Source of the DNA: Kutzneria sp. 744
Lineage (GTDB): Bacteria; Actinomycetota; Actinomycetes; Mycobacteriales; Pseudonocardiaceae
NCBI RefSeq assembly: GCF_000568255.1
Contig: NZ_KK037166.1
Location: 11,467,061-11,531,060, forward strand
Direction of reading: 5' to 3'
Length of the DNA: 64,000 nt
Program-made: the position numbers and the translations under genes
The notes under the pieces: generated by a model
Told to the model about the DNA's origin: nothing
The model's input: the letters and a program-made list of their open reading frames with translations, nothing else
Databases searched by the model: none
Shown here: piece by piece, positions 1 to 64,000 of the stretch
Numbering within the stretch: the first letter of the stretch is position 1
Layout of the letters: each line of letters begins with the position of its first letter

Positions 1-247
1 CCGCCGTGGCCAGCGACTCCGCGCCGGCCTCGTCGCGCAGCCCTAACGCCAACTGCACGTGCCGCACGGCCGCGCCGTTGGCGTCGCCCACCTGGCTGGA
101 GATCGTTGCCCAGGCCGGCGTGGAGCCGGCGATGACCGCACGCGCGGTGCCGTCGCTGACCTGAGCCGCCGCGGTCGTCGCCATCGCGCCGGCCAGCGCC
201 ACACACCCGGCCGCTACTACGGCAGCACGAGATGGTCGAAATGACAT
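1..247 (-). CDS. S53 (sedolisin/kumamolisin-like) peptidase, N-terminal part only
   Basis: This is the first 82 codons of a gene that runs off the left edge. It begins with ATG at 247. Residues 1-34 look like a signal peptide: a basic start (FRPSRAA), a long Ala/Val/Gly core, and a likely cut after TTAAA. The following segment (AVIAGSTPAWAT, then VQLALGLRDEAG) resembles the beginning of a Pro-kumamolisin activation domain, where a P-x-W-A block and an 'ALxLRD' helix are typical. No catalytic Ser/Glu/Asp lies inside the window, so the family call rests on the propeptide alone. If right, it is an exported serine-carboxyl peptidase that matures by removing this prodomain. Confidence 0.5.
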   Translation of the reverse strand, partial: MSFRPSRAAVVAAGCVALAGAMATTAAAQVSDGTARAVIAGSTPAWATISSQVGDANGAAVRHVQLALGLRDEAGAESLATA

Positions 248-581
248 GAAAGCCCCCGTATTTGAGTTTCCGTGAACGACACCCGAAGCGAGCTGCCTGC
301 GCTCGCGTATTTCCCTGGTAGTTGGACCTCGCGCGCACAATCTCGGAGCGTGCAGGCCGCCGAAGCGTGCGCTCGCTTGTTCTTTTGATCGCCGACGACA
401 GTCCTAGCCGGTTGAGTCGCATGTTCGACGACGTCGGCAACACCCTGCACTGACGCGACATGATCCGTCAATGCATCCTGCAAATCTTCCGAACGGCTTT
501 CGGTCGCCGCTTATTCGGTCGGTTTTTCGGCGCGCGAAATCGCCGGCCGGGCATGTGGCCGGAGTTGAGTGTCGAGATTAA
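248..581. other. Intergenic region, no gene seen
   Basis: No reading frame here has coding character. It holds the upstream region of the minus-strand peptidase gene and the downstream region of the lipoprotein gene. I see no clear hairpin or operator. Confidence 0.5.
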
Positions 582-1007
582 CTATTGGCCGAACGCGGAC
601 GTGACCTGCTGGATGACGAAAGCGCGCTCACGGCTGCATGGTGATGTCGCAGCTTCCGCGATGTAGCCGACCAGGCGGACCCGCTCGGTAGCCGGGGTGT
701 CCCCGGTCAGTGCCTGGCGCATGAACTGCTCGAAGATCGGCTCGCTCAGGCGTAGCCGCTGGCGATGCGCGGGATCCGTCGGGGAGCCCAGCACCAATTC
801 GCCGCAACCGGGATGGTTGGTGAGCCAAATCGCCTCCCCGTCGACCGTGATCATCGGCCCCTGGCGATCGGGAGGCGGCAGGGTCACCGTGGTGGCTGGC
901 GGCCGAGCTGGTGTCAGCGCTGGCGGCGGACCGTTGCAGGCCGCGATCGTGGCGGCCCCGACGACGATGCAGAGCACGATGCCGACCTGGCGCCCTGGTG
1001 CTGGCAT
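582..1007 (-). CDS. Small secreted lipoprotein, unknown function
   Basis: The protein has 141 residues. A lipoprotein signal is clear: MPAPGRQVGIV, a hydrophobic core, then the lipobox I-A-A-C with Cys at residue 24. A Pro/Ala/Thr-rich linker follows, then a compact domain (about residues 45-140) with two cysteines (HPGCGEL and SPCSRER) that could form a disulphide outside the membrane. An AAGGA-type ribosome-binding site lies 7 nt before the ATG. It is the third minus-strand gene after ino1 and the SemiSWEET gene, but the 56-nt gap leaves co-transcription open. I recognise no family. Confidence 0.75.
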   Translation of the reverse strand: MPAPGRQVGIVLCIVVGAATIAACNGPPPALTPARPPATTVTLPPPDRQGPMITVDGEAIWLTNHPGCGELVLGSPTDPAHRQRLRLSEPIFEQFMRQALTGDTPATERVRLVGYIAEAATSPCSRERAFVIQQVTSAFGQ

Positions 1008-1063
1008 AGTAAATCCTTCCCCCTCGACACTGGCGATTGACTCCGCCTACGCTCAGTCACGCC

Positions 1064-1405
1064 CTAGCGGTGGACTGAATGAGCTGATTGCCTCGCCTCG
1101 CGGTGCCGCGAGATTTCACTGTGTTTGGTGACGCTATTCTTTCCGCGCCAACGCCAGTTGTCGTGTCTGAACTTGACGGCGATGATCGCGGCCAACAGGA
1201 GCAAGGACACGGCATTGGCCAGGATTAGCGGTAAGTCGCCCTGTATCACGCCGTAGATGTTCCAGCAGACGAGCCCGCTGCCGAATGTGAGAAGATAAGC
1301 CCACGCGAAGTCACCAGTTTCCCGTGTCCGGAGAGTCTTCAGCACCTGGGGAAGCCACGCGCCCGTGGTGAGAAGGCCGGCAAGAAGTCCGAGTATCGGG
1401 CCCAC
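1064..1405 (-). CDS. SemiSWEET/PQ-loop membrane transporter
   Basis: A membrane protein of about 113 residues with three predicted helices, the size of a bacterial SemiSWEET half-transporter that dimerises to move sugars. The PQ motif is visible in helix 1 (GAWLPQVLKTLRTRETGDFA), followed by helices around CWNIYGVIQG and LANAVSLLLLAAIIAV. I prefer the GTG at 1405 because the AGGAAAGG ribosome-binding site is 8 nt upstream; a GTG at 1414 would sit on top of it. The gene starts 30 nt after the ino1 stop on the same strand, so they are probably co-transcribed. That suggests, without proof, a polyol or sugar-related substrate. The C-terminal tail is basic and His/Arg-rich. Confidence 0.8.
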   Translation of the reverse strand: MGPILGLLAGLLTTGAWLPQVLKTLRTRETGDFAWAYLLTFGSGLVCWNIYGVIQGDLPLILANAVSLLLLAAIIAVKFRHDNWRWRGKNSVTKHSEISRHREARQSAHSVHR

Positions 1406-1435
1406 AGATCGCACCTTTCCTCGTTACAGGGTCTG

Positions 1436-2584
1436 TCAGCGCTCCAGTTCGCCGCGGATGAACTTCTCCACGGCCTCGTGGGCCACCGAGTCGGAGTACT
1501 GCTCCGGCGGCGACTTCATGAAGTAGGAGGAGGCGGACAGGATCGGTCCGCCGATGCCGCGATCCAGGGCGATCTTGGCGGCGCGGACGGCGTCGATGAT
1601 GATGCCGGCGGAGTTGGGGGAGTCCCAGACCTCCAGCTTGTACTCCAGGTTCAGCGGCACGTCGCCGAAGGCGCGGCCCTCCAGCCGGACGTAGGCCCAC
1701 TTGCGGTCGTCGAGCCACTGCACGTAGTCGGACGGGCCGATGTGCACGTTGCGGGCCCCGAGGTCACGGTCGACCTGCGAGGTCACGGACTGCGTCTTGG
1801 AGATCTTCTTCGACTCCAGCCGGTCGCGCTCCAGCATGTTCTTGAAGTCCATGTTGCCGCCGACGTTGAGCTGCATGGTCCGGTCCAGCAGCACGCCCCG
1901 GTCCTCGAACAGCTTGGCCAGCACGCGGTGCGTGATGGTCGCCCCGACCTGAGACTTGATGTCGTCGCCGACGATCGGCACGCCGGCCTCGGCGAACTTG
2001 GCGGCCCAGGCCGGGTCGGAGGCGATGAACACCGGCAGCGCGTTGACGAAGGCGACGTGAGCGTCGATGGCGCACTGGGCGTAGAAGCGGTCCGCCTCCT
2101 CGGAGCCGACCGGGAGGTAGGAGACCAGCACGTCGACCTGGGCGTCCCGCAGCGCCTTGACCACGTCGACCGGGTCCTCGTCGGACTCCTCGATCGTCTC
2201 CCGGTAGTACCGGCCGAGTCCGTCGAGGGTGTGCCCACGCTGCACGGGCACCCCGAGCGGCGGCACGTCGGCGATCTTGATGGTGTTGTTCTCGCTGGTC
2301 AGGATGGCCTCGGACAGGTCGAGGCCGACCTTCTTGGCGTCCACGTCGAACGCGGCGACGAACTCCACGTCCCGCACGTGGTACTCGCCGAACTGGACGT
2401 GCATCAGGCCGGGCACCCGCGTCCCCGGCTCGGCGTCCCGGTAGTAGTGCACCCCCTGCACCAGCGACGCCGCGCAGTTGCCGACGCCCACCACGGCTAC
2501 CCGCACCGAGTTCTTGGCTGAGTCCGCCCAGCTGGCATGATGTGAGGTGTACTCGGCGTACCTGCTGTCATCTTGGGCTGGCAT
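1436..2584 (-). CDS. ino1: myo-inositol-1-phosphate synthase
   Basis: Converts glucose 6-phosphate to inositol 3-phosphate with NAD+, the first step to phosphatidylinositol and, in actinobacteria, mycothiol. The 382-residue protein begins at ATG 2584 behind GGAG-type purines, and its length fits the actinobacterial family. The N-terminal Rossmann segment ([18 protein letters not shown], about residues 27-44) binds NAD. The MIPS signature [11 protein letters not shown] and the following lysine-rich SKKISKTQ stretch are intact, as is the FIRGELER end. Many actinobacteria have a PadR-type regulator just upstream of ino1; here there is instead a 460-bp leader with a strong inverted repeat. A SemiSWEET transporter follows 30 nt downstream. 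Confidence 0.95.
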
Positions 2585-2703
2585 ACCATCCTCGGCTCCG
2601 TCGTTGTGCCCCTTGGCGTGCGCCCTCAAGCCGCGCGGTCCGCCGGCCCGCAATTGATCATGAGAGCTGGCGGGAAGAACTCGTCTTCCCCCTCGGCGCT
2701 GCG

Positions 2704-2763
2704 ACTGGTCCCGCCCGTGGCGCCGTACCCGTGACCCGCGGGGCGACCACGGGCGGGACCAGT
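2704..2763. repeat. 17-bp perfect inverted repeat in the ino1 leader
   Basis: The arms 2704-2720 (actggtcccgcccgtgg) and 2747-2763 are exact reverse complements separated by 26 nt. The element lies 120-180 bp upstream of the ino1 ATG. As RNA it would be a very stable stem; as DNA it could be an operator pair. No U-run follows, so a simple terminator is less likely than a regulatory hairpin or an mRNA-stability element. Confidence 0.7.
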
Positions 2764-2949
2764 GCGGCCGCGCGGGATCCTGTACGACGACACCTGGGGG
2801 GCGCGTCCAGTCGCACATCCGCAGCGGCCGGCCTTTGGTGGTGGCGCTCCCTGGGTCTCACTCGCCCTGAGCACCTCGCAGGCAGGACCGCGTCGGTCCG
2901 CGCCTGCACTCCCCCAGATTTGACTCACTGTAGTTGCTTGTAGGTGGAT

Positions 2950-3049
2950 CTACCTGCATTTACGTGTGATGAAAGATCTACCCGATCACTCAGAGTCTAA
3001 CTAGCCGAGTGGCAAGTTTTCACTCCAACGGCGTAGCGTTGACGAGAGG
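2950..3049 (+). promoter_or_regulatory. Promoter block of the XRE gene, shared with 32047-32144
   Basis: The 100 bp before the XRE gene match the region before the gene at 32151. Shared pieces in the same order and spacing are CTACCTGC (2950-2957), a TCTAC...TCACTC stretch, CTAGCC (3001-3006), and the 16-mer tggcaagttttcactc ending near 3025. The same order with one base less spacing occurs at 32047-32125. A near-palindrome GGTGGATCTACC overlaps the first element. The conservation before two unrelated proteins implies a common regulator or sigma factor; which one is unknown. Confidence 0.65.
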
Positions 3050-3052
3050 CGG

Positions 3053-3688
3053 ATGGGTAGGTTGGACACGACCCGCCACCCCGTCCCACCTGGAGTGATG
3101 CGTTCCGTGCCCGTCACACCCGACACCTATGCCGACCTCACCGACCCGACGCGCTGGCAAACCAAGTTCAACCAGCTGTTCGCCGAGGTGCCCATCGACC
3201 GCGCCGCCGAAAAGGACAGAGGAAGCAACAGTCCGCCGCCGCCCACGGAACCCGACGATCGGCGCGGCACGAGACCACGTGAGAACCGGTTCAGCAACAC
3301 CCTGATCGCCGAACGCTCCGGACTCGACATCACCACCATCGGACGACTCCGCAAGGGCATCCGCACACCTTCGACCGATGTCCTGGTGCCGCTCGCGCTG
3401 GCGTTCGACACCGACCCGCTGTGGTGGATGCTGCCTTGCTCGGTGAGCCCGCTCGACCACAGGCTGTCACCCGACGAGGCGGCGGTCGCGCGTGCTCTAG
3501 TCCACAACGGGCCAGATTCCGCGAAACGCTCCGTGCTGCTGAGGGTGGCCGAGATCAGCTCGCCGGAAGTACTCGAACTGCTCGATCGGCTCCTGGCGCA
3601 CATCGAAAGATCTGGCGGAGCCACAGTGCTCCCGCGAATGCGAGGCGTGCTCAAACGTCTTGACACCGAGGACACTGGCTTCCAGTAA
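3053..3688 (+). CDS. XRE-family DNA-binding regulator
   Basis: A 211-residue protein with a helix-turn-helix in the middle: RENRFSNTLIAERSGLDIT, then TTIGRLRKGIRTPSTDVLVP, about residues 81-120. This is followed by the usual actinobacterial 'FDTDPLWW' segment and a helical C-terminus (ISSPEVLELLDRLLAHIER). The N-terminal 80 residues are charged and Pro-rich. The chosen ATG at 3053 has GAGAGG 4 nt upstream; an internal ATG at 3098 is possible. It lies 24 nt before the DUF1173-like gene, so they probably form an operon. Its promoter block recurs upstream of the gene at 32151, which makes that gene a possible co-regulated partner. Confidence 0.8.
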   Translation: MGRLDTTRHPVPPGVMRSVPVTPDTYADLTDPTRWQTKFNQLFAEVPIDRAAEKDRGSNSPPPPTEPDDRRGTRPRENRFSNTLIAERSGLDITTIGRLRKGIRTPSTDVLVPLALAFDTDPLWWMLPCSVSPLDHRLSPDEAAVARALVHNGPDSAKRSVLLRVAEISSPEVLELLDRLLAHIERSGGATVLPRMRGVLKRLDTEDTGFQ

Positions 3689-3712
3689 CAGCACAGGGAG
3701 GGCGGAGACCCG

Positions 3713-4966
3713 ATGCCGCCGGCAGAATCTGACGTACCAGGCTACGAATCCGCGACGACCGTCCGTGTGGCTGGTCGCGTCCTGCCGGCGGCAGCACTGC
3801 GAACCTATCCCGAGCGGTACGCGCACCTGCTTGCCGCCGCTCGCGCCGAGGTCGGCCACGCCGAATGCCTCTGCCGGCCCGGCCGGCCGCTGCGGCTGGT
3901 GATTCGCCGCCGCGTCGGCCGCCTGCACCTTGCCGGATGGCCCAACGACGGGCACAACCACGCCCCGAGCTGCCTGTGGTACCGCGCCGACCCCGAGTTG
4001 TCCGGTCGGGCCGGCTACGAACGCGACGGCGCGATCGACAACACCAACGACGGCATCCGCCTGCGACTCGCTGTCCCCTTGACCACCCGCACTGACCCGG
4101 CCGACCGGACCCCGGCGCATCTTCATGCTCTCGGCGAGCAGGCCGTGTCCCAGCGTGGGCTGGGCCTGCTCGGCTTGGTGCACTTCCTCTGGGAACCCGA
4201 GCTAGCGGTGCACTCGTCCATCACGCGCCGCCGCTGGCGGGACTGCCAACCGGCGCTTGTTGACCAGGTCGCGCAGTGCTCGACCAAGGGCTTCCCGCTG
4301 CCCGAGGTGCTGCACGTCATCCCGCCCTATCGCAAGGAACGCCCTGACGAAACCGCCGGCAACCGCGCAGCCTGGCAGGCGTTCCTGCGGCAACTCGACA
4401 CCGTCGGCCCCGTGCGCCGCCACGCGCTGGTGCTCGGCGAGCTCCGCGACATCGTCCCTGCCCGCTTCAGCATGCGGGTCCAGTTCGCACACTTGCCCGA
4501 CGCCGCCTACGCCAGCCCCGAACTGATCGAACGGGTCCAGAACTCCTACCGCGTCGCCTTCACCGACGAGCACAGCCGGAACTCCGGACGACGCATCGCG
4601 CTGTGCGTGATCAGCAGAAGCCCGAAGGGATACCTTCGCGTTGACGACATGGCCGTGATGCCCACCAACTTCGCCTACATCCCCGTCGACTCCAGCTACG
4701 AGCTGACGATGGCGGACGCGTTGATCAGCGCCGGCCGCGTGTTCATCAAGCCCTTGCGTTACGACCCGGACCTCATGGCGACGCTGCCGGACTTCGTGTT
4801 GATCGACACCGATCCGCCCACCTACGTCGAAGTCTGGGGCGTCCTCGGCCGTGAGGACTACGAACAGCGCAAAGCCGAAAAACGGGACTACTACCGCAAG
4901 AGTGGACACGCGCTGCTGGAGTGGGATGTCCGCCGTCCGATGCCCGACGTGCATCGGACGGACTGA
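3713..4966 (+). CDS. DUF1173-like protein with CxC/HxH metal site and nuclease-like C-terminus
   Basis: A 417-residue protein translated from ATG 3713 behind AGGGAGGGCGGAG. The N-terminus has C52-x-C54, then H81-x-H83 and C87, a likely zinc site, in the context 'GHAECLC...GHNHAPSC' that I associate with DUF1173 proteins of integrative and conjugative elements. The C-terminal region reads PDFVLIDTDPPTYVEVWGVL with a downstream lysine (EKRDYY). The PD...E-V-W-G arrangement resembles PD-(D/E)XK nuclease folds. The family assignment is from memory of motifs, not a search. It follows an XRE regulator with a 24-nt gap. Possible roles are DNA processing in a mobile element or defence; neither is shown. 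Confidence 0.7.
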   Translation: MPPAESDVPGYESATTVRVAGRVLPAAALRTYPERYAHLLAAARAEVGHAECLCRPGRPLRLVIRRRVGRLHLAGWPNDGHNHAPSCLWYRADPELSGRAGYERDGAIDNTNDGIRLRLAVPLTTRTDPADRTPAHLHALGEQAVSQRGLGLLGLVHFLWEPELAVHSSITRRRWRDCQPALVDQVAQCSTKGFPLPEVLHVIPPYRKERPDETAGNRAAWQAFLRQLDTVGPVRRHALVLGELRDIVPARFSMRVQFAHLPDAAYASPELIERVQNSYRVAFTDEHSRNSGRRIALCVISRSPKGYLRVDDMAVMPTNFAYIPVDSSYELTMADALISAGRVFIKPLRYDPDLMATLPDFVLIDTDPPTYVEVWGVLGREDYEQRKAEKRDYYRKSGHALLEWDVRRPMPDVHRTD

Positions 4967-4973
4967 CCGGGCC

Positions 4974-5360
4974 GTGCTGGAGGCCATGATGGGCCTGCCG
5001 GCCGGTGTCCCGGTCGCGGTAGACGACCTGACCGAGCGGGAACGCCGACTGCTGCCCCGCGCTCCGCGGGGCGCGGTCGAGCGCGACGGCGACCTGCTGG
5101 TGCGCCGCGCGGTGCCCCCGGTTCTGCGCACACGCGCGATGCTGCTGCCCACACCGCCAGCCGACCCGGACGACGCGGTCATGCAGGGCGTCGTACTGAG
5201 ACGTCGGGATCGGCGTGGTCACTGCGGGCACGCTGCCGGGCACCCCCAGCACGACGCGCTGATCCACGAGCTCGGGAACGACTTCGACGACTGGGACGAG
5301 CACTACTCGGCGGACCTGCGGCACGCGGCGAGCCGCGTCTGGGCGGTATGCAGCCGATGA
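4974..5360 (+). CDS. Possible small gene or remnant, unknown
   Basis: From a GTG at 4974, 7 nt after the previous stop, an open frame with codon use like its neighbours encodes about 128 residues. The first half (LEAMMGLPAGVPVAVDDLTE, ERERRLLPRAPRGAVERDGD) looks protein-like; the C-terminal half has an acidic DFDDWDEHYSADLRHA patch. I recognise no family and see no good ribosome-binding site. It may be the remains of a third gene of the XRE/DUF1173 operon. The rest of the gap up to 5733 shows no convincing gene. Confidence 0.35.
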   Translation: MLEAMMGLPAGVPVAVDDLTERERRLLPRAPRGAVERDGDLLVRRAVPPVLRTRAMLLPTPPADPDDAVMQGVVLRRRDRRGHCGHAAGHPQHDALIHELGNDFDDWDEHYSADLRHAASRVWAVCSR

Positions 5361-5733
5361 CGAGGCGACGGTGACCGACCTCGACTCGCGCCGGCCGGCG
5401 CCACCCGGGGATGGCGGGCCAACGGTGCGCCAGGCCTGTCGATGTACGAAGTGGACTGCACGGATGTTCGAACTCCTGGGAACGCCAGCCGGGTTGATTC
5501 CCCTACCTTCGAAGCTGAACGAGGATTGTTGCCGGCCAGAGCTGATGGCTGGCTCCCTCCGGCTGGTTCTTCTGATCAAGCACCTGATGTTCGGCCAGCG
5601 GGCGGGTGAATCGCGGACCATATACTCCGCCGTATGGTCGGACATCACGATAGGTGAGAGGTTGATGTCGCACGGTGTCGCCATGCTCGCCGAGACGCGG
5701 ACTGGACGGAAGTAGACGCGCTCAGCGCCCGGC

Positions 5734-8112
5734 CTACGGGTTGGCCGCATACCGAGTAAACCAGGCCGCGATGCCTGCACGGTTGGAAACTTTCAGCTTT
5801 CTTAGAACATCGCGAACATGGGTGTGAACAGTAGACTCAGCTATATGCAACTCCTTTGCGATAGCCTCGTTCGTCAACCCCTGCGCGACAAGCCGTGCGA
5901 CCTCAAATTGCCTGTCTGACAACACAGAGGTTGACTGTTCTCCCAAGGCCAATGCAACGGCGTCGTCGAACGTCAGTGACGCGCCGGCGTGGTAGGCGCT
6001 GCGATACTGTTCTGCACCGAGATGTTCGCGAATAAGATTCTCAGTGGTCGTATGCGGGGCAGGGAAAGATGGCCCCGAGTTGTCTGCCCCAGCCACCGTG
6101 CTCAGCTTGGATGCTGCGCCGAGCAATTGCGCCGCGCGTAGATGTTCACGTGCCACCGCCGCGCATCGTGCAAGGGTCTCAACCATGAACTCGGTCCCCC
6201 AGTAGGTGCCCAGATCTCGCTGCACCCGGAGGGCCTGTTCGAAGCGCTCGCGAGCCTTCGCGGCCTCCCCGATCTCCAGTTCGACGAGGCCGCGTACCCA
6301 CCTGGCCCAGCTCAGCGAGTGCCCCGCCGCGTGAGCCTCGGCATGCACGAGACATTCCTGGCTGGCCCTGTCCGCCACAGCAAGATCGTCGAATTTCATC
6401 CCTGCTTGGGCAAGATACAAGGTGCTCAGATGAAAATAGGTGGGCATTTCGCCCGAACGCAAGGCGGCGACCGCGTTGCCGAGCACGTCGATCGCACGTG
6501 CATCTTCCTTGCCGAAGAGAAGGTGCACACCCTCAGCAAAATCGGCCAATGCGTGAGCGGTTACCGCGTGGCGCGGTTCAGATTCCGCTGTTTCTTTCGC
6601 GGCGTGTTGGCACCGATTCGCCCAGTCCTCGGCGGCAGGATCGTTCTGCAACATCGCGTGCCACACTGTGTGCGTGAAAACGACCATTCGTTGAATGCTC
6701 GGTCGCGCATCGGGCATTCCGAGTGCTCGTATCAAATAACGCTGCCCTTCTGCGACGGAGGCCGCAGTGAACCATGTGGTCGCTTGACTCAGGGCGGCAA
6801 GCAAGGAAATCGCCATATCCGTGAGGTGGATATGGCTCAGACACCATGTCACCGCCACCCGAAAGTCGGGCATGTGGTGCCGCACGGTGTCCACTACCAG
6901 GGAATCGCATGGTGAGAACCGCTTCGCCGCCACCTCGGTCGCGACCCGACAGAAGAACTCAGCATGGCGCTCGTGCCACTGGGTGTCGCCGTCCGGAGTT
7001 GAGGTTTGCAGAAGGGTCAGGCCGTAGTCTCGGATTGGATCCAAGAGCCGGTAGCGGGCTTGGCCATCGACCGTCTGCTCGCGAGTGACTACCGATGCCC
7101 ATACCAACGAATCCAGGACATCCACGATGGATTCGGCGCCGATCAGTCCGTTAGAGTCTCGATCGGCGCAGACTGCCTCCGCCGCCTGGATGTCGAAGTC
7201 GCCCGCGAACACCGACAGCCGCATCCAGAGGTCCCGGCCGGCGGGGCTGCATAGGCTCTCGCTCCAGGCGATGCAATCCCGCAGGGTCTGGTGGCCGTCC
7301 GTGGAGTCACGGCCGCTGCGGTCCAGGACTGCTAGTAGGCCGCGGGACGACTCGAGCATGTCCCGCAGGCCCATGCCGCGGAGCCGTCCGGCGGCGAGCA
7401 CGATCGCCAATGGGATGCCGCCCAGTCGCCGAACGAGTAGCGAGACCAGTTCAGGATCGGCGGTGTCGCCGAAGTCCAGCAGACCGACATCTGCGGCGCG
7501 CGTGACGAGCAGCTGGACTGAGTCATAGGCCAGGTCGCGTACATGTCGAGCTGACTGGTGCTGCCCTTCCGGCGGGACCGGCAGCGGCGGAACCGGCCTG
7601 ATGCGTTCGCCCTCCACTCGGAGTGCTTCACGCGAGGTCGCCAGAATTCGGACGCCGGGCGCGCCGTCCAAGATCGCGTCGACGAAGGCTGCGACGCCGT
7701 CGATGAGGTGCTCGCAGTTGTCCAGGACCAACAACATCCGCTTGGTGCGCAGCCACTCGACCAGCGTCGAGAGGATGGTCCGCTCGTCGTTGTCGTGCAG
7801 CCCCAACGTCGTGGCGACAGCGGCAGCGACCAGGTCGGGATCCCGATGCGGTTTCAGCTCGACCACCGTCACGGACATGGCCGCAGCCATCTCCCGCGCG
7901 ACGGCCAGGGCCACCGAGGTCTTCCCGACGCCCCCGACGCCGTCGAGCGTCACTAACACGGCAGCGGCCAGGTCCGCGATCACCGCGTTGATCAGATCCG
8001 CGCGACCGACCAGCGGCGACCGCGCAGCCGGCAGCGCCGATGCTGCCTCGGCCTTCGATGATCGCGTGTCTGCCACACAGGACAGCGAACACCACCCGAT
8101 CGGCGAGGACAA
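5734..8112 (-). CDS. Large STAND/LuxR transcriptional regulator
   Basis: A 792-residue regulator of the LAL/AfsR-like ATPase type. It has an N-terminal NB-ARC-like ATPase with Walker A GVGGVGKTS (about residues 56-64) and Walker B MLLVLDNCEH (about 130-139), then a long helical-repeat sensor region. A C-terminal LuxR helix-turn-helix follows (LSDRQFEVARLVAQGLTNEA, IAKELHIAESTVHTHV). Such proteins bind ATP, sense a ligand or partner through the repeats, and activate a few promoters. It is divergent from the P450 gene across 134 bp, so that P450 is the obvious candidate target. The start could be internal: a GTG codon 13 residues in begins VADTRSS. Confidence 0.9.
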   Translation of the reverse strand: MSSPIGWCSLSCVADTRSSKAEAASALPAARSPLVGRADLINAVIADLAAAVLVTLDGVGGVGKTSVALAVAREMAAAMSVTVVELKPHRDPDLVAAAVATTLGLHDNDERTILSTLVEWLRTKRMLLVLDNCEHLIDGVAAFVDAILDGAPGVRILATSREALRVEGERIRPVPPLPVPPEGQHQSARHVRDLAYDSVQLLVTRAADVGLLDFGDTADPELVSLLVRRLGGIPLAIVLAAGRLRGMGLRDMLESSRGLLAVLDRSGRDSTDGHQTLRDCIAWSESLCSPAGRDLWMRLSVFAGDFDIQAAEAVCADRDSNGLIGAESIVDVLDSLVWASVVTREQTVDGQARYRLLDPIRDYGLTLLQTSTPDGDTQWHERHAEFFCRVATEVAAKRFSPCDSLVVDTVRHHMPDFRVAVTWCLSHIHLTDMAISLLAALSQATTWFTAASVAEGQRYLIRALGMPDARPSIQRMVVFTHTVWHAMLQNDPAAEDWANRCQHAAKETAESEPRHAVTAHALADFAEGVHLLFGKEDARAIDVLGNAVAALRSGEMPTYFHLSTLYLAQAGMKFDDLAVADRASQECLVHAEAHAAGHSLSWARWVRGLVELEIGEAAKARERFEQALRVQRDLGTYWGTEFMVETLARCAAVAREHLRAAQLLGAASKLSTVAGADNSGPSFPAPHTTTENLIREHLGAEQYRSAYHAGASLTFDDAVALALGEQSTSVLSDRQFEVARLVAQGLTNEAIAKELHIAESTVHTHVRDVLRKLKVSNRAGIAAWFTRYAANP

Positions 8113-8246
8113 ACGGACGGTCAGGGTCCCGGTACTTTCGGTGCCGATTCAGCCGGCGGATTGAAGTCCGGGACGTCCTCCGGTCTGCTGTAGTGGCCGG
8201 TCACCCATGGCTGGCATGGACCCGGCGAAGGACGAGGGGGACCCAC

Positions 8247-9440
8247 ATGACCGGCGAGGCACCGCGCTATCCGTTCGGACCGGCAACAGGGCTCGATCAG
8301 CACCCCGGCTACCGCCGCCTACGCGGCGCCGGCCCGGTGCGAGTCACGATGCCCTACGGGGGCGAAGCATGGCTGGTAACCGACTACCACGACACGAAGG
8401 TTGTGCTCGGCGATCAACGCTTCTCTCGCGCGGAAGCGGCTGGCCGGGACACCCCACGCTCGCGCCCTCCGATGGATTCACCGGACCAGATTCTCAGCAT
8501 GGATCCGCCCAGGCATACTCGGCTGCGCAAACTCGTGGCGCAGGCCTTCACCACACGACGCATCGAGCAGATGCGAAGCCGCATCCAAACCCTGGTCGAC
8601 GGCCTGCTCGACACGATGATCAGCGCGGGCCCGCCGGCAGACCTGGCCGAGGGTCTGGCCTGGCCGCTTCCCGCGAGCGTGATCTGCGAGTTGCTGGGCG
8701 TCCCTGGCGACGACCACGAGACGTTCCGGGCCTGGACGGAGGCCACACTCGCGCTCGGGGAAGACGGCTCCGTCGACCCGGTCACTGCCAGGGACAACCT
8801 CAACACCTACCTGTCCGACCTTATCGCTGAACGGCGGAGCCGCCCGACGGACGATCTTCTGTCGGCTCTGGTGTCCGCGCGCGATCATGGCGACAAGCTG
8901 TCCGAGGAGGAGTTGGTCCGCCTGGGCGTGACCCTGTTGATCAGCGGCCACGAAACCACCGCCAACCAGATCGGCAACATGGCCTTTGTCCTGCTGGCCG
9001 AACCTGATCGCTGGGAGACTTTGGTCGCCGGCGGGCCCTCCATGATCCCCGGCGCCGTCGAGGAGCTGCTGCGCTACATCCCCATGTCCGCAGCCGCTGA
9101 CTTCGCCCGGATCGCGCGGACCGACATCGAACTCGGCGGCCAGCACATCGCCGCCGGCGACGCTGTGCTGGTCCAGGTCTGCGCCGCCAACCGCGATCCC
9201 GAAGTCTTCGCCGACCCGGACAGCCTCGTCCTGGACCGCAGCCCGAATCCGCACGTCATCTTCGGCCACGGCGCACACCACTGCCTTGGCGCGCAACTAG
9301 CTCGCCTCGAACTCCGCACCACCCTCGCGTCGCTGGTCACGCGCTTCCCGCAGCTACGCCTTGCTGTCGAACCCGAGCAGATCGAATGGCGGACGGACCG
9401 CCTAGTCCGCGGTGTCCGAGCGCTGCCGGTGATCTGGTAG
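8247..9440 (+). CDS. Cytochrome P450
   Basis: A 397-residue soluble bacterial P450 (CYP105/107-like in look). The I-helix oxygen-binding motif SGHETT, the K-helix ExxR (EELLR) and the haem loop FGHGAHHCLGAQ with the cysteine thiolate ligand are all intact. The ATG at 8247 is preceded by GAGGGGG. An upstream open stretch in the same frame back to 8040 is antisense to the LuxR gene and not part of the protein. No ferredoxin or reductase gene is adjacent, so electrons must come from elsewhere. The divergent LuxR-type regulator suggests inducible oxidation of a secondary metabolite or xenobiotic; the substrate cannot be inferred. Confidence 0.93.
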   Translation: MTGEAPRYPFGPATGLDQHPGYRRLRGAGPVRVTMPYGGEAWLVTDYHDTKVVLGDQRFSRAEAAGRDTPRSRPPMDSPDQILSMDPPRHTRLRKLVAQAFTTRRIEQMRSRIQTLVDGLLDTMISAGPPADLAEGLAWPLPASVICELLGVPGDDHETFRAWTEATLALGEDGSVDPVTARDNLNTYLSDLIAERRSRPTDDLLSALVSARDHGDKLSEEELVRLGVTLLISGHETTANQIGNMAFVLLAEPDRWETLVAGGPSMIPGAVEELLRYIPMSAAADFARIARTDIELGGQHIAAGDAVLVQVCAANRDPEVFADPDSLVLDRSPNPHVIFGHGAHHCLGAQLARLELRTTLASLVTRFPQLRLAVEPEQIEWRTDRLVRGVRALPVIW

Positions 9441-10111
9441 CGCTCTGGCAGGTACTCACCTGCTCCTGCGTGCGGCCACAAAGGCCAAGGGGAGCGCGGC
9501 GGCCGATGACGGAGCGACACACTCTCTCGCTAATGGGCGAGCCGATCGTCACCCGAATGGCATCCATAGAAATATGGAGCCCCCCGGTTGATACCCGAAA
9601 GTGGCACTCAGAATTGGCGGCGAAACCTACTTAAACTCATCGCCCTCGCCGACGTAAGTAGATACTCAGGGGTCAACGTCGAATCTACTTAGAACCAAGC
9701 CCGAGTCATCCCGGTCGAACGCTCGATCACGCAGGGTGTCGGCCCGATGGGCCGTTTGACGACGCCTGTCGCCGCTGACTTGATCAGACATAACCGCTGG
9801 TAGGGACCATATTGCCCTCGGCGGAGGCGGCTTTCGCCGACCTTCGAGTCATAGCCGGGAGCTCTTGTCAAGAAACGCAATGTCACCGCGCCGAGTTGGA
9901 TTACTCCATCTCGGTGCTTTTTAAGAACCGGGATCGGCTAGCCTGGAAATAATGTCTAGTGTGGCCATGCAGAACATCTGCGCCGGCAAGCGATCTGGGG
10001 GATTGCGGAAGGCGCGGCGACGTTGGCCCGTCGCCGCGCCGTAACGAGATGCAGGCCTCCCAGGTCATACGCCGACACGCTGGGCGCTACGGCTGGTACG
10101 GGGGTACCTCA
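9441..10111. other. Intergenic region with CTACTTA repeats
   Basis: About 670 bp without a gene I can defend. It holds the three 7-bp repeats listed separately and the upstream region of the GGDEF gene. That gene could start earlier (GTG 9959 or ATG 10049), which would shorten the gap. Confidence 0.5.
9627..9691. promoter_or_regulatory. Triplet of CTACTTA boxes (direct-inverted-direct)
   Basis: The 7-mer CTACTTA occurs at 9627-9633, its reverse complement TAAGTAG at 9655-9661, and CTACTTA again at 9685-9691, with 21- and 23-nt spacers. A near-identical layout (CTACCTA, 20 nt, TAGGTAG) lies at 15832-15865. This looks like paired operator half-sites. The nearest downstream gene is the diguanylate cyclase. 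Confidence 0.5.
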
Positions 10112-11923
10112 ATGCACAACCCGGAGACCCTGAATCCGGAGATAATAGAATCACCAGTCCCGGTCGCGGTTGATGTCCACACTGATCACCTCCTCCTTGA
10201 CGTACCGTGGGCGGAGGAGGGGACAAGCACGTTGGCCTCCAGCGTGTCCCCTCTCGGAGATGTCCGCGCGAGACCGAATCAGCCTCGCGCTTCGACCGTT
10301 GTGCGCACCGCGTCCCGACGCGCTGCGGTCAGGATCTCCTGTGGTCGTCACCAGGGCCATACCAGGTTGTGGCGTGCGCTGGCCGCGTGGCATCTCTGGA
10401 AACGACCTCCGCTGGTCGTGGCCTGGATACTCTGTGTATGTGTGACCGCTGTCACAAGCGGCGTCTGGTCGGTCGTGTATTCGCCGCCGGTAACGGCCGC
10501 CTCATGGTGGTGGGCTGCGGGACTAGCGTCGGCGGTGACCGTCCACAACGTGATCGCATGGCGGCATGAGGAACGCCGTCGTGACGCCACGGCAGGCACG
10601 GGCCCGCACATCGACTTGCGGTCAGTCTTCACGTTCGCGTCGGTGGTCGTGCTGCCGGCGCCGTTGCTGATCGGGATGATCGTGGCCATGCGGGTCGCGA
10701 CAGCCTGCATGCGTCGCCGGCCACCGCACCAGGTGGCATTCGGAACCGCGTCGATCCTGCTGTCCGCGCTGGCCGCTCACGTGATTGCGCAGATGGTTAC
10801 CACGACACGGGGCGACGGCATCGCCCAGCTGACGGAGCTCGGCATCCTCGTTGGTGCGGCCGGCGTCCACGGCGCGATCCAGGCACTACTGATCGGCAAC
10901 GTCATCCGGATGACCAGCAACCCGCGCATGCCCTGGAAAGAGACACTCGGCACTCCGACGGACAACGCTTTGGAGGCCGCGATGCTGCTGCTGGGCGTCG
11001 TGGTCGGCGCGGCGGGCTGGTGGTGGGCGCCGCTCGTGGTCGCCGGACCGGTCACCGCGGCCACCATCGCACTCGATCGCGCGGGGCAGCGCGCTACCAG
11101 CCAGGAACGACTACTTGCCGAACACCAGGCCGCCGTCCAATCGGCCATCGCCGAACGTGACAAGGCCCTCGACCGGGCCAGCACCGAACACCGCAACGCC
11201 TGCACCGACCCACTGACGCAGCTCCTCAACCGCAAGGGATGGGCCGCCAGCGCAGTCGCACTCGGCCGGCATTGTGCGGACATCGGCATCCAGCTGTTCG
11301 TGCTTCAACTCGATCTGGACCACTTCAAGACGATCAACGATCTCTGGGGCCACCCGACTGGCGACAAGGTGCTCATTAAGGCCGCCGCGACCGTGCGTGG
11401 CGTCGTGCGCGCCCACGATCACGCCGTGATCGCCCGGCTCGGCGGCGAGGAAATCGTCGTCGCCGCACCCGGTGACCTCACCGCTGGCGTGGTCGCCGCC
11501 GAGCGCATCCGCGCTGCCCTGGCCGAGGTCCGTGTACACGCCACCGACCACAACGGTCAGCCGGTCGTGCTCGCCGGCCGCGGGAACCAGCCCGTCCGGT
11601 GGGCCGCCGATGGGGTGCCAGCCTTCGACCAGACGATCAAGGCCTCGCGCGCGATATCAGCGTCCATCGGCGCCGCCCACCTCGACCTCGCCGCGCTACG
11701 GGCGGCGCTCGACGCGAGCGACACTGACCAGGCGCGAGCGGATCAGGCGGCGCTGGAGCTGATCGAACACGCCGGGTCGCAGGCAGACGCCGCCCTCTAC
11801 CAGGCCAAACGCGTACGAAACGCGGTCTGCGCCTTCACCGACGACATGGTGACCGTCCCGACGGCCAGCTCTGCGCCGCTCGCCGTGGCGACACCGGCCA
11901 TGGGAATGCCGCTGCCTGCGTAG
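10112..11923 (+). CDS. Membrane-bound GGDEF diguanylate cyclase
   Basis: About 603 residues. After a basic N-terminal stretch there are several hydrophobic segments (PPLVVAWILCVCVTAVTSGV, FTFASVVVLPAPLLIGMIVA, AAMLLLGVVVGAAGWWWAPL), giving an integral-membrane sensor of the MASE-like type. Then comes a short coiled coil and a GGDEF domain with metal-binding D in LDLDHFKTIND (near residue 400) and the active-site loop RLGGEEIVV (near 443-447). The domain makes c-di-GMP from two GTP; GGEEI is a permitted variant. An insertion of about 40 residues separates the loop from the SIGAA strand. ATG 10112 has a GGGGG purine run upstream; earlier starts are possible. Confidence 0.85.
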   Translation: MHNPETLNPEIIESPVPVAVDVHTDHLLLDVPWAEEGTSTLASSVSPLGDVRARPNQPRASTVVRTASRRAAVRISCGRHQGHTRLWRALAAWHLWKRPPLVVAWILCVCVTAVTSGVWSVVYSPPVTAASWWWAAGLASAVTVHNVIAWRHEERRRDATAGTGPHIDLRSVFTFASVVVLPAPLLIGMIVAMRVATACMRRRPPHQVAFGTASILLSALAAHVIAQMVTTTRGDGIAQLTELGILVGAAGVHGAIQALLIGNVIRMTSNPRMPWKETLGTPTDNALEAAMLLLGVVVGAAGWWWAPLVVAGPVTAATIALDRAGQRATSQERLLAEHQAAVQSAIAERDKALDRASTEHRNACTDPLTQLLNRKGWAASAVALGRHCADIGIQLFVLQLDLDHFKTINDLWGHPTGDKVLIKAAATVRGVVRAHDHAVIARLGGEEIVVAAPGDLTAGVVAAERIRAALAEVRVHATDHNGQPVVLAGRGNQPVRWAADGVPAFDQTIKASRAISASIGAAHLDLAALRAALDASDTDQARADQAALELIEHAGSQADAALYQAKRVRNAVCAFTDDMVTVPTASSAPLAVATPAMGMPLPA

Positions 11924-11931
11924 ACGCCACT

Positions 11932-11967
11932 TCGAGGTGGTGGTGCAACGGCGCTCCACCACCTCGA
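11932..11967 (+). terminator. 12-bp hairpin after the GGDEF gene
   Basis: The arms 11932-11943 (tcgaggtggtgg) and 11956-11967 are perfect reverse complements with a 12-nt loop, 9 nt after the GGDEF stop. A short CTTTCCT follows rather than a T-run, as is common in high-GC actinomycetes. It separates the cyclase from the MFS gene. Confidence 0.65.
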
Positions 11968-12020
11968 CTTTCCTGAAGTTGCCGCCCCAACTCCGCCACC
12001 GTTGTACGGTGCGTCGCGGG

Positions 12021-13289
12021 ATGACCACGCTGGGGAGGCACTGGGTGGCAGGGACGTCGTCGGACTTGCGCACCGCGCTGAAGTCCCGGGAGTTCATGGC
12101 GATCTGGCTCGCGGGGGTGCAATCCGTGCTGGGAGACCAGATTGCCCGGATAGCCTTGGCGCTGCTGGTCTTCGGGCGCACCGGCTCGGCGGCATTGACC
12201 GCGCTCACCTACGCCTTGACCATGCTGCCCAACATCATCGGCGGACTGGTGCTCGCACGGCTGGCCGACCGCTTTCCGCGCCGCACGGTGATGATCGCCT
12301 GTGACCTCACACGCATGGTGCTAGTGGCCGCGATGGCCTGGCCCGGTTTGTCCCTTCCTGCCCTCGCCTCGCTGGTGGTCGCTGCCCAACTGCTCAAAGC
12401 CCCGTTCGACGGCGCGCAGAGTGCCTCAGTGAACGAGGTCCTCACCGGCCGCGCGTACCCCGCCGGCGATGAGCTCCGCCAGCTCAGCGCGCAGGTCGCC
12501 GGGTTGATCGGGTTCGGTGCCGGAGGGCTGATCGTGGTGGCGATCGGACCGCAGACCGCGCTGCTGGTCAACGCAGTGACGTTCGGCGTCTCGGCCGTCC
12601 TGCTTCGCGCTGGCGTCGCGGCGCGGCCGGCCCCACACTCTTCCGACAGCGCAACCGCCGGCGGGCGGCCGTCTCCCTGGAAGGTGCTGGGCGGCTGGGC
12701 GGTGCTCGCGAAGGATTCTCGCCTGCCGGTGCTGCTGGGCGCAGCGTGCCTGGCGGGGTTGTCCACAGTGGTGCCGGAAGGTCTGGCCGCGCCGTGGGTT
12801 GCCGAGTCCCACGCGCCGACCGCCATGGTGGGCGTCGTGATGGCCGCCGACCCGGTCGGGTTCGTACTTGGTGGGCTTGTTCTGCGCCGCCTATCGATGG
12901 AGACCCGCTTGAAGGTGTTCGGCGCGCTGGTCGTGGCCACCAACCTGCTGCTGGTGCCGTACCTGGTGCATCCGCCACTGTGGGTGGCGATGCTGCTGGT
13001 CACGGGGTCGGCGATGTGCTCGAGCTACATGATCACCGCCAGCCCGACGTTCAACCGGCTTGTTCCGAACAGCGTTCGTGGCCAGGCTGCGGGATTCGCG
13101 CGCTCGGCGATCACTGCCGCCCAGGGTGCCGGCGTCGCGGTGGGCGGCGTTCTCGCCCAGGGACTGGGGAGCGCGGCGTTCGCCATCGGCGCCATGAGTG
13201 CCGTCGGTACTGTCATCGCCGCGGTCATCGCGGTCAGTTGGGCCCGAGTCGCCGAGCCGGTCAAGATCGCCGCGATGGTCACGGCGTGA
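12021..13289 (+). CDS. MFS transporter
   Basis: About 422 residues with 10-12 hydrophobic segments. The MFS motif A-like loop ARLADRFPRRTVMIACDLTR between helices 2 and 3 marks it as a drug-exporter-like (MFS_3, enterobactin-exporter-like) permease. I chose the ATG at 12021; the open frame back to 11937 overlaps the terminator hairpin. It converges with the LuxR gene at 13311. The substrate is unknown. It could export a product linked to the nearby regulators. Confidence 0.87.
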   Translation: MTTLGRHWVAGTSSDLRTALKSREFMAIWLAGVQSVLGDQIARIALALLVFGRTGSAALTALTYALTMLPNIIGGLVLARLADRFPRRTVMIACDLTRMVLVAAMAWPGLSLPALASLVVAAQLLKAPFDGAQSASVNEVLTGRAYPAGDELRQLSAQVAGLIGFGAGGLIVVAIGPQTALLVNAVTFGVSAVLLRAGVAARPAPHSSDSATAGGRPSPWKVLGGWAVLAKDSRLPVLLGAACLAGLSTVVPEGLAAPWVAESHAPTAMVGVVMAADPVGFVLGGLVLRRLSMETRLKVFGALVVATNLLLVPYLVHPPLWVAMLLVTGSAMCSSYMITASPTFNRLVPNSVRGQAAGFARSAITAAQGAGVAVGGVLAQGLGSAAFAIGAMSAVGTVIAAVIAVSWARVAEPVKIAAMVTA

Positions 13290-13310
13290 CACTCGCCGGA
13301 TTACGGCTGG

Positions 13311-15722
13311 TCAGGATTCGCCGTGGTGCTGCCGGAACCACGCGGCGAGCTGCTCGCGGTCGTTGGCCTCGATCTTGCTCATGGCATTCGCAGCGTGGTT
13401 CTCCGCTGTGCGACGTGAGATGACCAGCCGTTCGCCGATTTGCCTATAGGTCAGGCCCTGGGCGACTAGAGCGGCGACGTCGAGCTCGCGCTTCGTCAGG
13501 GCCGGCGTGGTCGGGGCCGCTGCGGTGTCGGGTCTCTCTGCGAGTAGGCGCTGATTGACGAGTTCGGCGAGTGTGCCCTCGGCCTCGGCGCGCCCGCCGC
13601 GGGTTGGCCGTGCAAGCGCGTCCTCGCCGAGAGCCCTGCGCACCATCTCACCGGCGCGCTCGGCGCCGCGGGCAAGCGGGATCATGCTCGATAGACCCAT
13701 GCCGGAGCGCTCCACCAGCACTAGCGCCGCGTTGAGCATCGTGGCGGCGACGTCGTGCTTGCCGAGCACGGCCAGGGCTTCGGCCAGCTCCATCGCGACC
13801 AGGCCAGGGCCCCATTGGTCCCCGAGGTCAAGTTGCTGGCGCAGCCCGTCACGCAGAAGATTGACGGCCAGTACCGGGTCGCCGTGACGGAGCTGGGTCA
13901 GTCCGGCGGTGGCCAGCGCCCAACTGTGGTTCCAGGCGGGATAGCCGGCCTCGGCAGAGTCGGCAAGCAGCCAGTCGGCGAGCGTGAGCATCTGCTCGGC
14001 GTCCGACGAGTAAGTCGCGCCGGCGAAGATGGCGAGGTTGCGCATGAAGTAGCGGCGGCCGCGCTGGCCGAGCGCGTCCATCGCGTCGGCGGCACGCAGC
14101 AGCAACTCGACGCTGTCGGGGTTGCCGCTCAGCCACCGGTGGGCGCCATCGATCCCGGCAAGCGCAGCGGCGGCGTAGGTCGTTGCCGGGTCGAATGGGT
14201 CGCATTCGGCCAGGACCAGACGTGCCTGATCGAGTAGCAGCTTCGCTTGGTCGTGGTCGCCCTGACAGCTGGCATAGAAACCCTGCTGGGCCAGCGCCGT
14301 GGCCCGAGCGGGACTCGGGTTCGGATTCACCGCGCAGGTACGTGCCAGCCAGACCAGACCTTCGTTCAAGCTGCCGTGGAACCACCACGCCAGGTAGCCG
14401 CCGAGGCCGATGGCCATGGTCAGACCGACGTGCTCCAGCCCGGGCATCTCGCAGCATGCCGACAGCGCGGCGCGGATGTTCGGCATGTGCGTGCCGAACC
14501 ATCGCATGCCTTCCTCTTCGCGGGCCGTGTAGTACCACTCCGCCGTGCGGGTGATGCCCTGGTGGTAGTGCAGCGCGTGCCCGCGCCGCACCGCGTCGAC
14601 CAAGCCGTTCTCGTACGCCGCCCTGCGGCGCCCTTCGCGCCGGAAGGTCTCCAGCAGGCGAAACCTCGGAGTCTCACCCGGCACCGCGACGATGATGGAC
14701 CGGACGTCCAGTTCCTCCAGCACGGTCACCACGTCCATGGCGGGCACCTGTTCGCACGCGCCGACGGCTTGAGCGGCCTCCAGGTCGAACGGTCCAACGA
14801 ACACCCACAACCGGGCCCACAGCGCGCGCTGCGCCGGCGTGCACAGGCTCCAGGTCGCCTCGACCATCGCCTCCAGCGACCGGTGGGTGTCGCGACGGCC
14901 CACTCCCGTGCCCGGAGTCTGATCGAGTAGGTCGAGCCGTTCCAGCAGTTGTTCGGCGGACAGCACGCGCAGCCAGCGGGCGGCGAGTTCGATGGCGAGT
15001 GGGAGTCCGTCGACGGCGCGGCACAGCCGGACCAGGCCGGCCCGATTGGCGTCGGTCACGACGAAGTCGGGCTGGATGTCGCGGATCCGGTCGGCCAGCA
15101 ACTGGACCGCCTCCCACTCGCCGCCGTCGGCGTCCGTCAACGGCACCGGGTCGTCGCTGGCGATGTCGCCGCGAGCGGGCGCGACGGCGAGCGGCGGCAC
15201 CGCCATCTTGCGCTCGCCCGGGACACCGAGCAGCTCCTGGCTGGTGGCGATGATGGTGATGTTGTCCACGGCGCGCAGTACGGCCACGACCAACTCAGCG
15301 ATCGGGTGGACCAGGTGCTCACAGTTGTCGAGCACCAGCAGCAGCGCCTGGTCGTGCGCGAGATCCGCGAGATGCCGGATCAGCCCTCGCAGACCAGGCT
15401 CGGCGGACTGGTCGTGCAGCGGACGCGGCAGGGATTCGCCGATGAACCGCGCCAGCCGTTCCCGGTGTTCGAGTTGGGTCAGATCGATCAGCGCCAGCCC
15501 TTGGCCGAACCGGTCTCGGACGCGGCGGGCGAGTTCCTCAGCCAACCGGGTCTTGCCCGAGCCCGCCGGCCCGTGCAACGTGATCAACCGGGCCGCCGGA
15601 TCCGCCAACAACGCGCCCGCCTCGGCCAGCTCCCGCTCCCGGCCGATGAACGTCGTCAACGACGCCGGCAACCCACCCACCCTGGGCGGGTCCACCGAGT
15701 CGGCGCTGGTCACAGCCCTCAC
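13311..15722 (-). CDS. Second large STAND/LuxR transcriptional regulator
   Basis: An 803-residue protein with the same architecture as the regulator at 5734. The STAND ATPase has Walker A GPAGSGKTR (about residues 50-58) and Walker B LLLVLDNCEH, preceded by the family's LTTFIGRERE entry motif. A long helical-repeat region follows. The C-terminal LuxR helix-turn-helix is LTKRELDVAALVAQGLTYRQ followed by IGERLVISRRTAENHAANAM. It is diverged from the first regulator, so this is not a recent duplication. Its start faces the orphan helical-repeat gene across 166 bp containing a CTACCTA inverted repeat, a candidate shared operator. Confidence 0.9.
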   Translation of the reverse strand: MRAVTSADSVDPPRVGGLPASLTTFIGRERELAEAGALLADPAARLITLHGPAGSGKTRLAEELARRVRDRFGQGLALIDLTQLEHRERLARFIGESLPRPLHDQSAEPGLRGLIRHLADLAHDQALLLVLDNCEHLVHPIAELVVAVLRAVDNITIIATSQELLGVPGERKMAVPPLAVAPARGDIASDDPVPLTDADGGEWEAVQLLADRIRDIQPDFVVTDANRAGLVRLCRAVDGLPLAIELAARWLRVLSAEQLLERLDLLDQTPGTGVGRRDTHRSLEAMVEATWSLCTPAQRALWARLWVFVGPFDLEAAQAVGACEQVPAMDVVTVLEELDVRSIIVAVPGETPRFRLLETFRREGRRRAAYENGLVDAVRRGHALHYHQGITRTAEWYYTAREEEGMRWFGTHMPNIRAALSACCEMPGLEHVGLTMAIGLGGYLAWWFHGSLNEGLVWLARTCAVNPNPSPARATALAQQGFYASCQGDHDQAKLLLDQARLVLAECDPFDPATTYAAAALAGIDGAHRWLSGNPDSVELLLRAADAMDALGQRGRRYFMRNLAIFAGATYSSDAEQMLTLADWLLADSAEAGYPAWNHSWALATAGLTQLRHGDPVLAVNLLRDGLRQQLDLGDQWGPGLVAMELAEALAVLGKHDVAATMLNAALVLVERSGMGLSSMIPLARGAERAGEMVRRALGEDALARPTRGGRAEAEGTLAELVNQRLLAERPDTAAAPTTPALTKRELDVAALVAQGLTYRQIGERLVISRRTAENHAANAMSKIEANDREQLAAWFRQHHGES

Positions 15723-15831
15723 CTTAGGCTAAACAGATGGAGGTCTCAGCGTTTTGGTGGTGAACCCCGCAAATCCGGGCGACACCACGGGGGCGAGGGG
15801 TGTAGCTCGTTCGCCCGTGCCGCGCCGACCC

Positions 15832-15865
15832 CTACCTAAACCGGTCATCGGCGAAAGATAGGTAG
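15832..15865. promoter_or_regulatory. CTACCTA/TAGGTAG inverted repeat
   Basis: CTACCTA (15832-15838) and TAGGTAG (15859-15865) are separated by 20 nt, lying between the divergent LuxR gene (start 15722) and the gene at 15889. The pattern resembles the boxes at 9627-9691. It may bind a dimeric regulator; direct evidence is lacking. Confidence 0.5.
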
Positions 15866-15888
15866 CGCATACTCATTGAATTGCTGGA

Positions 15889-16875
15889 TTGCCCGAATAC
15901 CGTAGACGTGTGTCTGGGGAACACGAGAGGGACACCACATCGTCGGGAGCATGGTGGCCGAATGCGGCCCCAGCTGCCGATCGCCGTCAATCTGAATCGC
16001 GGTGCCTTCTCGAGCACCCCTTCATCGCCGACCTACACCTGGCAAGCTTGTCCGGTGGCGACGCCGTCGGCGACCTGCACTTGGACCTCGACCTCAGTCG
16101 CGCGCCGGACGCGACACGGGCAACTGCCCTGGGCACGCGGCTGTGGATCGCCGTGTTGCAGGGCGACGGCCGTGCGGACGCCCTGCGCGAACGATGTCGC
16201 GCCGAGATCGCGCCGATCCTGCCCAGGCTCAGCAAGGGGCAGACCGCGGTAGTCACGTTGGCGGAGGGCACCTACCGCTGGCTAGCGATGGATGACCAGC
16301 GCTCGGGCGACCTGTTGCACGCAGCACTGGGCGACTTCGTCGCGGTCGGAGCGCTCGCGGACGCCGCTTTGTGCGCCGTGTACTGCGCGTTCGAAGCGCA
16401 CCTTCGGGGGGATGAGCGAACGACAGCACGGGCCGCCGCCGAATGCCGGGAGCTTGCCGCACACCTCGACGATGACCGACTGCTGTGCTGGGCAGCGTGG
16501 CTATCCGGTCTGGTCGACCGGTGGGCGGATCGAGACGGCGCCGCGCAGCAGATCGCCACGGCGGCGACCCGCTTTGCTGACATGCGTGACTGGCGCGGAT
16601 TGGGCTGGTCGTTGGAGCTGCTGAGCTGGCTCGCCGCCGCCTCAGGCCGGTACGTCCGGGCAGCCGAGCTGATGGGCGCAGCGGACGTGCACTGGCGACG
16701 GTTCCGGGTGCGCCTGCGCGCGCTGGGGCCGGCCGGCGCGGAACGTGCGCGCTGGCAGGCTCAGGTGCTCAAGCAGCTGACACCCACCTCGTTTCACCCG
16801 CTTTACGACTACGGCGCTGGGCTGCCGAGTAGTGGTGTGATCACACTTGCGGTAACGCTAAAGGGCGATTCGTAG
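15889..16875 (+). CDS. Orphan helical-repeat protein resembling the sensor half of LuxR-STAND regulators
   Basis: Up to 328 residues, starting at TTG 15889 or GTG 15910. The body is Ala/Leu-rich helical repeats (ALADAALCAVYCAFEAHLRG, AAAECRELAAHLDDDRLLCW, GLGWSLELLSWLAAASGRYV, RAAELMGAADVHWRRFR). This is the pattern seen at the C-terminal sensor end of the STAND-LuxR proteins next door, especially 'RAAELMGAAD'. No Walker motifs and no helix-turn-helix are present. It is either a split or decayed regulator or a free-standing partner of the LuxR protein it is divergent from. The reading frame is intact over about 980 bp, which argues against a simple remnant. Confidence 0.7.
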   Translation: MPEYRRRVSGEHERDTTSSGAWWPNAAPAADRRQSESRCLLEHPFIADLHLASLSGGDAVGDLHLDLDLSRAPDATRATALGTRLWIAVLQGDGRADALRERCRAEIAPILPRLSKGQTAVVTLAEGTYRWLAMDDQRSGDLLHAALGDFVAVGALADAALCAVYCAFEAHLRGDERTTARAAAECRELAAHLDDDRLLCWAAWLSGLVDRWADRDGAAQQIATAATRFADMRDWRGLGWSLELLSWLAAASGRYVRAAELMGAADVHWRRFRVRLRALGPAGAERARWQAQVLKQLTPTSFHPLYDYGAGLPSSGVITLAVTLKGDS

Positions 16876-17386
16876 TGATCGGTCGTCTCTTTCTGCGGCA
16901 GGACCAGCCACTGTCGCGCCGGGGACGCGAGGTCGAGGGTCGTCGCCAGCAGGCCGGCGTGCAGCTGGTCGACGTGGCAGTCGGTGTTCTCCAGCTCGGC
17001 GAACGCCCCGGCCGCCGGCGCCGTGATCAGCTCAGCAAGCCGGTCGGCCATGCTCGCGGTGACCTGCCCGAGGTCGGCGAACGTCGGCTCCAGCTCGGTC
17101 GGCACCGTGTGTCCGTGGTGATCGAACCGGGCGGCGTCGGCGATATGCGCGGCCAGGTCGCCCATGCGCTCGACCTTTTCCGCGCAGTAGGTCGCGGCCA
17201 GCACGATCCGAGGTCCCGGGCGATCGGGGCCTGCAACGCCAGCAGCGCGTACGTCTGCTCCTCGCACGCGGCGCGGAGGGCGTCCAGGTGGGTGTCGCCG
17301 GTGATCACCTGCTCGGCTAGGCCGAGGTCGGCCGACAGCAGCGCCCGGGTGGCGTCGCGCATCGCGGCCGCAGCCGCCGTGCTCAT
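16809..17386 (-). pseudogene. phoU: phoU, frameshifted and C-terminally truncated
   Basis: The N-terminus (AMRDATRALLSADLGLAEQV, ALLALQAPIARDL) is a clear PhoU helix bundle, the cytoplasmic negative regulator of the Pho system. At about 17205-17212 one base is missing: the normal APIARDLR-IVLA junction breaks, and the protein continues in another frame as IVLAATYCAEKVERMGDLAA, HIADAARFDHHG. It then stops resembling PhoU after DQLHAGLLATTLD, where the last 40-50 residues should be. No pst genes are adjacent. The gene is therefore non-functional unless the single-base loss is a sequencing error; the abnormal C-terminus would remain in either case. Confidence 0.8.
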
Positions 17387-17489
17387 GCCGGCCAGTTGCT
17401 AGCCGAGCTGGGTGAGGTCTCCGTGGAAGGCTTCGCGCACAACCGCGCAGCGTAGTGGCTTCGATCGTCGTCTGCCTGCGGCTGGGGTA

Positions 17490-18035
17490 CTAGTGTGAGC
17501 AGCTCGACCCGGGGTCGTTGCCGGCCACAGAGAAGAAGCTCCACGTGCCCGGGTGGGTGTTGGTGCCTCGCGCGAAGATCGCCACGGCCCCGTGCGGGTG
17601 GCAGTACACCCAACCGCCCTGGTCGGCTCGGGCGGGGGTTTCGAGGGTCTGCGCCAGAATGGCGAGTTCGGCGCCGTCGCGCTCGCGCAGTTCGGCGATG
17701 GACTGTCCGTGCGGCCCAGCGTCGAACTGGCTGGCAAGTGTGGAGAAGTCGTGCTGGCAGGCGGCTTTGTGCACCGTGGTCACTTCGCCGAGCACGGGCG
17801 CGGGTAACGGAGAACCGCTGGCGTCCGCTGGTGCCACGGTGCCGCACGGCGGGGTCGCCGGCCCGGTCGGTGACTGACCGGTCGAACCTGGCGCAGCGGA
17901 TTGCGGGGGAGCGCCCTGCGGTGTGGCCGGCCCGCCGGTTTCCCGAATGATGACGGCCAGTCCAACCATGAGCACGGCCAGCACGATGACGCCGATGGTG
18001 GCGCGGCGGAGGCTGGTGGACGCTGCGGCGCGCAT
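17490..18035 (-). CDS. Membrane-anchored protein with a Cys-containing outer domain
   Basis: About 181 residues. One transmembrane segment near the N-terminus (ATIGVIVLAVLMVGLAVII) is followed by a Pro/Gly/Ser linker and a domain with three or four cysteines (PPCGT, KAACQH, WVYCH, SSCSH) that probably lies outside. The ATG at 18035 overlaps the TGA of the upstream gene (TGATG), so translation is coupled to it. An upstream GTG at 18041 is also possible. Function unknown; the coupling indicates it acts with the 18035-18958 product. Confidence 0.75.
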   Translation of the reverse strand: MRAAASTSLRRATIGVIVLAVLMVGLAVIIRETGGPATPQGAPPQSAAPGSTGQSPTGPATPPCGTVAPADASGSPLPAPVLGEVTTVHKAACQHDFSTLASQFDAGPHGQSIAELRERDGAELAILAQTLETPARADQGGWVYCHPHGAVAIFARGTNTHPGTWSFFSVAGNDPGSSCSH

Positions 18036-18958
18036 CAGCACATCCCGGCCAGATGCTGTGGGTCGTCGGCTGGAGTCAGGCCGAGCTTGCCTTCGTACAG
18101 GTAGGCCGCGCCATAGGAGGCCAGTCGGGTGGGGCCGCAGTTCAAACCGGACACCCGGAACGGCTGACCGTTGTTGTCCACGACTTGCGTGCTCAGTGTG
18201 TCTCCGGATTCGTAGACCACGGCGAACTTGTACTCGTAGCTGCCCTTGTCGGCGAGGGCCGTCACCACCACCTCGGACGTTTCCCCGGGGTTGAGGTTGA
18301 TGGTCTTGGCCGGAAACAGCGGACCTGCGGGCACAAACCCGTCGGCTACGGGCTTCGTGGCCTGCAGGATGGGAAACTGGTCGTCCAGATACACCGCCGC
18401 CTCGGTGGATTCCTCGCCGCCCTGCGGTTTTGCCCAGACAAGGCTGCCGGACAGCGGCGGCTTCCTGCTGACGACGACCGGCTTGATGTCGGTGATCCGC
18501 ACCGGGTGATCTCGTGGGCCTTCCAGATGCAGGCGGATGGTCTGCGTCTTCAGCTTGGCGGCGTCGGTGTGCCGCAGCGCCGCCGCCACTGAGTCATCCA
18601 TGGAGATGTTGGTGTTCTCGACCTTGGTGATCAAGGTGGGGCCGGGGAAGGTGGGGGAGGCGCTGACGTATCCCCAGGGCGGTTGGTCGTTGTACGACAG
18701 ATCCGCCGACACCCGCAGGTCAGCTGGAGCCGGCGACGCGGCGGTCGGCGATGCGCGGGGCCAGGCGATGATGACAACGCTCACCAGCCCTGCAACGGCG
18801 AGCACGGCGACCAGAGCCAGCCATCGCGGGCCCGCACCGCTCCAGACGTGCACGCCACCGTGGATTTCGCCGGATTGAACGACCTGGTCGGCCCGGCCAT
18901 TGAGAATGTTTTGCAGAGAAGTGGGATCAGTGTCGTCCATCGGACCGTGATCGCTCAT
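18035..18958 (-). CDS. Membrane-anchored protein of unknown function
   Basis: About 307 residues from ATG 18958. A short cytoplasmic part (DDTDPTSLQNILNGRADQVV, QSGEIHGGVHVWSG) precedes one transmembrane helix (WLALVAVLAVAGLVSVVIIA) and a large β-rich outer domain (e.g. NPGETSEVVVTALADKGSYE, YKFAVVYESGDTLSTQVVDN). The N-terminal 'GRADQVVQSGEIHGGVHV' resembles the start of effector-associated or death-like domains in actinobacterial NTPase proteins (weak impression). It is translationally coupled to the downstream membrane protein. Together they may form a surface complex; no known family is recognised. Confidence 0.75.
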   Translation of the reverse strand: MSDHGPMDDTDPTSLQNILNGRADQVVQSGEIHGGVHVWSGAGPRWLALVAVLAVAGLVSVVIIAWPRASPTAASPAPADLRVSADLSYNDQPPWGYVSASPTFPGPTLITKVENTNISMDDSVAAALRHTDAAKLKTQTIRLHLEGPRDHPVRITDIKPVVVSRKPPLSGSLVWAKPQGGEESTEAAVYLDDQFPILQATKPVADGFVPAGPLFPAKTINLNPGETSEVVVTALADKGSYEYKFAVVYESGDTLSTQVVDNNGQPFRVSGLNCGPTRLASYGAAYLYEGKLGLTPADDPQHLAGMC

Positions 18959-18978
18959 CGCACTCCTCTGCCGCCAGG

Positions 18979-19428
18979 GTGTCGGCATTCTACGTCCCAG
19001 TGTTACCGGTGACTCGACGCCGTCCAGCGCGCGATTCGGACGAAACGGTGGTCATCGGGCTGGGCTCGATGATCGGGGCCGGGCTGTTGATCGGCCTGGC
19101 CGTCGCGGCGCTCGTCGCGTACTGCAACGCCACCGCGTCGGCGCAGCCGGCGGCGGCCCACCCGACCTCGGGCGGCACGTACATCTACGGTCAGGAGCGG
19201 CTCGGCGAGTGGTGGGGGTCCACCGCCGGTTGGGGGTTCGTGGTCGACAAGTCCGCGTCGTGCGCGGCGATGGCGCTCACCTTCGTCTCGCACGCTGTGT
19301 CCGGACCCTCCTGGGCGCAGCGGGTCGTCGCCGTGGTGGCCGTGCTGGGCCTGGCCGTGCTCAACTACCGCGGCGTGGCCAGGACCGCTCAGCTGACCCG
19401 GATGCTGGTCGCGTGCAGCCTGCTCACA
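18979..19428 (+). pseudogene. Amino-acid permease (APC family), truncated
   Basis: The start ETVVIGLGSMIGAG and the following VAALVAYCNATASAQ, HPTSGGTYIYGQERLGEWWG and GWGFVVDKSASCAAMA are typical of APC-superfamily amino-acid transporters. About a dozen residues expected after SMIGAG are missing, joining helix 1 directly to helix 2 in frame. The gene ends after about 150 residues (of a usual 420-460) where the palindromic element at 19429 begins. It is therefore both internally deleted and 3'-truncated and cannot encode a working transporter. Confidence 0.8.
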
Positions 19429-19517
19429 CTAGTACGGCAACCGGTGCGCCCAGTGATCAGGAGGTGATCGTCCAGCGGTCATGACCTGATCACTGGGCGC
19501 ACCGGTTGCCGTACTAG
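19429..19517. mobile_element. 89-bp palindromic MITE-like element at a CTAG site
   Basis: Two perfect 33-bp inverted arms (19429-19461 and 19485-19517) surround a 23-nt centre. Each end is CTAG. IS630/Tc1-type elements target CTAG and duplicate the TA, so this looks like a miniature non-autonomous element of that class (inference). It has no coding capacity and marks the break point of the permease pseudogene. Alternatively it is a very long bidirectional terminator, but the exact symmetry with CTAG ends favours a transposon derivative. Confidence 0.7.
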
Positions 19518-19547
19518 GTGCTGCCAATGCGCCCCTGGGCGGCGGGT

Positions 19548-20016
19548 TCAGTCAGCCAGCTGGTTCTTCCGGCGCAGCTCGGCCAGTTCCTGATCACTAC
19601 GGACCTCACCCGGCGTACGAGACCCGGTCGCGGCGGTTCGCCTGTCCCACTCGGTTAGCACGCCGGGGGCGCGATTCATCGTGGCCCGGCTGACCTGTGC
19701 CTCCTTCCACAGGTTGTCCTTGATCAGCCGACCGTCGGTTCGCTCGGGTTTGCCAGCCAGCAGCCGGTCCATCGCCGCGGTGATTGAGGAACAGCAGCAG
19801 CCGACGGCCGATGTAGGCATAGTCGAGCATCGTCTTGGCGTCCCGGCTGGCGAGCGCGAGTATCCGGAACCAGGTCGAGATGGGTTCGACGGGCCGCATC
19901 TGCTCGTCCAGCAGGATCGGTTGCCGGTCATGGGGTCGCCGGGCGCTCAGCAGCGCGGCTAGGTCGGCCGGGCTGATGCCGGGTACTTCGGTCACCTCGC
20001 GAAGAACACGAGGCTT
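19548..20016 (-). pseudogene. Fused remnants of an actinobacterial tyrosine-recombinase module
   Basis: Two pieces in different frames abut. At 19780-20016 the piece PADLAALLSARRPHDRQPIL, LDEQMRPVEPISTWFRILAL and DAKTMLDYAYIGRRLLLFL is the N-terminal SAM-like part of an actinobacterial integrase. At 19548-19784 ITAAMDRLLAGKPERTDGRL, IKDNLWKEAQVSRATMN and DQELAELRRKNQLAD is the kind of small helix-turn-helix/coiled-coil protein that accompanies such integrases. The catalytic domain is missing. The block lies just downstream of, and probably truncated, the nitric oxide synthase pseudogene. Confidence 0.65.
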
Positions 20017-20188
20017 TGTCACGAACAGTTCCACAACTCTCCACATGGCACGGACATCGCTTCCGGGGAACACGCGATTCCTACCAGGTGGGCCATGCTC
20101 GACGACGTGCTCTTGGAGACGGCGGACCTCGCCCGTGAGACATCTGCTGATTGGCGAGAGAACCGCTGAAGATCGTAGACCACCGCCG

Positions 20189-20954
20189 CCCACACAAATC
20201 GATCCTCATGTTCGAGATCGCCGGCACGGCATGCCACCGAAGTCGAAGGCCAGCGAACCATGCGTGGCGCGGGTGCTCCAGCTCGACCAGTGGCACGGCG
20301 TCGGCAGGCAGCTCGTGCAACATCAGCCCGTCGCGGGCGGTCCGGATGCCCAGCGGCAGGACGTCGAACGGGCCCGGCCGCGTGGGCGGGCGGAGTCCAG
20401 CCCGCCTTGATCAGCAGCGTGGTCAGGTCCTCGTTGTGCGGGTCGCCGAGCACCCGGCTCTCGCTCTCGCGGTAGCCCGCGAACCGGATGAGCTGCCCGT
20501 TGACGATCGTGATTCCCGGCTAGTGACCGGGTTGGTCGGCGGGGAACAGCGTGACGCCCGGAACGAGCTGGCCGCGGCGGGAACCACTGCGCATGACCCA
20601 CCTCAGGTGCTGCTCAGCCGCGGTCGCGACCTCCGCCGCTGTGCTCGCCGTCGTCTGATCGCGCAGTTGCATCGCCGGCCACCACAACCGACCCAGGCAG
20701 CGCGCGTTGTTGCGCCACGACAGCTGGACGGCGCGGCGCAGCTCACGAGTGGTCAACTTTACCTGCCCTGTGACTCACAGCATGTCGAGGATCTCGGCGC
20801 GGCGGGCGGCGGTGCTGATCCGCATCAATTCCGGGTCCCGCAGCAGCAGCACGGCCTGCCCCAGCACATCCATCGGCACCAGCTCGCCGGTCCGACCGCG
20901 CTGAACCTGCGGGGCGGCCATGGTGGGGCACTGCGCGACGGCCAGGTCATGCAT
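20189..20954 (-). pseudogene. nos: Nitric oxide synthase (oxygenase domain), degenerate
   Basis: Reading minus-strand frames in order gives a bacterial NOS oxygenase. The haem-ligand segment is SWRNNARCLGRLWWPAMQLR. It is followed by TAAEVATAAEQHLRW, GQLIRFAGYRESES, GDPHNEDLTTLLIKAGWTPP, then FDVLPLGIRTARDGLMLHEL, WFAGLRLRWHAVPAISNMR. The gene is broken three times: TGA at 20775-20777, TAG at 20520-20522 (both in frame), and a frameshift near 20400. Homology stops at about 20189, beside recombinase remnants, so the C-terminal pterin-binding part is lost. An ATG at 20954 with a GGAGG site overlaps the stop of the upstream decarboxylase-like gene, so it was once the last gene of that operon. 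Confidence 0.85.
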
Positions 20955-22218
20955 AGAGCACCTCCGACCCTGTATGCCGATCTCGGGTGTCGGCGGCAGC
21001 CAGCGCCGCGGTGAGCTCGCCCCAAACCTGAGTGGCCGACAATGCGTTCGCCCGATGGGGGACGACCGCGATGACCGGGCGGCCCGCGAGTTCAGCCCCA
21101 CGCACCGTGCGCAGGCCCGCCACCGTCAGGCGGTCGATCACCCGCTGGGTCAGGATGTCGTCGTGGGCTCGGCCCTGGCCGCTGTTGACCCGCACCACCA
21201 TCGACCCGACCCCCTCCGGGACCGCCATCGTCCACTGTGGATCGGCGCGGACGGTTTCCCGGATTTTCCGCAGGGCGTTGACCTGTGCGCGCAGGTGCGC
21301 CCGCAGCGCGACCAGACCAGAGCAGTGCAAGGCCAGGGCCAGGCCCAGCGCCCGCTCGGGCGCGCCAAGGCCGAGGAACTCGTGGCGTGCGCCGAGCGCG
21401 TTGATCAGCGCTGGGGCGCGCACCGCGGCCGGGTCAGTGGTCCAGCCCGCCGCGCACAGGATCGGGGTGTCCACCAGCACGCCGGGATCCAGGCACACCG
21501 ACTGCGCCTTCGCCACGCCGGCCAGCAGAGACCGGCGCTTGGGCAATATCGCGTACGCCCCGGCCGGGGCGTCCACATGCAACCAGACGCCGACCTCCTG
21601 GGCCACCGACCCAATCCCTGCGAGATCGTCCGCGATCCCGCAGGAGTCGCCGACCACTGCGGCCACCATCACCGGCCGGCGACCGCTGGCCGTGTCCTCC
21701 CGAATCGCCCGCCGCAACGCCGCAGTCGACATGCGCCCAGTGTCCGGCGCCGTGTCCACCCACCGCAACGCCCCTGCGCCCAGCGCGGCGGCCAGCACCG
21801 CGGCCGTCACCGTCTGCTCGGGCCGTGCCGCCAGGTACACCGTCTCAGTACCGGCCAGTCCTGACGTGCGCCCAGCTCGCGTCAACGCGCCCGCCAACGC
21901 CAATCGTGCGAACTCGGTGGCGGAACTGGACACGAACCCGATCCCGCCGCCCATGCGGGTGAACGCGGCAGGAAGCCCGACGGTCCGGGCGAGCAGGTCC
22001 ACCGTCCGCGCCGACCAATGCGCCACGGCCCGGTTGTCCAATGCGACTCCCGGTGCCGGTGTTGGTGGGCCGGAACGGGCGATCATCACGCGGAGCTCGG
22101 CCAGCACGTCCTCGCGGCGCTGGGGCGTCATCGGCAGCGCGGTGAAGCCGTTCAGGCCGGGCCCGGCGTCGGGGTCGCGGGTGGCGGAGAAGTTCTCGGT
22201 GGTGCGCACTGCCTTCAT
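20947..22218 (-). CDS. PLP-decarboxylase-like protein lacking the catalytic lysine
   Basis: A 423-residue paralogue of the adjacent decarboxylase, aligned over its length. ATG 22218 has AAGGAACC upstream. The group II decarboxylase fold is recognisable: FVSSSATEFARLALAGAL for the glycine-rich region and WLHVDAPAGAYAILP with Asp216 that would hold the PLP ring nitrogen. However, the Schiff-base SPHK of the neighbour (Lys292) is here DPGV, with Val247 in place of lysine. The PLP-stacking His (neighbour His177) is Glu134. It is almost certainly not a conventional decarboxylase. It may be a regulatory or structural subunit in a heterodimer with the active enzyme. Its stop overlaps the nos pseudogene start. 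Confidence 0.85.
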   Translation of the reverse strand: MKAVRTTENFSATRDPDAGPGLNGFTALPMTPQRREDVLAELRVMIARSGPPTPAPGVALDNRAVAHWSARTVDLLARTVGLPAAFTRMGGGIGFVSSSATEFARLALAGALTRAGRTSGLAGTETVYLAARPEQTVTAAVLAAALGAGALRWVDTAPDTGRMSTAALRRAIREDTASGRRPVMVAAVVGDSCGIADDLAGIGSVAQEVGVWLHVDAPAGAYAILPKRRSLLAGVAKAQSVCLDPGVLVDTPILCAAGWTTDPAAVRAPALINALGARHEFLGLGAPERALGLALALHCSGLVALRAHLRAQVNALRKIRETVRADPQWTMAVPEGVGSMVVRVNSGQGRAHDDILTQRVIDRLTVAGLRTVRGAELAGRPVIAVVPHRANALSATQVWGELTAALAAADTRDRHTGSEVLYA

Positions 22219-23695
22219 GCCGGTTCCTTGTCGTCGGTAGTGGTCTGCTGCGGGGGTGGCCGGCGGCGAGCCGCGCCAGGTCGAGGACGTGGCCTCCCCG
22301 GTTCGGCGCGGCAGCCGGCACCGCGACCACGAGAGCCCGGGCCAGCGCGGTGACCACGAGGTGCGCGTGGACCCGGCCGCTGTGGCCACCGGGGGCGATC
22401 CGGATCCACAGCTGGCCCTCGATCGTCGCCGAGGACAGCAGGACCTGGCCGTCGCGGTGGACCGCGTCCAACAAGGCCTGAGTCGCCTGGCTCCCGTCCC
22501 GGACGCGCAGCAGTACGAGGCCGAGCCGGGTGCGGGATTCCAGTTGAGGTTGGGCTGTGGCCCAGATGCCGATCCGTTGCGCCAGTCCGAGGTTGCGGCG
22601 CAGCAGACGGCGCAGCTCTGCTTGGCCGAGGCAGCGCAACGTCATGCCCAGGACCAGCGCGCGGTCCGGCCGGCCGGTGGGTAGTTGCAGCCCGCGCGGA
22701 TCGACGCCTTCGCCGGGCTGGCCGTTGGCCAGGTAGGGCTGGTCCACCGCCATAGCGGCGGCCATCGCGTCCGGCCACCGGGTCCACAGCACCGAACAGC
22801 CCAGCCCGGTGCGCAGCAGCTTGTGCGGGCTGACCACCAGACTGCTGGCGAACGCGTTGCCGGCCAACAGGTTGCGGTGCTCGGGTAGCACCGCGAACGC
22901 CCCGCACCACGCGGCGTCCACGTGCAACCACAGGCCCCGGGAGGCGCAGATCGCGCCGAGCGCGACGAGGTCGTCGACGGCTGCGCTGGCCGTGGTGCCC
23001 ACGGTCGCGACCACCATGACCGGGCACAGACCGTCCGCGACGTCCTCGGCCACCGCTGCCGCCAGCTCCGTCGCGCTCATCGCTCCCGTGTCCGGATCGT
23101 GGACAACCACGCGCAGGCCCTGCTGGCCCAGTCCTGCGGCCAGGACGGTTCGTGCCACGCTGCCGTGGGTCTGGCTGGTGACGTAGACGCGTTCGTCGCC
23201 GCGGACCCCGTCCTGCCGCCATCGCAGTCCCCGCGTGCGGATCAACGCGCCCAGCAGCGCCTGCTGAACGCCCGAGGTCGCCGAGCCGAGGACGACGCCG
23301 GCACCGCCGCCGGCCCAGGTCAGACCCGGCGCGAGACCGAGCATGCGCGCGAGCTGGTCGGTCGTCGCGCGCTCCCACTGCGCCGCCGCGATGTTGCTCG
23401 GCCAGACATGGGAGTTCCTTGTCGCGGCGAGAACCTCGGCCACGAGCGCGGGGATCGACGTGGTCGCGGGGATGTAGGCCATGCGCGCCGGGTGAAGCCA
23501 GGGCTCGCCCGCGGCCGCCCAGAACTGGCTGAGCTGGGCGGCGACGTGCTCGACCCGCTCCGGGCGCTCGCCGATGGCGTCGGACAGCAACTCACGGACC
23601 CAGCTGCCGGGCCGCGCGGGTCGGAGCCGGCCCGCGGCCGTCGCGCTCCACGCGAGTTCCGCGTAGTGCCGGATCGCCTCGTGCACGGCGCGCAT
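21845..23695 (-). CDS. PLP-dependent group II decarboxylase, frame altered at the 3' end
   Basis: The homologous part (23695 to about 22290, about 470 residues) is an aromatic-L-amino-acid/histidine-type decarboxylase. His177 (TSQTHGSV) stacks on PLP, Asp260 lies in WLHVDAAWCGAF, and the Schiff-base lysine Lys292 lies in VVSPHKLLRTG. It would remove CO2 from an amino acid to give an amine. As read, the frame has no stop until 21845 and adds an unrelated Arg/Pro-rich tail overlapping the next gene. One base shift near 22260 (a C-run) would instead give a TGA overlapping the next ATG at 22218 (ATGA), the arrangement expected in an operon. The start could be as early as 23857, but homology begins at MRAVHEAIRHYAELAW. 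Confidence 0.85.
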   Translation of the reverse strand: MRAVHEAIRHYAELAWSATAAGRLRPARPGSWVRELLSDAIGERPERVEHVAAQLSQFWAAAGEPWLHPARMAYIPATTSIPALVAEVLAATRNSHVWPSNIAAAQWERATTDQLARMLGLAPGLTWAGGGAGVVLGSATSGVQQALLGALIRTRGLRWRQDGVRGDERVYVTSQTHGSVARTVLAAGLGQQGLRVVVHDPDTGAMSATELAAAVAEDVADGLCPVMVVATVGTTASAAVDDLVALGAICASRGLWLHVDAAWCGAFAVLPEHRNLLAGNAFASSLVVSPHKLLRTGLGCSVLWTRWPDAMAAAMAVDQPYLANGQPGEGVDPRGLQLPTGRPDRALVLGMTLRCLGQAELRRLLRRNLGLAQRIGIWATAQPQLESRTRLGLVLLRVRDGSQATQALLDAVHRDGQVLLSSATIEGQLWIRIAPGGHSGRVHAHLVVTALARALVVAVPAAAPNRGGHVLDLARLAAGHPRSRPLPTTRNRHEGSAHHRELLRHPRPRRRARPERLHRAADDAPAPRGRAGRAPRDDRPFRPTNTGTGSRIGQPGRGALVGADGGPARPDRRASCRVHPHGRRDRVRVQFRHRVRTIGVGGRVDASWAHVRTGRY

Positions 23696-23884
23696 GGCGT
23701 CGCCAGCCTGGTCGCCAGCCTGATTGAAAAGTGGCCGGCCTAGGTGTAACACAGCGAGGTCCCCAGACGAGCATGGGCTGACTGCTTCACCTAGAGTTGC
23801 TTGCACGTAGTGTTGAGCTAAGGCGCAGTGGCGAGCAATCGTTGCAACCCCGTCCACCTCACGATGCGCAGTCGGTTGTGCAAG

Positions 23885-24823
23885 TTAAACGTCATAAAAC
23901 GTCCGTAAAGCGAACGGTCCTCTATGATGATAACCGGCGCCAACCGACTTCGGCATTTTCTCGGTTAAGCGGACCCGCACGAGGTCCCGCCAGTCCTTTC
24001 CCGTGATCCACGCGGTGCCGTCGGGATTGATGGCGATGCCGTTGGGCACCGCGTCCGGGTCGCCGCCGCCGGGGTGCTCGGCTCGTTGCAGGCCCGCCAG
24101 GTCCGCTGCTGTTCCGGCCCGGCCGGTGTAGGGGTCGATGGCGAACAGGGTGTTGCCGCTGTTGAGCGGCGTGGTCAGGCCGGGACCGGTGGGGAACTGG
24201 TTGGCCCACACCACGCCGTCGGCGCAGTCGAGCTCGTTGAGCCCGATCGTGGGTCGGCCGGCCGCGGTGACGGTGAACGCTCCGGTCACCGCGAGGGTGG
24301 CGGGGGATCGCCGGGTCAGGGTGGCCGAGCCGTCACTGGTGATCAGCTCATGGCCGTCGAAGCAGATGCCCCAGCCCTGCCCGGTGGGGTTGGTCAGCGG
24401 CACCGTCGCGAGCAGAGCGAGGTCGGTGCCGTAGTGCAGGGCAACCTGGTCATGCCAGGTCAGCAGCCAAATCGACGGTGGCCTGTCGGGGAGTCCGTGC
24501 ACCACCGCGAGCCCTTCGGCGAACACGCCCTTGACGTCGACCTGCCGCAGCACGCGGCCGGTAGCCGAGGCCAGGACCATCAGCCGGCTTGGCTGGCCGT
24601 CGACTGCGCCGGTGGCTTCGACGAGGTTCCCGTCGGGCAGCGCGTCCAGGCCCTCCACGAACTGCGTGGCGGAGGGCTGCGGGATAGTGCCGAGCGTCTG
24701 CACGCTCAGCGTCGTCGGTGCGGGCTCCGACGGCGGGGCGGTAGCGAAGGGGTTCTCGGGCATGGGAATCGCGGCACAACCGGTGGCCGCCAGGAGGCTG
24801 GCGGCCACCAGGCCCCGCGCCAC
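23885..24823 (-). CDS. Glutaminyl-peptide cyclotransferase (β-propeller type), lipoprotein
   Basis: About 312 residues. The bacterial/plant-type glutaminyl cyclase turns N-terminal glutamine into pyroglutamate. Family blocks are visible in order: QFVEGLDALPDGNLVEATG, FAEGLAVVHG, IWLLTWHDQVALHYGTD, TGQGWGICFDGHELITSDGS, IGLNELDCADGVVWANQF, DAVPNGIAINPDGTAWITGK with DW. I chose the GTG at 24823, giving a lipoprotein signal (ARGLVAASLLAATGC) with a lipobox cysteine. An open Arg-rich extension reaches back to 25138. The last 25 residues diverge from the family. It acts outside the membrane. Its link to the neighbouring biosynthetic genes is only by position. Confidence 0.88.
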   Translation of the reverse strand: MARGLVAASLLAATGCAAIPMPENPFATAPPSEPAPTTLSVQTLGTIPQPSATQFVEGLDALPDGNLVEATGAVDGQPSRLMVLASATGRVLRQVDVKGVFAEGLAVVHGLPDRPPSIWLLTWHDQVALHYGTDLALLATVPLTNPTGQGWGICFDGHELITSDGSATLTRRSPATLAVTGAFTVTAAGRPTIGLNELDCADGVVWANQFPTGPGLTTPLNSGNTLFAIDPYTGRAGTAADLAGLQRAEHPGGGDPDAVPNGIAINPDGTAWITGKDWRDLVRVRLTEKMPKSVGAGYHHRGPFALRTFYDV

Positions 24824-25180
24824 GGCGCCGAACCGTTCCTGAGCGATGTTGCGGCGTCCGAACCAACGACGGCGCGGGGCTCGGTGTCGACCCGGCAACC
24901 GGCTTCGCCGACCACCGTTCCCGGAGCGTCCTCGGCCGGCGTTGACTGCGACGCGCGGCAAGATCCGCGCCACGAGTGGGCTCGCGACCACGGCCACAAC
25001 CACGGTGCCGACATGCCGTGGCTCCCACCGACGCCGACACGCACCGTTACTTGCATTCCCGGTCATCTTCGAGTCAGTCCTTCCCGGTTCTGCGAGCGAA
25101 ACTCGCGACGACAAAGCGGCGGCGTCAAGGCCCACCACGAAGCAGCGTCAGGCGTCCGGCAAGTGCATTCCTTACGGTTC
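24824..25180. other. Intergenic region upstream of the glutaminyl cyclase
   Basis: The glutaminyl cyclase frame stays open back to 25138 but is Arg/Gly-rich without homology, so I treat it as leader. I see no other gene. Confidence 0.4.
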
Positions 25181-25224
25181 GGCGTGAGGTGCGAAATCCT
25201 GGTACGACGTCCGCACCCCACGCC
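25181..25224 (-). terminator. 13-bp hairpin downstream of the secreted protein gene
   Basis: The arms 25181-25193 (ggcgtgaggtgcg) and 25212-25224 pair over 13 bp with one G-T wobble and an 18-nt loop. A closely similar hairpin (same gaggtgcg arm and the loop word atcctggtacg) lies at 30045-30087, downstream of the paralogous gene at 30158. The pair therefore looks duplicated with its gene. Confidence 0.65.
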
Positions 25225-25275
25225 TGTAACCAAACAGCGAACGGGCCGGCATGACCCGCTCATTGCAATGGCGTG

Positions 25276-25647
25276 TTACGCCGGGCAGGTGGGTGTGATA
25301 GACCAGTCCACGAACTGGGCGGCGATGTACCCGGTGACGTGCCGTGTCATGTCGCTCATGTACCACGTGTTCCCATAGGCGGGGAAAAAGAGCTGATAAT
25401 CGTCGCTGGTGTAGGCCAGGGCGAGGATCGTTCCTCCGGGAGTCGCCCGAATTCGAACGCCGTCAGCGGCGAGGTAGGGATGAGAACTGCAATCCCGGTT
25501 GACCGCCATATCACGCGTTGCCGGCTGCACCACCTGGGCGGCATGACCGGCCCGAGGCATGTACTGGGCCTGCGCCGTACCTGCGGCTACGCCGATGAGG
25601 CCAGCCGCGAGCGCAGCCGCGGCCACGCCTGTGACTATCCGATTCAT
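25276..25647 (-). CDS. Small secreted protein, SH3-like, paralogue of 30158
   Basis: A 123-residue exported protein. The ATG at 25647 has an AGGAGAAG ribosome-binding site. Residues 1-27 (MNRIVTGVAAAALAAGLIGV then AAGTAQA) are a signal peptide. The mature part contains VQPATRDMAVNRDCSSHPYL, then DGVRIRATPGGTILALAYTS and a C-terminal cysteine pair, like short bacterial SH3-type or cell-wall-associated domains. The word VQPATRDM and the order of blocks are shared with the protein at 30158 and partly with the pseudogene at 30731. Possibly a secreted effector or wall ligand; no function is assigned. Confidence 0.8.
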   Translation of the reverse strand: MNRIVTGVAAAALAAGLIGVAAGTAQAQYMPRAGHAAQVVQPATRDMAVNRDCSSHPYLAADGVRIRATPGGTILALAYTSDDYQLFFPAYGNTWYMSDMTRHVTGYIAAQFVDWSITPTCPA

Positions 25648-25868
25648 GACAGACTTCTCCTGTCGTTCAAATCTGTAGTGGGCGTCGAGATGACGTAACA
25701 TGCGACCTGCGTGAGTGTTTTCAGTAGATCACGACAGGCCAATAAGGCCCGGGGGAACCGCCGTCGGTCATCACACCTCCCCGTCCATTCAATTGGAGTT
25801 CTCGACTTCGCCATGGCCGCCGGCATCGCTATGCGACGTGATTCGGCGTTAATGAGAAGTCCGGCGGG

Positions 25869-26741
25869 CTATGACCTCCTTTCCCGCCAGCGTCGGCGAA
25901 ACGCCGCCCCGGCGTTCGCATCGGCCAGCACAGTGACCGAGCTCAACGCCCCGGCCATCAAGTCCGGCCCGGACGCGGCAGGCCGGCGCGTGACACGCGC
26001 GGCGCGCCTGCGTCGTGGCGCTCGATGCCGGCCCGACCGGCGCCGCACCCGGCCGGCGCCGGCCGAGGCACGCTCAGCGTCGCCCTTGTCGATGCTCAGG
26101 CGAGGCAACAACAACGCGACCAGCAGCCCGACCGCGACGGCCACGACCACCGTCCCGACCCAGACCTGCCGGTGCTCGAGGGCGGCGAGCGGATCAGCCG
26201 CCAGCACGCCAGCCAGCACCATGCCCGCCAACAGCGCCAGCACGTCCATACCGATCCGCGCTCGGCGCACCGACAAACCCCTCCGCAGCAAGGCCTGCAT
26301 CACCCGGTCCCGAGGTCCTGCCCCCAGCCCGCAGCCCACCATCGCCGCGGACCCGGCGGCGAACACGACCGCCCCGCCGAGCAGGTAGCCGACGCGGCCG
26401 GCCAGCGCGTCGGTCGCGGGGAGCACCGTCAGAGCGAAGTCGGTGCAGACACCGGGAACGATCAGACCGACCAGCAACCCCGGCAGGGTCCGGGGCCGCA
26501 CCGGCTCGCCGAGCACGACGGACACGATCAACGCAAGGGCGGCCGTGGCGATCACCCCGCCGCCGACGGTCGCGTCCGCGCCAAGGACGTCGTGCAGCCA
26601 GTTGGTCAGGGCGACGTGCCACACGTCCCACGGCAAATAGCCAGCGTGCGCGGTGATCATCGCCGCGATACCCCACCCAATCGCCGCCGCGCCGAGGAGA
26701 AGCTGCGCCCAGCGCCGGACCGTGATCACCGACGCGTTCAT
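25869..26741 (-). CDS. YczE/YitT-like integral membrane protein
   Basis: 290 residues with five or six hydrophobic helices: WAQLLLGAAAIGWGIAAMIT, HAGYLPWDVWHVAL, VIATAALALIVSVVLG, LPGLLVGLIVPGVCTD, VGYLLGGAVVFAAGSAAMVG, VWVGTVVVAVAVGLLVALLL. The GLGAGPRD motif after helix 4 is typical of the YczE/YyaS family. The last 75 residues are an Arg/Ala-rich tail unlike the family. The start overlaps the stop of the cupin gene (ATGA). Last gene of a five-gene overlapping operon. Role unknown; transport is a guess. Confidence 0.8.
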   Translation of the reverse strand: MNASVITVRRWAQLLLGAAAIGWGIAAMITAHAGYLPWDVWHVALTNWLHDVLGADATVGGGVIATAALALIVSVVLGEPVRPRTLPGLLVGLIVPGVCTDFALTVLPATDALAGRVGYLLGGAVVFAAGSAAMVGCGLGAGPRDRVMQALLRRGLSVRRARIGMDVLALLAGMVLAGVLAADPLAALEHRQVWVGTVVVAVAVGLLVALLLPRLSIDKGDAERASAGAGRVRRRSGRHRAPRRRRAARVTRRPAASGPDLMAGALSSVTVLADANAGAAFRRRWRERRS

Positions 26742-27202
26742 GCCGCGTTCCGTCGGATCGCGGCCACCGGGTCTTGACCGGCCGCGACCGCATCCTGGGC
26801 CCGGCGCGCGAGCTGCTCGATCTCGGACTGGACCCAGTGCGCGAGGTGCACGTCCAGCGCGTCGGGCGCGTCGGTGCGGAACTCCAGAAGCTCGAAGTCG
26901 ACGCGGGCTGAGAGGTTGATGCCTACATGCAGTCGGCCCGCCGGGATGACGAGCACGTCATCGGCGTGGTGCACGATCGGGTCGAGTTCCTCGCCCAGCA
27001 GCGTCAAGCCGTGGCCGGCCCGCACGAACAGGATGGTGTCGGTGACCGCGTGGGAGTGAACATGCGCGACGTGCAGCGGTGGCATGTCCAAGGCCCACAA
27101 GTGGCCCTGTGCGCCGCCGCCGACGTAGCGAAGTGGTTGGCCGTGCGGGGTGGAGATCGGTGTGGTGTCCGCGATGTTGAGGTGCTGGAGCATGGTGGTC
27201 AT
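26738..27202 (-). CDS. Cupin-domain protein
   Basis: A 154-residue single cupin barrel. The metal-binding motif 1 reads HVAHVHSHAVTDTILFVRAG with three histidines, followed by G-x5-P-x-G-style turns and motif 2 DVLVIPAGRLHVGINLS. Small cupins of this kind act as isomerases, dioxygenases or small-molecule binding proteins; the sequence does not decide among them. Both ends overlap neighbours by 4 nt (ATGA at start and stop), so it is strictly co-translated with the membrane proteins around it. A helical C-terminal tail (QSEIEQLARRAQDAVAAGQD) may mediate association. Confidence 0.85.
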   Translation of the reverse strand: MTTMLQHLNIADTTPISTPHGQPLRYVGGGAQGHLWALDMPPLHVAHVHSHAVTDTILFVRAGHGLTLLGEELDPIVHHADDVLVIPAGRLHVGINLSARVDFELLEFRTDAPDALDVHLAHWVQSEIEQLARRAQDAVAAGQDPVAAIRRNAA

Positions 27203-27486
27203 GGCTGGTCCGATCGATCGTGCAGGCCCGGCCGGGTGGTCCGAGCTGTAAAGGTTGGGGTGACGCCGTGGCGGTGCCGCAGCAGCGGCACCAACGCGGC
27301 CGCAGCCACCAGGGACGCGAATGCGCCAAGCGCGAGGTGGGCGGCGCGGACAAAGGGTGTGGTCACGCGCAGCACCAGCGGCCCCACGCGGGAGACCATC
27401 TCGCCCAGCGCCGGCTCGTGGTCGTTGTCGAAGCCCACGTAGCCGCCCGCCGGGTGGTCGGGCTGGTCGCCGTCAACGGGGTTCAC
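27199..27486 (-). CDS. Small membrane protein in the overlapping operon
   Basis: 95 residues from GTG 27486, with AAGGAG 7-8 nt upstream. The GTG overlaps the TGA of the MFS gene (GTGA) and its stop overlaps the cupin ATG. One or two hydrophobic segments (RAAHLALGAFASLVAAAALV) follow an N-terminal polar region; the C-terminus is basic. No family recognised. The tight coupling suggests an accessory subunit for the exporter or for the YczE-like protein. Confidence 0.7.
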   Translation of the reverse strand: MNPVDGDQPDHPAGGYVGFDNDHEPALGEMVSRVGPLVLRVTTPFVRAAHLALGAFASLVAAAALVPLLRHRHGVTPTFTARTTRPGLHDRSDQP

Positions 27487-28934
27487 GACGGATCTCCTTG
27501 AGATGTAGGGGAAATCGCTGTGGTCACAGCAAGGAGCAGTCCGAGCGCGACGACACCGACCGCAAGCGCGCGCAGCCCGACGTCGGTTCCCGGCAGCGCC
27601 TGCACGACGACGACCGTCGTGCCCTGACCGGCGACGAACTGGATCAGGCGGCTCCAACTCGCGACACCGCCAGCACGGGACAGCGGGCTGGCCGCAACCG
27701 AGCCGTGCTGGGTTGCGAGGTTCGCCGCGCCACAGGTCACGCCGAGCAAGGCCAGCACGCCGAGGACGGCGGCCGCGGTGCCGGACACCGGAAACGTTGG
27801 CATCGCCAGCATTCCCGTGCCCACCAGGACCAACGAGCCTGCTCCGGCCAACAGCGGTGGAACCGGGCCTCGGTCTCGGACCGCGCCGCGGAACATCGCC
27901 ACCGCGCCGACCGACAGCGCGGCGACCGGGAGCAGAGCCGCTCCGGACTGTTCGGCCGTCCAGCCCCGGTCGGCCAACCAGAGGGGCAAGCCGTAGACCA
28001 CGGCGTACACCGCGACATACACCGTCGCGGTGCGACCCAGGCCCAACAGGATCGGCCTCGAGCTCAGCACCGTCAGATCGATCGCCGGCCTCATGCGGTG
28101 CTGGCTGTGCACCACCAAGGCGGCGATCAGCGCCAGAAGCGCAGTGGGCAGCACCATCGTGGGCGAGGACAGTCGGATCGGCACAACCAGAACCGCTGCA
28201 GCCGTCGCCGCCACCGCGATCGCCAACGCCAAACCAGCCGGGTCGACCTCCGACCAGACCCGCCGGCGCACCGCGCCGGGCGCGCCGACGCAGTCGATCT
28301 CCGCTGGGAATGCCTTGTACACCAACACAATTGCGGCTGCCGCTGGGATTGCGAGCACCATGCAGGCGACCCGCCAGCCGAACGCCGTGACCAGCGCGCC
28401 CCCCGCGGCCGGCCCTATGCCGAACATCAACTCCGACGCGGCCACGATCGAGGGCAAACCCATGGTGACCGCGAGCCCGCGGCGGGTGTTCGTGTGCGCC
28501 AGCATCCGGATCGCCGCCGGGTACAGACTCGCCGTAGCCACTCCCACCGTCAGGCGGGCCGCGACCAACTCCGGCAAGGTCGAGGCGAGCCCCGACGCGA
28601 GTGTGACCAAGAGGACCACCACCAGTCCCGCGACCAGCACCCGGCGGGCGCCGAAGACGTCGGCAATCCGGCCCGCCGCGATCACACCGAAGGCGGCGCC
28701 GAGGAAGAACGCGGTGACCAGCGCTTCACCGCCGCCGACGCCCGCGTGCAAGGCTCGCCCGATCACGGGGACCGCCGTCGCGATCGACGACGCGGCAAAC
28801 CCGTGTAAACAGCACGACACCGACAACGCAACGGTGATCAGCAGATGCGGTGCAGTAGCGGGCCCGCTCACTGCGTCCACCAGCCGCAGCCGCGAACCAG
28901 ACGGCGGATCGTCAAGGCGGGCATGCGCGGCCAT
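27483..28934 (-). CDS. MFS drug/metabolite exporter
   Basis: 483 residues with 14 predicted helices, the DHA2-like size. The motif A loop GRIADVFGARRVLVAGLVVV and motif C-like SELMFGIGPAAGGALVTAFG support a proton-driven exporter. ATG 28934 overlaps the TGA of the formyl-hydrolase-like gene (TGATG). A long open frame upstream in the same phase (to 29552) is antisense-like and not part of the protein. As the second gene of a biosynthetic-looking operon it probably exports the product. Confidence 0.88.
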   Translation of the reverse strand: MAAHARLDDPPSGSRLRLVDAVSGPATAPHLLITVALSVSCCLHGFAASSIATAVPVIGRALHAGVGGGEALVTAFFLGAAFGVIAAGRIADVFGARRVLVAGLVVVLLVTLASGLASTLPELVAARLTVGVATASLYPAAIRMLAHTNTRRGLAVTMGLPSIVAASELMFGIGPAAGGALVTAFGWRVACMVLAIPAAAAIVLVYKAFPAEIDCVGAPGAVRRRVWSEVDPAGLALAIAVAATAAAVLVVPIRLSSPTMVLPTALLALIAALVVHSQHRMRPAIDLTVLSSRPILLGLGRTATVYVAVYAVVYGLPLWLADRGWTAEQSGAALLPVAALSVGAVAMFRGAVRDRGPVPPLLAGAGSLVLVGTGMLAMPTFPVSGTAAAVLGVLALLGVTCGAANLATQHGSVAASPLSRAGGVASWSRLIQFVAGQGTTVVVVQALPGTDVGLRALAVGVVALGLLLAVTTAISPTSQGDPS

Positions 28935-29824
28935 CAGATGATCTCGGCCGACGCGCCGCACACCACGACCCGGCCGGACAGGTACGCCCACAACGTCTCG
29001 GCCAGAAGAGGGCCGCCGCGCCACTGGATCCGGGTGAGGTCCTGCTCGCTGGCCGCTGGCGGGACCGGCCAGAAGCCCTGATCCAGGATCGGTCCCCTGT
29101 CGAGATCTTTCGTCGCCACGTGCACGGTCGCGCCGATCTGGCGGGCGCCGCGCTCCAGCGCCTGCCGGCTCGGCCGCGCGCCAGGGAAGCCGATCGCGTC
29201 GCCGTGATGGAGGTTGATCACCAGGACGCCGGCGGCCTCCAACTCCGCGCACAGCCATGGGCTGAGGACCTGCATGTAGCGGGCCAGCACGATCACGTTG
29301 ACCCGCTGGTGGATCACCATGTGCAGCAGGCGCCGCTCGGCTTCGTCCTTGTCGTCGGTGGGGACGAATGCGAAGGGGACGCCGCCGAGGCCGTCGAGCA
29401 CGTGGGCATCCCGATGGTTGCTGACCACCCCGACGATGTGAGCGTCGCCGAGCAGCCCTTCGGCGTACATGCCGAGCACGTTGTACAGCCCGTACAGCGT
29501 CTTCGACACCATGATCAAGATGCGGTGTGCGCCGACTCGCGACAATCGCCAACTCACATCGAACGCCGGATCGACGCGCTGCCCTTCGGCGATTAGATGC
29601 CCGACATGCTCGGTGAAGCCGGCCTGCAATTCCGCCAGCTTTCCAGCACTCGACAGAAGAAACGTGCTGCGTATCAGCTTGAGCCTGTGCGCGTTGCTGT
29701 TCTTGGTGACGATCCGCCCGTCGATGACCTCGCCGCCATGGGTTTGAAGCCAGTCGTTCAGAGCTGGCAGGACGTCATAGTCACCCCTGACACCCGCCGT
29801 CAGCGATACATGCACGGTGCTCAT
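28934..29824 (-). CDS. PurU-like formyl-group hydrolase/transferase
   Basis: 296 residues. The C-terminal part is a formyl-transferase domain: VNVIVLARYMQVLSPWL, VINLHHGDAIGFPGARPSRQ, ALERGARQIGATVHVATKDL and DRGPILDQGF. The Asn-His-Asp triad of the family is kept (N in VIN, H in LHH, D in KDLDRGP). The usual HHSFLPAF loop is changed to HHGDAIGF, so the substrate pocket may differ. The N-terminal 80 residues look like a reduced ACT domain. True PurU hydrolyses 10-formyl-THF. Position at the head of an operon with an exporter and cupin suggests a specialised pathway role rather than housekeeping. The start is ATG 29824. Confidence 0.8.
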   Translation of the reverse strand: MSTVHVSLTAGVRGDYDVLPALNDWLQTHGGEVIDGRIVTKNSNAHRLKLIRSTFLLSSAGKLAELQAGFTEHVGHLIAEGQRVDPAFDVSWRLSRVGAHRILIMVSKTLYGLYNVLGMYAEGLLGDAHIVGVVSNHRDAHVLDGLGGVPFAFVPTDDKDEAERRLLHMVIHQRVNVIVLARYMQVLSPWLCAELEAAGVLVINLHHGDAIGFPGARPSRQALERGARQIGATVHVATKDLDRGPILDQGFWPVPPAASEQDLTRIQWRGGPLLAETLWAYLSGRVVVCGASAEII

Positions 29825-30044
29825 CGAACCTTCCTTTCGGCTCGAGGAACGAAACCGGCAACCACAACAACGCCAGTCGTCATACCCAGTGCAACCATCT
29901 CGAGCACGCCGGCAATGCGATCGCCGAGCGACCGCCGTTTGGGGTCCATATCGATCTGATGAGGACGCATCACTTCACCCATCGAAGGAGTCGGAAAATG
30001 ACGGCAGTCGCAACCTGTCGAAGTGTCCGGCCTTGAGTGTCGCG
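29825..30044. promoter_or_regulatory. Upstream region of the formyl-hydrolase operon
   Basis: This 220-bp stretch before the five-gene minus-strand operon presumably contains its promoter. No clear operator is visible. No gene is supported. Confidence 0.3.
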
Positions 30045-30087
30045 GCGCGAGGTGCGACATCCTGGTACGGTTCCCGCACCTCACGCG
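30045..30087 (-). terminator. Hairpin downstream of the second secreted paralogue
   Basis: Core arms gaggtgcg (30049-30056) and cgcacctc (30075-30082) extend outward with a small bulge (gcgc/gcgc). Its sequence and placement 70-110 bp after the gene match the hairpin at 25181-25224. Confidence 0.6.
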
Positions 30088-30157
30088 CGACGTTCGAACG
30101 CCGGCCATGCCTGCCGACTGGTACATAGACGGAAACGGCGGGTCTATCCGTCCATTC

Positions 30158-30598
30158 TCACCAGCAGGTGTTCTCGTCGTGGCCGAGATATTGGGTGTAG
30201 ATCCACACGCCCCACCCATTCGCGGTGTAGTCGTTGATCATTGCCCACTGGCCGTCGTCGCTGTATTCGAGGAAATAAATGTTGTCACCCGCGTTTGCAT
30301 GGGCCTTGATCTCGCCCCACGGAGTCGAACGGAGGTTCACCCCGTAACCGTCGATGAACCACCATTCCTGTTGACAGCCGCCCGCAACGCCCTGAGGCTT
30401 GGCTTTGGCGGTCTGCGACGTTCCCATGTCGCGGGTTGCGGGCTGGACGGCCTCGATCTCCCTGCCGTCATGACGTGGCATGACCTGCGTGTGGGCGTTC
30501 ACGCCGTCCCGCTGCTGGGCCTGTGCGGCACCAGCGAGCCCGCCGACCAGTCCGACCACAAGTGCCGCGGCAGCCATCCCGCGAACTAGCGCTCGCAT
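30158..30598 (-). CDS. Small secreted protein, SH3-like, paralogue of 25276
   Basis: 146 residues. The signal peptide is MRALVRGMAAAALVVGLVGG then LAGAAQA. The mature part holds the shared VQPATRDM block, one cysteine before an aromatic stretch (CQQEWWFIDGYGVNLRSTPW), then IYFLEYSDDGQWAMINDYTA and a final TCW. The 'DGYGVNLRSTPWG' strand corresponds to 'DGVRIRATPGG' in the 25276 protein, suggesting a common SH3-like barrel. It is exported; function unknown. It flanks the formyl-hydrolase operon on the upstream side. Confidence 0.8.
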   Translation of the reverse strand: MRALVRGMAAAALVVGLVGGLAGAAQAQQRDGVNAHTQVMPRHDGREIEAVQPATRDMGTSQTAKAKPQGVAGGCQQEWWFIDGYGVNLRSTPWGEIKAHANAGDNIYFLEYSDDGQWAMINDYTANGWGVWIYTQYLGHDENTCW

Positions 30599-30730
30599 AT
30601 AGAAATCTCCCTACGCGATTGAGATGAACACTACGAAATGAATGTCCCGCCAGAAATGACCGGAAGACGCCGTGGTACAGATCTCCTTTCGGTGAGTTCT
30701 ACGGACACTCATTCGCAGGGATGCCTTCGG

Positions 30731-31050
30731 TCACGTACGTCCTGATAGTCCACCCCCGACGTTACCGTCGGAGTAGTCGACCAGCTCTTTCCGGTAGCTG
30801 CCGTCAGGCTCGGTGGCGTAGTCGATGGTATTCGAAACGAGGTCTGTGTGGTTGGCCGTTCCGATGACGGTTCTCCACGGGGTTCGGAGAATGTTCACAC
30901 CATCCGCGACGGCCTGAGTTCGCGTGTTATCCGCCGCCCGTGCGGCTGCGTTTGGTTTCGCTGCCGCGCCAGGCGGGACGACGACCCCATCGTGACGGGG
31001 CCTGCGCTTCGCTAGTCAGTCCGCCTATTAGGCCGACGGAAAAAAAGCAT
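30731..31050 (-). pseudogene. Third, decayed secreted SH3-like paralogue
   Basis: One frame gives the end of a signal peptide (FFSVGLIGGLTSEAQA). After a frame change another gives AVADGVNILRTPWRTVIGTA, NHTDLVSNTIDYATEPDGSY, RKELVDYSDGNVGGG ending in TGA at 30731-30733. The strand 'DGVNILRTPW' matches 'DGYGVNLRSTPW' of the intact neighbour at 30158. No start codon joins the pieces, and the middle (between the signal peptide and DGVN) is too short, so it is a deleted and frameshifted copy. Confidence 0.65.
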
Positions 31051-31275
31051 GGCAGTGGCTGCGCATGTTGCTCGCAAGATCCAGGATCCTTCCATTCGCA
31101 CTGAGCAGTGTTTTCGGGCATACGAAGTAAGCTCGACCTGCACGAGCGGGAAGGCTCATTTCGAATTAGTAGACGGTTGCCGGCTGGCCTCACCGCACCG
31201 GGTTTGACGGTGAGGCCAGCCGAATCGGTCACGTGGAGCGAGGGGATTTAGACACGCGACCGAGCCTGTAGGTTG

Positions 31276-31983
31276 TTAGTTCCGCCCTTTTGGTCCGAAA
31301 TGCTGCGTCGCCGCGCGGTCGGGATCGAGGCGATGAGCGGTGCATCCGAGGTCGCGGCCACACGTCGACGACAGTCCCGGCGTGTACTCCCACCAGGTAT
31401 GCGTACTGCGACCGACGATCTGGCGACGAGGCCGTGGCATGGTTGTCGGAATCGGCATCAACAGCGCCAAATCCGGCATAGCCTGCCACATTCGTTGAAC
31501 AAATGTAGACCGTGCAGGTTGCGGGCCGAGCGCCTGCCAGACCGTCGCGGTGCACGTCGTCAAGTTGCGTGCCAGCGCAAGCCAGCCATATCTGCCCACT
31601 GCACCGGCGACACCCGCCCCGTGCACCGATAGCACCACGCCACGGTCGTCGAGCTCGATCTCGACGTGCACGATCAACTCGAGGCCAAGTTCGGCGAGTT
31701 CGTCGCGTGCGGCCCAGATCCGGTCCAAGTCCGGGTACCCCAGCTCGTCTCGACCCCATCGGACTCCATCGCCCTCAAGCTGCTGCAGCGCAAGGGAAAG
31801 ATGGGCGCACTCCACGCTAGCCGCTCCTGTACCGCGAGGCGGCTGGAGGTGACGATCAACCAGGTCCCAGAGCTTCGCTGGCTCCAGCACCTGCCGGACA
31901 TCCGGGGCGAGCGGCGATCCACAATCAGGTGCCTGTCGGCGCCACTGAACGAGAGCGCCTATGCCGACCATGCTGCGCTTCAT
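31276..31983 (-). CDS. Protein of unknown function, divergent partner of 32151
   Basis: About 235 residues from ATG 31983 with GAGGGGG upstream. The central part is well-formed (LDRIWAARDELAELGLELIV, HVEIELDDRGVVLSVHGAGV, GWLALARNLTTCTATVWQAL) and may be one α/β domain. The C-terminal 50 residues are Arg/Thr-rich. No motif is recognised. It is divergent from the gene at 32151 across 167 bp that contain the conserved promoter block. Coding character is better than on the opposite strand, but function is open. Confidence 0.55.
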   Translation of the reverse strand: MKRSMVGIGALVQWRRQAPDCGSPLAPDVRQVLEPAKLWDLVDRHLQPPRGTGAASVECAHLSLALQQLEGDGVRWGRDELGYPDLDRIWAARDELAELGLELIVHVEIELDDRGVVLSVHGAGVAGAVGRYGWLALARNLTTCTATVWQALGPQPARSTFVQRMWQAMPDLALLMPIPTTMPRPRRQIVGRSTHTWWEYTPGLSSTCGRDLGCTAHRLDPDRAATQHFGPKGRN

Positions 31984-32046
31984 GCCGACCCCCTCGGCTG
32001 TAGCCAATACGTCGCTTGTTACGCGACGTAGCTGAACGTCTGCCTT

Positions 32047-32144
32047 CTACCTGCGTTGACCGGTGAACTAGGTCTACAGCGTCACTCTCGGTCAAACTAG
32101 CCAATTGGCAAGTTTTCACTCGTTCGGCGCATCATCGGCGAGGG
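32047..32144 (+). promoter_or_regulatory. Second copy of the XRE-type promoter block
   Basis: CTACCTGC (32047-32054), GTCTAC, TCACTC, CTAGCC (32097-32102) and the 16-mer tggcaagttttcactc (ending near 32121) repeat the order and spacing seen at 2950-3025, each ending about 25-30 bp before a start codon. An additional AGGT (near 32070) could pair with CTACCT as an imperfect inverted repeat. Confidence 0.65.
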
Positions 32145-32150
32145 ATCATC

Positions 32151-32813
32151 GTGGATGTGCCTTGGCTATCGACAACCTGCGACTCCACACTGCATGCCGC
32201 GCTTCACGCGAGGGTGGCGGCTGAGAAACAGCGCGAACTCCAGTGGTGGAACGCCCAACTGGAGGAGGTACTCCGCCTTGACTCATCCTGGGAGCGAACC
32301 CTGGCGCGCGCAGCCATCGAGGCCGAACGGCTACGCAGGCGGGAATCAGGGGAGGTGCTGGCGACCAAGGACGCGCTGCTACGCCACTTCCTGACACAAG
32401 TGTTGGCGGACAACGGATGGGATCGCAGGTACGTTCCCGTACCAAAGGGAGCAGCCAGTGTCCCTGGCAGACGCTGGGGTGTAACCGCTGGTCGCACGGG
32501 CGATGGCAACGGCCGCCTGGGCTGCCACCTGCCGGTCAGGCTTTGGGAGCAAGTCCGCCGCGCCGCCTACTGGACGTCGTTGCCTCACGTGCGGGGACTT
32601 CAACGGTGGCAGGCGCAGTTCGGCGATGGACGATTTGGGCGACGTGCCCCATCAGAACTCGTTGTCCCGCGCGAGGTGAGGCAGGTATCGCTGTTTGTCG
32701 GGCCAACCAAGGCTGACATGGACCGCAGGCGTTACCTCCGGGCACAGGTCGTCACCACTGGCGACATCCTCCGTATCGCGGCGTCTCAGGCGACTATTGA
32801 TCACAAGTCGTGA
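32151..32813 (+). CDS. Protein of unknown function under the shared promoter
   Basis: 220 residues from GTG 32151 (GAGGG 10 nt upstream). The N-terminal half is a charged helix (HARVAAEKQRELQWWNAQLE, RAAIEAERLRRRESGEVLAT), probably coiled coil. The C-terminal half (LGCHLPVRLWEQVRRAAYWT, SLPHVRGLQRWQAQFGDGRF) looks globular, with a pattern reminiscent of small DNA-binding or plasmid-partition proteins (weak). The leader is short and carries the same promoter block as the XRE/DUF1173 operon, so the genes may be co-regulated. It overlaps the convergent small gene at 32801 by 13 nt. Confidence 0.7.
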   Translation: MDVPWLSTTCDSTLHAALHARVAAEKQRELQWWNAQLEEVLRLDSSWERTLARAAIEAERLRRRESGEVLATKDALLRHFLTQVLADNGWDRRYVPVPKGAASVPGRRWGVTAGRTGDGNGRLGCHLPVRLWEQVRRAAYWTSLPHVRGLQRWQAQFGDGRFGRRAPSELVVPREVRQVSLFVGPTKADMDRRRYLRAQVVTTGDILRIAASQATIDHKS

Positions 32814-33046
32814 CCCTGCGGGTCCCCCAGTGAGCTGGTCGCGTCCGGTGAGCTACCAGACTTTCGCCTAACGCCTTCCTGAAGACCTTCCAGGACACCG
32901 GGAAACTCGAGATGCAGTGACGTGAGCAGGCTCATGACCCGTTGTCGGTCACCGGCAGCCGCCGCCGACCTAACCTGCTCCTGCAGGCGCACCTGCAACG
33001 AGGTGTCCGCCGATCGAACGTCGTGCTCATCCCCGTTGTCAACCAC
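32801..33046 (-). CDS. Small acidic-start helical protein, unknown
   Basis: 81 residues from a GTG at 33046 with a strong AGAAGGAG site 6 nt upstream. The N-terminus is acidic (DNGDEHDVRSAD); the middle is amphipathic helix (LQVRLQEQVRSAAAAGDRQR, VMSLLTSLHLEFPGVLEGLQ). No family recognised. The same frame is open further upstream (an in-frame ATG at 33070 and weakly protein-like sequence to about 33350), so a longer protein cannot be excluded. Confidence 0.55.
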   Translation of the reverse strand: MVDNGDEHDVRSADTSLQVRLQEQVRSAAAAGDRQRVMSLLTSLHLEFPGVLEGLQEGVRRKSGSSPDATSSLGDPQGHDL

Positions 33047-33450
33047 TGCGTCTCCTTCTCGACCGGTCATGAGCAAGCTACCCCGTCCGCGCCGCCCTGC
33101 CACCTCGCCCACGCCAATCCGCCGCGAGCGAAGAGATGCCAGACTCGACCGCGTCACACCGTAGCCCGGTGGCGCCGCGGATGCCGGCCAGGCAAGGGCG
33201 ACCACGAGTTCACCGTGCCGTTCAGCGCCGAAGGCGATGTCGAGACGCCCCGCGGCTGGGAATGCCGCCAACACGGTGTCCTCGGCACACCGCTCAATGG
33301 ATATCGCGGCCCGGAGCCGGACGAGCGGAACCCGCCAAGTATGCACAGGCCGATGATCCAGGGGTGCCGCTCGATCGCCGAACTGGCGACGCTCCTGGAT
33401 TTTCGACCAAGCGGGGTCGCAGACTGGTGAGGTCGCGTGTATTCGCCAGT
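33047..33450. other. Region of unclear content
   Basis: Open minus-strand sequence with partial coding look continues upstream of the small gene, but without a start or ribosome-binding site I can support. Otherwise nothing is recognised before the integrase fragment. Confidence 0.3.
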
Positions 33451-33664
33451 TCACGACGGAGATGACGGTGCATGATCGCCGGGAGCGTATCGGCTCCAGG
33501 TCGTGCCGGCCTGGGCGGCGAGCCGGGTCGTGGTGATGCGATGGTAGCCGAGAGCGTCGGCGACGATCGGGGCGGGCATGTCCAGCAGGTGCTGTCGGAT
33601 GGCGGCGCCGCGGCCGGCGACGGTGGGCACTCCGAGCTGACGGATCAGCGCTGCTGGTCAAGGT
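33451..33664 (-). pseudogene. C-terminal fragment of an actinobacterial integrase
   Basis: One minus-strand frame reads LIRQLGVPTVAGRGAAIRQH, LLDMPAPIVADALGYHRITT and TRLAAQAGTTWSRYAPGDH before a TGA at 33451. The 'APAPVVADALGYH...GTWSRYAPGDH' ending is typical of one class of actinobacterial tyrosine-recombinase-like proteins. Everything upstream of this end is missing. It abuts the truncated N-terminus of the plus-strand integrase-like gene at 33678, so two recombinase genes meet head to head. Confidence 0.6.
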
Positions 33665-33677
33665 CAATGGGGTCCCC

Positions 33678-34722
33678 GTGGTGCGCAACTCGACGCAGAC
33701 CGGCCTGATCAACATGCAACGGAATCCGGACATGGTTTGGGATTCGGCAGTCTGCCAGCCCTCCGCGTTGGCCGAGCAGGACAAGGTGGTGGGCGCCCAA
33801 CTAGCGCAGATCGCGCGGACCGGCGTGGTTCCCTGGTTGCTGACCGGCACGGGCAACGAGTGGCACCAGCGATCCCTACTCGCGCGCCGGCTGTTCGTCA
33901 CACGCGCGGATCTCGCGCCGCTGCTGGTGCTGTTGGCCGCGGTGACCGGCCGCAACAGCGAGACGCTCAAGGAGTTGCCCGCCGAGCATCGTGTTCTCGA
34001 CGGCGTCGCGGTCGAGCTGCGGGCGGTCAAACGCCGTCGTGGGGCTGGGCACTGGACCGACACGCTGGTGTGGGAGATCGGGCCTGCGCACCGGCAGCTG
34101 CACACGCCGGGTGGGCTCTATCTGCTGCTGCACCGCCTCATGGCCCGCGGGCGAGCCCTCTGCTGCGCAACGAGTCTGTGGGCGGAGTGGCGCAACGGAG
34201 TGTCAGGGGCCGCGGCCACCGTGGCCGAGCATCGCGATCCCTTCGCCGCTAACCTGTCGACGGGGATACAGATCAGCGACTGGGCTGCCGGGCACGCCCT
34301 GCGCGCGGACCCGATTCGGGCCGACGCGCCGCCGACGCCACTGCGGGTGAAACTGGGCCGCATCCGTACCACCGTCGAGGTACGCCGTACCCGCGCGCTC
34401 GGCGGCCACCTGCCCTCGGCGGCCCGCTCCAACTCGATCAGCGTGCTGTTCGCCAGCTACCTGCGGGGCGACCCTACCGCCCAGGAATGGGCCGAGGACG
34501 TCGTCGGCCAGGCCGTGCTGGACGCAGAACAGGCCGCCCTGGCGGTGCACCGAACCGCGCTGGCCGAGACCGGACGCGCCAGCCTGCGCGTGCGGCACGA
34601 TCCGGCGGCGACCGAGGCCGTCGACGGGGTGTGGACCGCATGCTCGGACCCGGAAACGCACCCGGGCACCGGAAAACCGTGCCGGCAAGTGTCCTTCCTG
34701 GACTGCTTCCACTGCGGGAATA
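33678..34722 (+). pseudogene. Integrase-like protein truncated at both ends
   Basis: About 348 residues resemble an actinobacterial site-specific recombinase: LLARRLFVTRADLAPLLVLL, AAVTGRNSETLKELPAEHRV and VELRAVKRRRG give the 'TGxN...L...KxRRG' catalytic-core look, ending CRQVSFLDCFHCGN. In relatives a further Cys and a 'DHLPRLL' helix follow. Here, right after CFHCGN, the sequence switches to the zinc-ribbon gene and the original frame runs on as nonsense to 35123. The N-terminus lacks a proper start (GTG 33678 is nominal). It is inactive or a hybrid left by recombination. Confidence 0.6.
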
Positions 34723-36452
34723 GTGCGGCCGGTGCGGCATCACCAAGCGGATCGCCACCCGCTCGCGCGACGGGGACGCGATCTGCCACACCTGCACGCG
34801 ACAGGATCCTCTCAACTTCCAGCGCTGCACCCGCTGCGGTCGGCAGGCGACGCCGGTGGTCAACAACTCCGAGGAGACCCTGTGCCCGCGCTGCTACCAG
34901 CCGCCGATGGCCACGTGCCCGGTCTGCGGCCGGCGCAAGCCCTGTTACCTCGCCGCCACGGACACGCCGCGCTGCGGGGCGTGCACGAGTCAGATGCGGG
35001 AACCGGAGACCTGTGTGCGGTGCGGCGCCGTGCGACTGGTGCAGACCCGCACCGCTGACGGCGGTGGGGTGTGCGGCAGTTGCAGCCAGCGCAGCGACAC
35101 CTGCGCGCTGTGCGGGCAGATGAAACCGGTGCACGGACGCGCGCCGGAAGGCCCGTTGTGCCGGTCGTGCTTCGAGGTGCATCCCGTGTCGCTGCGGCAC
35201 TGCAGCGAATGCGGCGCCTTTGAGCGGCTGTACCACCACGGGTTGTGCACCCGCTGCGCGTGCCTGCGGCTGCTGCGTGATCTGCTCAGCGACAGCTCCG
35301 GCGCGCTGCGCCCGGCCGTCGTCCCGATCGTGGACGCACTTGCGACGAGCGAGCCGTACAGCGTGCTGCTGTGGTTGCGCGGGGCACCGCCCCGCCGTGT
35401 GCTCACCGCGATCACCGCGACGGAAGGGCAGGTCACCCACGCACTGCTCGATGGCCTCGACCACCCACAGGCCGTCACCCGGCTGCGCGCCACGCTGGTC
35501 GCGCACCGGGTGCTGCCCGATCGCGACGAACACCTTGCCGCGATCGAACGATGGCTCGGTCCGTTTCTCGACGGGATCGACGACTGCGCCGAGCGCAAGA
35601 TCGTGCGCAGCTTCGTCACTTGGCACCACCTGCGGCGGCTACGCCGAGGATTCCCCAGCGGCGCAGCACGTTTGAGCAAGCCGTGGTGATCAAACGCGAG
35701 GCGCGTGTCGCTGTGCGCCTGCTGGACTGGCTCCACACTCGCGGCCAGTCCCTGGCCAATTGCGGGCAGGGCGACATCGACCGGTGGCTCGCCGAAGGCA
35801 CCAGCTACCACTACAGCGCCAGAAACTTCGCGCTGTGGTGCGTCCGGCGTGGACACGCGAACGACATCACGATTCCCATCTATGTCAAGGAAAACCTGCG
35901 TTCGGAGTTCATCGAGGCCGACGAACGCTGGACCCTGGCTCGTCGGCTACTGCACGACGACGCACTGAACATTGTCGACCGAGTTGCCGGCTTGCTCCTG
36001 CTGCTCTATGCCCAGCCGCTGGCCCGGATCGCCACCCTGACCCTCGACCAACTCACCCAGCGGATCACGGACCATCGTGTCCAACTTCGCCTGGGCAGCA
36101 AACCCCTCGCACTGCCCCCGCCGCTGGCCGCGCTGCTGCTGGACTTGGTCGACCGTCGCCACGGACGCGCTGTCGTGGGCCGCACGATCGAGCTGACCTG
36201 GCTGCTGCCCGGAGGCGCACCCGGCCACCCGATCAGCGCCCGGCAACTGATGCGCAGGTTGAGCGGTTGGGCATCCAAGCACGGCTGAGCCGCAACACTG
36301 CGCTGTTCGACCTGGCCGCCCAACTTCCCGCGACAGTGCTGTCCGACCTGCTCAACCTGCACATCGGGACCGCCACGGCCTGGAACGACATCGCCGGCAA
36401 CACCCGCGCCGGCTACGCCGCCGAACTATCCCGGCGAACCGCCGACATCTGA
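34723..36452 (+). pseudogene. Zinc-ribbon-rich integrase-like gene, frameshifted
   Basis: The 5' half encodes seven or more C-x2-C ribbons (CGRCGITKR, CHTCTRQ, CTRCGRQ, CPRCYQ, CPVCGRRK, CGACTSQ, CVRCGAVR, CGSCSQR, CALCGQM, CRSCFE, CSECGAF), then a recombinase body. The frame changes twice: near 35665 (from RLRRGFPSGA to FEQAVVIKREARVAVRLLDW) and near 36255 (to VERLGIQARLSRNTALFDLA, AQLPATVLSDLLNLHIGTAT). The end ...AGYAAELSRRTADI matches the C-terminus of actinobacterial phage-integrase-like proteins. The 5' end is fused to the previous truncated gene without a start codon. The longest open part is GTG 34856-35689. Confidence 0.65.
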
Positions 36453-36734
36453 CCGTATGACGCGGGCCAGCCCCAACGACGCCAACGCCGACCGCCCGGA
36501 CCAGCGACTCCGGCTCGCAGCATCTGGCTACTGCCCAGCGGGCACGCGCTATCGAACCCCTCAGGTCAGGCCGGACGCCTTGAGAAGCTTGACGACCGCC
36601 CCCAGTAGCGGGGCGCCGATGCCGTTCGAGCATCAGATGGCGCAGGCACGGGCCGCGTCAGCGGCCCTGATCATGGGCGAAGTGGCATAACACCGCGATA
36701 TTTGTTCGCGCTCTCCCACGTCGAAGGGCCCGTG
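36453..36734. other. Short gap, no supported gene
   Basis: An open plus-strand frame (36457-36690) lacks a ribosome-binding site and recognisable sequence. I see nothing else. Confidence 0.35.
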
Positions 36735-37652
36735 CTAGCCGGGGGTGCTTCCCAGATCCCCGCGGTCGGCCCCGGCAAGCAGTGTCTGGAGGTTCTCACC
36801 GCGCGGGGTCAGTTCGTACCCGGTGGGCGATTGGCTCACTACCCCGGCGTTGATCAGGTCCCATAGCCGCCAGTTCAGCACCTCGGGATTCGTACCCAGG
36901 GGCCCCGACTGAAGGTCGGTGAGGCTTCGTGGGCCAGCCATCAACTCGCTGACGATTGACCGCAGCCACGGATCCGAGACGATCGTCTGGGTATCGACCA
37001 CGGCCGTCACTGGCGTGGTGCCCGGCAGGTCGGCCGACGGCGGCGCGGTCGACCCGGCGTTCGCGGCGCCGAACCAGGTCCGCACACCCGGCGTGGCCAG
37101 CAGCACGATGACGGCGGCGCACCCGATGACGGCGAGGGCCGAGGTCAGGTAGTCGACGTAGTAAGGCCAACTCGGCAGCAGGTCCCCGAACGCCGGCATG
37201 GCTCCCACGTGTTGGTACTGCGCGCCCAGACTCTGCTGCATGCTCTGGAACTCGGCGTCGACCTGATTCAGCGCGAGCTGAGTGGTCAGCGCGATCCCGG
37301 CCTGGGCGACGGCCAGCACGGCGAGCGTGCCCGCGGCCACGAGCGTGATCACCCGCGCTCGCGGGCGCGGCCGGTGGAGCGTGAGAGCCAGCGTGACCAG
37401 GCCGGCCGCGATGGCCGCCAGCACGACCACCACCGTGATGGTGGGCCCGATGGCGACCGACGGGAGCTGGGTGAACTGGACGTTGAAGCCGGATTTCGAG
37501 CCCAGCTCGCTCATCTGCTGCTCGAATCCGCTGAGCGTGTCGGCGATATCGCGGTAGCGCAGCACCTCGGCGACGGCGCTGCCGACCGCGACGCAGGCCA
37601 GCGCCAGCAGCACGATCATGACGGTCGAGACGGCGCGTGGCCTGCCCTGCAT
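36735..37652 (-). CDS. Four-helix membrane protein with a winged-helix-like C-terminus
   Basis: 305 residues from ATG 37652 (GAGGGGGAACGG upstream). Transmembrane segments: AVSTVMIVLLALACVAVGSA, TITVVVVLAAIAAGLVTLAL, VITLVAAGTLAVLAVAQAGI and YLTSALAVIGCAAVIVLLAT, with an outer region (LSGFEQQMSELGSKSGFNVQ) between. The cytoplasmic tail reads SELMAGPRSLTDLQSGPLGT, NPEVLNWRLWDLINAGVVSQ and GYELTPRGENLQTLL. That is the pattern of a HxlR-type winged helix: 'GPRRFxELxxxLxGIxxxxLxxRLxxLxxAGLVxxxxYELTPxG'. A membrane-tethered DNA-binding protein is the likely reading. No neighbour suggests its target. Confidence 0.75.
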   Translation of the reverse strand: MQGRPRAVSTVMIVLLALACVAVGSAVAEVLRYRDIADTLSGFEQQMSELGSKSGFNVQFTQLPSVAIGPTITVVVVLAAIAAGLVTLALTLHRPRPRARVITLVAAGTLAVLAVAQAGIALTTQLALNQVDAEFQSMQQSLGAQYQHVGAMPAFGDLLPSWPYYVDYLTSALAVIGCAAVIVLLATPGVRTWFGAANAGSTAPPSADLPGTTPVTAVVDTQTIVSDPWLRSIVSELMAGPRSLTDLQSGPLGTNPEVLNWRLWDLINAGVVSQSPTGYELTPRGENLQTLLAGADRGDLGSTPG

Positions 37653-37759
37653 CCGTTCCCCCTCGAGGTAACACCGACCCTTGTGGATGGTGCGAACGGG
37701 GGAAAGGTACCGGCGTCGGCCACGCCGATGGGCGACTTCCGGCAGCTTCACCGGACTGG

Positions 37760-37919
37760 CTCAACCCGGATCGGACCACGCGGAAGGGCGGACCTCGCCG
37801 ACGGCGCGGCAGGCTCCCTCGGCGAGGTGCTGCGCCGGCCGGCCGGCGCGGGGCCTGGGGGCTGGCGCGGCGGTGAGCCGTTCGTCCCAGTCGGGCCTGG
37901 CGTAGCCTCCCTGTCTTGA
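37760..37919 (+). pseudogene. Fragment of a paralogue of the 37971 gene
   Basis: The plus-strand frame here reads DGAAGSLGEVLRRPAG then GGWRGGEPFVPVGPG. This closely follows DGAAGYLGEVLLRQTG...WGWRGGEPLIRADKA in the intact gene just downstream. Sequence before and after is not conserved and no start is present, so it is a short relic of a tandem copy. Confidence 0.6.
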
Positions 37920-37970
37920 AAGAGTCGCACGATGGCTGCGCTGGTCTCGTCTGCGGGGTGAGGAGCGGTG

Positions 37971-38885
37971 ATGGACGCGTACCAGGGGCTTAGCGACTGG
38001 GTGCACCGGATTGGCCTCAATCTTCTGGCACTGGACGAACTCGAGGGTGAGGACGGGTTTCATCCCGACTTCACTGGCGCGTCGCTTGAGGGGCTGGAGC
38101 TGGCGCTGCTGGCGCACGTGAGTGAGCCAGACGTCACCTATGATCCAGAGCATCGGCACCTGATCGACGGTGCGGCTGGTTACCTCGGCGAGGTGTTGCT
38201 CCGGCAGACCGGAGGCGCATGGGGTTGGCGCGGGGGCGAGCCGCTCATCCGCGCTGACAAAGCGCTCGCCCTGCCGCCGGCATTCCCGCTGCAAATCATC
38301 GCGCGGGCGATCCACGAGCAGACCGAGCACGAGTTCGCCGACGTGTACGCGGTGTGGAAGGCGGCCGTCACCCGACATCAGGTCGACAATCCCCAATGGA
38401 CGCCGACGAAGACGCGCACGCCGGGCGTAGACCCCTTCGAGATGACCCCGGCGGACGCCGCCCATATCGCCGCGTGGGTCGCCGAGCGGCGGGGTGCGTT
38501 CTCGCAGTGGGCGCGCACCTACGGAGCCGACGTCGCGTGGGACTTTCAGCCCTCGTCGTTGGATGCGCTGGAGAACCTGCTCACACGCATCACGCCGACC
38601 ACTGGTGACCTCCGAGACCCGGAGCACCGCGACTTCGTCGAGGGCGCTGTCTGGTATTTCGGGGAGGTGGTCCGCCGGGTCAGGGGCGGGACGTGGGGCT
38701 TCCGCACCCAGGACCCCGCAGCGCCGAACGCTTATGCCGGCGACCCCTACGTGCAACAGGCCGGCGAGGTTGACGAGTTCGTGATGCCAATCGTCATGCT
38801 CAGCGACTTCGTCCGAAATCGGGTAGCGGGCACGCTGCGCGAGGAGTACGAGCGCTGTGCGAGCGAGGGCACCGAAGTCGGCTAG
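37971..38885 (+). CDS. Two-repeat protein of unknown function
   Basis: 304 residues from ATG 37971 with AGGAG 5 nt upstream. Two similar modules are visible. Repeat 1 (about residues 35-130): LEGLELALLA...DPEHRHLIDGAAGYLGEVL...GGAWGWR. Repeat 2 (about 200-290): LDALENLLTR...DPEHRDFVEGAVWYFGEVV...GGTWGFR. The 'DPEHR-GA-YxGEV' box is the hallmark. No signal or membrane segment, so it is cytoplasmic. Its TAG stop is formed by the CTAG at the edge of the insertion sequence; the same CTAG after the element shows the stop was there before insertion. A relic of a third copy lies upstream. Confidence 0.8.
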   Translation: MDAYQGLSDWVHRIGLNLLALDELEGEDGFHPDFTGASLEGLELALLAHVSEPDVTYDPEHRHLIDGAAGYLGEVLLRQTGGAWGWRGGEPLIRADKALALPPAFPLQIIARAIHEQTEHEFADVYAVWKAAVTRHQVDNPQWTPTKTRTPGVDPFEMTPADAAHIAAWVAERRGAFSQWARTYGADVAWDFQPSSLDALENLLTRITPTTGDLRDPEHRDFVEGAVWYFGEVVRRVRGGTWGFRTQDPAAPNAYAGDPYVQQAGEVDEFVMPIVMLSDFVRNRVAGTLREEYERCASEGTEVG

Positions 38886-40643
38886 CCCCGTCTTTCGCAC
38901 ATGAGGTTGGTTGGGGCCGGAACAGCGATTCGCCTTGATCATCTTATCGTGGTCGGATGCGGGAACGACGGGCTCGGCAGCCGATGGCCTATGGCGGGCC
39001 GAGCGTGGAGAAGGTGCTGGGTGCGTTGCCGGTAGTGGCCGATTTCTGCCAGCGGCTGGACCTGGCCGGGATCGTCGACCGGGCTTGCCCGATCCGGACG
39101 GATGTGGCGATCCTGACGCACGGGCAGGTGATCGAGGCACTGGTGGCGAACCGGTTGACCTCGCCGTCGCCGTTGTACCGGGTCCAGGACTGGGCGCGGG
39201 CCTGGGCGGTGCAGGAGACGCTCGGCATCGACCCGGCCGCGCTGGGCGACGACCGGATCGCCCGCGCCTTGGACGCGATCGCGCCGGAACTCGACAGGAT
39301 CGTCGGATCGGCTGGGGCGCAAGCGATCGCCGCGTTCGGGGTGGAGGTGTCCCGGCTGCACTGGGACATGACGTCGGTCTCGCTGTTCGGCGCCTACGAG
39401 CAGGCCGAGGACCAGTTCGCGACCCCGAAGTTCGGGCATCCGAAGGATCGCCGTCCGGATCTGAAGCAGATCCAGGCCGGGCTGGCGGTGACCGGAGACG
39501 GCGGGATCCCACTCTGGCATCGCGCCTACGACGGCAACGCCGGTGAGGTGGCCCAGGTCGTGGGTGCGATGACCGCGTTGAAAGCCGTTGCCGGGCCGAG
39601 GAGTTTCCTGCTCGTGGGCGACTCCACACTCATCTCCTACGGCAATCTGCACGCGATGATCACGGCCGGGGTGGAGTTCATCGCCCCGGCGTCCAAGCTC
39701 TACGTCGGCGCCGCCGAGCTGGCCGGGCTCGACGTCGACGCGGCCGCCGCCGTGGACTACACCGCGGAACGCGACGCGGGCAAGCCCGCCGGTCGCACTG
39801 GCGTCTGGCGGGTGCTTGAGGACACGCTGACCGTGCCCGGCAAGAAGAAGACCGATCCCGCGCTGCGGTTGCGGCGGGTGTTCGTGCACTCCAGCGTGCG
39901 AGCCGCGGCCGCGGCCGCGGCACGGGCCAAGAAACTCGGCCGCGCCCGCGATGATCTGGAACGGCTGACTCGCGGCCTGGGCTCGCGGCACTACCCGACC
40001 GAGCAGGCCGTGACCGACCGGGTCACCGCCATCGCCCGCGACCGCCGGGTGAAAACCTGTCTGCGCAGCGAGACCGGCACCGACCCTGCCACCGGCAAAC
40101 CCACCCTGACCTGGTGGTTCGACCAAGCCGCCCTGGACGCGGAAGCTGCTACCGACGGCTGGTACGCCCTGCTCACCAACCTGCCCGCCACCATCGACGC
40201 CGCGACAGTGCTGATCCGCTACAAGGGCCAGGAAGTGGTGGAACGCCGTTACAGCGCGTTCAAGGGCCCGCTGGCAGTGGCGCCGATGTTCCTCAAGACC
40301 AACCGGCGCATCGAAGCCCTGATCACTGTGATCTGCCTGGCATTGCTGATCTTTTGCCTGGTCGAGCGTTCCGTCCGCCGAGCCCTCGCCCCGGACACCA
40401 CCATGGCCGGGTTGTATCCCGGCCAGAAGGCCAAGCCCACCGGCATGCTCATCTTCCAGACCCTGGCCGGGCTACGGCTGATCCCCGCTACCGACGGGCA
40501 ACCCGCGACTATCCCGCAACCCGGCCCTGTCCAGGCCCGGCTACTCGACCTCCTTGCCGTCGACCCGACTAAACCACCATGATCAAGAAATCCCCGATTC
40601 CGGGACCATCTCACTCATCGCCATGTGCGAAAGACGGGGCTAG
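38882..40643 (+). mobile_element. IS1634-like insertion sequence, complete
   Basis: Perfect 22-bp inverted ends lie at 38882-38903 and 40622-40643 (outer part ctagccccgtctttcgc, mirrored on the right) around one full-length transposase gene. If the outer CTAG is the duplicated target, the element proper is 38886-40639 with 18-bp inverted repeats and a 4-bp duplication; both readings fit. Flanks rejoin to an uninterrupted sequence GTCGG-CTAG-CGTCG. The intact frame and perfect ends suggest recent insertion. Confidence 0.9.
38957..40582 (+). CDS. IS1634-family transposase
   Basis: 541-residue DDE transposase with an RNase-H-like core. Recognisable blocks include VSRLHWDMTSVSLFGAYEQA (first catalytic Asp), FLLVGDSTLISYGNLHAM (second), and the late block IRYKGQEVVERRYSAFKGPL, AVAPMFLKTNRRIEALITVI, CLALLIFCLVERSVRRAL with the catalytic Glu in VERRY. 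This is the order and length seen in IS1634-group (IS4-superfamily) enzymes. The gene fills the element between its inverted repeats. It appears intact and could mobilise the element. Confidence 0.92.
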   Translation: MRERRARQPMAYGGPSVEKVLGALPVVADFCQRLDLAGIVDRACPIRTDVAILTHGQVIEALVANRLTSPSPLYRVQDWARAWAVQETLGIDPAALGDDRIARALDAIAPELDRIVGSAGAQAIAAFGVEVSRLHWDMTSVSLFGAYEQAEDQFATPKFGHPKDRRPDLKQIQAGLAVTGDGGIPLWHRAYDGNAGEVAQVVGAMTALKAVAGPRSFLLVGDSTLISYGNLHAMITAGVEFIAPASKLYVGAAELAGLDVDAAAAVDYTAERDAGKPAGRTGVWRVLEDTLTVPGKKKTDPALRLRRVFVHSSVRAAAAAAARAKKLGRARDDLERLTRGLGSRHYPTEQAVTDRVTAIARDRRVKTCLRSETGTDPATGKPTLTWWFDQAALDAEAATDGWYALLTNLPATIDAATVLIRYKGQEVVERRYSAFKGPLAVAPMFLKTNRRIEALITVICLALLIFCLVERSVRRALAPDTTMAGLYPGQKAKPTGMLIFQTLAGLRLIPATDGQPATIPQPGPVQARLLDLLAVDPTKPP

Positions 40644-40821
40644 CGTCGTCGACGGGCCAACGCGTCGAATCCGCCGACAGCGCCCCCCGAACCGCGCTAC
40701 CCTACGTGCGCATCAGTGTGGGTTGAGTCACAGTCCGGTGGAGGGGTGGCCATTGCCCGCGCCTCCGTCGAGGGGGCGGGCGCAAGCGCGTCCCCCCGTC
40801 GTAGGGGAGGCGATCGCGCCG

Positions 40822-43149
40822 ATGACGGAGATCAGAGGGAAGCACTTCGGCCCGGCATTGGTGGTCGCGCTCGTCGTCACGCTGATCGGGGCACTGTTAC
40901 CAGGTCCCGCGATCGCGGCGCCGCCCGGCTCACCGCCCGCGAAGTACGCGCTGGGCTTCGATCCGTCGGCACCGCCGCCGCTCGGCTTCGATCCATCGAC
41001 GCCACCGCCGCCGGGGTTCGTCCCGGAGGAGTTCAAGTTCAAGGACGCGGACGGTCTATTCTCCCTGCCGGAGCCGCCGGACCCGAACAAGTCTCCCGAC
41101 GAATGGCGGATCTATCAAAAGTACCTGCGAAGCCTCGCGGCGCCGAGAAATTACACGCCGGGTAGCGCCACGCATTTTTATGCGCGATGGAAAGTGTACC
41201 AAGCCCGCGGCGGGACCGACTCGTTTACGGACTACCGCATCGATTACGTGAGCGCAAGTCACGCACGAGAGCGGGGCAAAAAGGCGTTCGAGCCGTTCGT
41301 CCGCGAACAGGAGAAAGAACTGTTCTCCGGTGCCGGATGGCAGTCCGACAATCAGGTTGCCGGGACCGGAACAACCGCGAGGCCCGATGAGTACAACGAG
41401 AACGATCCCTACTTCTACGACTTCAAATCCAGCGCGGATCTGGGCACGGACAGCCAGCTCAACGATTATGTCAAGATCGCCCAGTTGAAGGGCAAGACCG
41501 GCGTATACCTCTTACAGAAACCGCCGTCGGACAAAGCGCTGAAGAAGATCGACAAGGCGAATCGGGCACTGCCGGAGAACAAGGGCGTCGCGCCCGGTGC
41601 GCCGTTGAAGCGGGTGGCGGTCATGGCCCGCTACTACCCGGCGCTCGCCGTCGGCGAACCGATCCCCGACGACAAGGACAAGAAGGGGAATCCCGTCCCG
41701 GATCGGCCGGACTGGAATCCGCCGCCAAGTGGCGGTGTCGGGAGCACGCCGGGCGGCAACCCGGTCACCGGTCCTACCGGAGGCGCCGGGGGTGCCCTCG
41801 CCGCGGCCGGGCAGCACAGCACCGACGGCGGACTGAACTCGGCCGTGGCCAGCTCTCCTGATTCAGCCGCCGACGCCGCACAGCTGGCCGCGACCGCTCA
41901 AGTCGTCGCCGCGGAGGACGCCGAAGAATTCGGCGACGACTACTCCCCGGACGAGGCCACCGCCGACGACCTGGGCGGCGTGGACTTCTCCACGCTCGAC
42001 CTGCGCTACGTCTCCGACTCCTACCAGGGACACGCGGCTCAGTTCGCCTTCAAGGCGGACGCCACTCCCGAGGACCAGCCCTCCTACGGCGGCAAGCAGG
42101 CGGCGAAACTGGCCTCCGACTCGTTCTTCGTCTGGCTGGAGCTGCCGGTCGACGCGTTCACCGTCAACCTCAACCCGGACGAGCCCGAGCGGATCATCGA
42201 CAGCCAGTTCGGCCGCACCGACGCCGGCCGCGTGCTGCTCCAGGCCGACCTGCAGATGAAGAAGACCACGGCCCAGCTAATCGACCCGGACACTCCGCTG
42301 GGCCGCCAGTATTGGGACAGCCTGCACGGCGGCGAGAAGAAGTGCCTGTCGTCCCGGTCGTGGATCGTGCCGGGCACGGCGACCGTGCACGACACCGGCA
42401 ACGAGCTGTACATCCTGGACGCGCCGCTCACCGTCAAGACGGAGAGCGACTACCTGTCCTCGACCGGCGCCGGCGACACAACGTGCAGCAAGAACGCCGA
42501 CTCCGAGTACAACCAGGAGATCTACCGCAGCACCATCCTGCCGCTGATCCAGAAGAAGGTGAACGAGGCGCCGGAGTACGCCGACCTGCGTCGGGTGTAC
42601 TTCAGCCGGGTCGCCGCCCAGTGGTACCGCGACCGCAGCCGCACTAAGCACACCGCCTACTCGGACCTGATCGACAAGGGGGACGTCAGCCGCTGGGTCA
42701 CCCAGCAGAACTGGACGCCGAAGGACACCTACGACCTGTACGTCAAGTCCTACAAGGAAGGCGAGTTCCACCGCACCTACACCACGACCCAGGGCAACAC
42801 GGTGCTGACCGAGACCTACATCGTCGGTGGCGTCGACTTCAGTTCCATCAACGAGAACCACCTGGGCGGCGGCGCGTTCGCCGGGCAGGATCCCGGACTG
42901 CCGCAAACCGTGGCCAACGCGCAGATCGGCGCGGTGTCCGGCGACGGCGGCAAGGACGTCTGGCTGGGCGGGATGACGGCGGACCGTCCGATCACCGAGT
43001 TGGCCTTCAGCCCACCGATCCCGGCGACGTCCACCACAATTTTCTACGTCCTGGCCGGAGCGCCCGTCCTGGCCTGGCTCCTGGCCGGCGCGTGGATTCT
43101 CATCCGCCGCCGCCGCCGGTCGGCGGTGGCGATAGGCGGGGCGTCGTGA
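40822..43149 (+). CDS. Large surface protein with nuclease-like segment and C-terminal anchor
   Basis: 775 residues. The signal peptide (GPALVVALVVTLIGALLPGP then AIAA) is followed by tandem LGFDPSAPPP/LGFDPSTPPP repeats. An N-terminal domain (about 60-300) contains ENDPYFYDFKSSADLGTDSQ then LNDYVKIAQLKGKTGVYLLQ. The D-x-K in a strand followed by a helix resembles PD-(D/E)XK restriction-fold toxins (inference). A Gly/Ser/Ala linker leads to a second large domain (about 370-740) with a cysteine pair (KKCLSSR, TTCSKN). Last come a transmembrane helix (IFYVLAGAPVLAWLLAGAWI) and an RRRRR stop-transfer. Start ATG 40822 has AGGGGAGG upstream. It overlaps or abuts the next membrane gene. Confidence 0.8.
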   Translation: MTEIRGKHFGPALVVALVVTLIGALLPGPAIAAPPGSPPAKYALGFDPSAPPPLGFDPSTPPPPGFVPEEFKFKDADGLFSLPEPPDPNKSPDEWRIYQKYLRSLAAPRNYTPGSATHFYARWKVYQARGGTDSFTDYRIDYVSASHARERGKKAFEPFVREQEKELFSGAGWQSDNQVAGTGTTARPDEYNENDPYFYDFKSSADLGTDSQLNDYVKIAQLKGKTGVYLLQKPPSDKALKKIDKANRALPENKGVAPGAPLKRVAVMARYYPALAVGEPIPDDKDKKGNPVPDRPDWNPPPSGGVGSTPGGNPVTGPTGGAGGALAAAGQHSTDGGLNSAVASSPDSAADAAQLAATAQVVAAEDAEEFGDDYSPDEATADDLGGVDFSTLDLRYVSDSYQGHAAQFAFKADATPEDQPSYGGKQAAKLASDSFFVWLELPVDAFTVNLNPDEPERIIDSQFGRTDAGRVLLQADLQMKKTTAQLIDPDTPLGRQYWDSLHGGEKKCLSSRSWIVPGTATVHDTGNELYILDAPLTVKTESDYLSSTGAGDTTCSKNADSEYNQEIYRSTILPLIQKKVNEAPEYADLRRVYFSRVAAQWYRDRSRTKHTAYSDLIDKGDVSRWVTQQNWTPKDTYDLYVKSYKEGEFHRTYTTTQGNTVLTETYIVGGVDFSSINENHLGGGAFAGQDPGLPQTVANAQIGAVSGDGGKDVWLGGMTADRPITELAFSPPIPATSTTIFYVLAGAPVLAWLLAGAWILIRRRRRSAVAIGGAS

Positions 43150-43151
43150 CC

Positions 43152-43814
43152 ATGCCCCCGGTGTCCCTCGCGCCCGCGCCACGCCGAGGCCCGCAGCCGG
43201 CCCTGGTCACCCTGGCCTGTTACCTGCTGGCCGGTGTCGCGGCGTTGCGGCTGGTGGCCGCGATAGCGGCGTTCTTCGCCGTCCCGGAGTTCGCCTGGCT
43301 CTACAGCCAGCAGTACGGCGACGACGAGCGCGGTCAGGTCGCGGCGATCGGCATCGTCGTCCTCGGGGTCTGTTCCCTGCTCGTCGCCGGCGTGTACCTC
43401 GTCCTGGCGCTGCTCGACGGCGCCGGGAAGAACTGGGCCCGCGTCCTCACCTGGATCACCGGCGTCCTCACCGTCATCGGAACCGTGATCGTGCTTGCGG
43501 TCGACATGGCCAGCGGCGTCGCCTGGTACCGGCAGCTGACGGTGATCATCGCCTGGGTGACGGTGGCGTTCGCAGTCGGGGCGCTCGTGTTGCTCGCGGT
43601 GCCGCCAGCCCATCGCTACTACCGATCACTCCGCCGCATCCCGCCACCGGCATGGCTGCCACCCCCGCCCGGGTACCGACCCCCATCCGGCTACGGTCCG
43701 CCGTGGTACGGCTCGCCACTGACACAGCAGCCAGGTCCGGGGTGGCAGGGCACCGCGCCGCCCGCAGTGCCACCGCCGCCGCCCGGCACCGACGTGCCAC
43801 CCCCTGACAGCTGA
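43152..43814 (+). CDS. Four-helix membrane protein with Pro-rich tail
   Basis: About 220 residues. Four hydrophobic helices (ALVTLACYLLAGVAALRLVA, IGIVVLGVCSLLVAGVYLVL, VLTWITGVLTVIGTVIVLAV, LTVIIAWVTVAFAVGALVLL) precede a Pro/Gly/Tyr-rich cytoplasmic tail (PPPGYRPPSGYGPPWYGSPL). Many actinobacterial DUF-type small membrane proteins share this design. It begins 3 nt after the stop of the surface-protein gene (a GTG at 43146 would overlap it), so the two are co-translated and may form a complex. No biochemical role is known. Confidence 0.8.
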   Translation: MPPVSLAPAPRRGPQPALVTLACYLLAGVAALRLVAAIAAFFAVPEFAWLYSQQYGDDERGQVAAIGIVVLGVCSLLVAGVYLVLALLDGAGKNWARVLTWITGVLTVIGTVIVLAVDMASGVAWYRQLTVIIAWVTVAFAVGALVLLAVPPAHRYYRSLRRIPPPAWLPPPPGYRPPSGYGPPWYGSPLTQQPGPGWQGTAPPAVPPPPPGTDVPPPDS

Positions 43815-44600
43815 TAGCACGTCAGGCCAGATGCCATCTCAACAAGTTCTGATAGCCGGGATTACCAACAGGAACCTCCCCCGTCCGGGTTCCGGGCCGA
43901 GGTCGAGTCCGAGCAGGCCTTGCCCGCGGCGAACAGCTCCTGGCGATGGCCGACGCGCACGAGCACACTCGGCCCATCAACTCCGGATGGCAAACGAGGC
44001 AAAACATTTAGTAGCTACCCCCGGTGTTGCATGTAGAGATTTGCGTCGTTGTCAGTTGGGGATAGCCCGCAGAGTTACTTCGACATCCTCGCCCGCGTAA
44101 AGGACCAATAGTCAAGTTGCTAGATGACTCCTACACCTCTGCTGAAACACGGCTTCTGATCTGGTATCATATAGGGTGGCTGTTAAATCAAGTCGGAAAA
44201 GCCCGTTGGTCTGGGAGAGGAGTCCGCTCTGAGCCAATAGCGACTGGTTTTGCATCACACAAGCCCTCGCCTGGGTGGAACGGTACAGATGGTACTTGTG
44301 GTAGTTTCACCCCATCAATCAGATATAATTCTTATGGCTGTAGATGCGTCAACCGTTATAAATACCGTCGATATGAGTCGTTCCCGAGTGATGCCCAATC
44401 CAATAGGTTGAGCTAGGCGAAGCACCGGGGCCACAAGAGCACCGATACATGTATCGGTACCTATGACCTCTGACCGGAGAGGCCCCCACAACCTGAATCA
44501 ACACTCTCCTGACTTATATTTATAGGTTGTATGGCCTTGAGGAATGATCGAGCAAGTTTTACCAGCTTCTTCGCATCCTGATCGCATTGCCAGAATTTTT
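43815..44600. other. AT-rich non-coding island
   Basis: Between about 44010 and 44600 the base composition falls to roughly half A+T, unlike anything else in the window. There is no convincing gene; a 99-codon open frame at 44117-44416 has no ribosome-binding site and no protein character. An 18-bp palindrome lies at 44441-44458. The right edge, about 44610, coincides with the start of recombinase-accessory sequence, so this is probably imported DNA. Confidence 0.55.
44441..44458. promoter_or_regulatory. 18-bp perfect palindrome in the AT-rich island
   Basis: accgatacatgtatcggt reads the same on both strands, the size and symmetry of a TetR- or GntR-type operator. No regulator gene lies beside it, so its function is unknown. 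Confidence 0.5.
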
Positions 44601-44795
44601 ACAGAGAGCCGACCGCTGGAATGCGGCAACGTCGCGCCCACCGCCGACAACATCGACGCACTCGGACACGAGCACGCCCGGCTCGCCGACGAACTCGCCG
44701 CCCGACCGAGCCTGCCGCCGCTGCTCGCGCACCGACTGCGCGCCCGCCACGGCCAGATCACCCACTTCCTCGACCGCCACAGGGAGACCCCGTGA
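44544..44795 (+). CDS. Small recombinase-accessory-like protein, 5' end replaced
   Basis: Codons from about 44620 encode TADNIDALGHEHARLADELA, ARPSLPPLLAHRLRARHGQI, THFLDRHRETP. Small helical proteins of this type occur next to actinobacterial tyrosine-recombinase modules. The first 25 residues (MIEQVLPASSHPDRIARIFT) come from the AT-rich island and look unrelated, so the original start was probably lost. Its TGA overlaps the GTG of the next gene (GTGA). Confidence 0.5.
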   Translation: MIEQVLPASSHPDRIARIFTESRPLECGNVAPTADNIDALGHEHARLADELAARPSLPPLLAHRLRARHGQITHFLDRHRETP

Positions 44796-45188
44796 CCCGC
44801 CGGCCCAACCTGCCAGCCCTCGCCGACGTCATGACGGCGATCACGGAGCTGACCGACGCGGCCGGCAAGCCACCGACCGTCCTCGCGGTCGCTGCCCGCG
44901 TCGGCCTGGCCAACACCACGTTCCGCCGGCACTTCCCCGAGGTCGCCACGACTGTCCAGTCGGCGCCGGCAGGCGGCTGGAGCTGTGGGCGTCGAGGCCG
45001 AGATCACCCGGTTCGAGCGGCTCAAGTCCGACAACGACCGGCTGCGCCGCGACAACCACGAGCTGACCGAGCACCTCGCCCTCGCGGTCGCCGCCATCCA
45101 GCGGCTGTCCATCCAGAAGGAGCAGCTGCTGCGGCAACTGGAGGCGGCCGCGAGGGTGCCCAGCATTGACCCGAGCCGACGGCGGTGA
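44792..45188 (+). pseudogene. Recombinase-accessory HTH/coiled-coil protein, frameshifted
   Basis: From GTG 44792 one frame gives TRRPNLPALADVMTAITELT, DAAGKPPTVLAVAARVGLAN, TTFRRHFPEVATTV: a helix-turn-helix. After about 44950 the homologous continuation is in another frame: VEAEITRFERLKSDNDRLRR, DNHELTEHLALAVAAIQRLS, IQKEQLLRQLEAAARV, a coiled coil. Intact relatives read straight through this junction. No integrase follows, so this is a leftover of a recombinase module. Confidence 0.65.
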
Positions 45189-45425
45189 GCAGCGTGGCGC
45201 AGATCGCGCCAACGGCCAGGCCGCGCGACGCCTCGAGTTGACGACGGCGTGCACATCGGCTGTACTCACCCGGTCGACCACGAAGTCGAATAACACCACC
45301 TGACTTGGGATTATTCGATCACCGGTCGATAGCTGAGCGCCTCGGCGAGACCCGGGGCTTCCCCGCACAGCATGCGTGCCCGGCCACCCCGGCGGGCATG
45401 AGCCCTGCTGTCCGGGAGCCGCACT

Positions 45426-45580
45426 ATGCCCGAGCCGATGCCCTACGCGGAGTTGCACTGCCACTCCCATTTCAGCTTCCTGGACGGCGCGTCGTCGCCG
45501 GCCGAGCTGGTCGCCGAGGCGCATCGGCTCGGTCTGTCCGCGTTGGCGATCACCGATCACGACGGCCTGCACGGCGATGC
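45426..45580 (+). pseudogene. dnaE2: dnaE2 fragment: N-terminal PHP domain start
   Basis: [20 protein letters not shown] then [20 protein letters not shown] and DGLHG is the opening of the PHP domain of the error-prone polymerase DnaE2 (translesion synthesis, works with ImuA'/ImuB). The ATG at 45426 follows GGAGCCGCACT. After about 50 residues the similarity ends abruptly; the full protein is over 1000 residues. Two other dnaE2 pieces, from a different part of the gene, lie at 50683 and 57333. Confidence 0.8.
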
Positions 45581-45699
45581 CGCGTCCGCCGCCACCCGAT
45601 CGGCCGGCCGACAGCGCAGATCCTGCTGGGCCAGCCTGCGGCACGCGGGCCAAACTCCCGGCACCATGCTGCCATGCTCATACGATGGAGACTGATCCC

Positions 45700-46155
45700 A
45701 TGCTGCGGCTGCTCAAGCTGCTTTCGCTGGCGGCCTTCGTCGAGAACGGTGGCTGCGGGCTGCGGCCAACAGGTGGGGGCGGCGCACCCGAGCTGGACAA
45801 CGACCTGGCGCTGACGGCCGCCGACATGTGCGCCTACTTCGCCGACGCCGTCGAACACGTGCGCAGCGACGGCGATGAGTTCGAGTACGTCGAGCTCGCC
45901 GACTTCACACTGAGGTTCGTCACCAACGTCGGCGTCGACTCCGCCGCCGAGCTCCTGCTCGGCGGCATCGTGGCCAGCTCGCTCGGCCTGCTCGCCGGGA
46001 CCGACATCCGCGTGATCGGCCGCAAATGGATCGGCGAGACGATCGACGCCTGCTGGGCCGTCAAGATCGCCCCACCGATCCGCTCCGGCCGAAGCCTCGC
46101 CGGCAGGAGATCCACGTCGCTGATCGACTTCGAGGCCAGCGACCTGGAGCCGTAG
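45700..46155 (+). CDS. Protein of unknown function
   Basis: 151 residues from ATG 45700 with GGAG 9 nt upstream. The middle is acidic and well-formed (LDNDLALTAADMCAYFADAV, EHVRSDGDEFEYVELADFTL), followed by a hydrophobic stretch (AAELLLGGIVASSLGLLAGT). No family recognised. It follows the dnaE2 fragment and precedes repeat copy A. It may itself be a fragment, since the last 25 residues look improvised (SGRSLAGRRSTSLIDFEASD). Confidence 0.5.
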   Translation: MLRLLKLLSLAAFVENGGCGLRPTGGGGAPELDNDLALTAADMCAYFADAVEHVRSDGDEFEYVELADFTLRFVTNVGVDSAAELLLGGIVASSLGLLAGTDIRVIGRKWIGETIDACWAVKIAPPIRSGRSLAGRRSTSLIDFEASDLEP

Positions 46156-46283
46156 GTCGCCCGGTAGCCGCATCGAGCTCGTGGCCGCCGAACGGGTCCA
46201 ACGGTAACTCGACGACCCCTCGACAAACCCCCGAGCGGCGCCGGCGATGGGCCGGACGACCGTTAACCTGGCCGGTGTCGACC

Positions 46284-46472
46284 GAGTAAATGCCAAGGAT
46301 TTGAGACTGATCATGGGTGACACGGCCGTGAGACAGCCGACGAAGCCCAGGTCAGCGAAGATCTACATGTCGTCGGCGGTGAGACCCTACATCTGTGTAG
46401 GATCTCGAATCCCGCTGCACTTTCCCGGCAAGAACTGCACCTGCGCCGCACCTGTGCAGCGGGACCGAGACT
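46284..46472 (+). repeat. Dispersed repeat, copy A (long form)
   Basis: Shares with copies B-D the words TTGAGACTGATCATGG (46301), GTGAGAC, CCAGGTC, AAGATCTACATGTC and GAGACCCTACA. Like copy B it continues with ATCTCGAAT, CTGCACTTTC, GAACTGCACCTG and TGTGCAG, ending in CGAGACT. It lies just downstream of the minus-strand MFS gene. Confidence 0.75.
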
Positions 46473-46502
46473 ACGACGTCAAGGTGGAGCCAGGTTCGAA
46501 CT

Positions 46503-47540
46503 TCACGCGGCCAGTCGCGCGATCGCGCAGAACACAGCCGCGACGGGAGCGACGACGAAAGCCCCGGTGGCGCCGTACTGATCGGCCTGCCAGCCGGCAA
46601 CGAGCTGGCCTACGGCGGTGCCGACCGGCCCGCCCGCGCTCAGCATCGCGATCACCGTGCCGACGCGACCGACCGCCAACCGCTCAGCGGTCGCGAACAA
46701 CGACACCATGTACGGCGCGATGGTTATCCCCCCGATGATCATCGCCAGTGGCAGCGGCAGCACCACCAGCCCGATCATGCCGATCACCAATGCGGCGGCA
46801 GAAAGCCTTCGGGACAGCCGCATCCAACCGTTGGCGACACCGCCGACGCAACTGCCCACGCCCAGCAGCCCGTAGAGCTGACCGGCACCGCCGTGCGCCG
46901 TGACGCCGGTTTGCACGGCCCCGAAGATCACTCCTACCGACACCATCGCAGCGACCAGAACCGCGATCGACAGCCACCGCACTGCGACCGCGCTACTCGC
47001 CGGCGTCGGCCGGCCGCGGTCGTACCGCAGCGCGAACGGCACCGCCGCCACCAGCAGCAGAACCAGCATCGCCGGCAGGCTGGCGATCATCGGTCCGACG
47101 ATGAAGCCGATCTCATCCGCCGCCGCCTCGAAAGACAACGCCACCGGCAGCAGATCCGGCCTGTGCAGAGCCCAGTGCACGCGTACCAACGGTCCGACCT
47201 GCGGCTGTGTCAGCCCGACGAGCACCGCCACCAGCCCCGCCGGCCATCCGTGCGCCGGTGTACAGATCATGAACGCCGCCGCGCCGACATTGAGCACCGC
47301 CGCGACCACGCCGACGCGGCGCGGGCCATGACGGTCAGCGAGGCGGCCAGCGATCAGTCCGCCCACCGCGATCGCGATGCTCTGCGCAGCCGCTACCCCG
47401 CCCGCGTGGGCGAAGTTCATGCCGCCGGTCCGCAGCCAGAGCAGCGTCGCTAGCGACACCATCGCGTAGGGCAGCCGGGCGGCCAGGCCCAGCACGAGGA
47501 ACAAGGGACCGGACGAGCGCGCGAGCTCGCGGTAGGACAT
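46503..47540 (-). CDS. MFS transporter
   Basis: 345 residues from ATG 47540 (GGGAGA 5 nt upstream). Ten to eleven helices; the loop GGLIAGRLADRHGPRRVGVV is an MFS motif A, and EIGFIVGPMIASLPAMLVLL a motif C-like helix. It is shorter than usual (380-420) and resembles small actinobacterial 'MFS_1' permeases. It lies alone between repeat copies A and B. Confidence 0.85.
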   Translation of the reverse strand: MSYRELARSSGPLFLVLGLAARLPYAMVSLATLLWLRTGGMNFAHAGGVAAAQSIAIAVGGLIAGRLADRHGPRRVGVVAAVLNVGAAAFMICTPAHGWPAGLVAVLVGLTQPQVGPLVRVHWALHRPDLLPVALSFEAAADEIGFIVGPMIASLPAMLVLLLVAAVPFALRYDRGRPTPASSAVAVRWLSIAVLVAAMVSVGVIFGAVQTGVTAHGGAGQLYGLLGVGSCVGGVANGWMRLSRRLSAAALVIGMIGLVVLPLPLAMIIGGITIAPYMVSLFATAERLAVGRVGTVIAMLSAGGPVGTAVGQLVAGWQADQYGATGAFVVAPVAAVFCAIARLAA

Positions 47541-47761
47541 GACGTCTCCCGGGCACAACCACGAGACGCGCCTACCCAGCCACCAGACGCGTGCCCTGTC
47601 CCGGTTCTGGCGTGACCATACACGGCACATCGACATCGGCCGAGCAAGTAATCACGTCTGCCACCTGGCGGCCGCCGGGAACGGCGCCGACACGTCGCAG
47701 CCAAGGCTCTGGGGGCTGACCTAGACGGTCAGTCCGGCAGCGCCGCCGCGTGCCGGTCGCG
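47541..47761. promoter_or_regulatory. Upstream region of the MFS gene
   Basis: About 220 bp before the minus-strand MFS gene. It presumably includes its promoter. No distinct motif is seen before repeat B begins. Confidence 0.3.
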
Positions 47762-47951
47762 GAGGAAATGTCACGAGTTTGAGACTGATCTTGGTGACAG
47801 CCCGCTGAGACGAGTTGAGAAACTCCAGGTCGGACAAGATCCACATGTCATGGGCGCCGAGAACCTACACCTACTGTACGGTCTCAAATCTCGCTGCACT
47901 TTCTCAAAGAGAACTGCACCTGAGCTGCACTTATGCAGCCGATGTGAGACT
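47762..47951 (+). repeat. Dispersed repeat, copy B (long form)
   Basis: Begins GAGGAAATGTCACGAG, then TTTGAGACTGATCTTGG, CTGAGAC, CCAGGTC, ACAAGATCCACATGTC, GAGAACCTACACCTAC. The core is closed by GGTCTCAAAT (47880), an inverted match to its TTTGAGAC start. A second part with three CTGCAC words and a final GTGAGACT aligns with copy A. Confidence 0.8.
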
Positions 47952-47990
47952 CGGCCATCCGCGGGCGGAGCCTGCTCGCTTCGTCAGCGG

Positions 47991-49589
47991 CTAGGCACCG
48001 AGCTGCAGGTACGCGTCACTTCCGAACGGGATGATCCGCTGCGGTTCGGCCGCGCTCGCTCGGATGGCTTCGCGCAGCGCGTCGGCCTGGCTGGCGAGCC
48101 GGTCCTGCAGGCGAGCCTGGCGCTGCAGCGCCTCGTCGAGGCGTGACTCTGCCTGGTCGACCAGGCCGGCAGCCGTAGCCATGCGCGCCCGCTGCGCGGC
48201 CAGGTCGGCTGCCACGGCAGCTCGAATGGCGGCCTGGGCGTCCTCGCCGACCGGTGGAGCGGCCAGTTGGTCGGGGTGATTGAGCTGCAGGAACACCCCT
48301 CGTTCCGGCTGGACGCCCCGGACCGTGTTGGCGTACGCCTGCCTCGCCCGGGCACCGGGAGTGTCCGGGGCGACCCGCAGGAACACCTCCCAGTGCACGA
48401 CGTCGGCGCTGGCGTCGAACTGGAACCACAGGGTGTGCTGCTCGGTGACCAGGGCCAGGATCTGCTCGCGCTCGTAGGTGAAATCATGAGCGGTGAGACT
48501 CAAGACGTGAGCACTGCTGCCGCCGCCGTACGCCTGCATTGCCTCCATGACCGCCAGCACGTAGAACCGTACTTCCGCAAAGGGCCGGGCGAGCAACTGA
48601 ACGTGCTGAGCGGCGGCTCCGAGGGTGATGCGGGAGGATTCCACGGCCGCCTGCTGAGCGGCGAGCGCCTCCTGGACGTGCTCGATCAGTCGGTGGGCCC
48701 GCTCGGCGGCCATCGACAATCCCGCCTGCGCCAACAGCAGCGCATCGCCCCCGGTGGCCGGCAGGGGCGGGTGAGGGCCGACGTCCGGCCCAGGCGGAAG
48801 GTCGGCGTCTTGGATCGCCTGCACCAGCTGGGTGATGACGTCGTTCAGCGCGCTCAGCCGGTCCACCGGGCTGTTCGGCCGGGCGCACACGGCGGCCGCT
48901 ACCGTTTCCGTGACGTCGGACAGACCGGCCGCGCGGGCGTCCACCACGAGGCCGGGGGCCAACGCGAACGCCGTCATCAAATGGTCGGTGCGGCCGTGGT
49001 GGACGGCCAGCGCCAGATGCAGCTCGGCGCAGGCTGCCAGCGGTTCGATGTACCGCATCAGCACTTCGGCGGACCGCTCGACCTCGTGCAGCCGCCGGTA
49101 TAGGCCCGCCGCGATCAGCACAGCCGTGGCCGCCATGACCGGGGCCTGGCGGGCGCCGTATTGGGCGCATTGGGCGAACGCCTCGGCCGCACCGGCACCG
49201 GCACCGGCGCGTTCCCGCGCCACCGCCAGGTTGAACCACCACGCCGGGTTGTAGCGAAACTGCGCCACCGCGCGCTCCAGGTCGGTGACCGCGTCCTGCA
49301 GCCAGCCCTCAGCGAGGGCGTAGGAGCCGTTGCGGAACAGCTCGTCGCCCGCCGTCTGACTCGGGTTGGCGAGCACATGCTCGATCAAGCCCAGGCGCTC
49401 GGCGGCCGCCGACAGTTGACCGATGATCGCCGGCAGCGCCTGGTCCGCCACCGCCGCCAACCGAGCCACGTCCCGCGCCACCGCGTCGCCGCCGAAGCGG
49501 ATGTCCCCGAGAAGATCGACGACGGTCGAGTGCCGCTGCGCGGCCAGCAGGCGGTCGTAATAACGGTCGAGCTCGGTGCGCAGCGTCAT
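47991..49589 (-). CDS. Helical-repeat/coiled-coil protein, unknown
   Basis: 532 residues from ATG 49589 with GGAGG 5 nt upstream. The N-terminal half is helical repeats of TPR type (SYALAEGWLQDAVTDLERAV, FRYNPAWWFNLAVARERAGA, AAEAFAQCAQYGARQAPVMA). A central mixed region (HVLSLTAHDFTYEREQILAL, LWFQFDASADVVHWEVFLRV) follows. The C-terminus is a long coiled coil (LVDQAESRLDEALQRQARLQ, DRLASQADALREAIRASAAE). No enzymatic motif, signal peptide or membrane segment. It stands alone between repeat copies B and C and may be a scaffold or sensor. Confidence 0.8.
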   Translation of the reverse strand: MTLRTELDRYYDRLLAAQRHSTVVDLLGDIRFGGDAVARDVARLAAVADQALPAIIGQLSAAAERLGLIEHVLANPSQTAGDELFRNGSYALAEGWLQDAVTDLERAVAQFRYNPAWWFNLAVARERAGAGAGAAEAFAQCAQYGARQAPVMAATAVLIAAGLYRRLHEVERSAEVLMRYIEPLAACAELHLALAVHHGRTDHLMTAFALAPGLVVDARAAGLSDVTETVAAAVCARPNSPVDRLSALNDVITQLVQAIQDADLPPGPDVGPHPPLPATGGDALLLAQAGLSMAAERAHRLIEHVQEALAAQQAAVESSRITLGAAAQHVQLLARPFAEVRFYVLAVMEAMQAYGGGSSAHVLSLTAHDFTYEREQILALVTEQHTLWFQFDASADVVHWEVFLRVAPDTPGARARQAYANTVRGVQPERGVFLQLNHPDQLAAPPVGEDAQAAIRAAVAADLAAQRARMATAAGLVDQAESRLDEALQRQARLQDRLASQADALREAIRASAAEPQRIIPFGSDAYLQLGA

Positions 49590-49667
49590 GGAACCTCCGG
49601 GGCCCTTACCGCTCGTATGTCGTCGATCGCCCGCCCCGTGCTACATCGTGACTACGTTGCCTAGGCT

Positions 49668-49783
49668 GAGGAAATGTCGCGCGAAATGAGACTGATCATG
49701 GTGACATCGCTGTGAGACGAGTCTTGAACCTGCACGTCAAACAAGATCGACATGTCGCCCGCGGCGAGAACCTACACCTACGC
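49668..49783 (+). repeat. Dispersed repeat, copy C (short form)
   Basis: GAGGAAATGTCGCGA, ATGAGACTGATCATGG, TGTGAGACGAG, ACAAGATCGACATGTC and CGAGAACCTACACCTAC match copy B almost word for word. The second half (CTGCAC words) is missing; a terminator hairpin begins 3 nt later. Confidence 0.8.
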
Positions 49784-49786
49784 ATC

Positions 49787-49819
49787 GAGGGGCGCCTCCG
49801 TCATCAGGAGGCGCCCCTC
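49787..49819 (-). terminator. 13-bp perfect hairpin
   Basis: gaggggcgcctcc (49787-49799) and its exact complement (49807-49819) enclose a 7-nt loop. It lies 15 bp after the stop of the minus-strand 35-codon gene and is a good intrinsic terminator for that operon. Confidence 0.75.
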
Positions 49820-49834
49820 GCGCGCATCGTCAGC

Positions 49835-49942
49835 TCAGGTTTGGGGTAGCAGACCGCACAGGCCGTACTTTCCCACTGCCCACGTCGTCTTGGCAGTCGA
49901 TTTCATGGCCATCAAGGCCAGCTTCTCCTTGCCTCGATTCAT
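49835..49942 (-). CDS. 35-residue basic peptide gene
   Basis: ATG 49942 follows an excellent GAGGAGG site by 6 nt and is directly after the stop of the preceding small frame. The peptide (MNRGKEKLALMAMKSTAKTT, WAVGKYGLCGLLPQT) is basic and amphipathic, with one cysteine near the end. A strong terminator follows. Too short for family recognition; a leader-like, toxin-like or regulatory peptide is possible. The support is the ribosome-binding site and terminator, not homology. Confidence 0.5.
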   Translation of the reverse strand: MNRGKEKLALMAMKSTAKTTWAVGKYGLCGLLPQT

Positions 49943-49953
49943 GTTGGGCCTCC

Positions 49954-50139
49954 TCACCTGTCGTTCTCCTCGTGCCGCTTCAGGTCGTCGAGCATGTTGG
50001 TGCAGATCAGATCGACAAACTTCATGGCGCCAAGAGCGACCAGAGCTACGAGGAAGCAGGTCAGCGTGTTGCCGCCCCCAACCTCAAGCCTCAGCCGACG
50101 AGGTCCAAAAATCGTACAGGAACTCCACCAGCACGGCAT
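49954..50139 (-). CDS. Possible small single-helix membrane peptide
   Basis: The end of this frame (NTLTCFLVALVALGAMKFVD, LICTNMLDDLKRHEENDR) has a transmembrane helix and a charged tail and stops 11 nt before the 35-residue gene. The start is uncertain: ATG 50139 lies without a clear ribosome-binding site; ATG 50022 would remove most of the helix. Low confidence, but the small-gene pair with a terminator looks organised. Confidence 0.35.
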   Translation of the reverse strand: MPCWWSSCTIFGPRRLRLEVGGGNTLTCFLVALVALGAMKFVDLICTNMLDDLKRHEENDR

Positions 50140-50149
50140 CCGGATCGGA

Positions 50150-50596
50150 TCAGCGAGTCGCCAGCGGGGGTGAGACCTTCGCGCGCACCACCACGAGGTC
50201 GAGCTCGCGGTGGCGAAGAAGCCGTCCACGGCGGTCGGCTGCCAGGTCGGCGGGCTTGATCACGACGAGCCTCAAGCCATGAGCGGGGATTTCCTGGTCT
50301 CGGCGCTGGTCGTAGATCTTGCGTTGCAGTCCTCGGTGGACACCGCTGATCGTCATCCGGTGCGGCTTGTCGAAGTGGGGTACCGGCCGGTCGTGCTGGA
50401 GTTCGCGGTATTCCACCACCAGGCCGTGGCCGGGCCAGTACGAGTCGACCCTGAGGGTGGCGGTGTGGCCGCGGGCGTCTGGGTCTCCACGCAGCCACTC
50501 GAAACGTGCTTGGCGCTTCCCGGCCTCCTGCAACACCTCGTCGCACAGGTCGAGCACGTAGTACTCGTCGCTGTTCTCACGGCCCATGCTGGCCAT
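50150..50596 (-). CDS. Predicted PD-(D/E)XK-like small protein
   Basis: 148 residues (ATG 50596 or 50587). Conserved-looking blocks are RVDSYWPGHGLVVEYRELQH, PVPHFDKPHRMTISGVHRGL and QRKIYDQRRDQEIPAHGLRL. The 'D-x(10)-E-Y-x-E' strand pair followed by basic helices resembles small Vsr/DUF559-like restriction-fold proteins (inference). After the TGA at 50150, the same frame continues with a protein-like SDPDAVLVEFLYDFWTSSAE then A and a stop, so a recent nonsense change may have shortened it. Confidence 0.65.
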   Translation of the reverse strand: MASMGRENSDEYYVLDLCDEVLQEAGKRQARFEWLRGDPDARGHTATLRVDSYWPGHGLVVEYRELQHDRPVPHFDKPHRMTISGVHRGLQRKIYDQRRDQEIPAHGLRLVVIKPADLAADRRGRLLRHRELDLVVVRAKVSPPLATR

Positions 50597-50682
50597 GGTG
50601 CACGCCCGACGTGCTCGACCGGGGCGCGCCCTCGCCGGACGCGGCCGATCAGTGGCCAGCCGGATACCCTCCCTGCAAGCCG

Positions 50683-50890
50683 CGTTGCAGCTTGCCGGTC
50701 AGCTCCAGCACGAGTTCGGGGATGCCAGTGCGCGTGGCGGCGGCGGGGTCGGGCAGCGCCGACCAGTGGTCCAGGCTTCGGGTCCAAGCGTCGGCCTGGC
50801 CCAGGCCGTAGCCCAGGGTGCCGGGCGACGTCGCGCACCGCCATGCGCGGGCGGTAGGAGATGACGTTGGCGACCAGGGCGGCGTTGCCC
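50683..50890 (-). pseudogene. dnaE2: dnaE2 internal fragment, frameshifted
   Basis: AALVANVISYRPRMAVRDVA then, one frame away, YGLGQADAWTRSLDHWSALP and TGIPELVLELTGKLQR correspond to the polymerase-domain stretch also present in the 57333 fragment (VISYQQRLAIRDVARALGHD...). A one-base insertion near DVARHPG breaks the frame. Both ends of similarity are abrupt. Confidence 0.7.
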
Positions 50891-50947
50891 TCCGCCAGCA
50901 CCGGCAATCCGTTCGCCGCGCGCGGGCCGGTACTCGATGATGGCGGC

Positions 50948-52237
50948 ATGACCGACCCGACGCCGCCGACGCTGTACCTGGGGCCGGCCGTGCCCCGGTG
51001 GCAGCCGCGCACCATCGCCGACATTCGGACCGTGCTCGCGGACGGCCTGCTGGCCGAACGGCATTGGCTGGACGCCAAGCGGGAGATCAGCACGGGCTCG
51101 GGCAAGAAGGACGCGAAGAAGGAGCTGGCGCGCGACGTCGCCTCGTTCGCCAACGACGGCGGCGTGCTCATCATCGGCATCGACGAGGACAAGACGACCG
51201 GCACGTTCACTCTCGCCTCGCAGTCGCTCGACGGCCTGGCCGAGACCGTCGAACAGATCGTCGGCCACCATTGCGACCCGCCGGTGTTCGTGCAGTGCCA
51301 CCGGATCGTCGATCCGAACGACCCCATCGGACCGAATCGGGGCGTCATGATCGTGGAGGTCCCACCCAGCCCGCTGGCCCCGCACATGGTCGATGGCAAG
51401 TACTTCGGCCGCGCGGACACGCTCAAGCGCGTCCTGCCCGACGCCGACGTCGAGCGGCTGCACGTCATTCGCCGCGCCCGGCAGGTCACCGCCGAGGAAC
51501 TGATCGACCGGGAGATCGACCGCGACCCGGCGCCGGCCGACGAGCGGGACGGGGTTCGGCTCTACGTGGTGGCCCGGCCGATGTCCAGTCCGCCGGAGCT
51601 GCTCACCGAACACTTTGTCACCGGCGCTCTCACCACGGTGATCCACGCCGCGCGGGCCACGGGTGAGGACGACAGGTGGCCGCGCGGTGGCTATGTCGAT
51701 CCGCGTGCGCGCGGGATCGGTTGGCCGTCGCGGAACCTGCGGGGGCGGCGGCAGGCCGGGAAGTCCCACGGAGACTCGGACCTGGAGGTGCACGACGACG
51801 GCACCATCACCTTTTTCGCCGACACCCTGTCCGGGTCGATGAACCCGAGCCACCGGCAGCAGCATTTCGTCCGGTTGGAGGCGGTGCTGGGGCTGGTCCG
51901 CAGCGTGGTGCAGTTCGCCGGCGAGATCGGCGCCCGGTTCGGCTACGCCGGCCAGTGGCAGCTCGCGGTCGGCGTGACCGGTCTGCGCGGCCTGCCGGCC
52001 GCCATCGTGACCCGCAGGCACGATTTCGTCGACTTCACCGAGCTGGCCACCTTCAGCGAGCTCCGCTACACCGCCGGCACGACGGCCGTCACCGGCGAGC
52101 TCACCACGGCCGCGGCCGCGGTCACCCGGCGGCTGATGATGCGGTTCGCCCGCGCCTTCGACCTGCTCAACCGCGTCGAGACCGACGACTACCTCGGACG
52201 CCCACGCCAGCAGGCACAGGAGGAGCGCGATGCCTGA
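50948..52237 (+). CDS. AlbA_2 (Schlafen-like) domain protein
   Basis: 429 residues from ATG 50948. The N-terminal domain reads ERHWLDAKREISTGSG, then ELARDVASFANDGGVLIIGI and DEDKTTGTFT, and later NRGVMIVEVPPSPLAPHMVD with GKYFGRADTLKRVL. This is the AlbA_2 / Schlafen-type nucleic-acid-binding fold ('E-x-K...A-F-A-N-x-x-G-G...I-G-I-x-D'). The C-terminal 200 residues (SSPPELLTEHFVTGALTTVI, MNPSHRQQHFVRLEAVLGLV) are a separate helical domain often seen in such actinobacterial proteins. AlbA_2 proteins occur both as regulators and in phage-defence loci. The next gene, overlapping its stop, is decayed. Confidence 0.85.
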   Translation: MTDPTPPTLYLGPAVPRWQPRTIADIRTVLADGLLAERHWLDAKREISTGSGKKDAKKELARDVASFANDGGVLIIGIDEDKTTGTFTLASQSLDGLAETVEQIVGHHCDPPVFVQCHRIVDPNDPIGPNRGVMIVEVPPSPLAPHMVDGKYFGRADTLKRVLPDADVERLHVIRRARQVTAEELIDREIDRDPAPADERDGVRLYVVARPMSSPPELLTEHFVTGALTTVIHAARATGEDDRWPRGGYVDPRARGIGWPSRNLRGRRQAGKSHGDSDLEVHDDGTITFFADTLSGSMNPSHRQQHFVRLEAVLGLVRSVVQFAGEIGARFGYAGQWQLAVGVTGLRGLPAAIVTRRHDFVDFTELATFSELRYTAGTTAVTGELTTAAAAVTRRLMMRFARAFDLLNRVETDDYLGRPRQQAQEERDA

Positions 52238-52823
52238 CGTGGTGTCCGTGGCCGACGTTGTGCAGCTGGCCGGCGACGACCCGTTGCTGGCCTGGGCTGC
52301 TGCCGGTCGCGAGCACGCCGGTTGGGTGCTAGCGATGTTCCATCCACGTCCTGGCCGAACACGGCCCGGCGATCCGGGTCACCGGCGTATGCCGAGCTAA
52401 TCGGCGTGGTCTGCGCACTCCGGCCCGACCTGGCGCTGTCCGACACCTATGGCCAGCTCGACCGCGCCTTGCTGCTGCGCCTGCACACCGCCGGCGTCCC
52501 GCTCGGCCAGGCCGGCATGCCGTTGGCCGCCGCCCGCTACCTGCTCACCGCCGACCCACCCGACACGGGCGCGAAGGACGACCGGCAGCAGCGGCTTCGG
52601 GATGAGCTGCCCCGAGGATACCTTCCGTGAGCTGTACCTGGTCCAAGGCTGGTCGCTGTCGCAGGCGGTGGCCACCTTCTTGATCCGGGAGCGGTCGACC
52701 TGGTAGCTCGTGCACCGCTCGCCGGTGGCGCCGCACGCCATCACCGGCCTCACCGCCGGTGGCCGCATGATCGCCGCGGCGATCGCTGAAGTCCTCGCAC
52801 AGCAGCCCGCACTCGTGCGCTGA
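52230..52823 (+). pseudogene. Decayed partner of the AlbA_2 gene
   Basis: Starts ATG 52230, overlapping the AlbA_2 stop. One frame gives MPDVVSVADVVQLAGDDPLL, AWAAAGREHAGWVLA. A second gives IHVLAEHGPAIRVTGV; a third AYAELIGVVCALRPDLALSD, TYGQLDRALLLRLHTAGVPL, QAGMPLAAARYLLTADPP. A last stretch (52602-52823) reads EDTFRELYLVQGWSLSQAVA with a TAG in the middle. Coding character persists throughout while the frame changes at least three times, so a once-continuous gene is broken. Family unknown. Confidence 0.5.
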
Positions 52824-52921
52824 GGCGCCAACACCGTCCCGAGCGGCTACGCGGCATACACGACCACTCGACAGGGACTCCTGCGGCGAACACTGCCTCC
52901 GACGGCCACCAAGGTCTGTAT

Positions 52922-52971
52922 AGCCCCCTCTATGCAAAGCCTATCCGGTGGTGCATAGTGGGGCCTATGCA
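52922..52971 (+). promoter_or_regulatory. TATGCA operator-like inverted repeat before the ParB-like gene
   Basis: CTATGCA (52930-52936), TGCATAG (52951-52957) and CTATGCA (52965-52971) flank the start region; the first two, extended by AGCCCC/GGGGCC, form an imperfect inverted repeat. Placement over the start codon at 52967 suggests autoregulation. Confidence 0.5.
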
Positions 52972-53371
52972 GACCTCGCCTATGGTCGACCGGGTCGACG
53001 CTCTCATCGAGCACGCCACGGGCATCTTCAACGCGCCCAACAGCGTCGTCGATCGCGACAAGTACGCGGCGCTGATGAGCGACATGGCCGAACGCGGGTG
53101 GCAGGGGCCACCGCTGCTGGTCGACGGCGAGAACGCCTTCACCGGCTCCCACCGCATCGCGGCGGTGTCCGACTTGTGGAACCGCGAGCGCATCACGGTC
53201 GAGATCCCCTACGTGCAGGTCGCCGACCTGTGCGCGGAGTTCGACATCGACTTCGACGCCCTGGTGGAGGACTGGGTCGCCGGCTCCGGCGACATGCTCG
53301 ACCTGTCGGACCGCCTGACCGAGCTGCTACCGGCCGAGGTCGTGGCCTATCTGGGAATGGACCTGCACTGA
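52967..53371 (+). CDS. ParB-like N-domain protein
   Basis: 134 residues from ATG 52967 (GTG 52958 possible). The centre reads AALMSDMAERGWQGPPLLVD, GENAFTGSHRIAAVSDLW, the ParB/Srx-type pattern ('W-x-G-x-P-[LI]-x-V...G-x-H-R'). An acidic C-terminus follows (AEFDIDFDALVEDWVAGSGD). No helix-turn-helix is present; the DNA-binding half seems to be the next gene. Its TGA overlaps that gene's ATG. Such ParB-fold proteins bind or hydrolyse nucleotides (CTP/ATP); stand-alone pairs occur in mobile elements. Confidence 0.75.
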   Translation: MQTSPMVDRVDALIEHATGIFNAPNSVVDRDKYAALMSDMAERGWQGPPLLVDGENAFTGSHRIAAVSDLWNRERITVEIPYVQVADLCAEFDIDFDALVEDWVAGSGDMLDLSDRLTELLPAEVVAYLGMDLH

Positions 53372-53703
53372 TGGCCGACGACACCGTCCACGCCAGCGCC
53401 GAGGACGGCTACGGCGTCGAGGAGCACGAGGTCTTGGCGGTCCTGGCAACGCTGGTCGGCGACCGCGACGGCGAAGACCCGTCCTGGTGGTTCACCCACC
53501 TGAGCAGCCGTCGCGCCCTGTTGCTGGAAGTCGCCGGCCGCGTCGCCGACATGACCGCGCACACCGCCGCCGAGATCTATCAGGACATGGGCGACAATAG
53601 GTCCTACGCCAAGCTCGGCGCCGCGCTGAACCTTTCCCGGTCTCGTGCCCAACAGCTGGTCGAGCGCGCCCGCGCCAGCACCGACACCCGCCCGGCCGAG
53701 TAG
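53371..53703 (+). CDS. Small helix-turn-helix protein coupled to the ParB-like gene
   Basis: 110 residues; ATG overlaps the previous stop (TGATG). The C-terminus carries SYAKLGAALNLSRSRAQQLV then ERARAST, a sigma-region-4/LuxR-like helix-turn-helix. The N-terminal part is acidic and helical (EHEVLAVLATLVGDRDGEDP, LLEVAGRVADMTAHTAAEIY). Together with the ParB-like protein it could form a split partition- or toxin-antitoxin-like module (inference from coupling and operator). Confidence 0.75.
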   Translation: MADDTVHASAEDGYGVEEHEVLAVLATLVGDRDGEDPSWWFTHLSSRRALLLEVAGRVADMTAHTAAEIYQDMGDNRSYAKLGAALNLSRSRAQQLVERARASTDTRPAE

Positions 53704-53705
53704 AG

Positions 53706-55021
53706 GTGGGCTGCTCTGTCGAGGGCTGCCGCAGGGCCTTGTGCGCTCGGGCCTGTGCCATTCGCACTATCAGCGCTGGTGGCAGACCGGGAGTCTGCCG
53801 CGGTATGCCCACGTGTGCCTGATCCCCGGCTGCGAGGAGAAAGCCGCCTCTCGCCGGTTGTGCAGCAGGCACTACCACCGCTGGCGACGCACCGGCGACC
53901 CGGGCGAAGCGTTCTCCACCTACGGCCGCAGCGGCTGTCAGATCGATGGATGCGCCAAACCCCACCGGGCGTGGGGGTACTGCGCGACGCACTACAAACG
54001 GTTCGCCGAGTCCGACCGGGCCGTGTGCCGTCGTTCGGAATGCGACGGCCCTATCGCCGGCCGAGGGCTATGCAGGAACCACTACCAGCAGCTGTGGTCG
54101 TGGGGGCTGATCCCGCGGCGGGAGCAGCTCCCGGCTCACGTAGTCCAGGGTGATGACGCGTCGGCGAGAACCGCGGTCGGCGCAGGTCCAAGGCCGGCGC
54201 GCCGGCACAAGGCGCCAGGCGGATCGCTCGCTTCCGGCCGGGGCGACGGCGAACCGGTGCGGCCTCAGCCAGACCCGGCGTTGGCCGCAGCTACAGCGCC
54301 GGGCGTGCAACCGGAATGGGACAGGTGGCTGCTGTGCTTGGACTGTGGGTGCTGGGCGCGACTGCTGCACCCACACCTCCGCGGCCATGACACCAGCAGC
54401 GCCGACTATCGGCGTCAACACGGCCTGAAACTCAACCATCCCCTGGCAGCCGTAGATATTCGAGCTGGCTACGCGGACCGTGCTCGTGCTCGCATGGCGG
54501 CCGACCCGCACTGGTGGACCACCAACTTCGATCATCCGCCAGACCAACGCGAGCAGTTCGCGGCCCTCGGACGGGAGAGGTCCACGGCGACGTCGGCCCG
54601 TCCAGAGCGCCGCACAACCAACCAAGCCAGTGGGCGCCGAATCGGCGAACAGCAAGCCCAGCAGCGTAGGGACGTTCTCGACCAACGGGCCCGGGAACTC
54701 GGTCATGCCGACCTGCATGACCTTCTCATCACGCTCCATTCCGCCTCGAACACCGAACCGGCGGCCCTGCTGGGCATGACGCTGGGAGCGGCCGGCCAGT
54801 AGCGACGACGCCTGTGCGGCGTCACGTCGGACAAATTCGAGGCCCGACAACGGGTACGACAACAAGCGCTTGACACCAAGGCGCATGCCGTTGGCTACAC
54901 CGACTTTGTGACCCTGATCGATGCGACCCGCGACGAGGCGGTCAGGCCGCTCGCGCGCCGCACCGGCCTGTCTGTGAACACGATCAAAAAGCACCGCTCG
55001 AATGGACATGTGACCACGTGA
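53706..55021 (+). pseudogene. Zinc-finger / MucR-like protein, frameshifted and with an in-frame stop
   Basis: GTG 53706 begins GCSVEGCRR, then the frame shifts and continues GLCHSHYQRWWQTGSLPR, CLIPGCEEKAASRRLCSRHY, HRWRRTGDPG, CQIDGCAKPHRAWGYCATHY, CRRSECDGPIAGRGLCRNHY: four or five C-x4-C...C-x2-H-Y zinc modules. Further on, WLLCLDCGCWARLLHPHLRG then HDTSSADYRRQHGLKLNHPL is a Ros/MucR-like zinc finger. TAG at 54800-54802 interrupts the frame, which continues as RRRLCGVTSDKFEARQRVRQ, QALDTKAHAVGYTDFVTLID, RRTGLSVNTIKKHRSNG to a TGA at 55019-55021 that overlaps the next GTG. The longest open piece is about 53741-54802. Confidence 0.7.
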
Positions 55022-55239
55022 AGCACAGGTACGTGAAGAAGTTGTGGAACCCGACGACCGCTAGTTGGGACACCGTCGACGTCGTCGAGCGCGACGAGAT
55101 GTTGTCGTTCGACCAGATCGGCATCAGCGCCGAGGATGTAGGCGGTGAGCCCGGAGAGCAGCTGCTGGCCGAGTTGGTGATGATCGACGAAGAGGACACC
55201 GAGCGGGTGGTCGAGATGGGCGTCGTGGAAGCGGAGTGA
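55018..55239 (+). CDS. Small acidic protein, unknown
   Basis: 73 residues from GTG 55018, overlapping the stop of the zinc-finger gene (GTGA). KHRYVKKLWNPTTASWDTVD then VVERDEMLSFDQIGISAEDV and a very acidic tail. No family recognised. The overlap shows it belonged to the same operon as the broken zinc-finger gene. Confidence 0.6.
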   Translation: MKHRYVKKLWNPTTASWDTVDVVERDEMLSFDQIGISAEDVGGEPGEQLLAELVMIDEEDTERVVEMGVVEAE

Positions 55240-55390
55240 GCAACACCGTCACCATCGGCCGGTTCCTATCGAACGGCACGTCGGCAGTGTCCGCCGCCGC
55301 TGGCTGACCCGCAAGCGGCGCGATCGTGGCGGGATGTCCGGAGATGCTGGCGCCCAGCTCCCGCCCCGACTCGCCACTCGGGTCAACGAC

Positions 55391-55497
55391 GAGATGCGAC
55401 GAACCTTGAGACTGATCATGGTGCGGTCGCACTGAGACCGGCAAGGAAAGCCCAGGTCGCACAAGATCCACATGTTCGACTGCGCGGGAACCTACAG
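55391..55497 (+). repeat. Dispersed repeat, copy D (short form)
   Basis: GAGATGCGACGA, CTTGAGACTGATCATGG, ACTGAGAC, CCCAGGTC, ACAAGATCCACATGTTC and GGGAACCTACA align with copies A-C over about 105 bp. Confidence 0.75.
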
Positions 55498-55608
55498 AGG
55501 AGGGGCCTCGCTGGTACGGCAGATGGTCTGGCAGACTCGGCGGTGGTGTCGAGCAGGCGCGTGGCAGGCCGTGGGTCGCCGTCGGGTTCTTATCAGCCCG
55601 CTGCTCCA

Positions 55609-55640
55609 CTCAGCCCCAGCACGAAAGTGTTGGGGCTGAG
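55609..55640 (-). terminator. 14-bp hairpin with GAAA tetraloop
   Basis: ctcagccccagcac (55609-55622) pairs with 55627-55640 with a single G-T wobble around GAAA. It lies 147 bp after the minus-strand pentapeptide gene, the only gene it could serve. The rest of 55240-55786 is repeat copy D and unassigned sequence. Confidence 0.7.
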
Positions 55641-55786
55641 TCGTTTCTCCGCTCGTGCGTTGTACGAAACAGCGCCTGCGTCCCCACGGAGGCGGGTCGG
55701 ACATCGGCCGTGCGCTCCCCAGCAGCACGGTCCGACCTGCCGTTGGACGCTGACAGCGCGTGGCGTGCTCGGCCACAGCAGCGGAC

Positions 55787-57211
55787 CTATCCCGCGTCTG
55801 GGCGTACCGCGCTCGGCGGCACCACCGGCTCTGCGCTGGCCTCGTCACGCCCAACAACGGACCAGACACCGGTTCCTGTCGGAAGCTCGTCTTCGACATC
55901 CCACAAGCGGTCAAACGATGGCTGAGGCATCGGCTCGTCCGCGCCCAGTGGCCGCTCGGTCCAGCCGGTCGGCCACAGCCGGGGTGCGCCGGCGTTGGTC
56001 TTGTAGTTGGTAAGGGCCCGGGCAGCGGTGAGGTCGATGCCGCCGGGGACTGTGATGTCCGTGAAGCTGGCCATCCCGCTGAACGTGGTGCCGGCGAAGT
56101 TGGCTTGTTGCGGGCCGAAGTCCGCATGCGTGAACTGGGTGGTCGAGCCGAACCACGCATTCGGGAAGGACGCCGCTCCGTCCTCGAACCGTGTGTACGC
56201 GAAGTTCGCGAAGAACCTGAAGCGGGCGCCGCCGAACAAGCCTCCACCGATGAGCCGTGCGTGCCGGAAGTCCGCGCTCGCCATCGCCGCGCAGTTCATC
56301 TCGAAGTCAACAAGGGTCGCGCCAGCGAGATCCAGATCCATGCCAGGCCAGAAGGCTCCGTCGAGGTGGTTCAGGCCGGGCCACTGGCCGTCGAACGCGT
56401 CGGCGAACCAGGCGTAGGAGTGGCCGTTGGCGCACAGGTGGCTGCGGAGGACGAGTTGGATCGTTTTGCGGACCAGCAGTTCCTCGTCGTTGCCTTGCAC
56501 ACGGCCGGCCGGTCCAGCGATCCGCAAGCTGCGCGATCCGATGCGGGAGGAACCACGCTGCTCTGGGCGGCGAAGCGTTGGCTCGAATGGCATCCTCAGG
56601 TACGCGCACAGCAGGTTTACGACCATCTGCCGCTGGTCGGGGTTGTCCTGCGCGAGGCGTTCCAACGCGTAGACGCCGGCCAACCGGACCGGGGCCTTGT
56701 CGGAGCCGAGCTGGTCGGCTGCCTTGGCGTAGAGGTCGATGGTCCGGCGTTCCCGGGCGTCGGCCTCGGTGGCGGCCGCAACGCGCTCCAGGTGAGTGCG
56801 GGTGTCGGCGGCCTGTTGCTGCTGGAACGCGAACTGCTGCTCGGCGTGGTGCTGGTCGACAGCCTTCTGGTTGAGCCCGATCTCGCCGGTCTGCTGTCGG
56901 CGAGCGGTCAGCCACAGCGCGGCGGCACCGCCGGTGCCGAGCACGACCGTGCCGGCAGTTTTGATGGCGTCGAGCTGGTCGGCGTGCTGTCCGTTGCCGA
57001 ACACGACCAGCAGCGCCACCGCGAGGCCGACGCCGATGGTGATCAGCCCGATGGCCGCCCACCGGATCACGCGGTTGGACAGCACCGGGTAGGTCGCCGG
57101 CGCGGCGGGTGAGCTCGGCACCGTGCCGGTAGTGTGCTCGGGCTCCGGGACGGTCTCGCTGCCGGAGTGCGCCGCGGGTTGCGCGGTTGGTGTCGTCTGC
57201 TCGGCCGCCAT
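55787..57211 (-). CDS. Membrane-anchored pentapeptide-repeat protein
   Basis: 474 residues from ATG 57211. A Pro/Thr-rich cytoplasmic start is followed by two transmembrane helices (WAAIGLITIGVGLAVALLVV and AGTVVLGTGGAAALWLTA). A coiled coil comes next (QKAVDQHHAEQQFAFQQQQA), then RLAGVYALERLAQDNPDQRQ, a signature of actinobacterial pentapeptide proteins. The A(D/N)LxX-type repeats follow (LDGAFWPGMDLDLAGATLVD, MASADFRHARLIGGGLFGGA, TTQFTHADFGPQQANFAGTT, FSGMASF). Common in actinomycetes; role unproven. Confidence 0.88.
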   Translation of the reverse strand: MAAEQTTPTAQPAAHSGSETVPEPEHTTGTVPSSPAAPATYPVLSNRVIRWAAIGLITIGVGLAVALLVVFGNGQHADQLDAIKTAGTVVLGTGGAAALWLTARRQQTGEIGLNQKAVDQHHAEQQFAFQQQQAADTRTHLERVAAATEADARERRTIDLYAKAADQLGSDKAPVRLAGVYALERLAQDNPDQRQMVVNLLCAYLRMPFEPTLRRPEQRGSSRIGSRSLRIAGPAGRVQGNDEELLVRKTIQLVLRSHLCANGHSYAWFADAFDGQWPGLNHLDGAFWPGMDLDLAGATLVDFEMNCAAMASADFRHARLIGGGLFGGARFRFFANFAYTRFEDGAASFPNAWFGSTTQFTHADFGPQQANFAGTTFSGMASFTDITVPGGIDLTAARALTNYKTNAGAPRLWPTGWTERPLGADEPMPQPSFDRLWDVEDELPTGTGVWSVVGRDEASAEPVVPPSAVRPDAG

Positions 57212-57332
57212 CAGTTGCCCCCAGGTAGTTGCTGGTGCGCAGCTTTCTGACGGTAGCGATCAGTCGCTCCTCCACGGGGAAGGTTTGCGCCAGCATGTCT
57301 CCCGGTCAACGGTCAGGCCAAAACCCTATCTA

Positions 57333-57752
57333 CATGCGGCACAGTCGTCCTTGTCCCACTGCACCACCGTCCGGTCCGTCATCGCGGCCCGCTCGACCGG
57401 CACGACCTCGCTGACCGGCCGGTCGGTGATCACCATTCCGCCCGGGTGGATCCCCAGATGCCGCGGCGCGGCCTGCAGCTCGCCGGCCAGCTCCAGCACC
57501 AACTCCGGCACCTCGATGCCGTCCGCGGCGGCCTGCTCCGGGGTGGGCAGCGGTCCCCGCCCGAGCTGCTGGATCCAGCTGTCGGCCTGCCCGGCGTCGT
57601 GTCCGAGCGCCCGGGCCACATCACGGATCGCTAAGCGCTGTTGGTAGGAGATCACCGTGGCCACCAGCGCGGCGTGCCGGCGCCCGTAGGTGCCGTAGAC
57701 GTACTGGATCACCAGCTCCCGGCGGCCGGCCTCGATGTCCAGATCTTCACCG
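57333..57752 (-). pseudogene. dnaE2: dnaE2 internal fragment
   Basis: DLDIEAGRRELVIQYVYGTY, GRRHAALVATVISYQQRLAI, RDVARALGHD, then LELAGELQAAPRHLGIHPGG, MVITDRPVSEVVPVERAAMT, DRTVVQWDKDDCAA match the catalytic palm region of DnaE2. Both ends are sharp: upstream, sequence before DLDIEAG is unrelated; downstream, DDCAA should run on to 'MGLVKFDLLGLG' but meets a stop. The 420-bp piece is in frame yet useless as a polymerase. It overlaps in content with the fragment at 50683, so the two derive from different dnaE2 copies. Confidence 0.85.
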
Positions 57753-57975
57753 GACTACGCGGGCCGGAGAATCCGCCCGGTAGGGTCTCGGTGATCTTGT
57801 CACTGCACATCCCGGCTGACCAGCGGAATGACAGGTCTGTTGAGACCGAGGTCGCCAGTTGCTCACTGAAGTTGGCACTTTTCGACGGGCGCAGGTCATG
57901 CCGCTGAACTACCAGTCTGCGGCATAGCGTACGTCTTGCTATCCGGAACCCTCCGGGGCGGCTCACTGCACGGCG

Positions 57976-60900
57976 CTAATCCGCCCCAAGCATTCGGATG
58001 TGCCGCCATATGTGGGCGTAGCTGCGGTGCACCGCGCGCATCCAGGAAGGAACAGAGTGCCAGTCGGCGGCAACCTCTCGCTCGCCCCAAGCCACTTGCA
58101 TGATCCGGCGATCACCGACGAAGCTCTCGACGAGATCGCGGCGCAGGTAGAGCAGGTGGCCGCGCCAGGGCTTGTCCGCGCGGAAGACTGCGGAGGCGCG
58201 TCGGCCGTCCAGGCCCACGAGGTCGACGGTGCCGGGCAATTGGCGCAGGCCGAACCGGGCGGCGAACTCGAACGACGGCACGTCGTAGCCCCCGCCGAGC
58301 CCGATCTCTGAAGTGCTGCCGGGGGAGAAGTCCACGGCGACCTGGCCGAACTCGATGCCGTCGTCCTGCCAGTCGCCACGCAGCGCTCGGTGTGGGAAGT
58401 CACCCAGGGCATCGTCGTCGAACCTCAGCTCGAACCGGGGGCTCCAAGGCATCTCAGCGGCCAGCACGTCGCGGACCGTCGGCAGCTCAGGAAAGAAATG
58501 GTTTCCCGGATACTGGCGCTCGCTGGCGAGCTGCCGAGCGGGTTCCACGTCCTCCGGCTTCAGCAGGAGAGTGCGGAAGAACCCGAACACCGTCCGCCCG
58601 TCGTGGCGGTGGTCCAGGTATCCCTCGACCAGAAGCCAGCCGCCGTCCACTCCGTGGATCTCCTCAGGTGACCACAGATGGTCCGGGACAGCCACCGTCC
58701 CCGAGGTAAGCCAAGTCTGGTCGTCGGTCGGCTCCATAGGCGCCCACAGCGGAAGGGACATGGGTGCTACCGGGGGCGTGGCGGGGAAGGTCGGGTCGAT
58801 GTCAGGCATCCAACGTTCTGCGTCCCCGAGAGGGGCCGGTGCGCGGCCGGCGTCCACGAGGCGGCCGACCATTTCGCGGTAGCCGATCCAGCCGTACTTC
58901 TTGCCGTACCGCTCTACCCTCCTTTTGGTGCTGTAGGGCCGCTCCGCGTTCGCGGCAATGGATCGGTCGACGCTGCCGAATTCCTTCTCGCGCCAGCCTA
59001 GTTCCCAGACGCGAGCCATGACCTCAGCGCGGGCCCTGCGGTAGTCGGCGTGGTTGAAGTCGTAGTTGTCCCTGCCGTTGATGGCGGCCCCGATGATGTA
59101 GTTCTCGAAGTCGATGCCGAAGGTGCGGTCGCATTCGTCGGCGTTGGGGTCGTCGTCCTCCATCACCTCAGCGGGCGCAACTGCGGCGAACCTCGGCGCG
59201 AAGGCATCGACACCGTCCGGGATGGCGGCGGGGTGGAGAGCGCCAGCGAATTCATAGGTGGCCCGTACGTAGCCGCGCAGTTGCTCGTTCGAGGTGGGTG
59301 TGGTCCCGCCGGCCAGGAAGTGGTCGCGCAGCTGCACCAGCCAGTCCCGCAGGGCGCGTTCGAGCGGTCCGCCAGGATCGGGCATCTGGTGGGTGCTAGC
59401 CGCCCCGAACGCTGCGGCGACGATGCGTTCGACGACGTAGGGGTCGTCGACGTCGAGCATCCGGGCGGCGAGGTCGAACAGCCGCTTGGGTTCTGGCTGG
59501 CCGTAGCGCTGGAGGGCTTTCGTCGCCAGGTCCCGCATGATCGAGTCCGTGGAAGTCAGCAGCCAGGCGATGGCCAGCGCGTCCAGGTCGTCGCTCTCGG
59601 CGCGATTGCTGCTTCCGGACCACCTGTGGATCGCTCGTTCCAGGTCTGCTGTCAGCCGACCTGGGGCCTGGCCTCGAGCCCATTCGGTCCAGCGCAGGTC
59701 ACGTTCGGGAACGGACAGCTGGCGCAGGACGCGGTCGAGGAATACGGCATTCAGGCGGTGTGGGGCGGACCTGCGGATCTCCCACAGACGGCCGAATGCT
59801 GGTCGGCCCTTGCTCTTGCTGGGATGCGCGGTAACGAGCGCGGTAGCGAGCGCGTCGACAGTCTCGTTGTCGAGGAAGTCCGACTCGGTGGTGAGTTCCT
59901 GGGCGAGAACCAACGAACGGTGCTCATCCGGGGCGACGCGCCACAGGTGTTGCCGGGTGAAGCGGCGTGGCAGCAGCGAGATGAGACCGATGAGGATGTC
60001 CTCGCCGAGGGGGTGTGCTTGGTCGCCCAGGAGGGACTGCCAGAGAGCCGTCTCCGCGAGCTGCTCATTGACCTCCGCAGGGGGAATACGCACCAGAATC
60101 GCGTCGGCGATCAAGTATCCAGCGAGGCGGTCAAAAACGAAGCCGCACTCAGTGTCGTCGGAACCCTTGATCTCCTCGCGGAAGATCACTCCTTCCTCTA
60201 CGAGTCGCCGGAGCAGGCTTTCGTCCCAGTTCGGCTGGTCGGTGTCGAGGATTCTTCGCGTTTCGTCGAAGTGAATCCGACGGACGTTGTGTGTCCACAG
60301 GTGTCTCGCCAGAGCGGCGAGGCGGTGCTGGATCTGGTCGGCCGGCACCGGGATGCGGGCCGGGTCCTGGGCCAGCCGCTCGACCACGCCCTCGCGGTAC
60401 AGTTCGAAGACGCCGATGAGGGAATGAGGCAGTGCCTCCACGCCCACAGGCGCTCGGCGGTCGTGGTTCGCGGCCTCGCAGTACATGCGCACGAACAGCG
60501 GGTTGTGAAACTCTCCGATCGGTAGCCAGGCGTCGGCCGGGTTGATCAGATAGTCGCGGAAGTAGACGCGGAGGATGTCGTCGACTTCCGCACGCTGCCA
60601 CTCCAGTTCCAGTGGCACCGTGTCCTTCGGGAGAGCCTGGTCGGCGAGTGGTTCGCGGAGGGTGACGATCACCGCCACGTGAGGGTAGCCGCCCAGGGCC
60701 GGTGCCAATCCCGCTAGCAGTGTCCTCCATTCCGAGGGCCGCTCAGCTTCGTTCAGGCCGTCGATGATCAACGGTATCCGGCAGCCGGCGCGGTTGCCGG
60801 CTGAGTTGAGCGCTTCGAGGAGGTCCTCGAAGTGGTCGACCTTCAGTCCGGGGATCCGTCGCGCGAGGTCGTCGAGGGTCTTGCCAGCGCGCAGGTTTCC

Positions 60901-61986
60901 GCCCTGGATGAAGACTCCTGCCGTGAGCTGGTCGTTAGGTGAGGTCGTCTGCGCGGCGAGGTGCGTCTTGCCCTGTCCCGCGGCGGCGATGACGGCGAGC
61001 AGGGGGGCTTCGGTGTCTGCCCGCGTGTCGTGCAGCCAATGGACGATGTCGCGGATCTCCGCGCCGAGACCGGTGACGAGCAGCGCCTCGGGCAGGCGAC
61101 GTTGCCTTAGTTTGAGCACCAGGCGTCGCAGCGTGCGGGGAGAGGTTGCGGGTGGCCGCTGTTCGGCGAGGCGATCGCGGACTTCCCAGGGCCGGAGGTT
61201 CCTCCCGGCGTCGAGGACCTCCCGCAGGTCGTCGACGAACCGGTCCAGGTCGTCGGCAATCTCGGCGGCGTCTTGGCGGAAGGTGGTGTCCAGACCGTCA
61301 AGGGCTGCGCGCAGTGCCTGGATCCGAGCTGCGATGTCGTCTGTGCGCTGCTCCAGCCACTCGAACGACGCCGGGCGCAACAAGGCCCGGTCGATGCGGT
61401 GCTCCACGTGGTGAGAGGTGTGCAGCCGTGGCGTCCACCGTGCCTCGACGGGCGCAACAGATCGCTTGTGGGCTTGCGCCAGTACGTCTGCGGTGAGGGC
61501 GAGTTCGCCGAAGAAGGTGGAGCGGAGCTCATCGTGTCCGGCGAGTTCTGCGTCGTAGTTCTCGGTGGACCAGAGTTTGACGCTGACGCCCTGCCCACCG
61601 TGTCCGTCGATCCACTCCTCGTCGTTCTTCGCGGGCCGTTGTGGAAGGCAGAGCACGAAGTCGGTCAGGCCGGCGACGTGCTTGATCGCTTTGGAGAGCG
61701 AGTCCTCGATCTGATCACGCTGGCCCACTGTCAGGCGGTTCTTGCTGTCGAGGATGAACCACTTGCACGACCAACCAAATACCCGGCCGGGATCACCCAG
61801 GACACCGGCGTGGTCTACACGCAGGTAGAACTCGACGCCGGGCTGGTTCCGGCGCTCCCGCATTGTGCCCAGCGCGCCGTAGCGGCGGGACACGATAGCC
61901 CGCGTGAGCGCTTCGAAGTTCTTGTCGGCGGCGCCGGGCAGGCGCGCCAGATCAGTCAGATCCACCGTCGCTCCGGTTGCTTGCAT
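57976..61986 (-). CDS. Nuclease-STAND NTPase, Avs-like defence sensor
   Basis: 1336 residues. N-terminus (about 20-160): a restriction-fold nuclease candidate with FEALTRAIVSRRYGALGTM, PGVEF (Glu52) and GWSCKWF (Lys75), plus a helix QRDQIEDSLSKAIKHV as in Cap4/Mrr-like enzymes. About 300-560: a STAND ATPase with Walker A IAAAGQGKTHLA (Lys340), Walker B RIPLIIDGLNEAE (Asp409) and the arginine sensor region VIVTLREPL. About 560-1336: a long helical then mixed C-terminal region typical of a target-recognition half. This order is that of Avs-type proteins, which oligomerise on phage proteins and degrade DNA. ATG 61986 overlaps the preceding small gene by 35 nt. No frameshift is visible. Confidence 0.85.
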   Translation of the reverse strand: MQATGATVDLTDLARLPGAADKNFEALTRAIVSRRYGALGTMRERRNQPGVEFYLRVDHAGVLGDPGRVFGWSCKWFILDSKNRLTVGQRDQIEDSLSKAIKHVAGLTDFVLCLPQRPAKNDEEWIDGHGGQGVSVKLWSTENYDAELAGHDELRSTFFGELALTADVLAQAHKRSVAPVEARWTPRLHTSHHVEHRIDRALLRPASFEWLEQRTDDIAARIQALRAALDGLDTTFRQDAAEIADDLDRFVDDLREVLDAGRNLRPWEVRDRLAEQRPPATSPRTLRRLVLKLRQRRLPEALLVTGLGAEIRDIVHWLHDTRADTEAPLLAVIAAAGQGKTHLAAQTTSPNDQLTAGVFIQGGNLRAGKTLDDLARRIPGLKVDHFEDLLEALNSAGNRAGCRIPLIIDGLNEAERPSEWRTLLAGLAPALGGYPHVAVIVTLREPLADQALPKDTVPLELEWQRAEVDDILRVYFRDYLINPADAWLPIGEFHNPLFVRMYCEAANHDRRAPVGVEALPHSLIGVFELYREGVVERLAQDPARIPVPADQIQHRLAALARHLWTHNVRRIHFDETRRILDTDQPNWDESLLRRLVEEGVIFREEIKGSDDTECGFVFDRLAGYLIADAILVRIPPAEVNEQLAETALWQSLLGDQAHPLGEDILIGLISLLPRRFTRQHLWRVAPDEHRSLVLAQELTTESDFLDNETVDALATALVTAHPSKSKGRPAFGRLWEIRRSAPHRLNAVFLDRVLRQLSVPERDLRWTEWARGQAPGRLTADLERAIHRWSGSSNRAESDDLDALAIAWLLTSTDSIMRDLATKALQRYGQPEPKRLFDLAARMLDVDDPYVVERIVAAAFGAASTHQMPDPGGPLERALRDWLVQLRDHFLAGGTTPTSNEQLRGYVRATYEFAGALHPAAIPDGVDAFAPRFAAVAPAEVMEDDDPNADECDRTFGIDFENYIIGAAINGRDNYDFNHADYRRARAEVMARVWELGWREKEFGSVDRSIAANAERPYSTKRRVERYGKKYGWIGYREMVGRLVDAGRAPAPLGDAERWMPDIDPTFPATPPVAPMSLPLWAPMEPTDDQTWLTSGTVAVPDHLWSPEEIHGVDGGWLLVEGYLDHRHDGRTVFGFFRTLLLKPEDVEPARQLASERQYPGNHFFPELPTVRDVLAAEMPWSPRFELRFDDDALGDFPHRALRGDWQDDGIEFGQVAVDFSPGSTSEIGLGGGYDVPSFEFAARFGLRQLPGTVDLVGLDGRRASAVFRADKPWRGHLLYLRRDLVESFVGDRRIMQVAWGEREVAADWHSVPSWMRAVHRSYAHIWRHIRMLGAD

Positions 61987-62386
61987 TCGGCCGCGCGATC
62001 GCGTCCTCGTCCCATTCGTGGCGGGAGTAGACCTCGACCCTCGCGCCGTAGTGGAGAAGCACCTTCAGGAATCCCTGAACGTCGGACTCGTCGGTCCAGA
62101 TCCGGACCGTCTCCGCTGTGCGGGTGACGCTGTGATCGAGTGCGAAGACGTCGACGTCGTGCCGCCCCATGTCGTACAACTTCATCTCGGCCAGCGCTTG
62201 GCCGAGTTCGCGAGGCATGCGCTCGTCGGGGCTCCGCCAGTCGTCGTCTGACCACTTGTCCTCAGCAAGGGCCTGCAGGGCCTCCATGCGTTCTTCCGCT
62301 GCCTTCGCGCCGGTGATCGTCTGGAATCGGCCGATCAGAACCAGGTTCATCGAGTGCTCCGAGCCGTAGCCGTTCCAGATCCTCAT
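61952..62386 (-). CDS. DUF6375-like small protein
   Basis: 144 residues from ATG 62386 with GGGAGG 5 nt upstream. It begins MRIWNGYGSEHSMNLVLIGR, then EERMEALQALAEDK, VDVFALDHSVTRTAETVRIW, DVQGFLKVLLHYGARVEVYS RHEW. I associate the 'W-x-GYGSEHSMNLV-x-IGxF' start and 'FLKVLxxxGARVEVYSxH' end with the family catalogued as DUF6375 (from memory). It looks like a small α/β protein without catalytic motifs. It overlaps the radical SAM stop (ATGA) and the STAND gene start, placing it between the two as a likely adaptor, substrate or inhibitor. Confidence 0.8.
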   Translation of the reverse strand: MRIWNGYGSEHSMNLVLIGRFQTITGAKAAEERMEALQALAEDKWSDDDWRSPDERMPRELGQALAEMKLYDMGRHDVDVFALDHSVTRTAETVRIWTDESDVQGFLKVLLHYGARVEVYSRHEWDEDAIARPNASNRSDGGSD

Positions 62387-63282
62387 GGTGCCTCCCTCAA
62401 TGCATGCACAGCTTCCATGATGCGGATTCCGACTGACAATCCCGTGGGCGCGTAGGCGTGAGGGCGCAGGACGCCGGTCGCGTCGATGTGCATATGCGCG
62501 TCGAGAGGGTGCTCGCCTGGGATGGCCTCCGCTGTGGGCAGTGCGGCTTCGAGGCCGGTACGGGAGATCGCGAGCCGAACCCCTGTCCTGGCGATCGCGG
62601 CCCATTCGACGAGGCGCTGCGCGTCAGCGTCGCTGATCCCCGGAGTTGCCGCGGTCGGCTGCTCCGGCAGAAGCAGAAGTTCGGACGCGCCGACCTTGTC
62701 GGAGAACTCGGCGAGGTCATCTAGTTCGCTGACCGTGTCGGCATTGATGACGGCGTTGATGCCGAAAGGGGCGAGGGTGCCGAGCAACCCTGCCGCTTGG
62801 ACCACAGCCGCGAACCGTCGGCTGCGGAGCCGCTTATAGGTGGTTCCGACCCCGTCGACTGAAAGGCGGACAAAGTGCACGGCCCCGCGCAGGGATTCGA
62901 CGAGTTTGGGTGTGAGCCGGTGCCCATGGGTCGTGAAGGTCACCGCCATAGACGTGGACTGAGCTATGTCCGAACACAGCTGGGCGAACCTTCGGTATGC
63001 GGTCGGTTCCCCTCCTCCGAAGCCGACACCGAGGCACCCGGCGGCATCAAGTTCGACCGCCCATGCCAGCACACGCTCCCTTTCGAGCGCGGCGGCGTGC
63101 TTGGGCGCGTAGCAGTACGCGCAGTGGAGCTCGCAGGCGTTGGTCAGCGCGACGGACAGGTACCGGGGAGCACGGGAGAACTGCTCAGCGGGAACAGGTA
63201 CCTCGTCGAGCAGTACGTTCATCCCGGAGACACGGTCAAACAGGTGAACACCAGCTGCGGACAGGCGAACCTTGCACGTCAC
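62383..63282 (-). CDS. Radical SAM enzyme of the defence-like operon
   Basis: 299 residues. The 4Fe-4S/SAM motif is C50-x3-C54-x2-C57 (TNACELHCAYCYAPK); a GGGEP motif follows at about 89-93. Barrel strands continue (MAVTFTTHGHRLTPKLVESL, VHFVRLSVDGVGTTYKRLRS, INAVINADTVSELDDLAEFS, LLLLPEQP). The N-terminal block HLFDRVSGMNVLLDEVPVP precedes the core. No SPASM cysteine cluster is present at the C-terminus (ATGVLRPHAYAPTGLSVGIR). It is not viperin by sequence look. GTG 63282 is the likely start, ATG 63222 an alternative. First gene of the three-gene overlapping operon. Confidence 0.85.
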   Translation of the reverse strand: MTCKVRLSAAGVHLFDRVSGMNVLLDEVPVPAEQFSRAPRYLSVALTNACELHCAYCYAPKHAAALERERVLAWAVELDAAGCLGVGFGGGEPTAYRRFAQLCSDIAQSTSMAVTFTTHGHRLTPKLVESLRGAVHFVRLSVDGVGTTYKRLRSRRFAAVVQAAGLLGTLAPFGINAVINADTVSELDDLAEFSDKVGASELLLLPEQPTAATPGISDADAQRLVEWAAIARTGVRLAISRTGLEAALPTAEAIPGEHPLDAHMHIDATGVLRPHAYAPTGLSVGIRIMEAVHALREAP

Positions 63283-63619
63283 CGACAGTATGATGCCACG
63301 CCGTCAGCCGCTTGTCCGACGTACCCGTCGAGCTGAGCCTGGGCCGAGGCAAGACGACCTCAAGGAGATACCGTTTCGTGCTGAAAAGCGCATGTCGCAC
63401 CAAGATCGTCGTTCTCTGGCCCGATGCCGCCACGTCGGTGGCAGAGTGCTCTTCGCGGGAGCACTTCGGAATGAATTACCAGGCATCGAAGGTGTCGCTG
63501 ACCGTCACATTCTCGATACCGCCGAGCTGTGTCGCCGTACTGTCAACAGGGCCGCACCTGAGGACTGGCTGCAGATACCTACAGATCAAGTGCAAACCTT
63601 ACGTGTCGTCGGCAGGACC
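63283..63619. other. Upstream region of the radical SAM operon
   Basis: About 340 bp with no gene I can support on either strand. It should contain the promoter of the minus-strand operon. Several open frames overlap here, but none has protein character. Confidence 0.4.
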
Positions 63620-63625
63620 ACCAGC

Positions 63626-63825
63626 ACATCGGGGTCACGACCCGTCTGTGGGCCGCCGGCACGGCGAACTACCTCCGCGGCGTGCCCCCGGACGTCGCAC
63701 TGATGGTCGCCGACCTGCTGCGACATGCCGTTGCCGGGGTCAAACGCGGTGACCTGCCCAACGACACGACGTCCTCCATGCTGCGCCTCGCCTCGAAACT
63801 GCAGAGCCTGTGTGCGAGCCAGTAG
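63626..63825 (+). pseudogene. C-terminal fragment of a small helical protein
   Basis: One plus-strand frame, without a start codon after an upstream TGA, gives HIGVTTRLWAAGTANYLRGV, PPDVALMVADLLRHAVAGVK, RGDLPNDTTSSMLRLASKLQ, SLCASQ and TAG at 63823-63825. It has clear protein character. Unknown family; probably a 5'-truncated gene. Beyond it, to the window end, a short frame from about 63938 (VTPAGVVAQVAAARLQAGRH) may be the start of another gene but is too short to call. Confidence 0.45.
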
Positions 63826-64000
63826 AACCGTGGCCCTGCCGGTCGGCGCAGTGCCTCACCGGCAGCTCGACGTCACCGGGTTCGCTCGGTGATCACCGGC
63901 ATGGCCAGGTCGACAGGTTCGGCAGGTGGGCGACGGTGACTCCGGCTGGGGTTGTAGCGCAGGTCGCCGCCGCCCGGCTACAAGCCGGACGCCATGTCGG

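Follow-up and report, generated by a model that had tools for sequence, protein, structure and literature searches.

A radical SAM enzyme and a DUF6375 protein form a conserved trio with a predicted Avs2-related sensor in Kutzneria sp. 744 and other bacteria

Three minus-strand genes of the window (the whole stretch of 64,000 nucleotides from Kutzneria sp. 744 that was analysed) encode a radical SAM enzyme, a small DUF6375 protein and a nuclease-STAND protein which homology places near the anti-phage sensor Avs2, and this trio is a genuine, widely distributed variant of Avs immunity that includes an unexplained enzyme. The whole reading, to which an even chance is given (probability about 0.5), is that of a three-gene anti-phage system in which the Avs2-related sensor would need, for its licensing or tuning, a DUF6375 protein modified by the radical SAM enzyme. 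No description of the trio and no paper on DUF6375 was found in the open-access literature searched.

The sequence-only reading of this DNA had proposed three overlapping minus-strand genes, and the ORF check of the window found them at the same coordinates (Table 1). The radical SAM and DUF6375 genes overlap by 4 nt (ATGA). The overlap of 35 nt between the DUF6375 and STAND genes depends on a STAND start at ATG 61986; an alternative start, GTG 61965 with GGAG ahead of it, would leave about 14 nt.

Table 1 Features of the three-gene locus (positions in the window)
Feature	Position	Strand	Details
Radical SAM enzyme gene	62383..63282	-	299 aa; Pfam Radical_SAM 7.4e-15
Cluster-binding Cys motif, radical SAM codons 50-57	63112..63135	-	CX3CX2C, Cys50/54/57
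DUF6375 protein gene	61952..62386	-	144 aa; PF19902 E 2.3e-63
Conserved N-terminal tail of DUF6375, codons 1-15	62342..62386	-	W4-x-x-Y/H7-G8-S/A9-E10-H11-S12
Nuclease-STAND sensor gene (predicted), Avs2-related	57976..61986	-	1336 aa; PADLOC Avs2 PDLC02164 E 2.4e-108
Predicted N-terminal PD-(D/E)XK-type nuclease domain	61507..61986	-	Glu25, Glu52, Ser/Gln-Cys-Lys75; end approximate
STAND NTPase core with the helical region after it	59377..61011	-	Walker A Lys340, Asp409; limits approximate
Predicted C-terminal sensor region	58045..59379	-	RYGKKY-x-WI motif (1026-1034); limits approximate

Among the DUF6375 loci found in genome contigs, a radical SAM relative lies directly upstream of DUF6375 in 59/59 and the STAND gene lies downstream in 57/59, the other two loci being cut by contig ends. 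Since gene order and strand are shared by 57 of the 59 fetched loci and the remaining two are cut in this way, the conservation of the trio is far beyond chance and the trio is a near-obligate unit. The expectation that the three genes would also be neighbours in relatives was thus borne out; the search for co-occurrence had been proposed for actinobacterial genomes, and the trio spans 11 named phyla. The pairwise distances of the three proteins co-vary (r 0.925, 0.956 and 0.960 in 52 trios, the loci in which a gene is split, short or cut being excluded), and the maximum of 999 permutations stayed below 0.16. That the three genes function together as a unit is almost certain.

The DUF6375 family is rare, with members above the cut-off in 4/298, 3/394 and 1/296 sampled genomes (the window's own genome counted each time, and a Pfam match in genome G652 at 20.8 bits, below the cut-off of 27.5, left uncounted), and it is therefore not a housekeeping family, which the sequence-only reading had held open. 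At E up to 1e-15, orthologues of the radical SAM enzyme occur in exactly the four of 298 genomes that carry DUF6375, and full-length STAND relatives in exactly the three of 394 that do; each search drew its own sample of 298 or 394 genomes by the same request, and samples of one size were taken as the same genomes, their handles agreeing.

The surroundings of the trio are variable. When 339 flanking ORFs of at least 150 aa from the 59 loci were grouped by blastp into 281 clusters, no fourth conserved gene appeared, the widest cluster being present in 4 loci, and the immediate downstream ORFs likewise showed none. The commonest family in either library gave 4 matches among 136 flanking ORFs (40 loci), which were taken from 212 candidates within 5 kb in 41 loci with GC < 66%. 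Type I restriction, Gabija, AbiE and integrase families were among the flanking ORFs (as a record of presence), together with non-defence neighbours such as ribonucleotide reductase, found in 3/136.

The third protein is, as judged by homology, a divergent relative of Avs2. The PDB search matched it to Avs2 9o4e (E 2.9e-85) over the NTPase and the C-terminal sensor: positions 162-967 of profile A5 align to 165-989 of 9o4e (NTPase and helical region), and positions 977-1314 align to 1093-1447 (sensor, 92.4 bits). Avs2 models match 31/31 aligned STAND members, while Pfam NACHT (E up to 0.1) is matched by 10/31, the window's own protein not among them; the score against the NCBIfam Avs2 equivalog is 239.1 bits, below its cut-off of 1000. 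This alignment and those of 43, 41 and 26 rows, as well as the 37-row tree, are hand-picked subsets from which many of the near-identical copies and most of the broken ones were omitted. The residues named in the sequence-only reading are all present and conserved, namely Glu52 (52/52), Lys75 (49/52, with Arg in L057, L065 and L068), the Walker residues Lys340 and Asp409 (both 52/52, and aligned to 9o4e) and, in the radical SAM enzyme, Cys54 (41/41); the residues of the RYGKKY-x-WI motif are also conserved across the 52 STAND sequences. At the N-terminus, the only significant PDB match of profile A6 is the nuclease domain of Avs4 8dgf (residues 2-103, E 1.5e-4), to which the NFE, NQ-G-E and GWQ-K blocks align. 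The earlier proposal of an N-terminal nuclease is supported by the PD-(D/E)XK signature and the sequence match to Avs4, its fold and activity being predicted from sequence, and that of an Avs-type sensor is supported by the PADLOC and PDB matches to Avs2. These homologies make it very probable that the STAND protein is an Avs2-like phage sensor-nuclease.

The trio shares with Avs2 (9o4e, NF041813, PADLOC) the STAND NTPase core, the helical region and the C-terminal sensor with its R-x-GKKY-x-WIA block, and 4/5 Avs2 relatives examined have an FE...G-I/V-E...Q-x-K nuclease at the N-terminus, as the window protein does; the resemblance to Avs4 is confined to that domain, the remainder being Avs2-like. 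Avs2 is typically a stand-alone single gene, whereas the STAND gene described here is preceded by the radical SAM and DUF6375 genes in all loci found, and the trio STAND proteins form a separate clade (SH-aLRT 100 in a quick tree of 37 rows). The PADLOC models recognise only the third gene, as Avs2, and weakly the radical SAM core, as viperin, and give nothing for DUF6375, so that trio loci can readily be mistaken for ordinary Avs2.

According to PMC12931631, the nucleases of Avs1-Avs4 cleave both phage and host DNA upon recognising terminase, portal or Ksap1. The sequence-only reading had taken Avs proteins to be single-gene sensors, which does not hold for all of them, as PMC12799240 describes AVAST systems with nuclease-protease partners. 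In those systems too, an Avs sensor is accompanied by accessory genes that add a protein-processing step, but these encode a protease and a metallo-beta-lactamase-type nuclease where the trio has DUF6375 and a radical SAM enzyme. For FtsH/VMAP ternary conflict systems, radical SAM enzymes with peptide effectors have been predicted (Kaur et al., PMC7159879); modification of a small peptide within a conflict system resembles what is proposed for the trio, but the NTPase partners and the peptides are different ones.

In the radical SAM enzyme, which was modelled by AF2 with a mean pLDDT of 90.5, Cys50, Cys54 and Cys57 are kept in 41/41 aligned sequences, broken copies not being in the alignment. 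SPASM or twitch cluster cysteines are common in peptide-modifying radical SAM enzymes. The CX3CX2C core of these maturases is present, but their auxiliary-cluster cysteines were not found in the 41-row alignment, where Cys103 is the only invariant cysteine outside the motif (Cys83 0.83; 0.61 for Cys at position 251, where the window protein has Ala). The best match of the profile in the PDB was SkfB (2.5e-17), followed by PqqE (4e-11), viperin (4.8e-9) and MoaA (6.7e-7). SkfB and PqqE are peptide-modifying enzymes; the matches leave the substrate unfixed because only the radical SAM core is covered. The window enzyme has this core in common with SkfB, PqqE, viperins and MoaA, but differs from them in lacking conserved auxiliary-cluster cysteines and in falling below the cut-off of every NCBIfam model among the best 25 of 61 matches listed. 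In a decaying copy of the gene in genome G026, part of the Cys motif has been lost.

The small protein is a true member of PF19902 (213.1 bits against a gathering cut-off of 27.5), and a search of its profile against the PDB gave nothing below E 0.2. Its AF2 model (mean pLDDT 80.0) runs from a strand through three helices and two strands to a helix and a final strand. Conservation is highest in residues 1-13 (mean identity to consensus 0.92), a strictness which is inflated because the patterns used for locus collection included YGSEHSM. In five distinct homologues found independently of the motif, W4, G8, E10, H11 and S12 are kept in 5/5, Y7 in 4, S9 in 3 and M13 in 2. Residues 1-8 have pLDDT < 50, which is weak evidence for disorder. 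A Y7-E10 crosslink, an idea that drew on the analogy with PQQ, was abandoned, since L077 has His in place of Y7. The conserved polar residues of the core (T98, E100, K108, S121 and H123, invariant or near-invariant) could equally fit an enzyme or a ligand-binding protein.

By homology, the C-terminal domain of the third protein would sense a phage protein, the sensor would oligomerise via its STAND NTPase, and the PD-(D/E)XK nuclease would then cut DNA so that the infected cell dies. The N-terminal tail of DUF6375, which is conserved and poorly ordered, may receive a post-translational modification from the radical SAM enzyme, and DUF6375 in this modified form may be the partner that the sensor requires for its licensing or tuning. 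The modification step of the sequence-only reading is still an inference, to which the properties of the tail and the best PDB match, SkfB, have added support. Against it stand the missing auxiliary-cluster cysteines, the core residues that would also suit an enzymatic or ligand-binding DUF6375, and the STAND genes that stay open in L034 and L043, where the DUF6375 and the radical SAM gene, respectively, are broken. That DUF6375 is the substrate is proposed tentatively, at somewhat below even odds; if it is, a required product is moderately favoured over a restraining one. More tentative still is the general picture of an NLR-like phage sensor, in at least 11 phyla, that depends on a second protein modified by radical SAM chemistry on a short N-terminal tail.

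Other roles of the pair can be weighed against this reading. The radical SAM enzyme and DUF6375 might jointly make or alter a small molecule, either a direct antiviral or a ligand arming the sensor. Viperins make nucleotide analogues, the PDB matches include viperin structures, the PADLOC pVip models match the radical SAM core (1.2e-14), and the conserved polar residues of DUF6375 would suit such a role. However, the pVip match is confined to residues 44-152, the generic core, and in NCBIfam the viperin model gives 44.5 bits where 180 are required, slightly less than MoaA (54.9 bits, cut-off 284.05), while SkfB and PqqE rank above viperin in the PDB; viperins are also not known to be bound obligately to a single STAND clade, and this explanation is considered unlikely. 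A similarly low weight is given to a role in which the pair modifies the STAND protein, or else host nucleic acid, to mark self or to activate, with DUF6375 as the substrate-recognition adaptor. The STAND gene is the sole other conserved gene in the unit, DUF6375 is adaptor-sized, and the DUF6375-STAND distance correlation is the strongest (0.960; 0.780 among distant pairs), but the small protein matches no Pfam family other than DUF6375 itself.

The pair might instead restrain a toxic nuclease in the manner of an antitoxin, for which the overlapping genes, the transcription of the pair first and the strict co-occurrence could speak; yet the STAND frame is still open beside a broken DUF6375 gene in L034 and a broken radical SAM gene in L043 (sequencing error being possible in both), and a role as a pure antitoxin is unlikely, more so than the two preceding explanations. 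Defence genes cluster in islands and defence-type neighbours surround the loci, so an independent defence module merely travelling with an Avs gene was also considered; it is very improbable in view of the adjacency kept in 59/59 and 57/59 loci across 11 named phyla while the flanks vary, and of the co-varying distances. If the preferred reading of a modified DUF6375 partner is true, radical SAM chemistry is a required component of an NLR-like immune sensor. DUF6375 is thereby placed in a definite setting, with a role that can be put to the test, and the same trio in distant bacterial groups suggests immunity with an enzymatic modification step.

The trio is also carried by plasmids, where the 15 of 56 records with a STAND coverage of at least 77% are all DUF6375 carriers; plasmid STAND relatives without the pair are 24-28% identical across 20-55% of the protein, apart from one with 41% across 12%. 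The DUF6375 profile confirmed no relative in viral contigs and none was found in phage records at E 0.01; the radical SAM profile recovered one complete trio from viral contigs (L102). The first two genes occur in 25/5,426 E. coli genomes, and the occurrence of the trio in E. coli makes the system directly testable; in all three E. coli regions read, the complete trio lies near integrase and tRNA genes.

The three minus-strand genes lie where the sequence-only reading had placed them, and the small protein, described there as DUF6375-like, is a full member of that family (PF19902). The 4-nt overlap of the radical SAM and DUF6375 genes was confirmed as a shared ATGA, and the DUF6375 ATG is preceded by GGGAGG. 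The second overlap, proposed as 35 nt between the DUF6375 and STAND genes, holds with a STAND start at 61986 and shrinks to about 14 nt with a plausible alternative GTG start at 61965, which has GGAG ahead of it. The radical SAM gene has a GTG start close behind a CATACT-like hexamer with no evident ribosome site (window 63270-63300, by eye), and its transcript is possibly leaderless. The window lies near the end of the Kutzneria genome, a single contig of 11.65 Mb.

Positions of the trio genes in the window
Gene	Position	Strand	Product
Radical SAM gene	62383-63282	-	radical SAM enzyme
DUF6375 gene	61952-62386	-	full DUF6375 member
Nuclease-STAND gene	57976-61986	-	

Judged by homology, the trio is a real, widespread and mobile three-gene variant of Avs immunity. 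PF19902 is rare. Counting the window's own genome each time, hits over the cut-off came from 4 of 298 genomes at order level, 3 of 394 at class level and 1 of 296 in the phylum sample, so the small protein is not a housekeeping one. A profile search of genome contigs from 84,980 species (one genome per species) gave 59 DUF6375 loci. A radical SAM relative immediately precedes DUF6375 in the same orientation in all 59 and a STAND relative lies downstream in 57, the other two (L059 and L075) being cut by the contig end, so the predicted co-occurrence of the three genes in relatives was borne out. These loci, two of which (L026 and L027) belong to one Streptomyces genome, fall in 11 named phyla for 58 of the 59 (L041 is given without a phylum), several through metagenome-assembled genomes; Deinococcota were added as one further phylum through plasmids. 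The radical SAM stop and DUF6375 start overlap by 4 nt in 38 of the 48 loci measured, with the others between -1 and +94 nt, and any one flanking family is limited to at most 4 of the 59 loci. At E up to 1e-15, the 4 of 298 genomes with a radical SAM orthologue are those with DUF6375, and full-length STAND relatives, with the two best candidates per genome scored, likewise occur in the 3 of 394 that have DUF6375; one sampled genome, G298, has a partial STAND match (742-1306, 32%) without DUF6375. Across 52 trios the pairwise distances of the three proteins are correlated (0.925, 0.956 and 0.960, with none of 999 permutations reaching 0.16); among the 1,115 distant pairs the coefficients drop to 0.523, 0.578 and 0.780.

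DUF6375 was matched in 16 of 72,556 plasmid records, and in each of them an annotated radical SAM gene overlaps or adjoins the match. Of 56 plasmid records matched by the STAND protein, 15 reach a coverage of 77% or more, and every one of these carries DUF6375; the remaining 41 have partial matches and are absent from the DUF6375 records. Transposase genes occupy the expected STAND position on a Deinococcus peraridilitoris plasmid, and an IS3 transposase gene splits the STAND match on two Vibrio plasmids. In E. coli, a radical SAM-DUF6375 DNA query matched 25 of 5,426 genomes. Three of these regions were read. All three contain the STAND gene, in one case with a frameshift, and share their stretch with integrase and tRNA genes: tRNA-Thr and tRNA-Phe lie within about 7 kb, and tRNA-Asn, together with a broken integrase, about 12 kb further on. 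ORFs flanking 40 loci (136 in all) matched 563 PADLOC and 124 Pfam families. Among the 25 commonest of these are type I restriction (3), Gabija (2), AbiE (2) and phage integrase (3), together with the non-defence ribonucleotide reductase (3 of 136 ORFs). As raw counts, the defence-gene neighbours are no more than supportive of a defence role.

Because of its Avs2 and Avs4 matches and its conserved residues, the third protein is by homology a divergent Avs2-type sensor-nuclease. It was called Avs2 by PADLOC models (E 2.4e-108), which match all 31 aligned trio STAND members, whereas its 239 bits are below the NCBIfam Avs2 cut-off of 1000. The single PDB match of the 31-member profile at E up to 0.01 was Avs2 9o4e (E 2.9e-85), in one stretch over the NTPase and helical region (profile 162-967) and another over the C-terminal region (977-1314) including an R-x-GKKY-x-WI block. 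A profile built from residues 1-200 of 26 sequences found a single significant match in the PDB, the Avs4 8dgf N-terminus (whole-sequence E 1.5e-4, stretch E 0.0015), in which the blocks NFE, NQ-G-E and GWQ-K are aligned. The PD-(D/E)XK-like nuclease proposed for this N-terminus gains from that match and those blocks, although no nuclease family was found there in Pfam. The order FE...G-I/V-E...Q-x-K recurs in four of five Avs2 relatives that lack the radical SAM-DUF6375 pair and is missing from the G298 protein (by eye). Glu25 and the previously singled-out Glu52, Lys340 and Asp409 are invariant among 52 sequences; Lys75, also named earlier, is present with replacement by Arg in three. In a quickly built tree with 37 STAND proteins, flagged by the program for long branches and uneven composition, the 32 trio members are split from the five pair-less relatives (SH-aLRT 100). 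The Kutzneria genome encodes a second Avs2-type protein (L096:6285-11042; 1585 aa as read in this frame; 457 bits with the NCBIfam Avs2 model) about 60 kb past the trio, outside the window; the genome's only DUF6375 match is the trio's own.

All 41 radical SAM sequences compared keep Cys50/54/57 and the GGGEPT stretch. Cys103 is the sole other invariant cysteine, and there is therefore no conserved auxiliary-cluster cysteine set. The C-terminus carries a HIDAxGxLRxxSY stretch, which by eye presumably resembles a twitch/SPASM hairpin minus its cysteine. PDB matches of the profile, all confined to residues 36-208, were SkfB (2.5e-17), PqqE (4e-11), tetraether synthase (6.1e-10), two entries named just radical SAM proteins (2e-9), viperin (4.8e-9) and MoaA (6.7e-7); MoaA was also the best NCBIfam match, far under its cut-off.

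The DUF6375 model (mean pLDDT 80) has a predicted order of strand, three helices, two strands, helix and strand, which would fit a ferredoxin-like core. Conservation is highest in residues 1-13 (mean 0.92), and residues 1-8 have pLDDT below 50. Gly8 is encoded by all four Gly codons across loci, and the constraint therefore acts on the protein. Since the tail motif (W4-x-x-Y/H7-G8-S/A9-E10-H11-S12) entered the locus search patterns as YGSEHSM, homologues found without it were checked: four distinct plasmid proteins and one viral-contig protein obtained through the radical SAM profile. All five have W4, G8, E10, H11, S12 and L15, with Y7 in four, S9 in three and M13 in two. Y7-M13 is fully kept in five actinobacterial proteins, among them the window's own, that were found with the Pfam profile.

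Because the tail is conserved and poorly ordered, and a radical SAM gene adjoins it in every locus found, it would look like a modification target or a docking peptide. Among the candidate roles of the pair, modification of this tail is the most likely reading. A tblastn survey of broken copies over 69 loci bears on the rival reading that the pair is purely restraining. In L025, L031, L069 and L104 the STAND gene is interrupted while both genes of the pair are open; in L033 and L055 it is truncated close to the contig end, and in L101 it is absent. It is open beside a radical SAM nonsense mutation in L043 and a DUF6375 frameshift in L034; these two breaks, in which sequencing errors are possible, argue mildly against pure restraint. 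The radical SAM stop comes a few codons early in L039 and L075, and more than one gene is affected in L036, L046 and L011. The L011 copy (genome G026) is decaying, with residues missing from the radical SAM Cys motif, DUF6375 frameshifted and a stop in STAND.

Among the open-access papers searched, none was found with 'DUF6375', or with both 'Avs2' and 'radical SAM'. The trio was not found among open-access titles and abstract starts on radical SAM with STAND NTPase, anti-phage, NACHT, Avs or defence islands, and was absent among the matches listed for AVAST with radical SAM (best 20 of 55) and AVAST accessory genes (15 of 22).

A fourth gene overlaps the STAND end in L103:23425-25713, L067:12685-15603 and L070:12684-15602; the L067/L070 (972 aa) and E. 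coli (762 aa) proteins had no mutual blastp match. On a conjugative Vibrio plasmid, a 1271-residue SIR2-family gene (L078:16915-20730), possibly a second defence gene, follows the trio. Pentapeptide-repeat proteins flank the Kutzneria trio (window 55787-57211, minus strand; L097:3055-3951, plus strand, at and past the window end). The window also encodes a LuxR-type regulator that weakly matches STAND/NB-ARC NTPases (5734-8112, minus strand) and, about 6 kb from the trio, a Schlafen AlbA_2 domain protein (50861-52237, plus strand; Pfam 1.3e-12).
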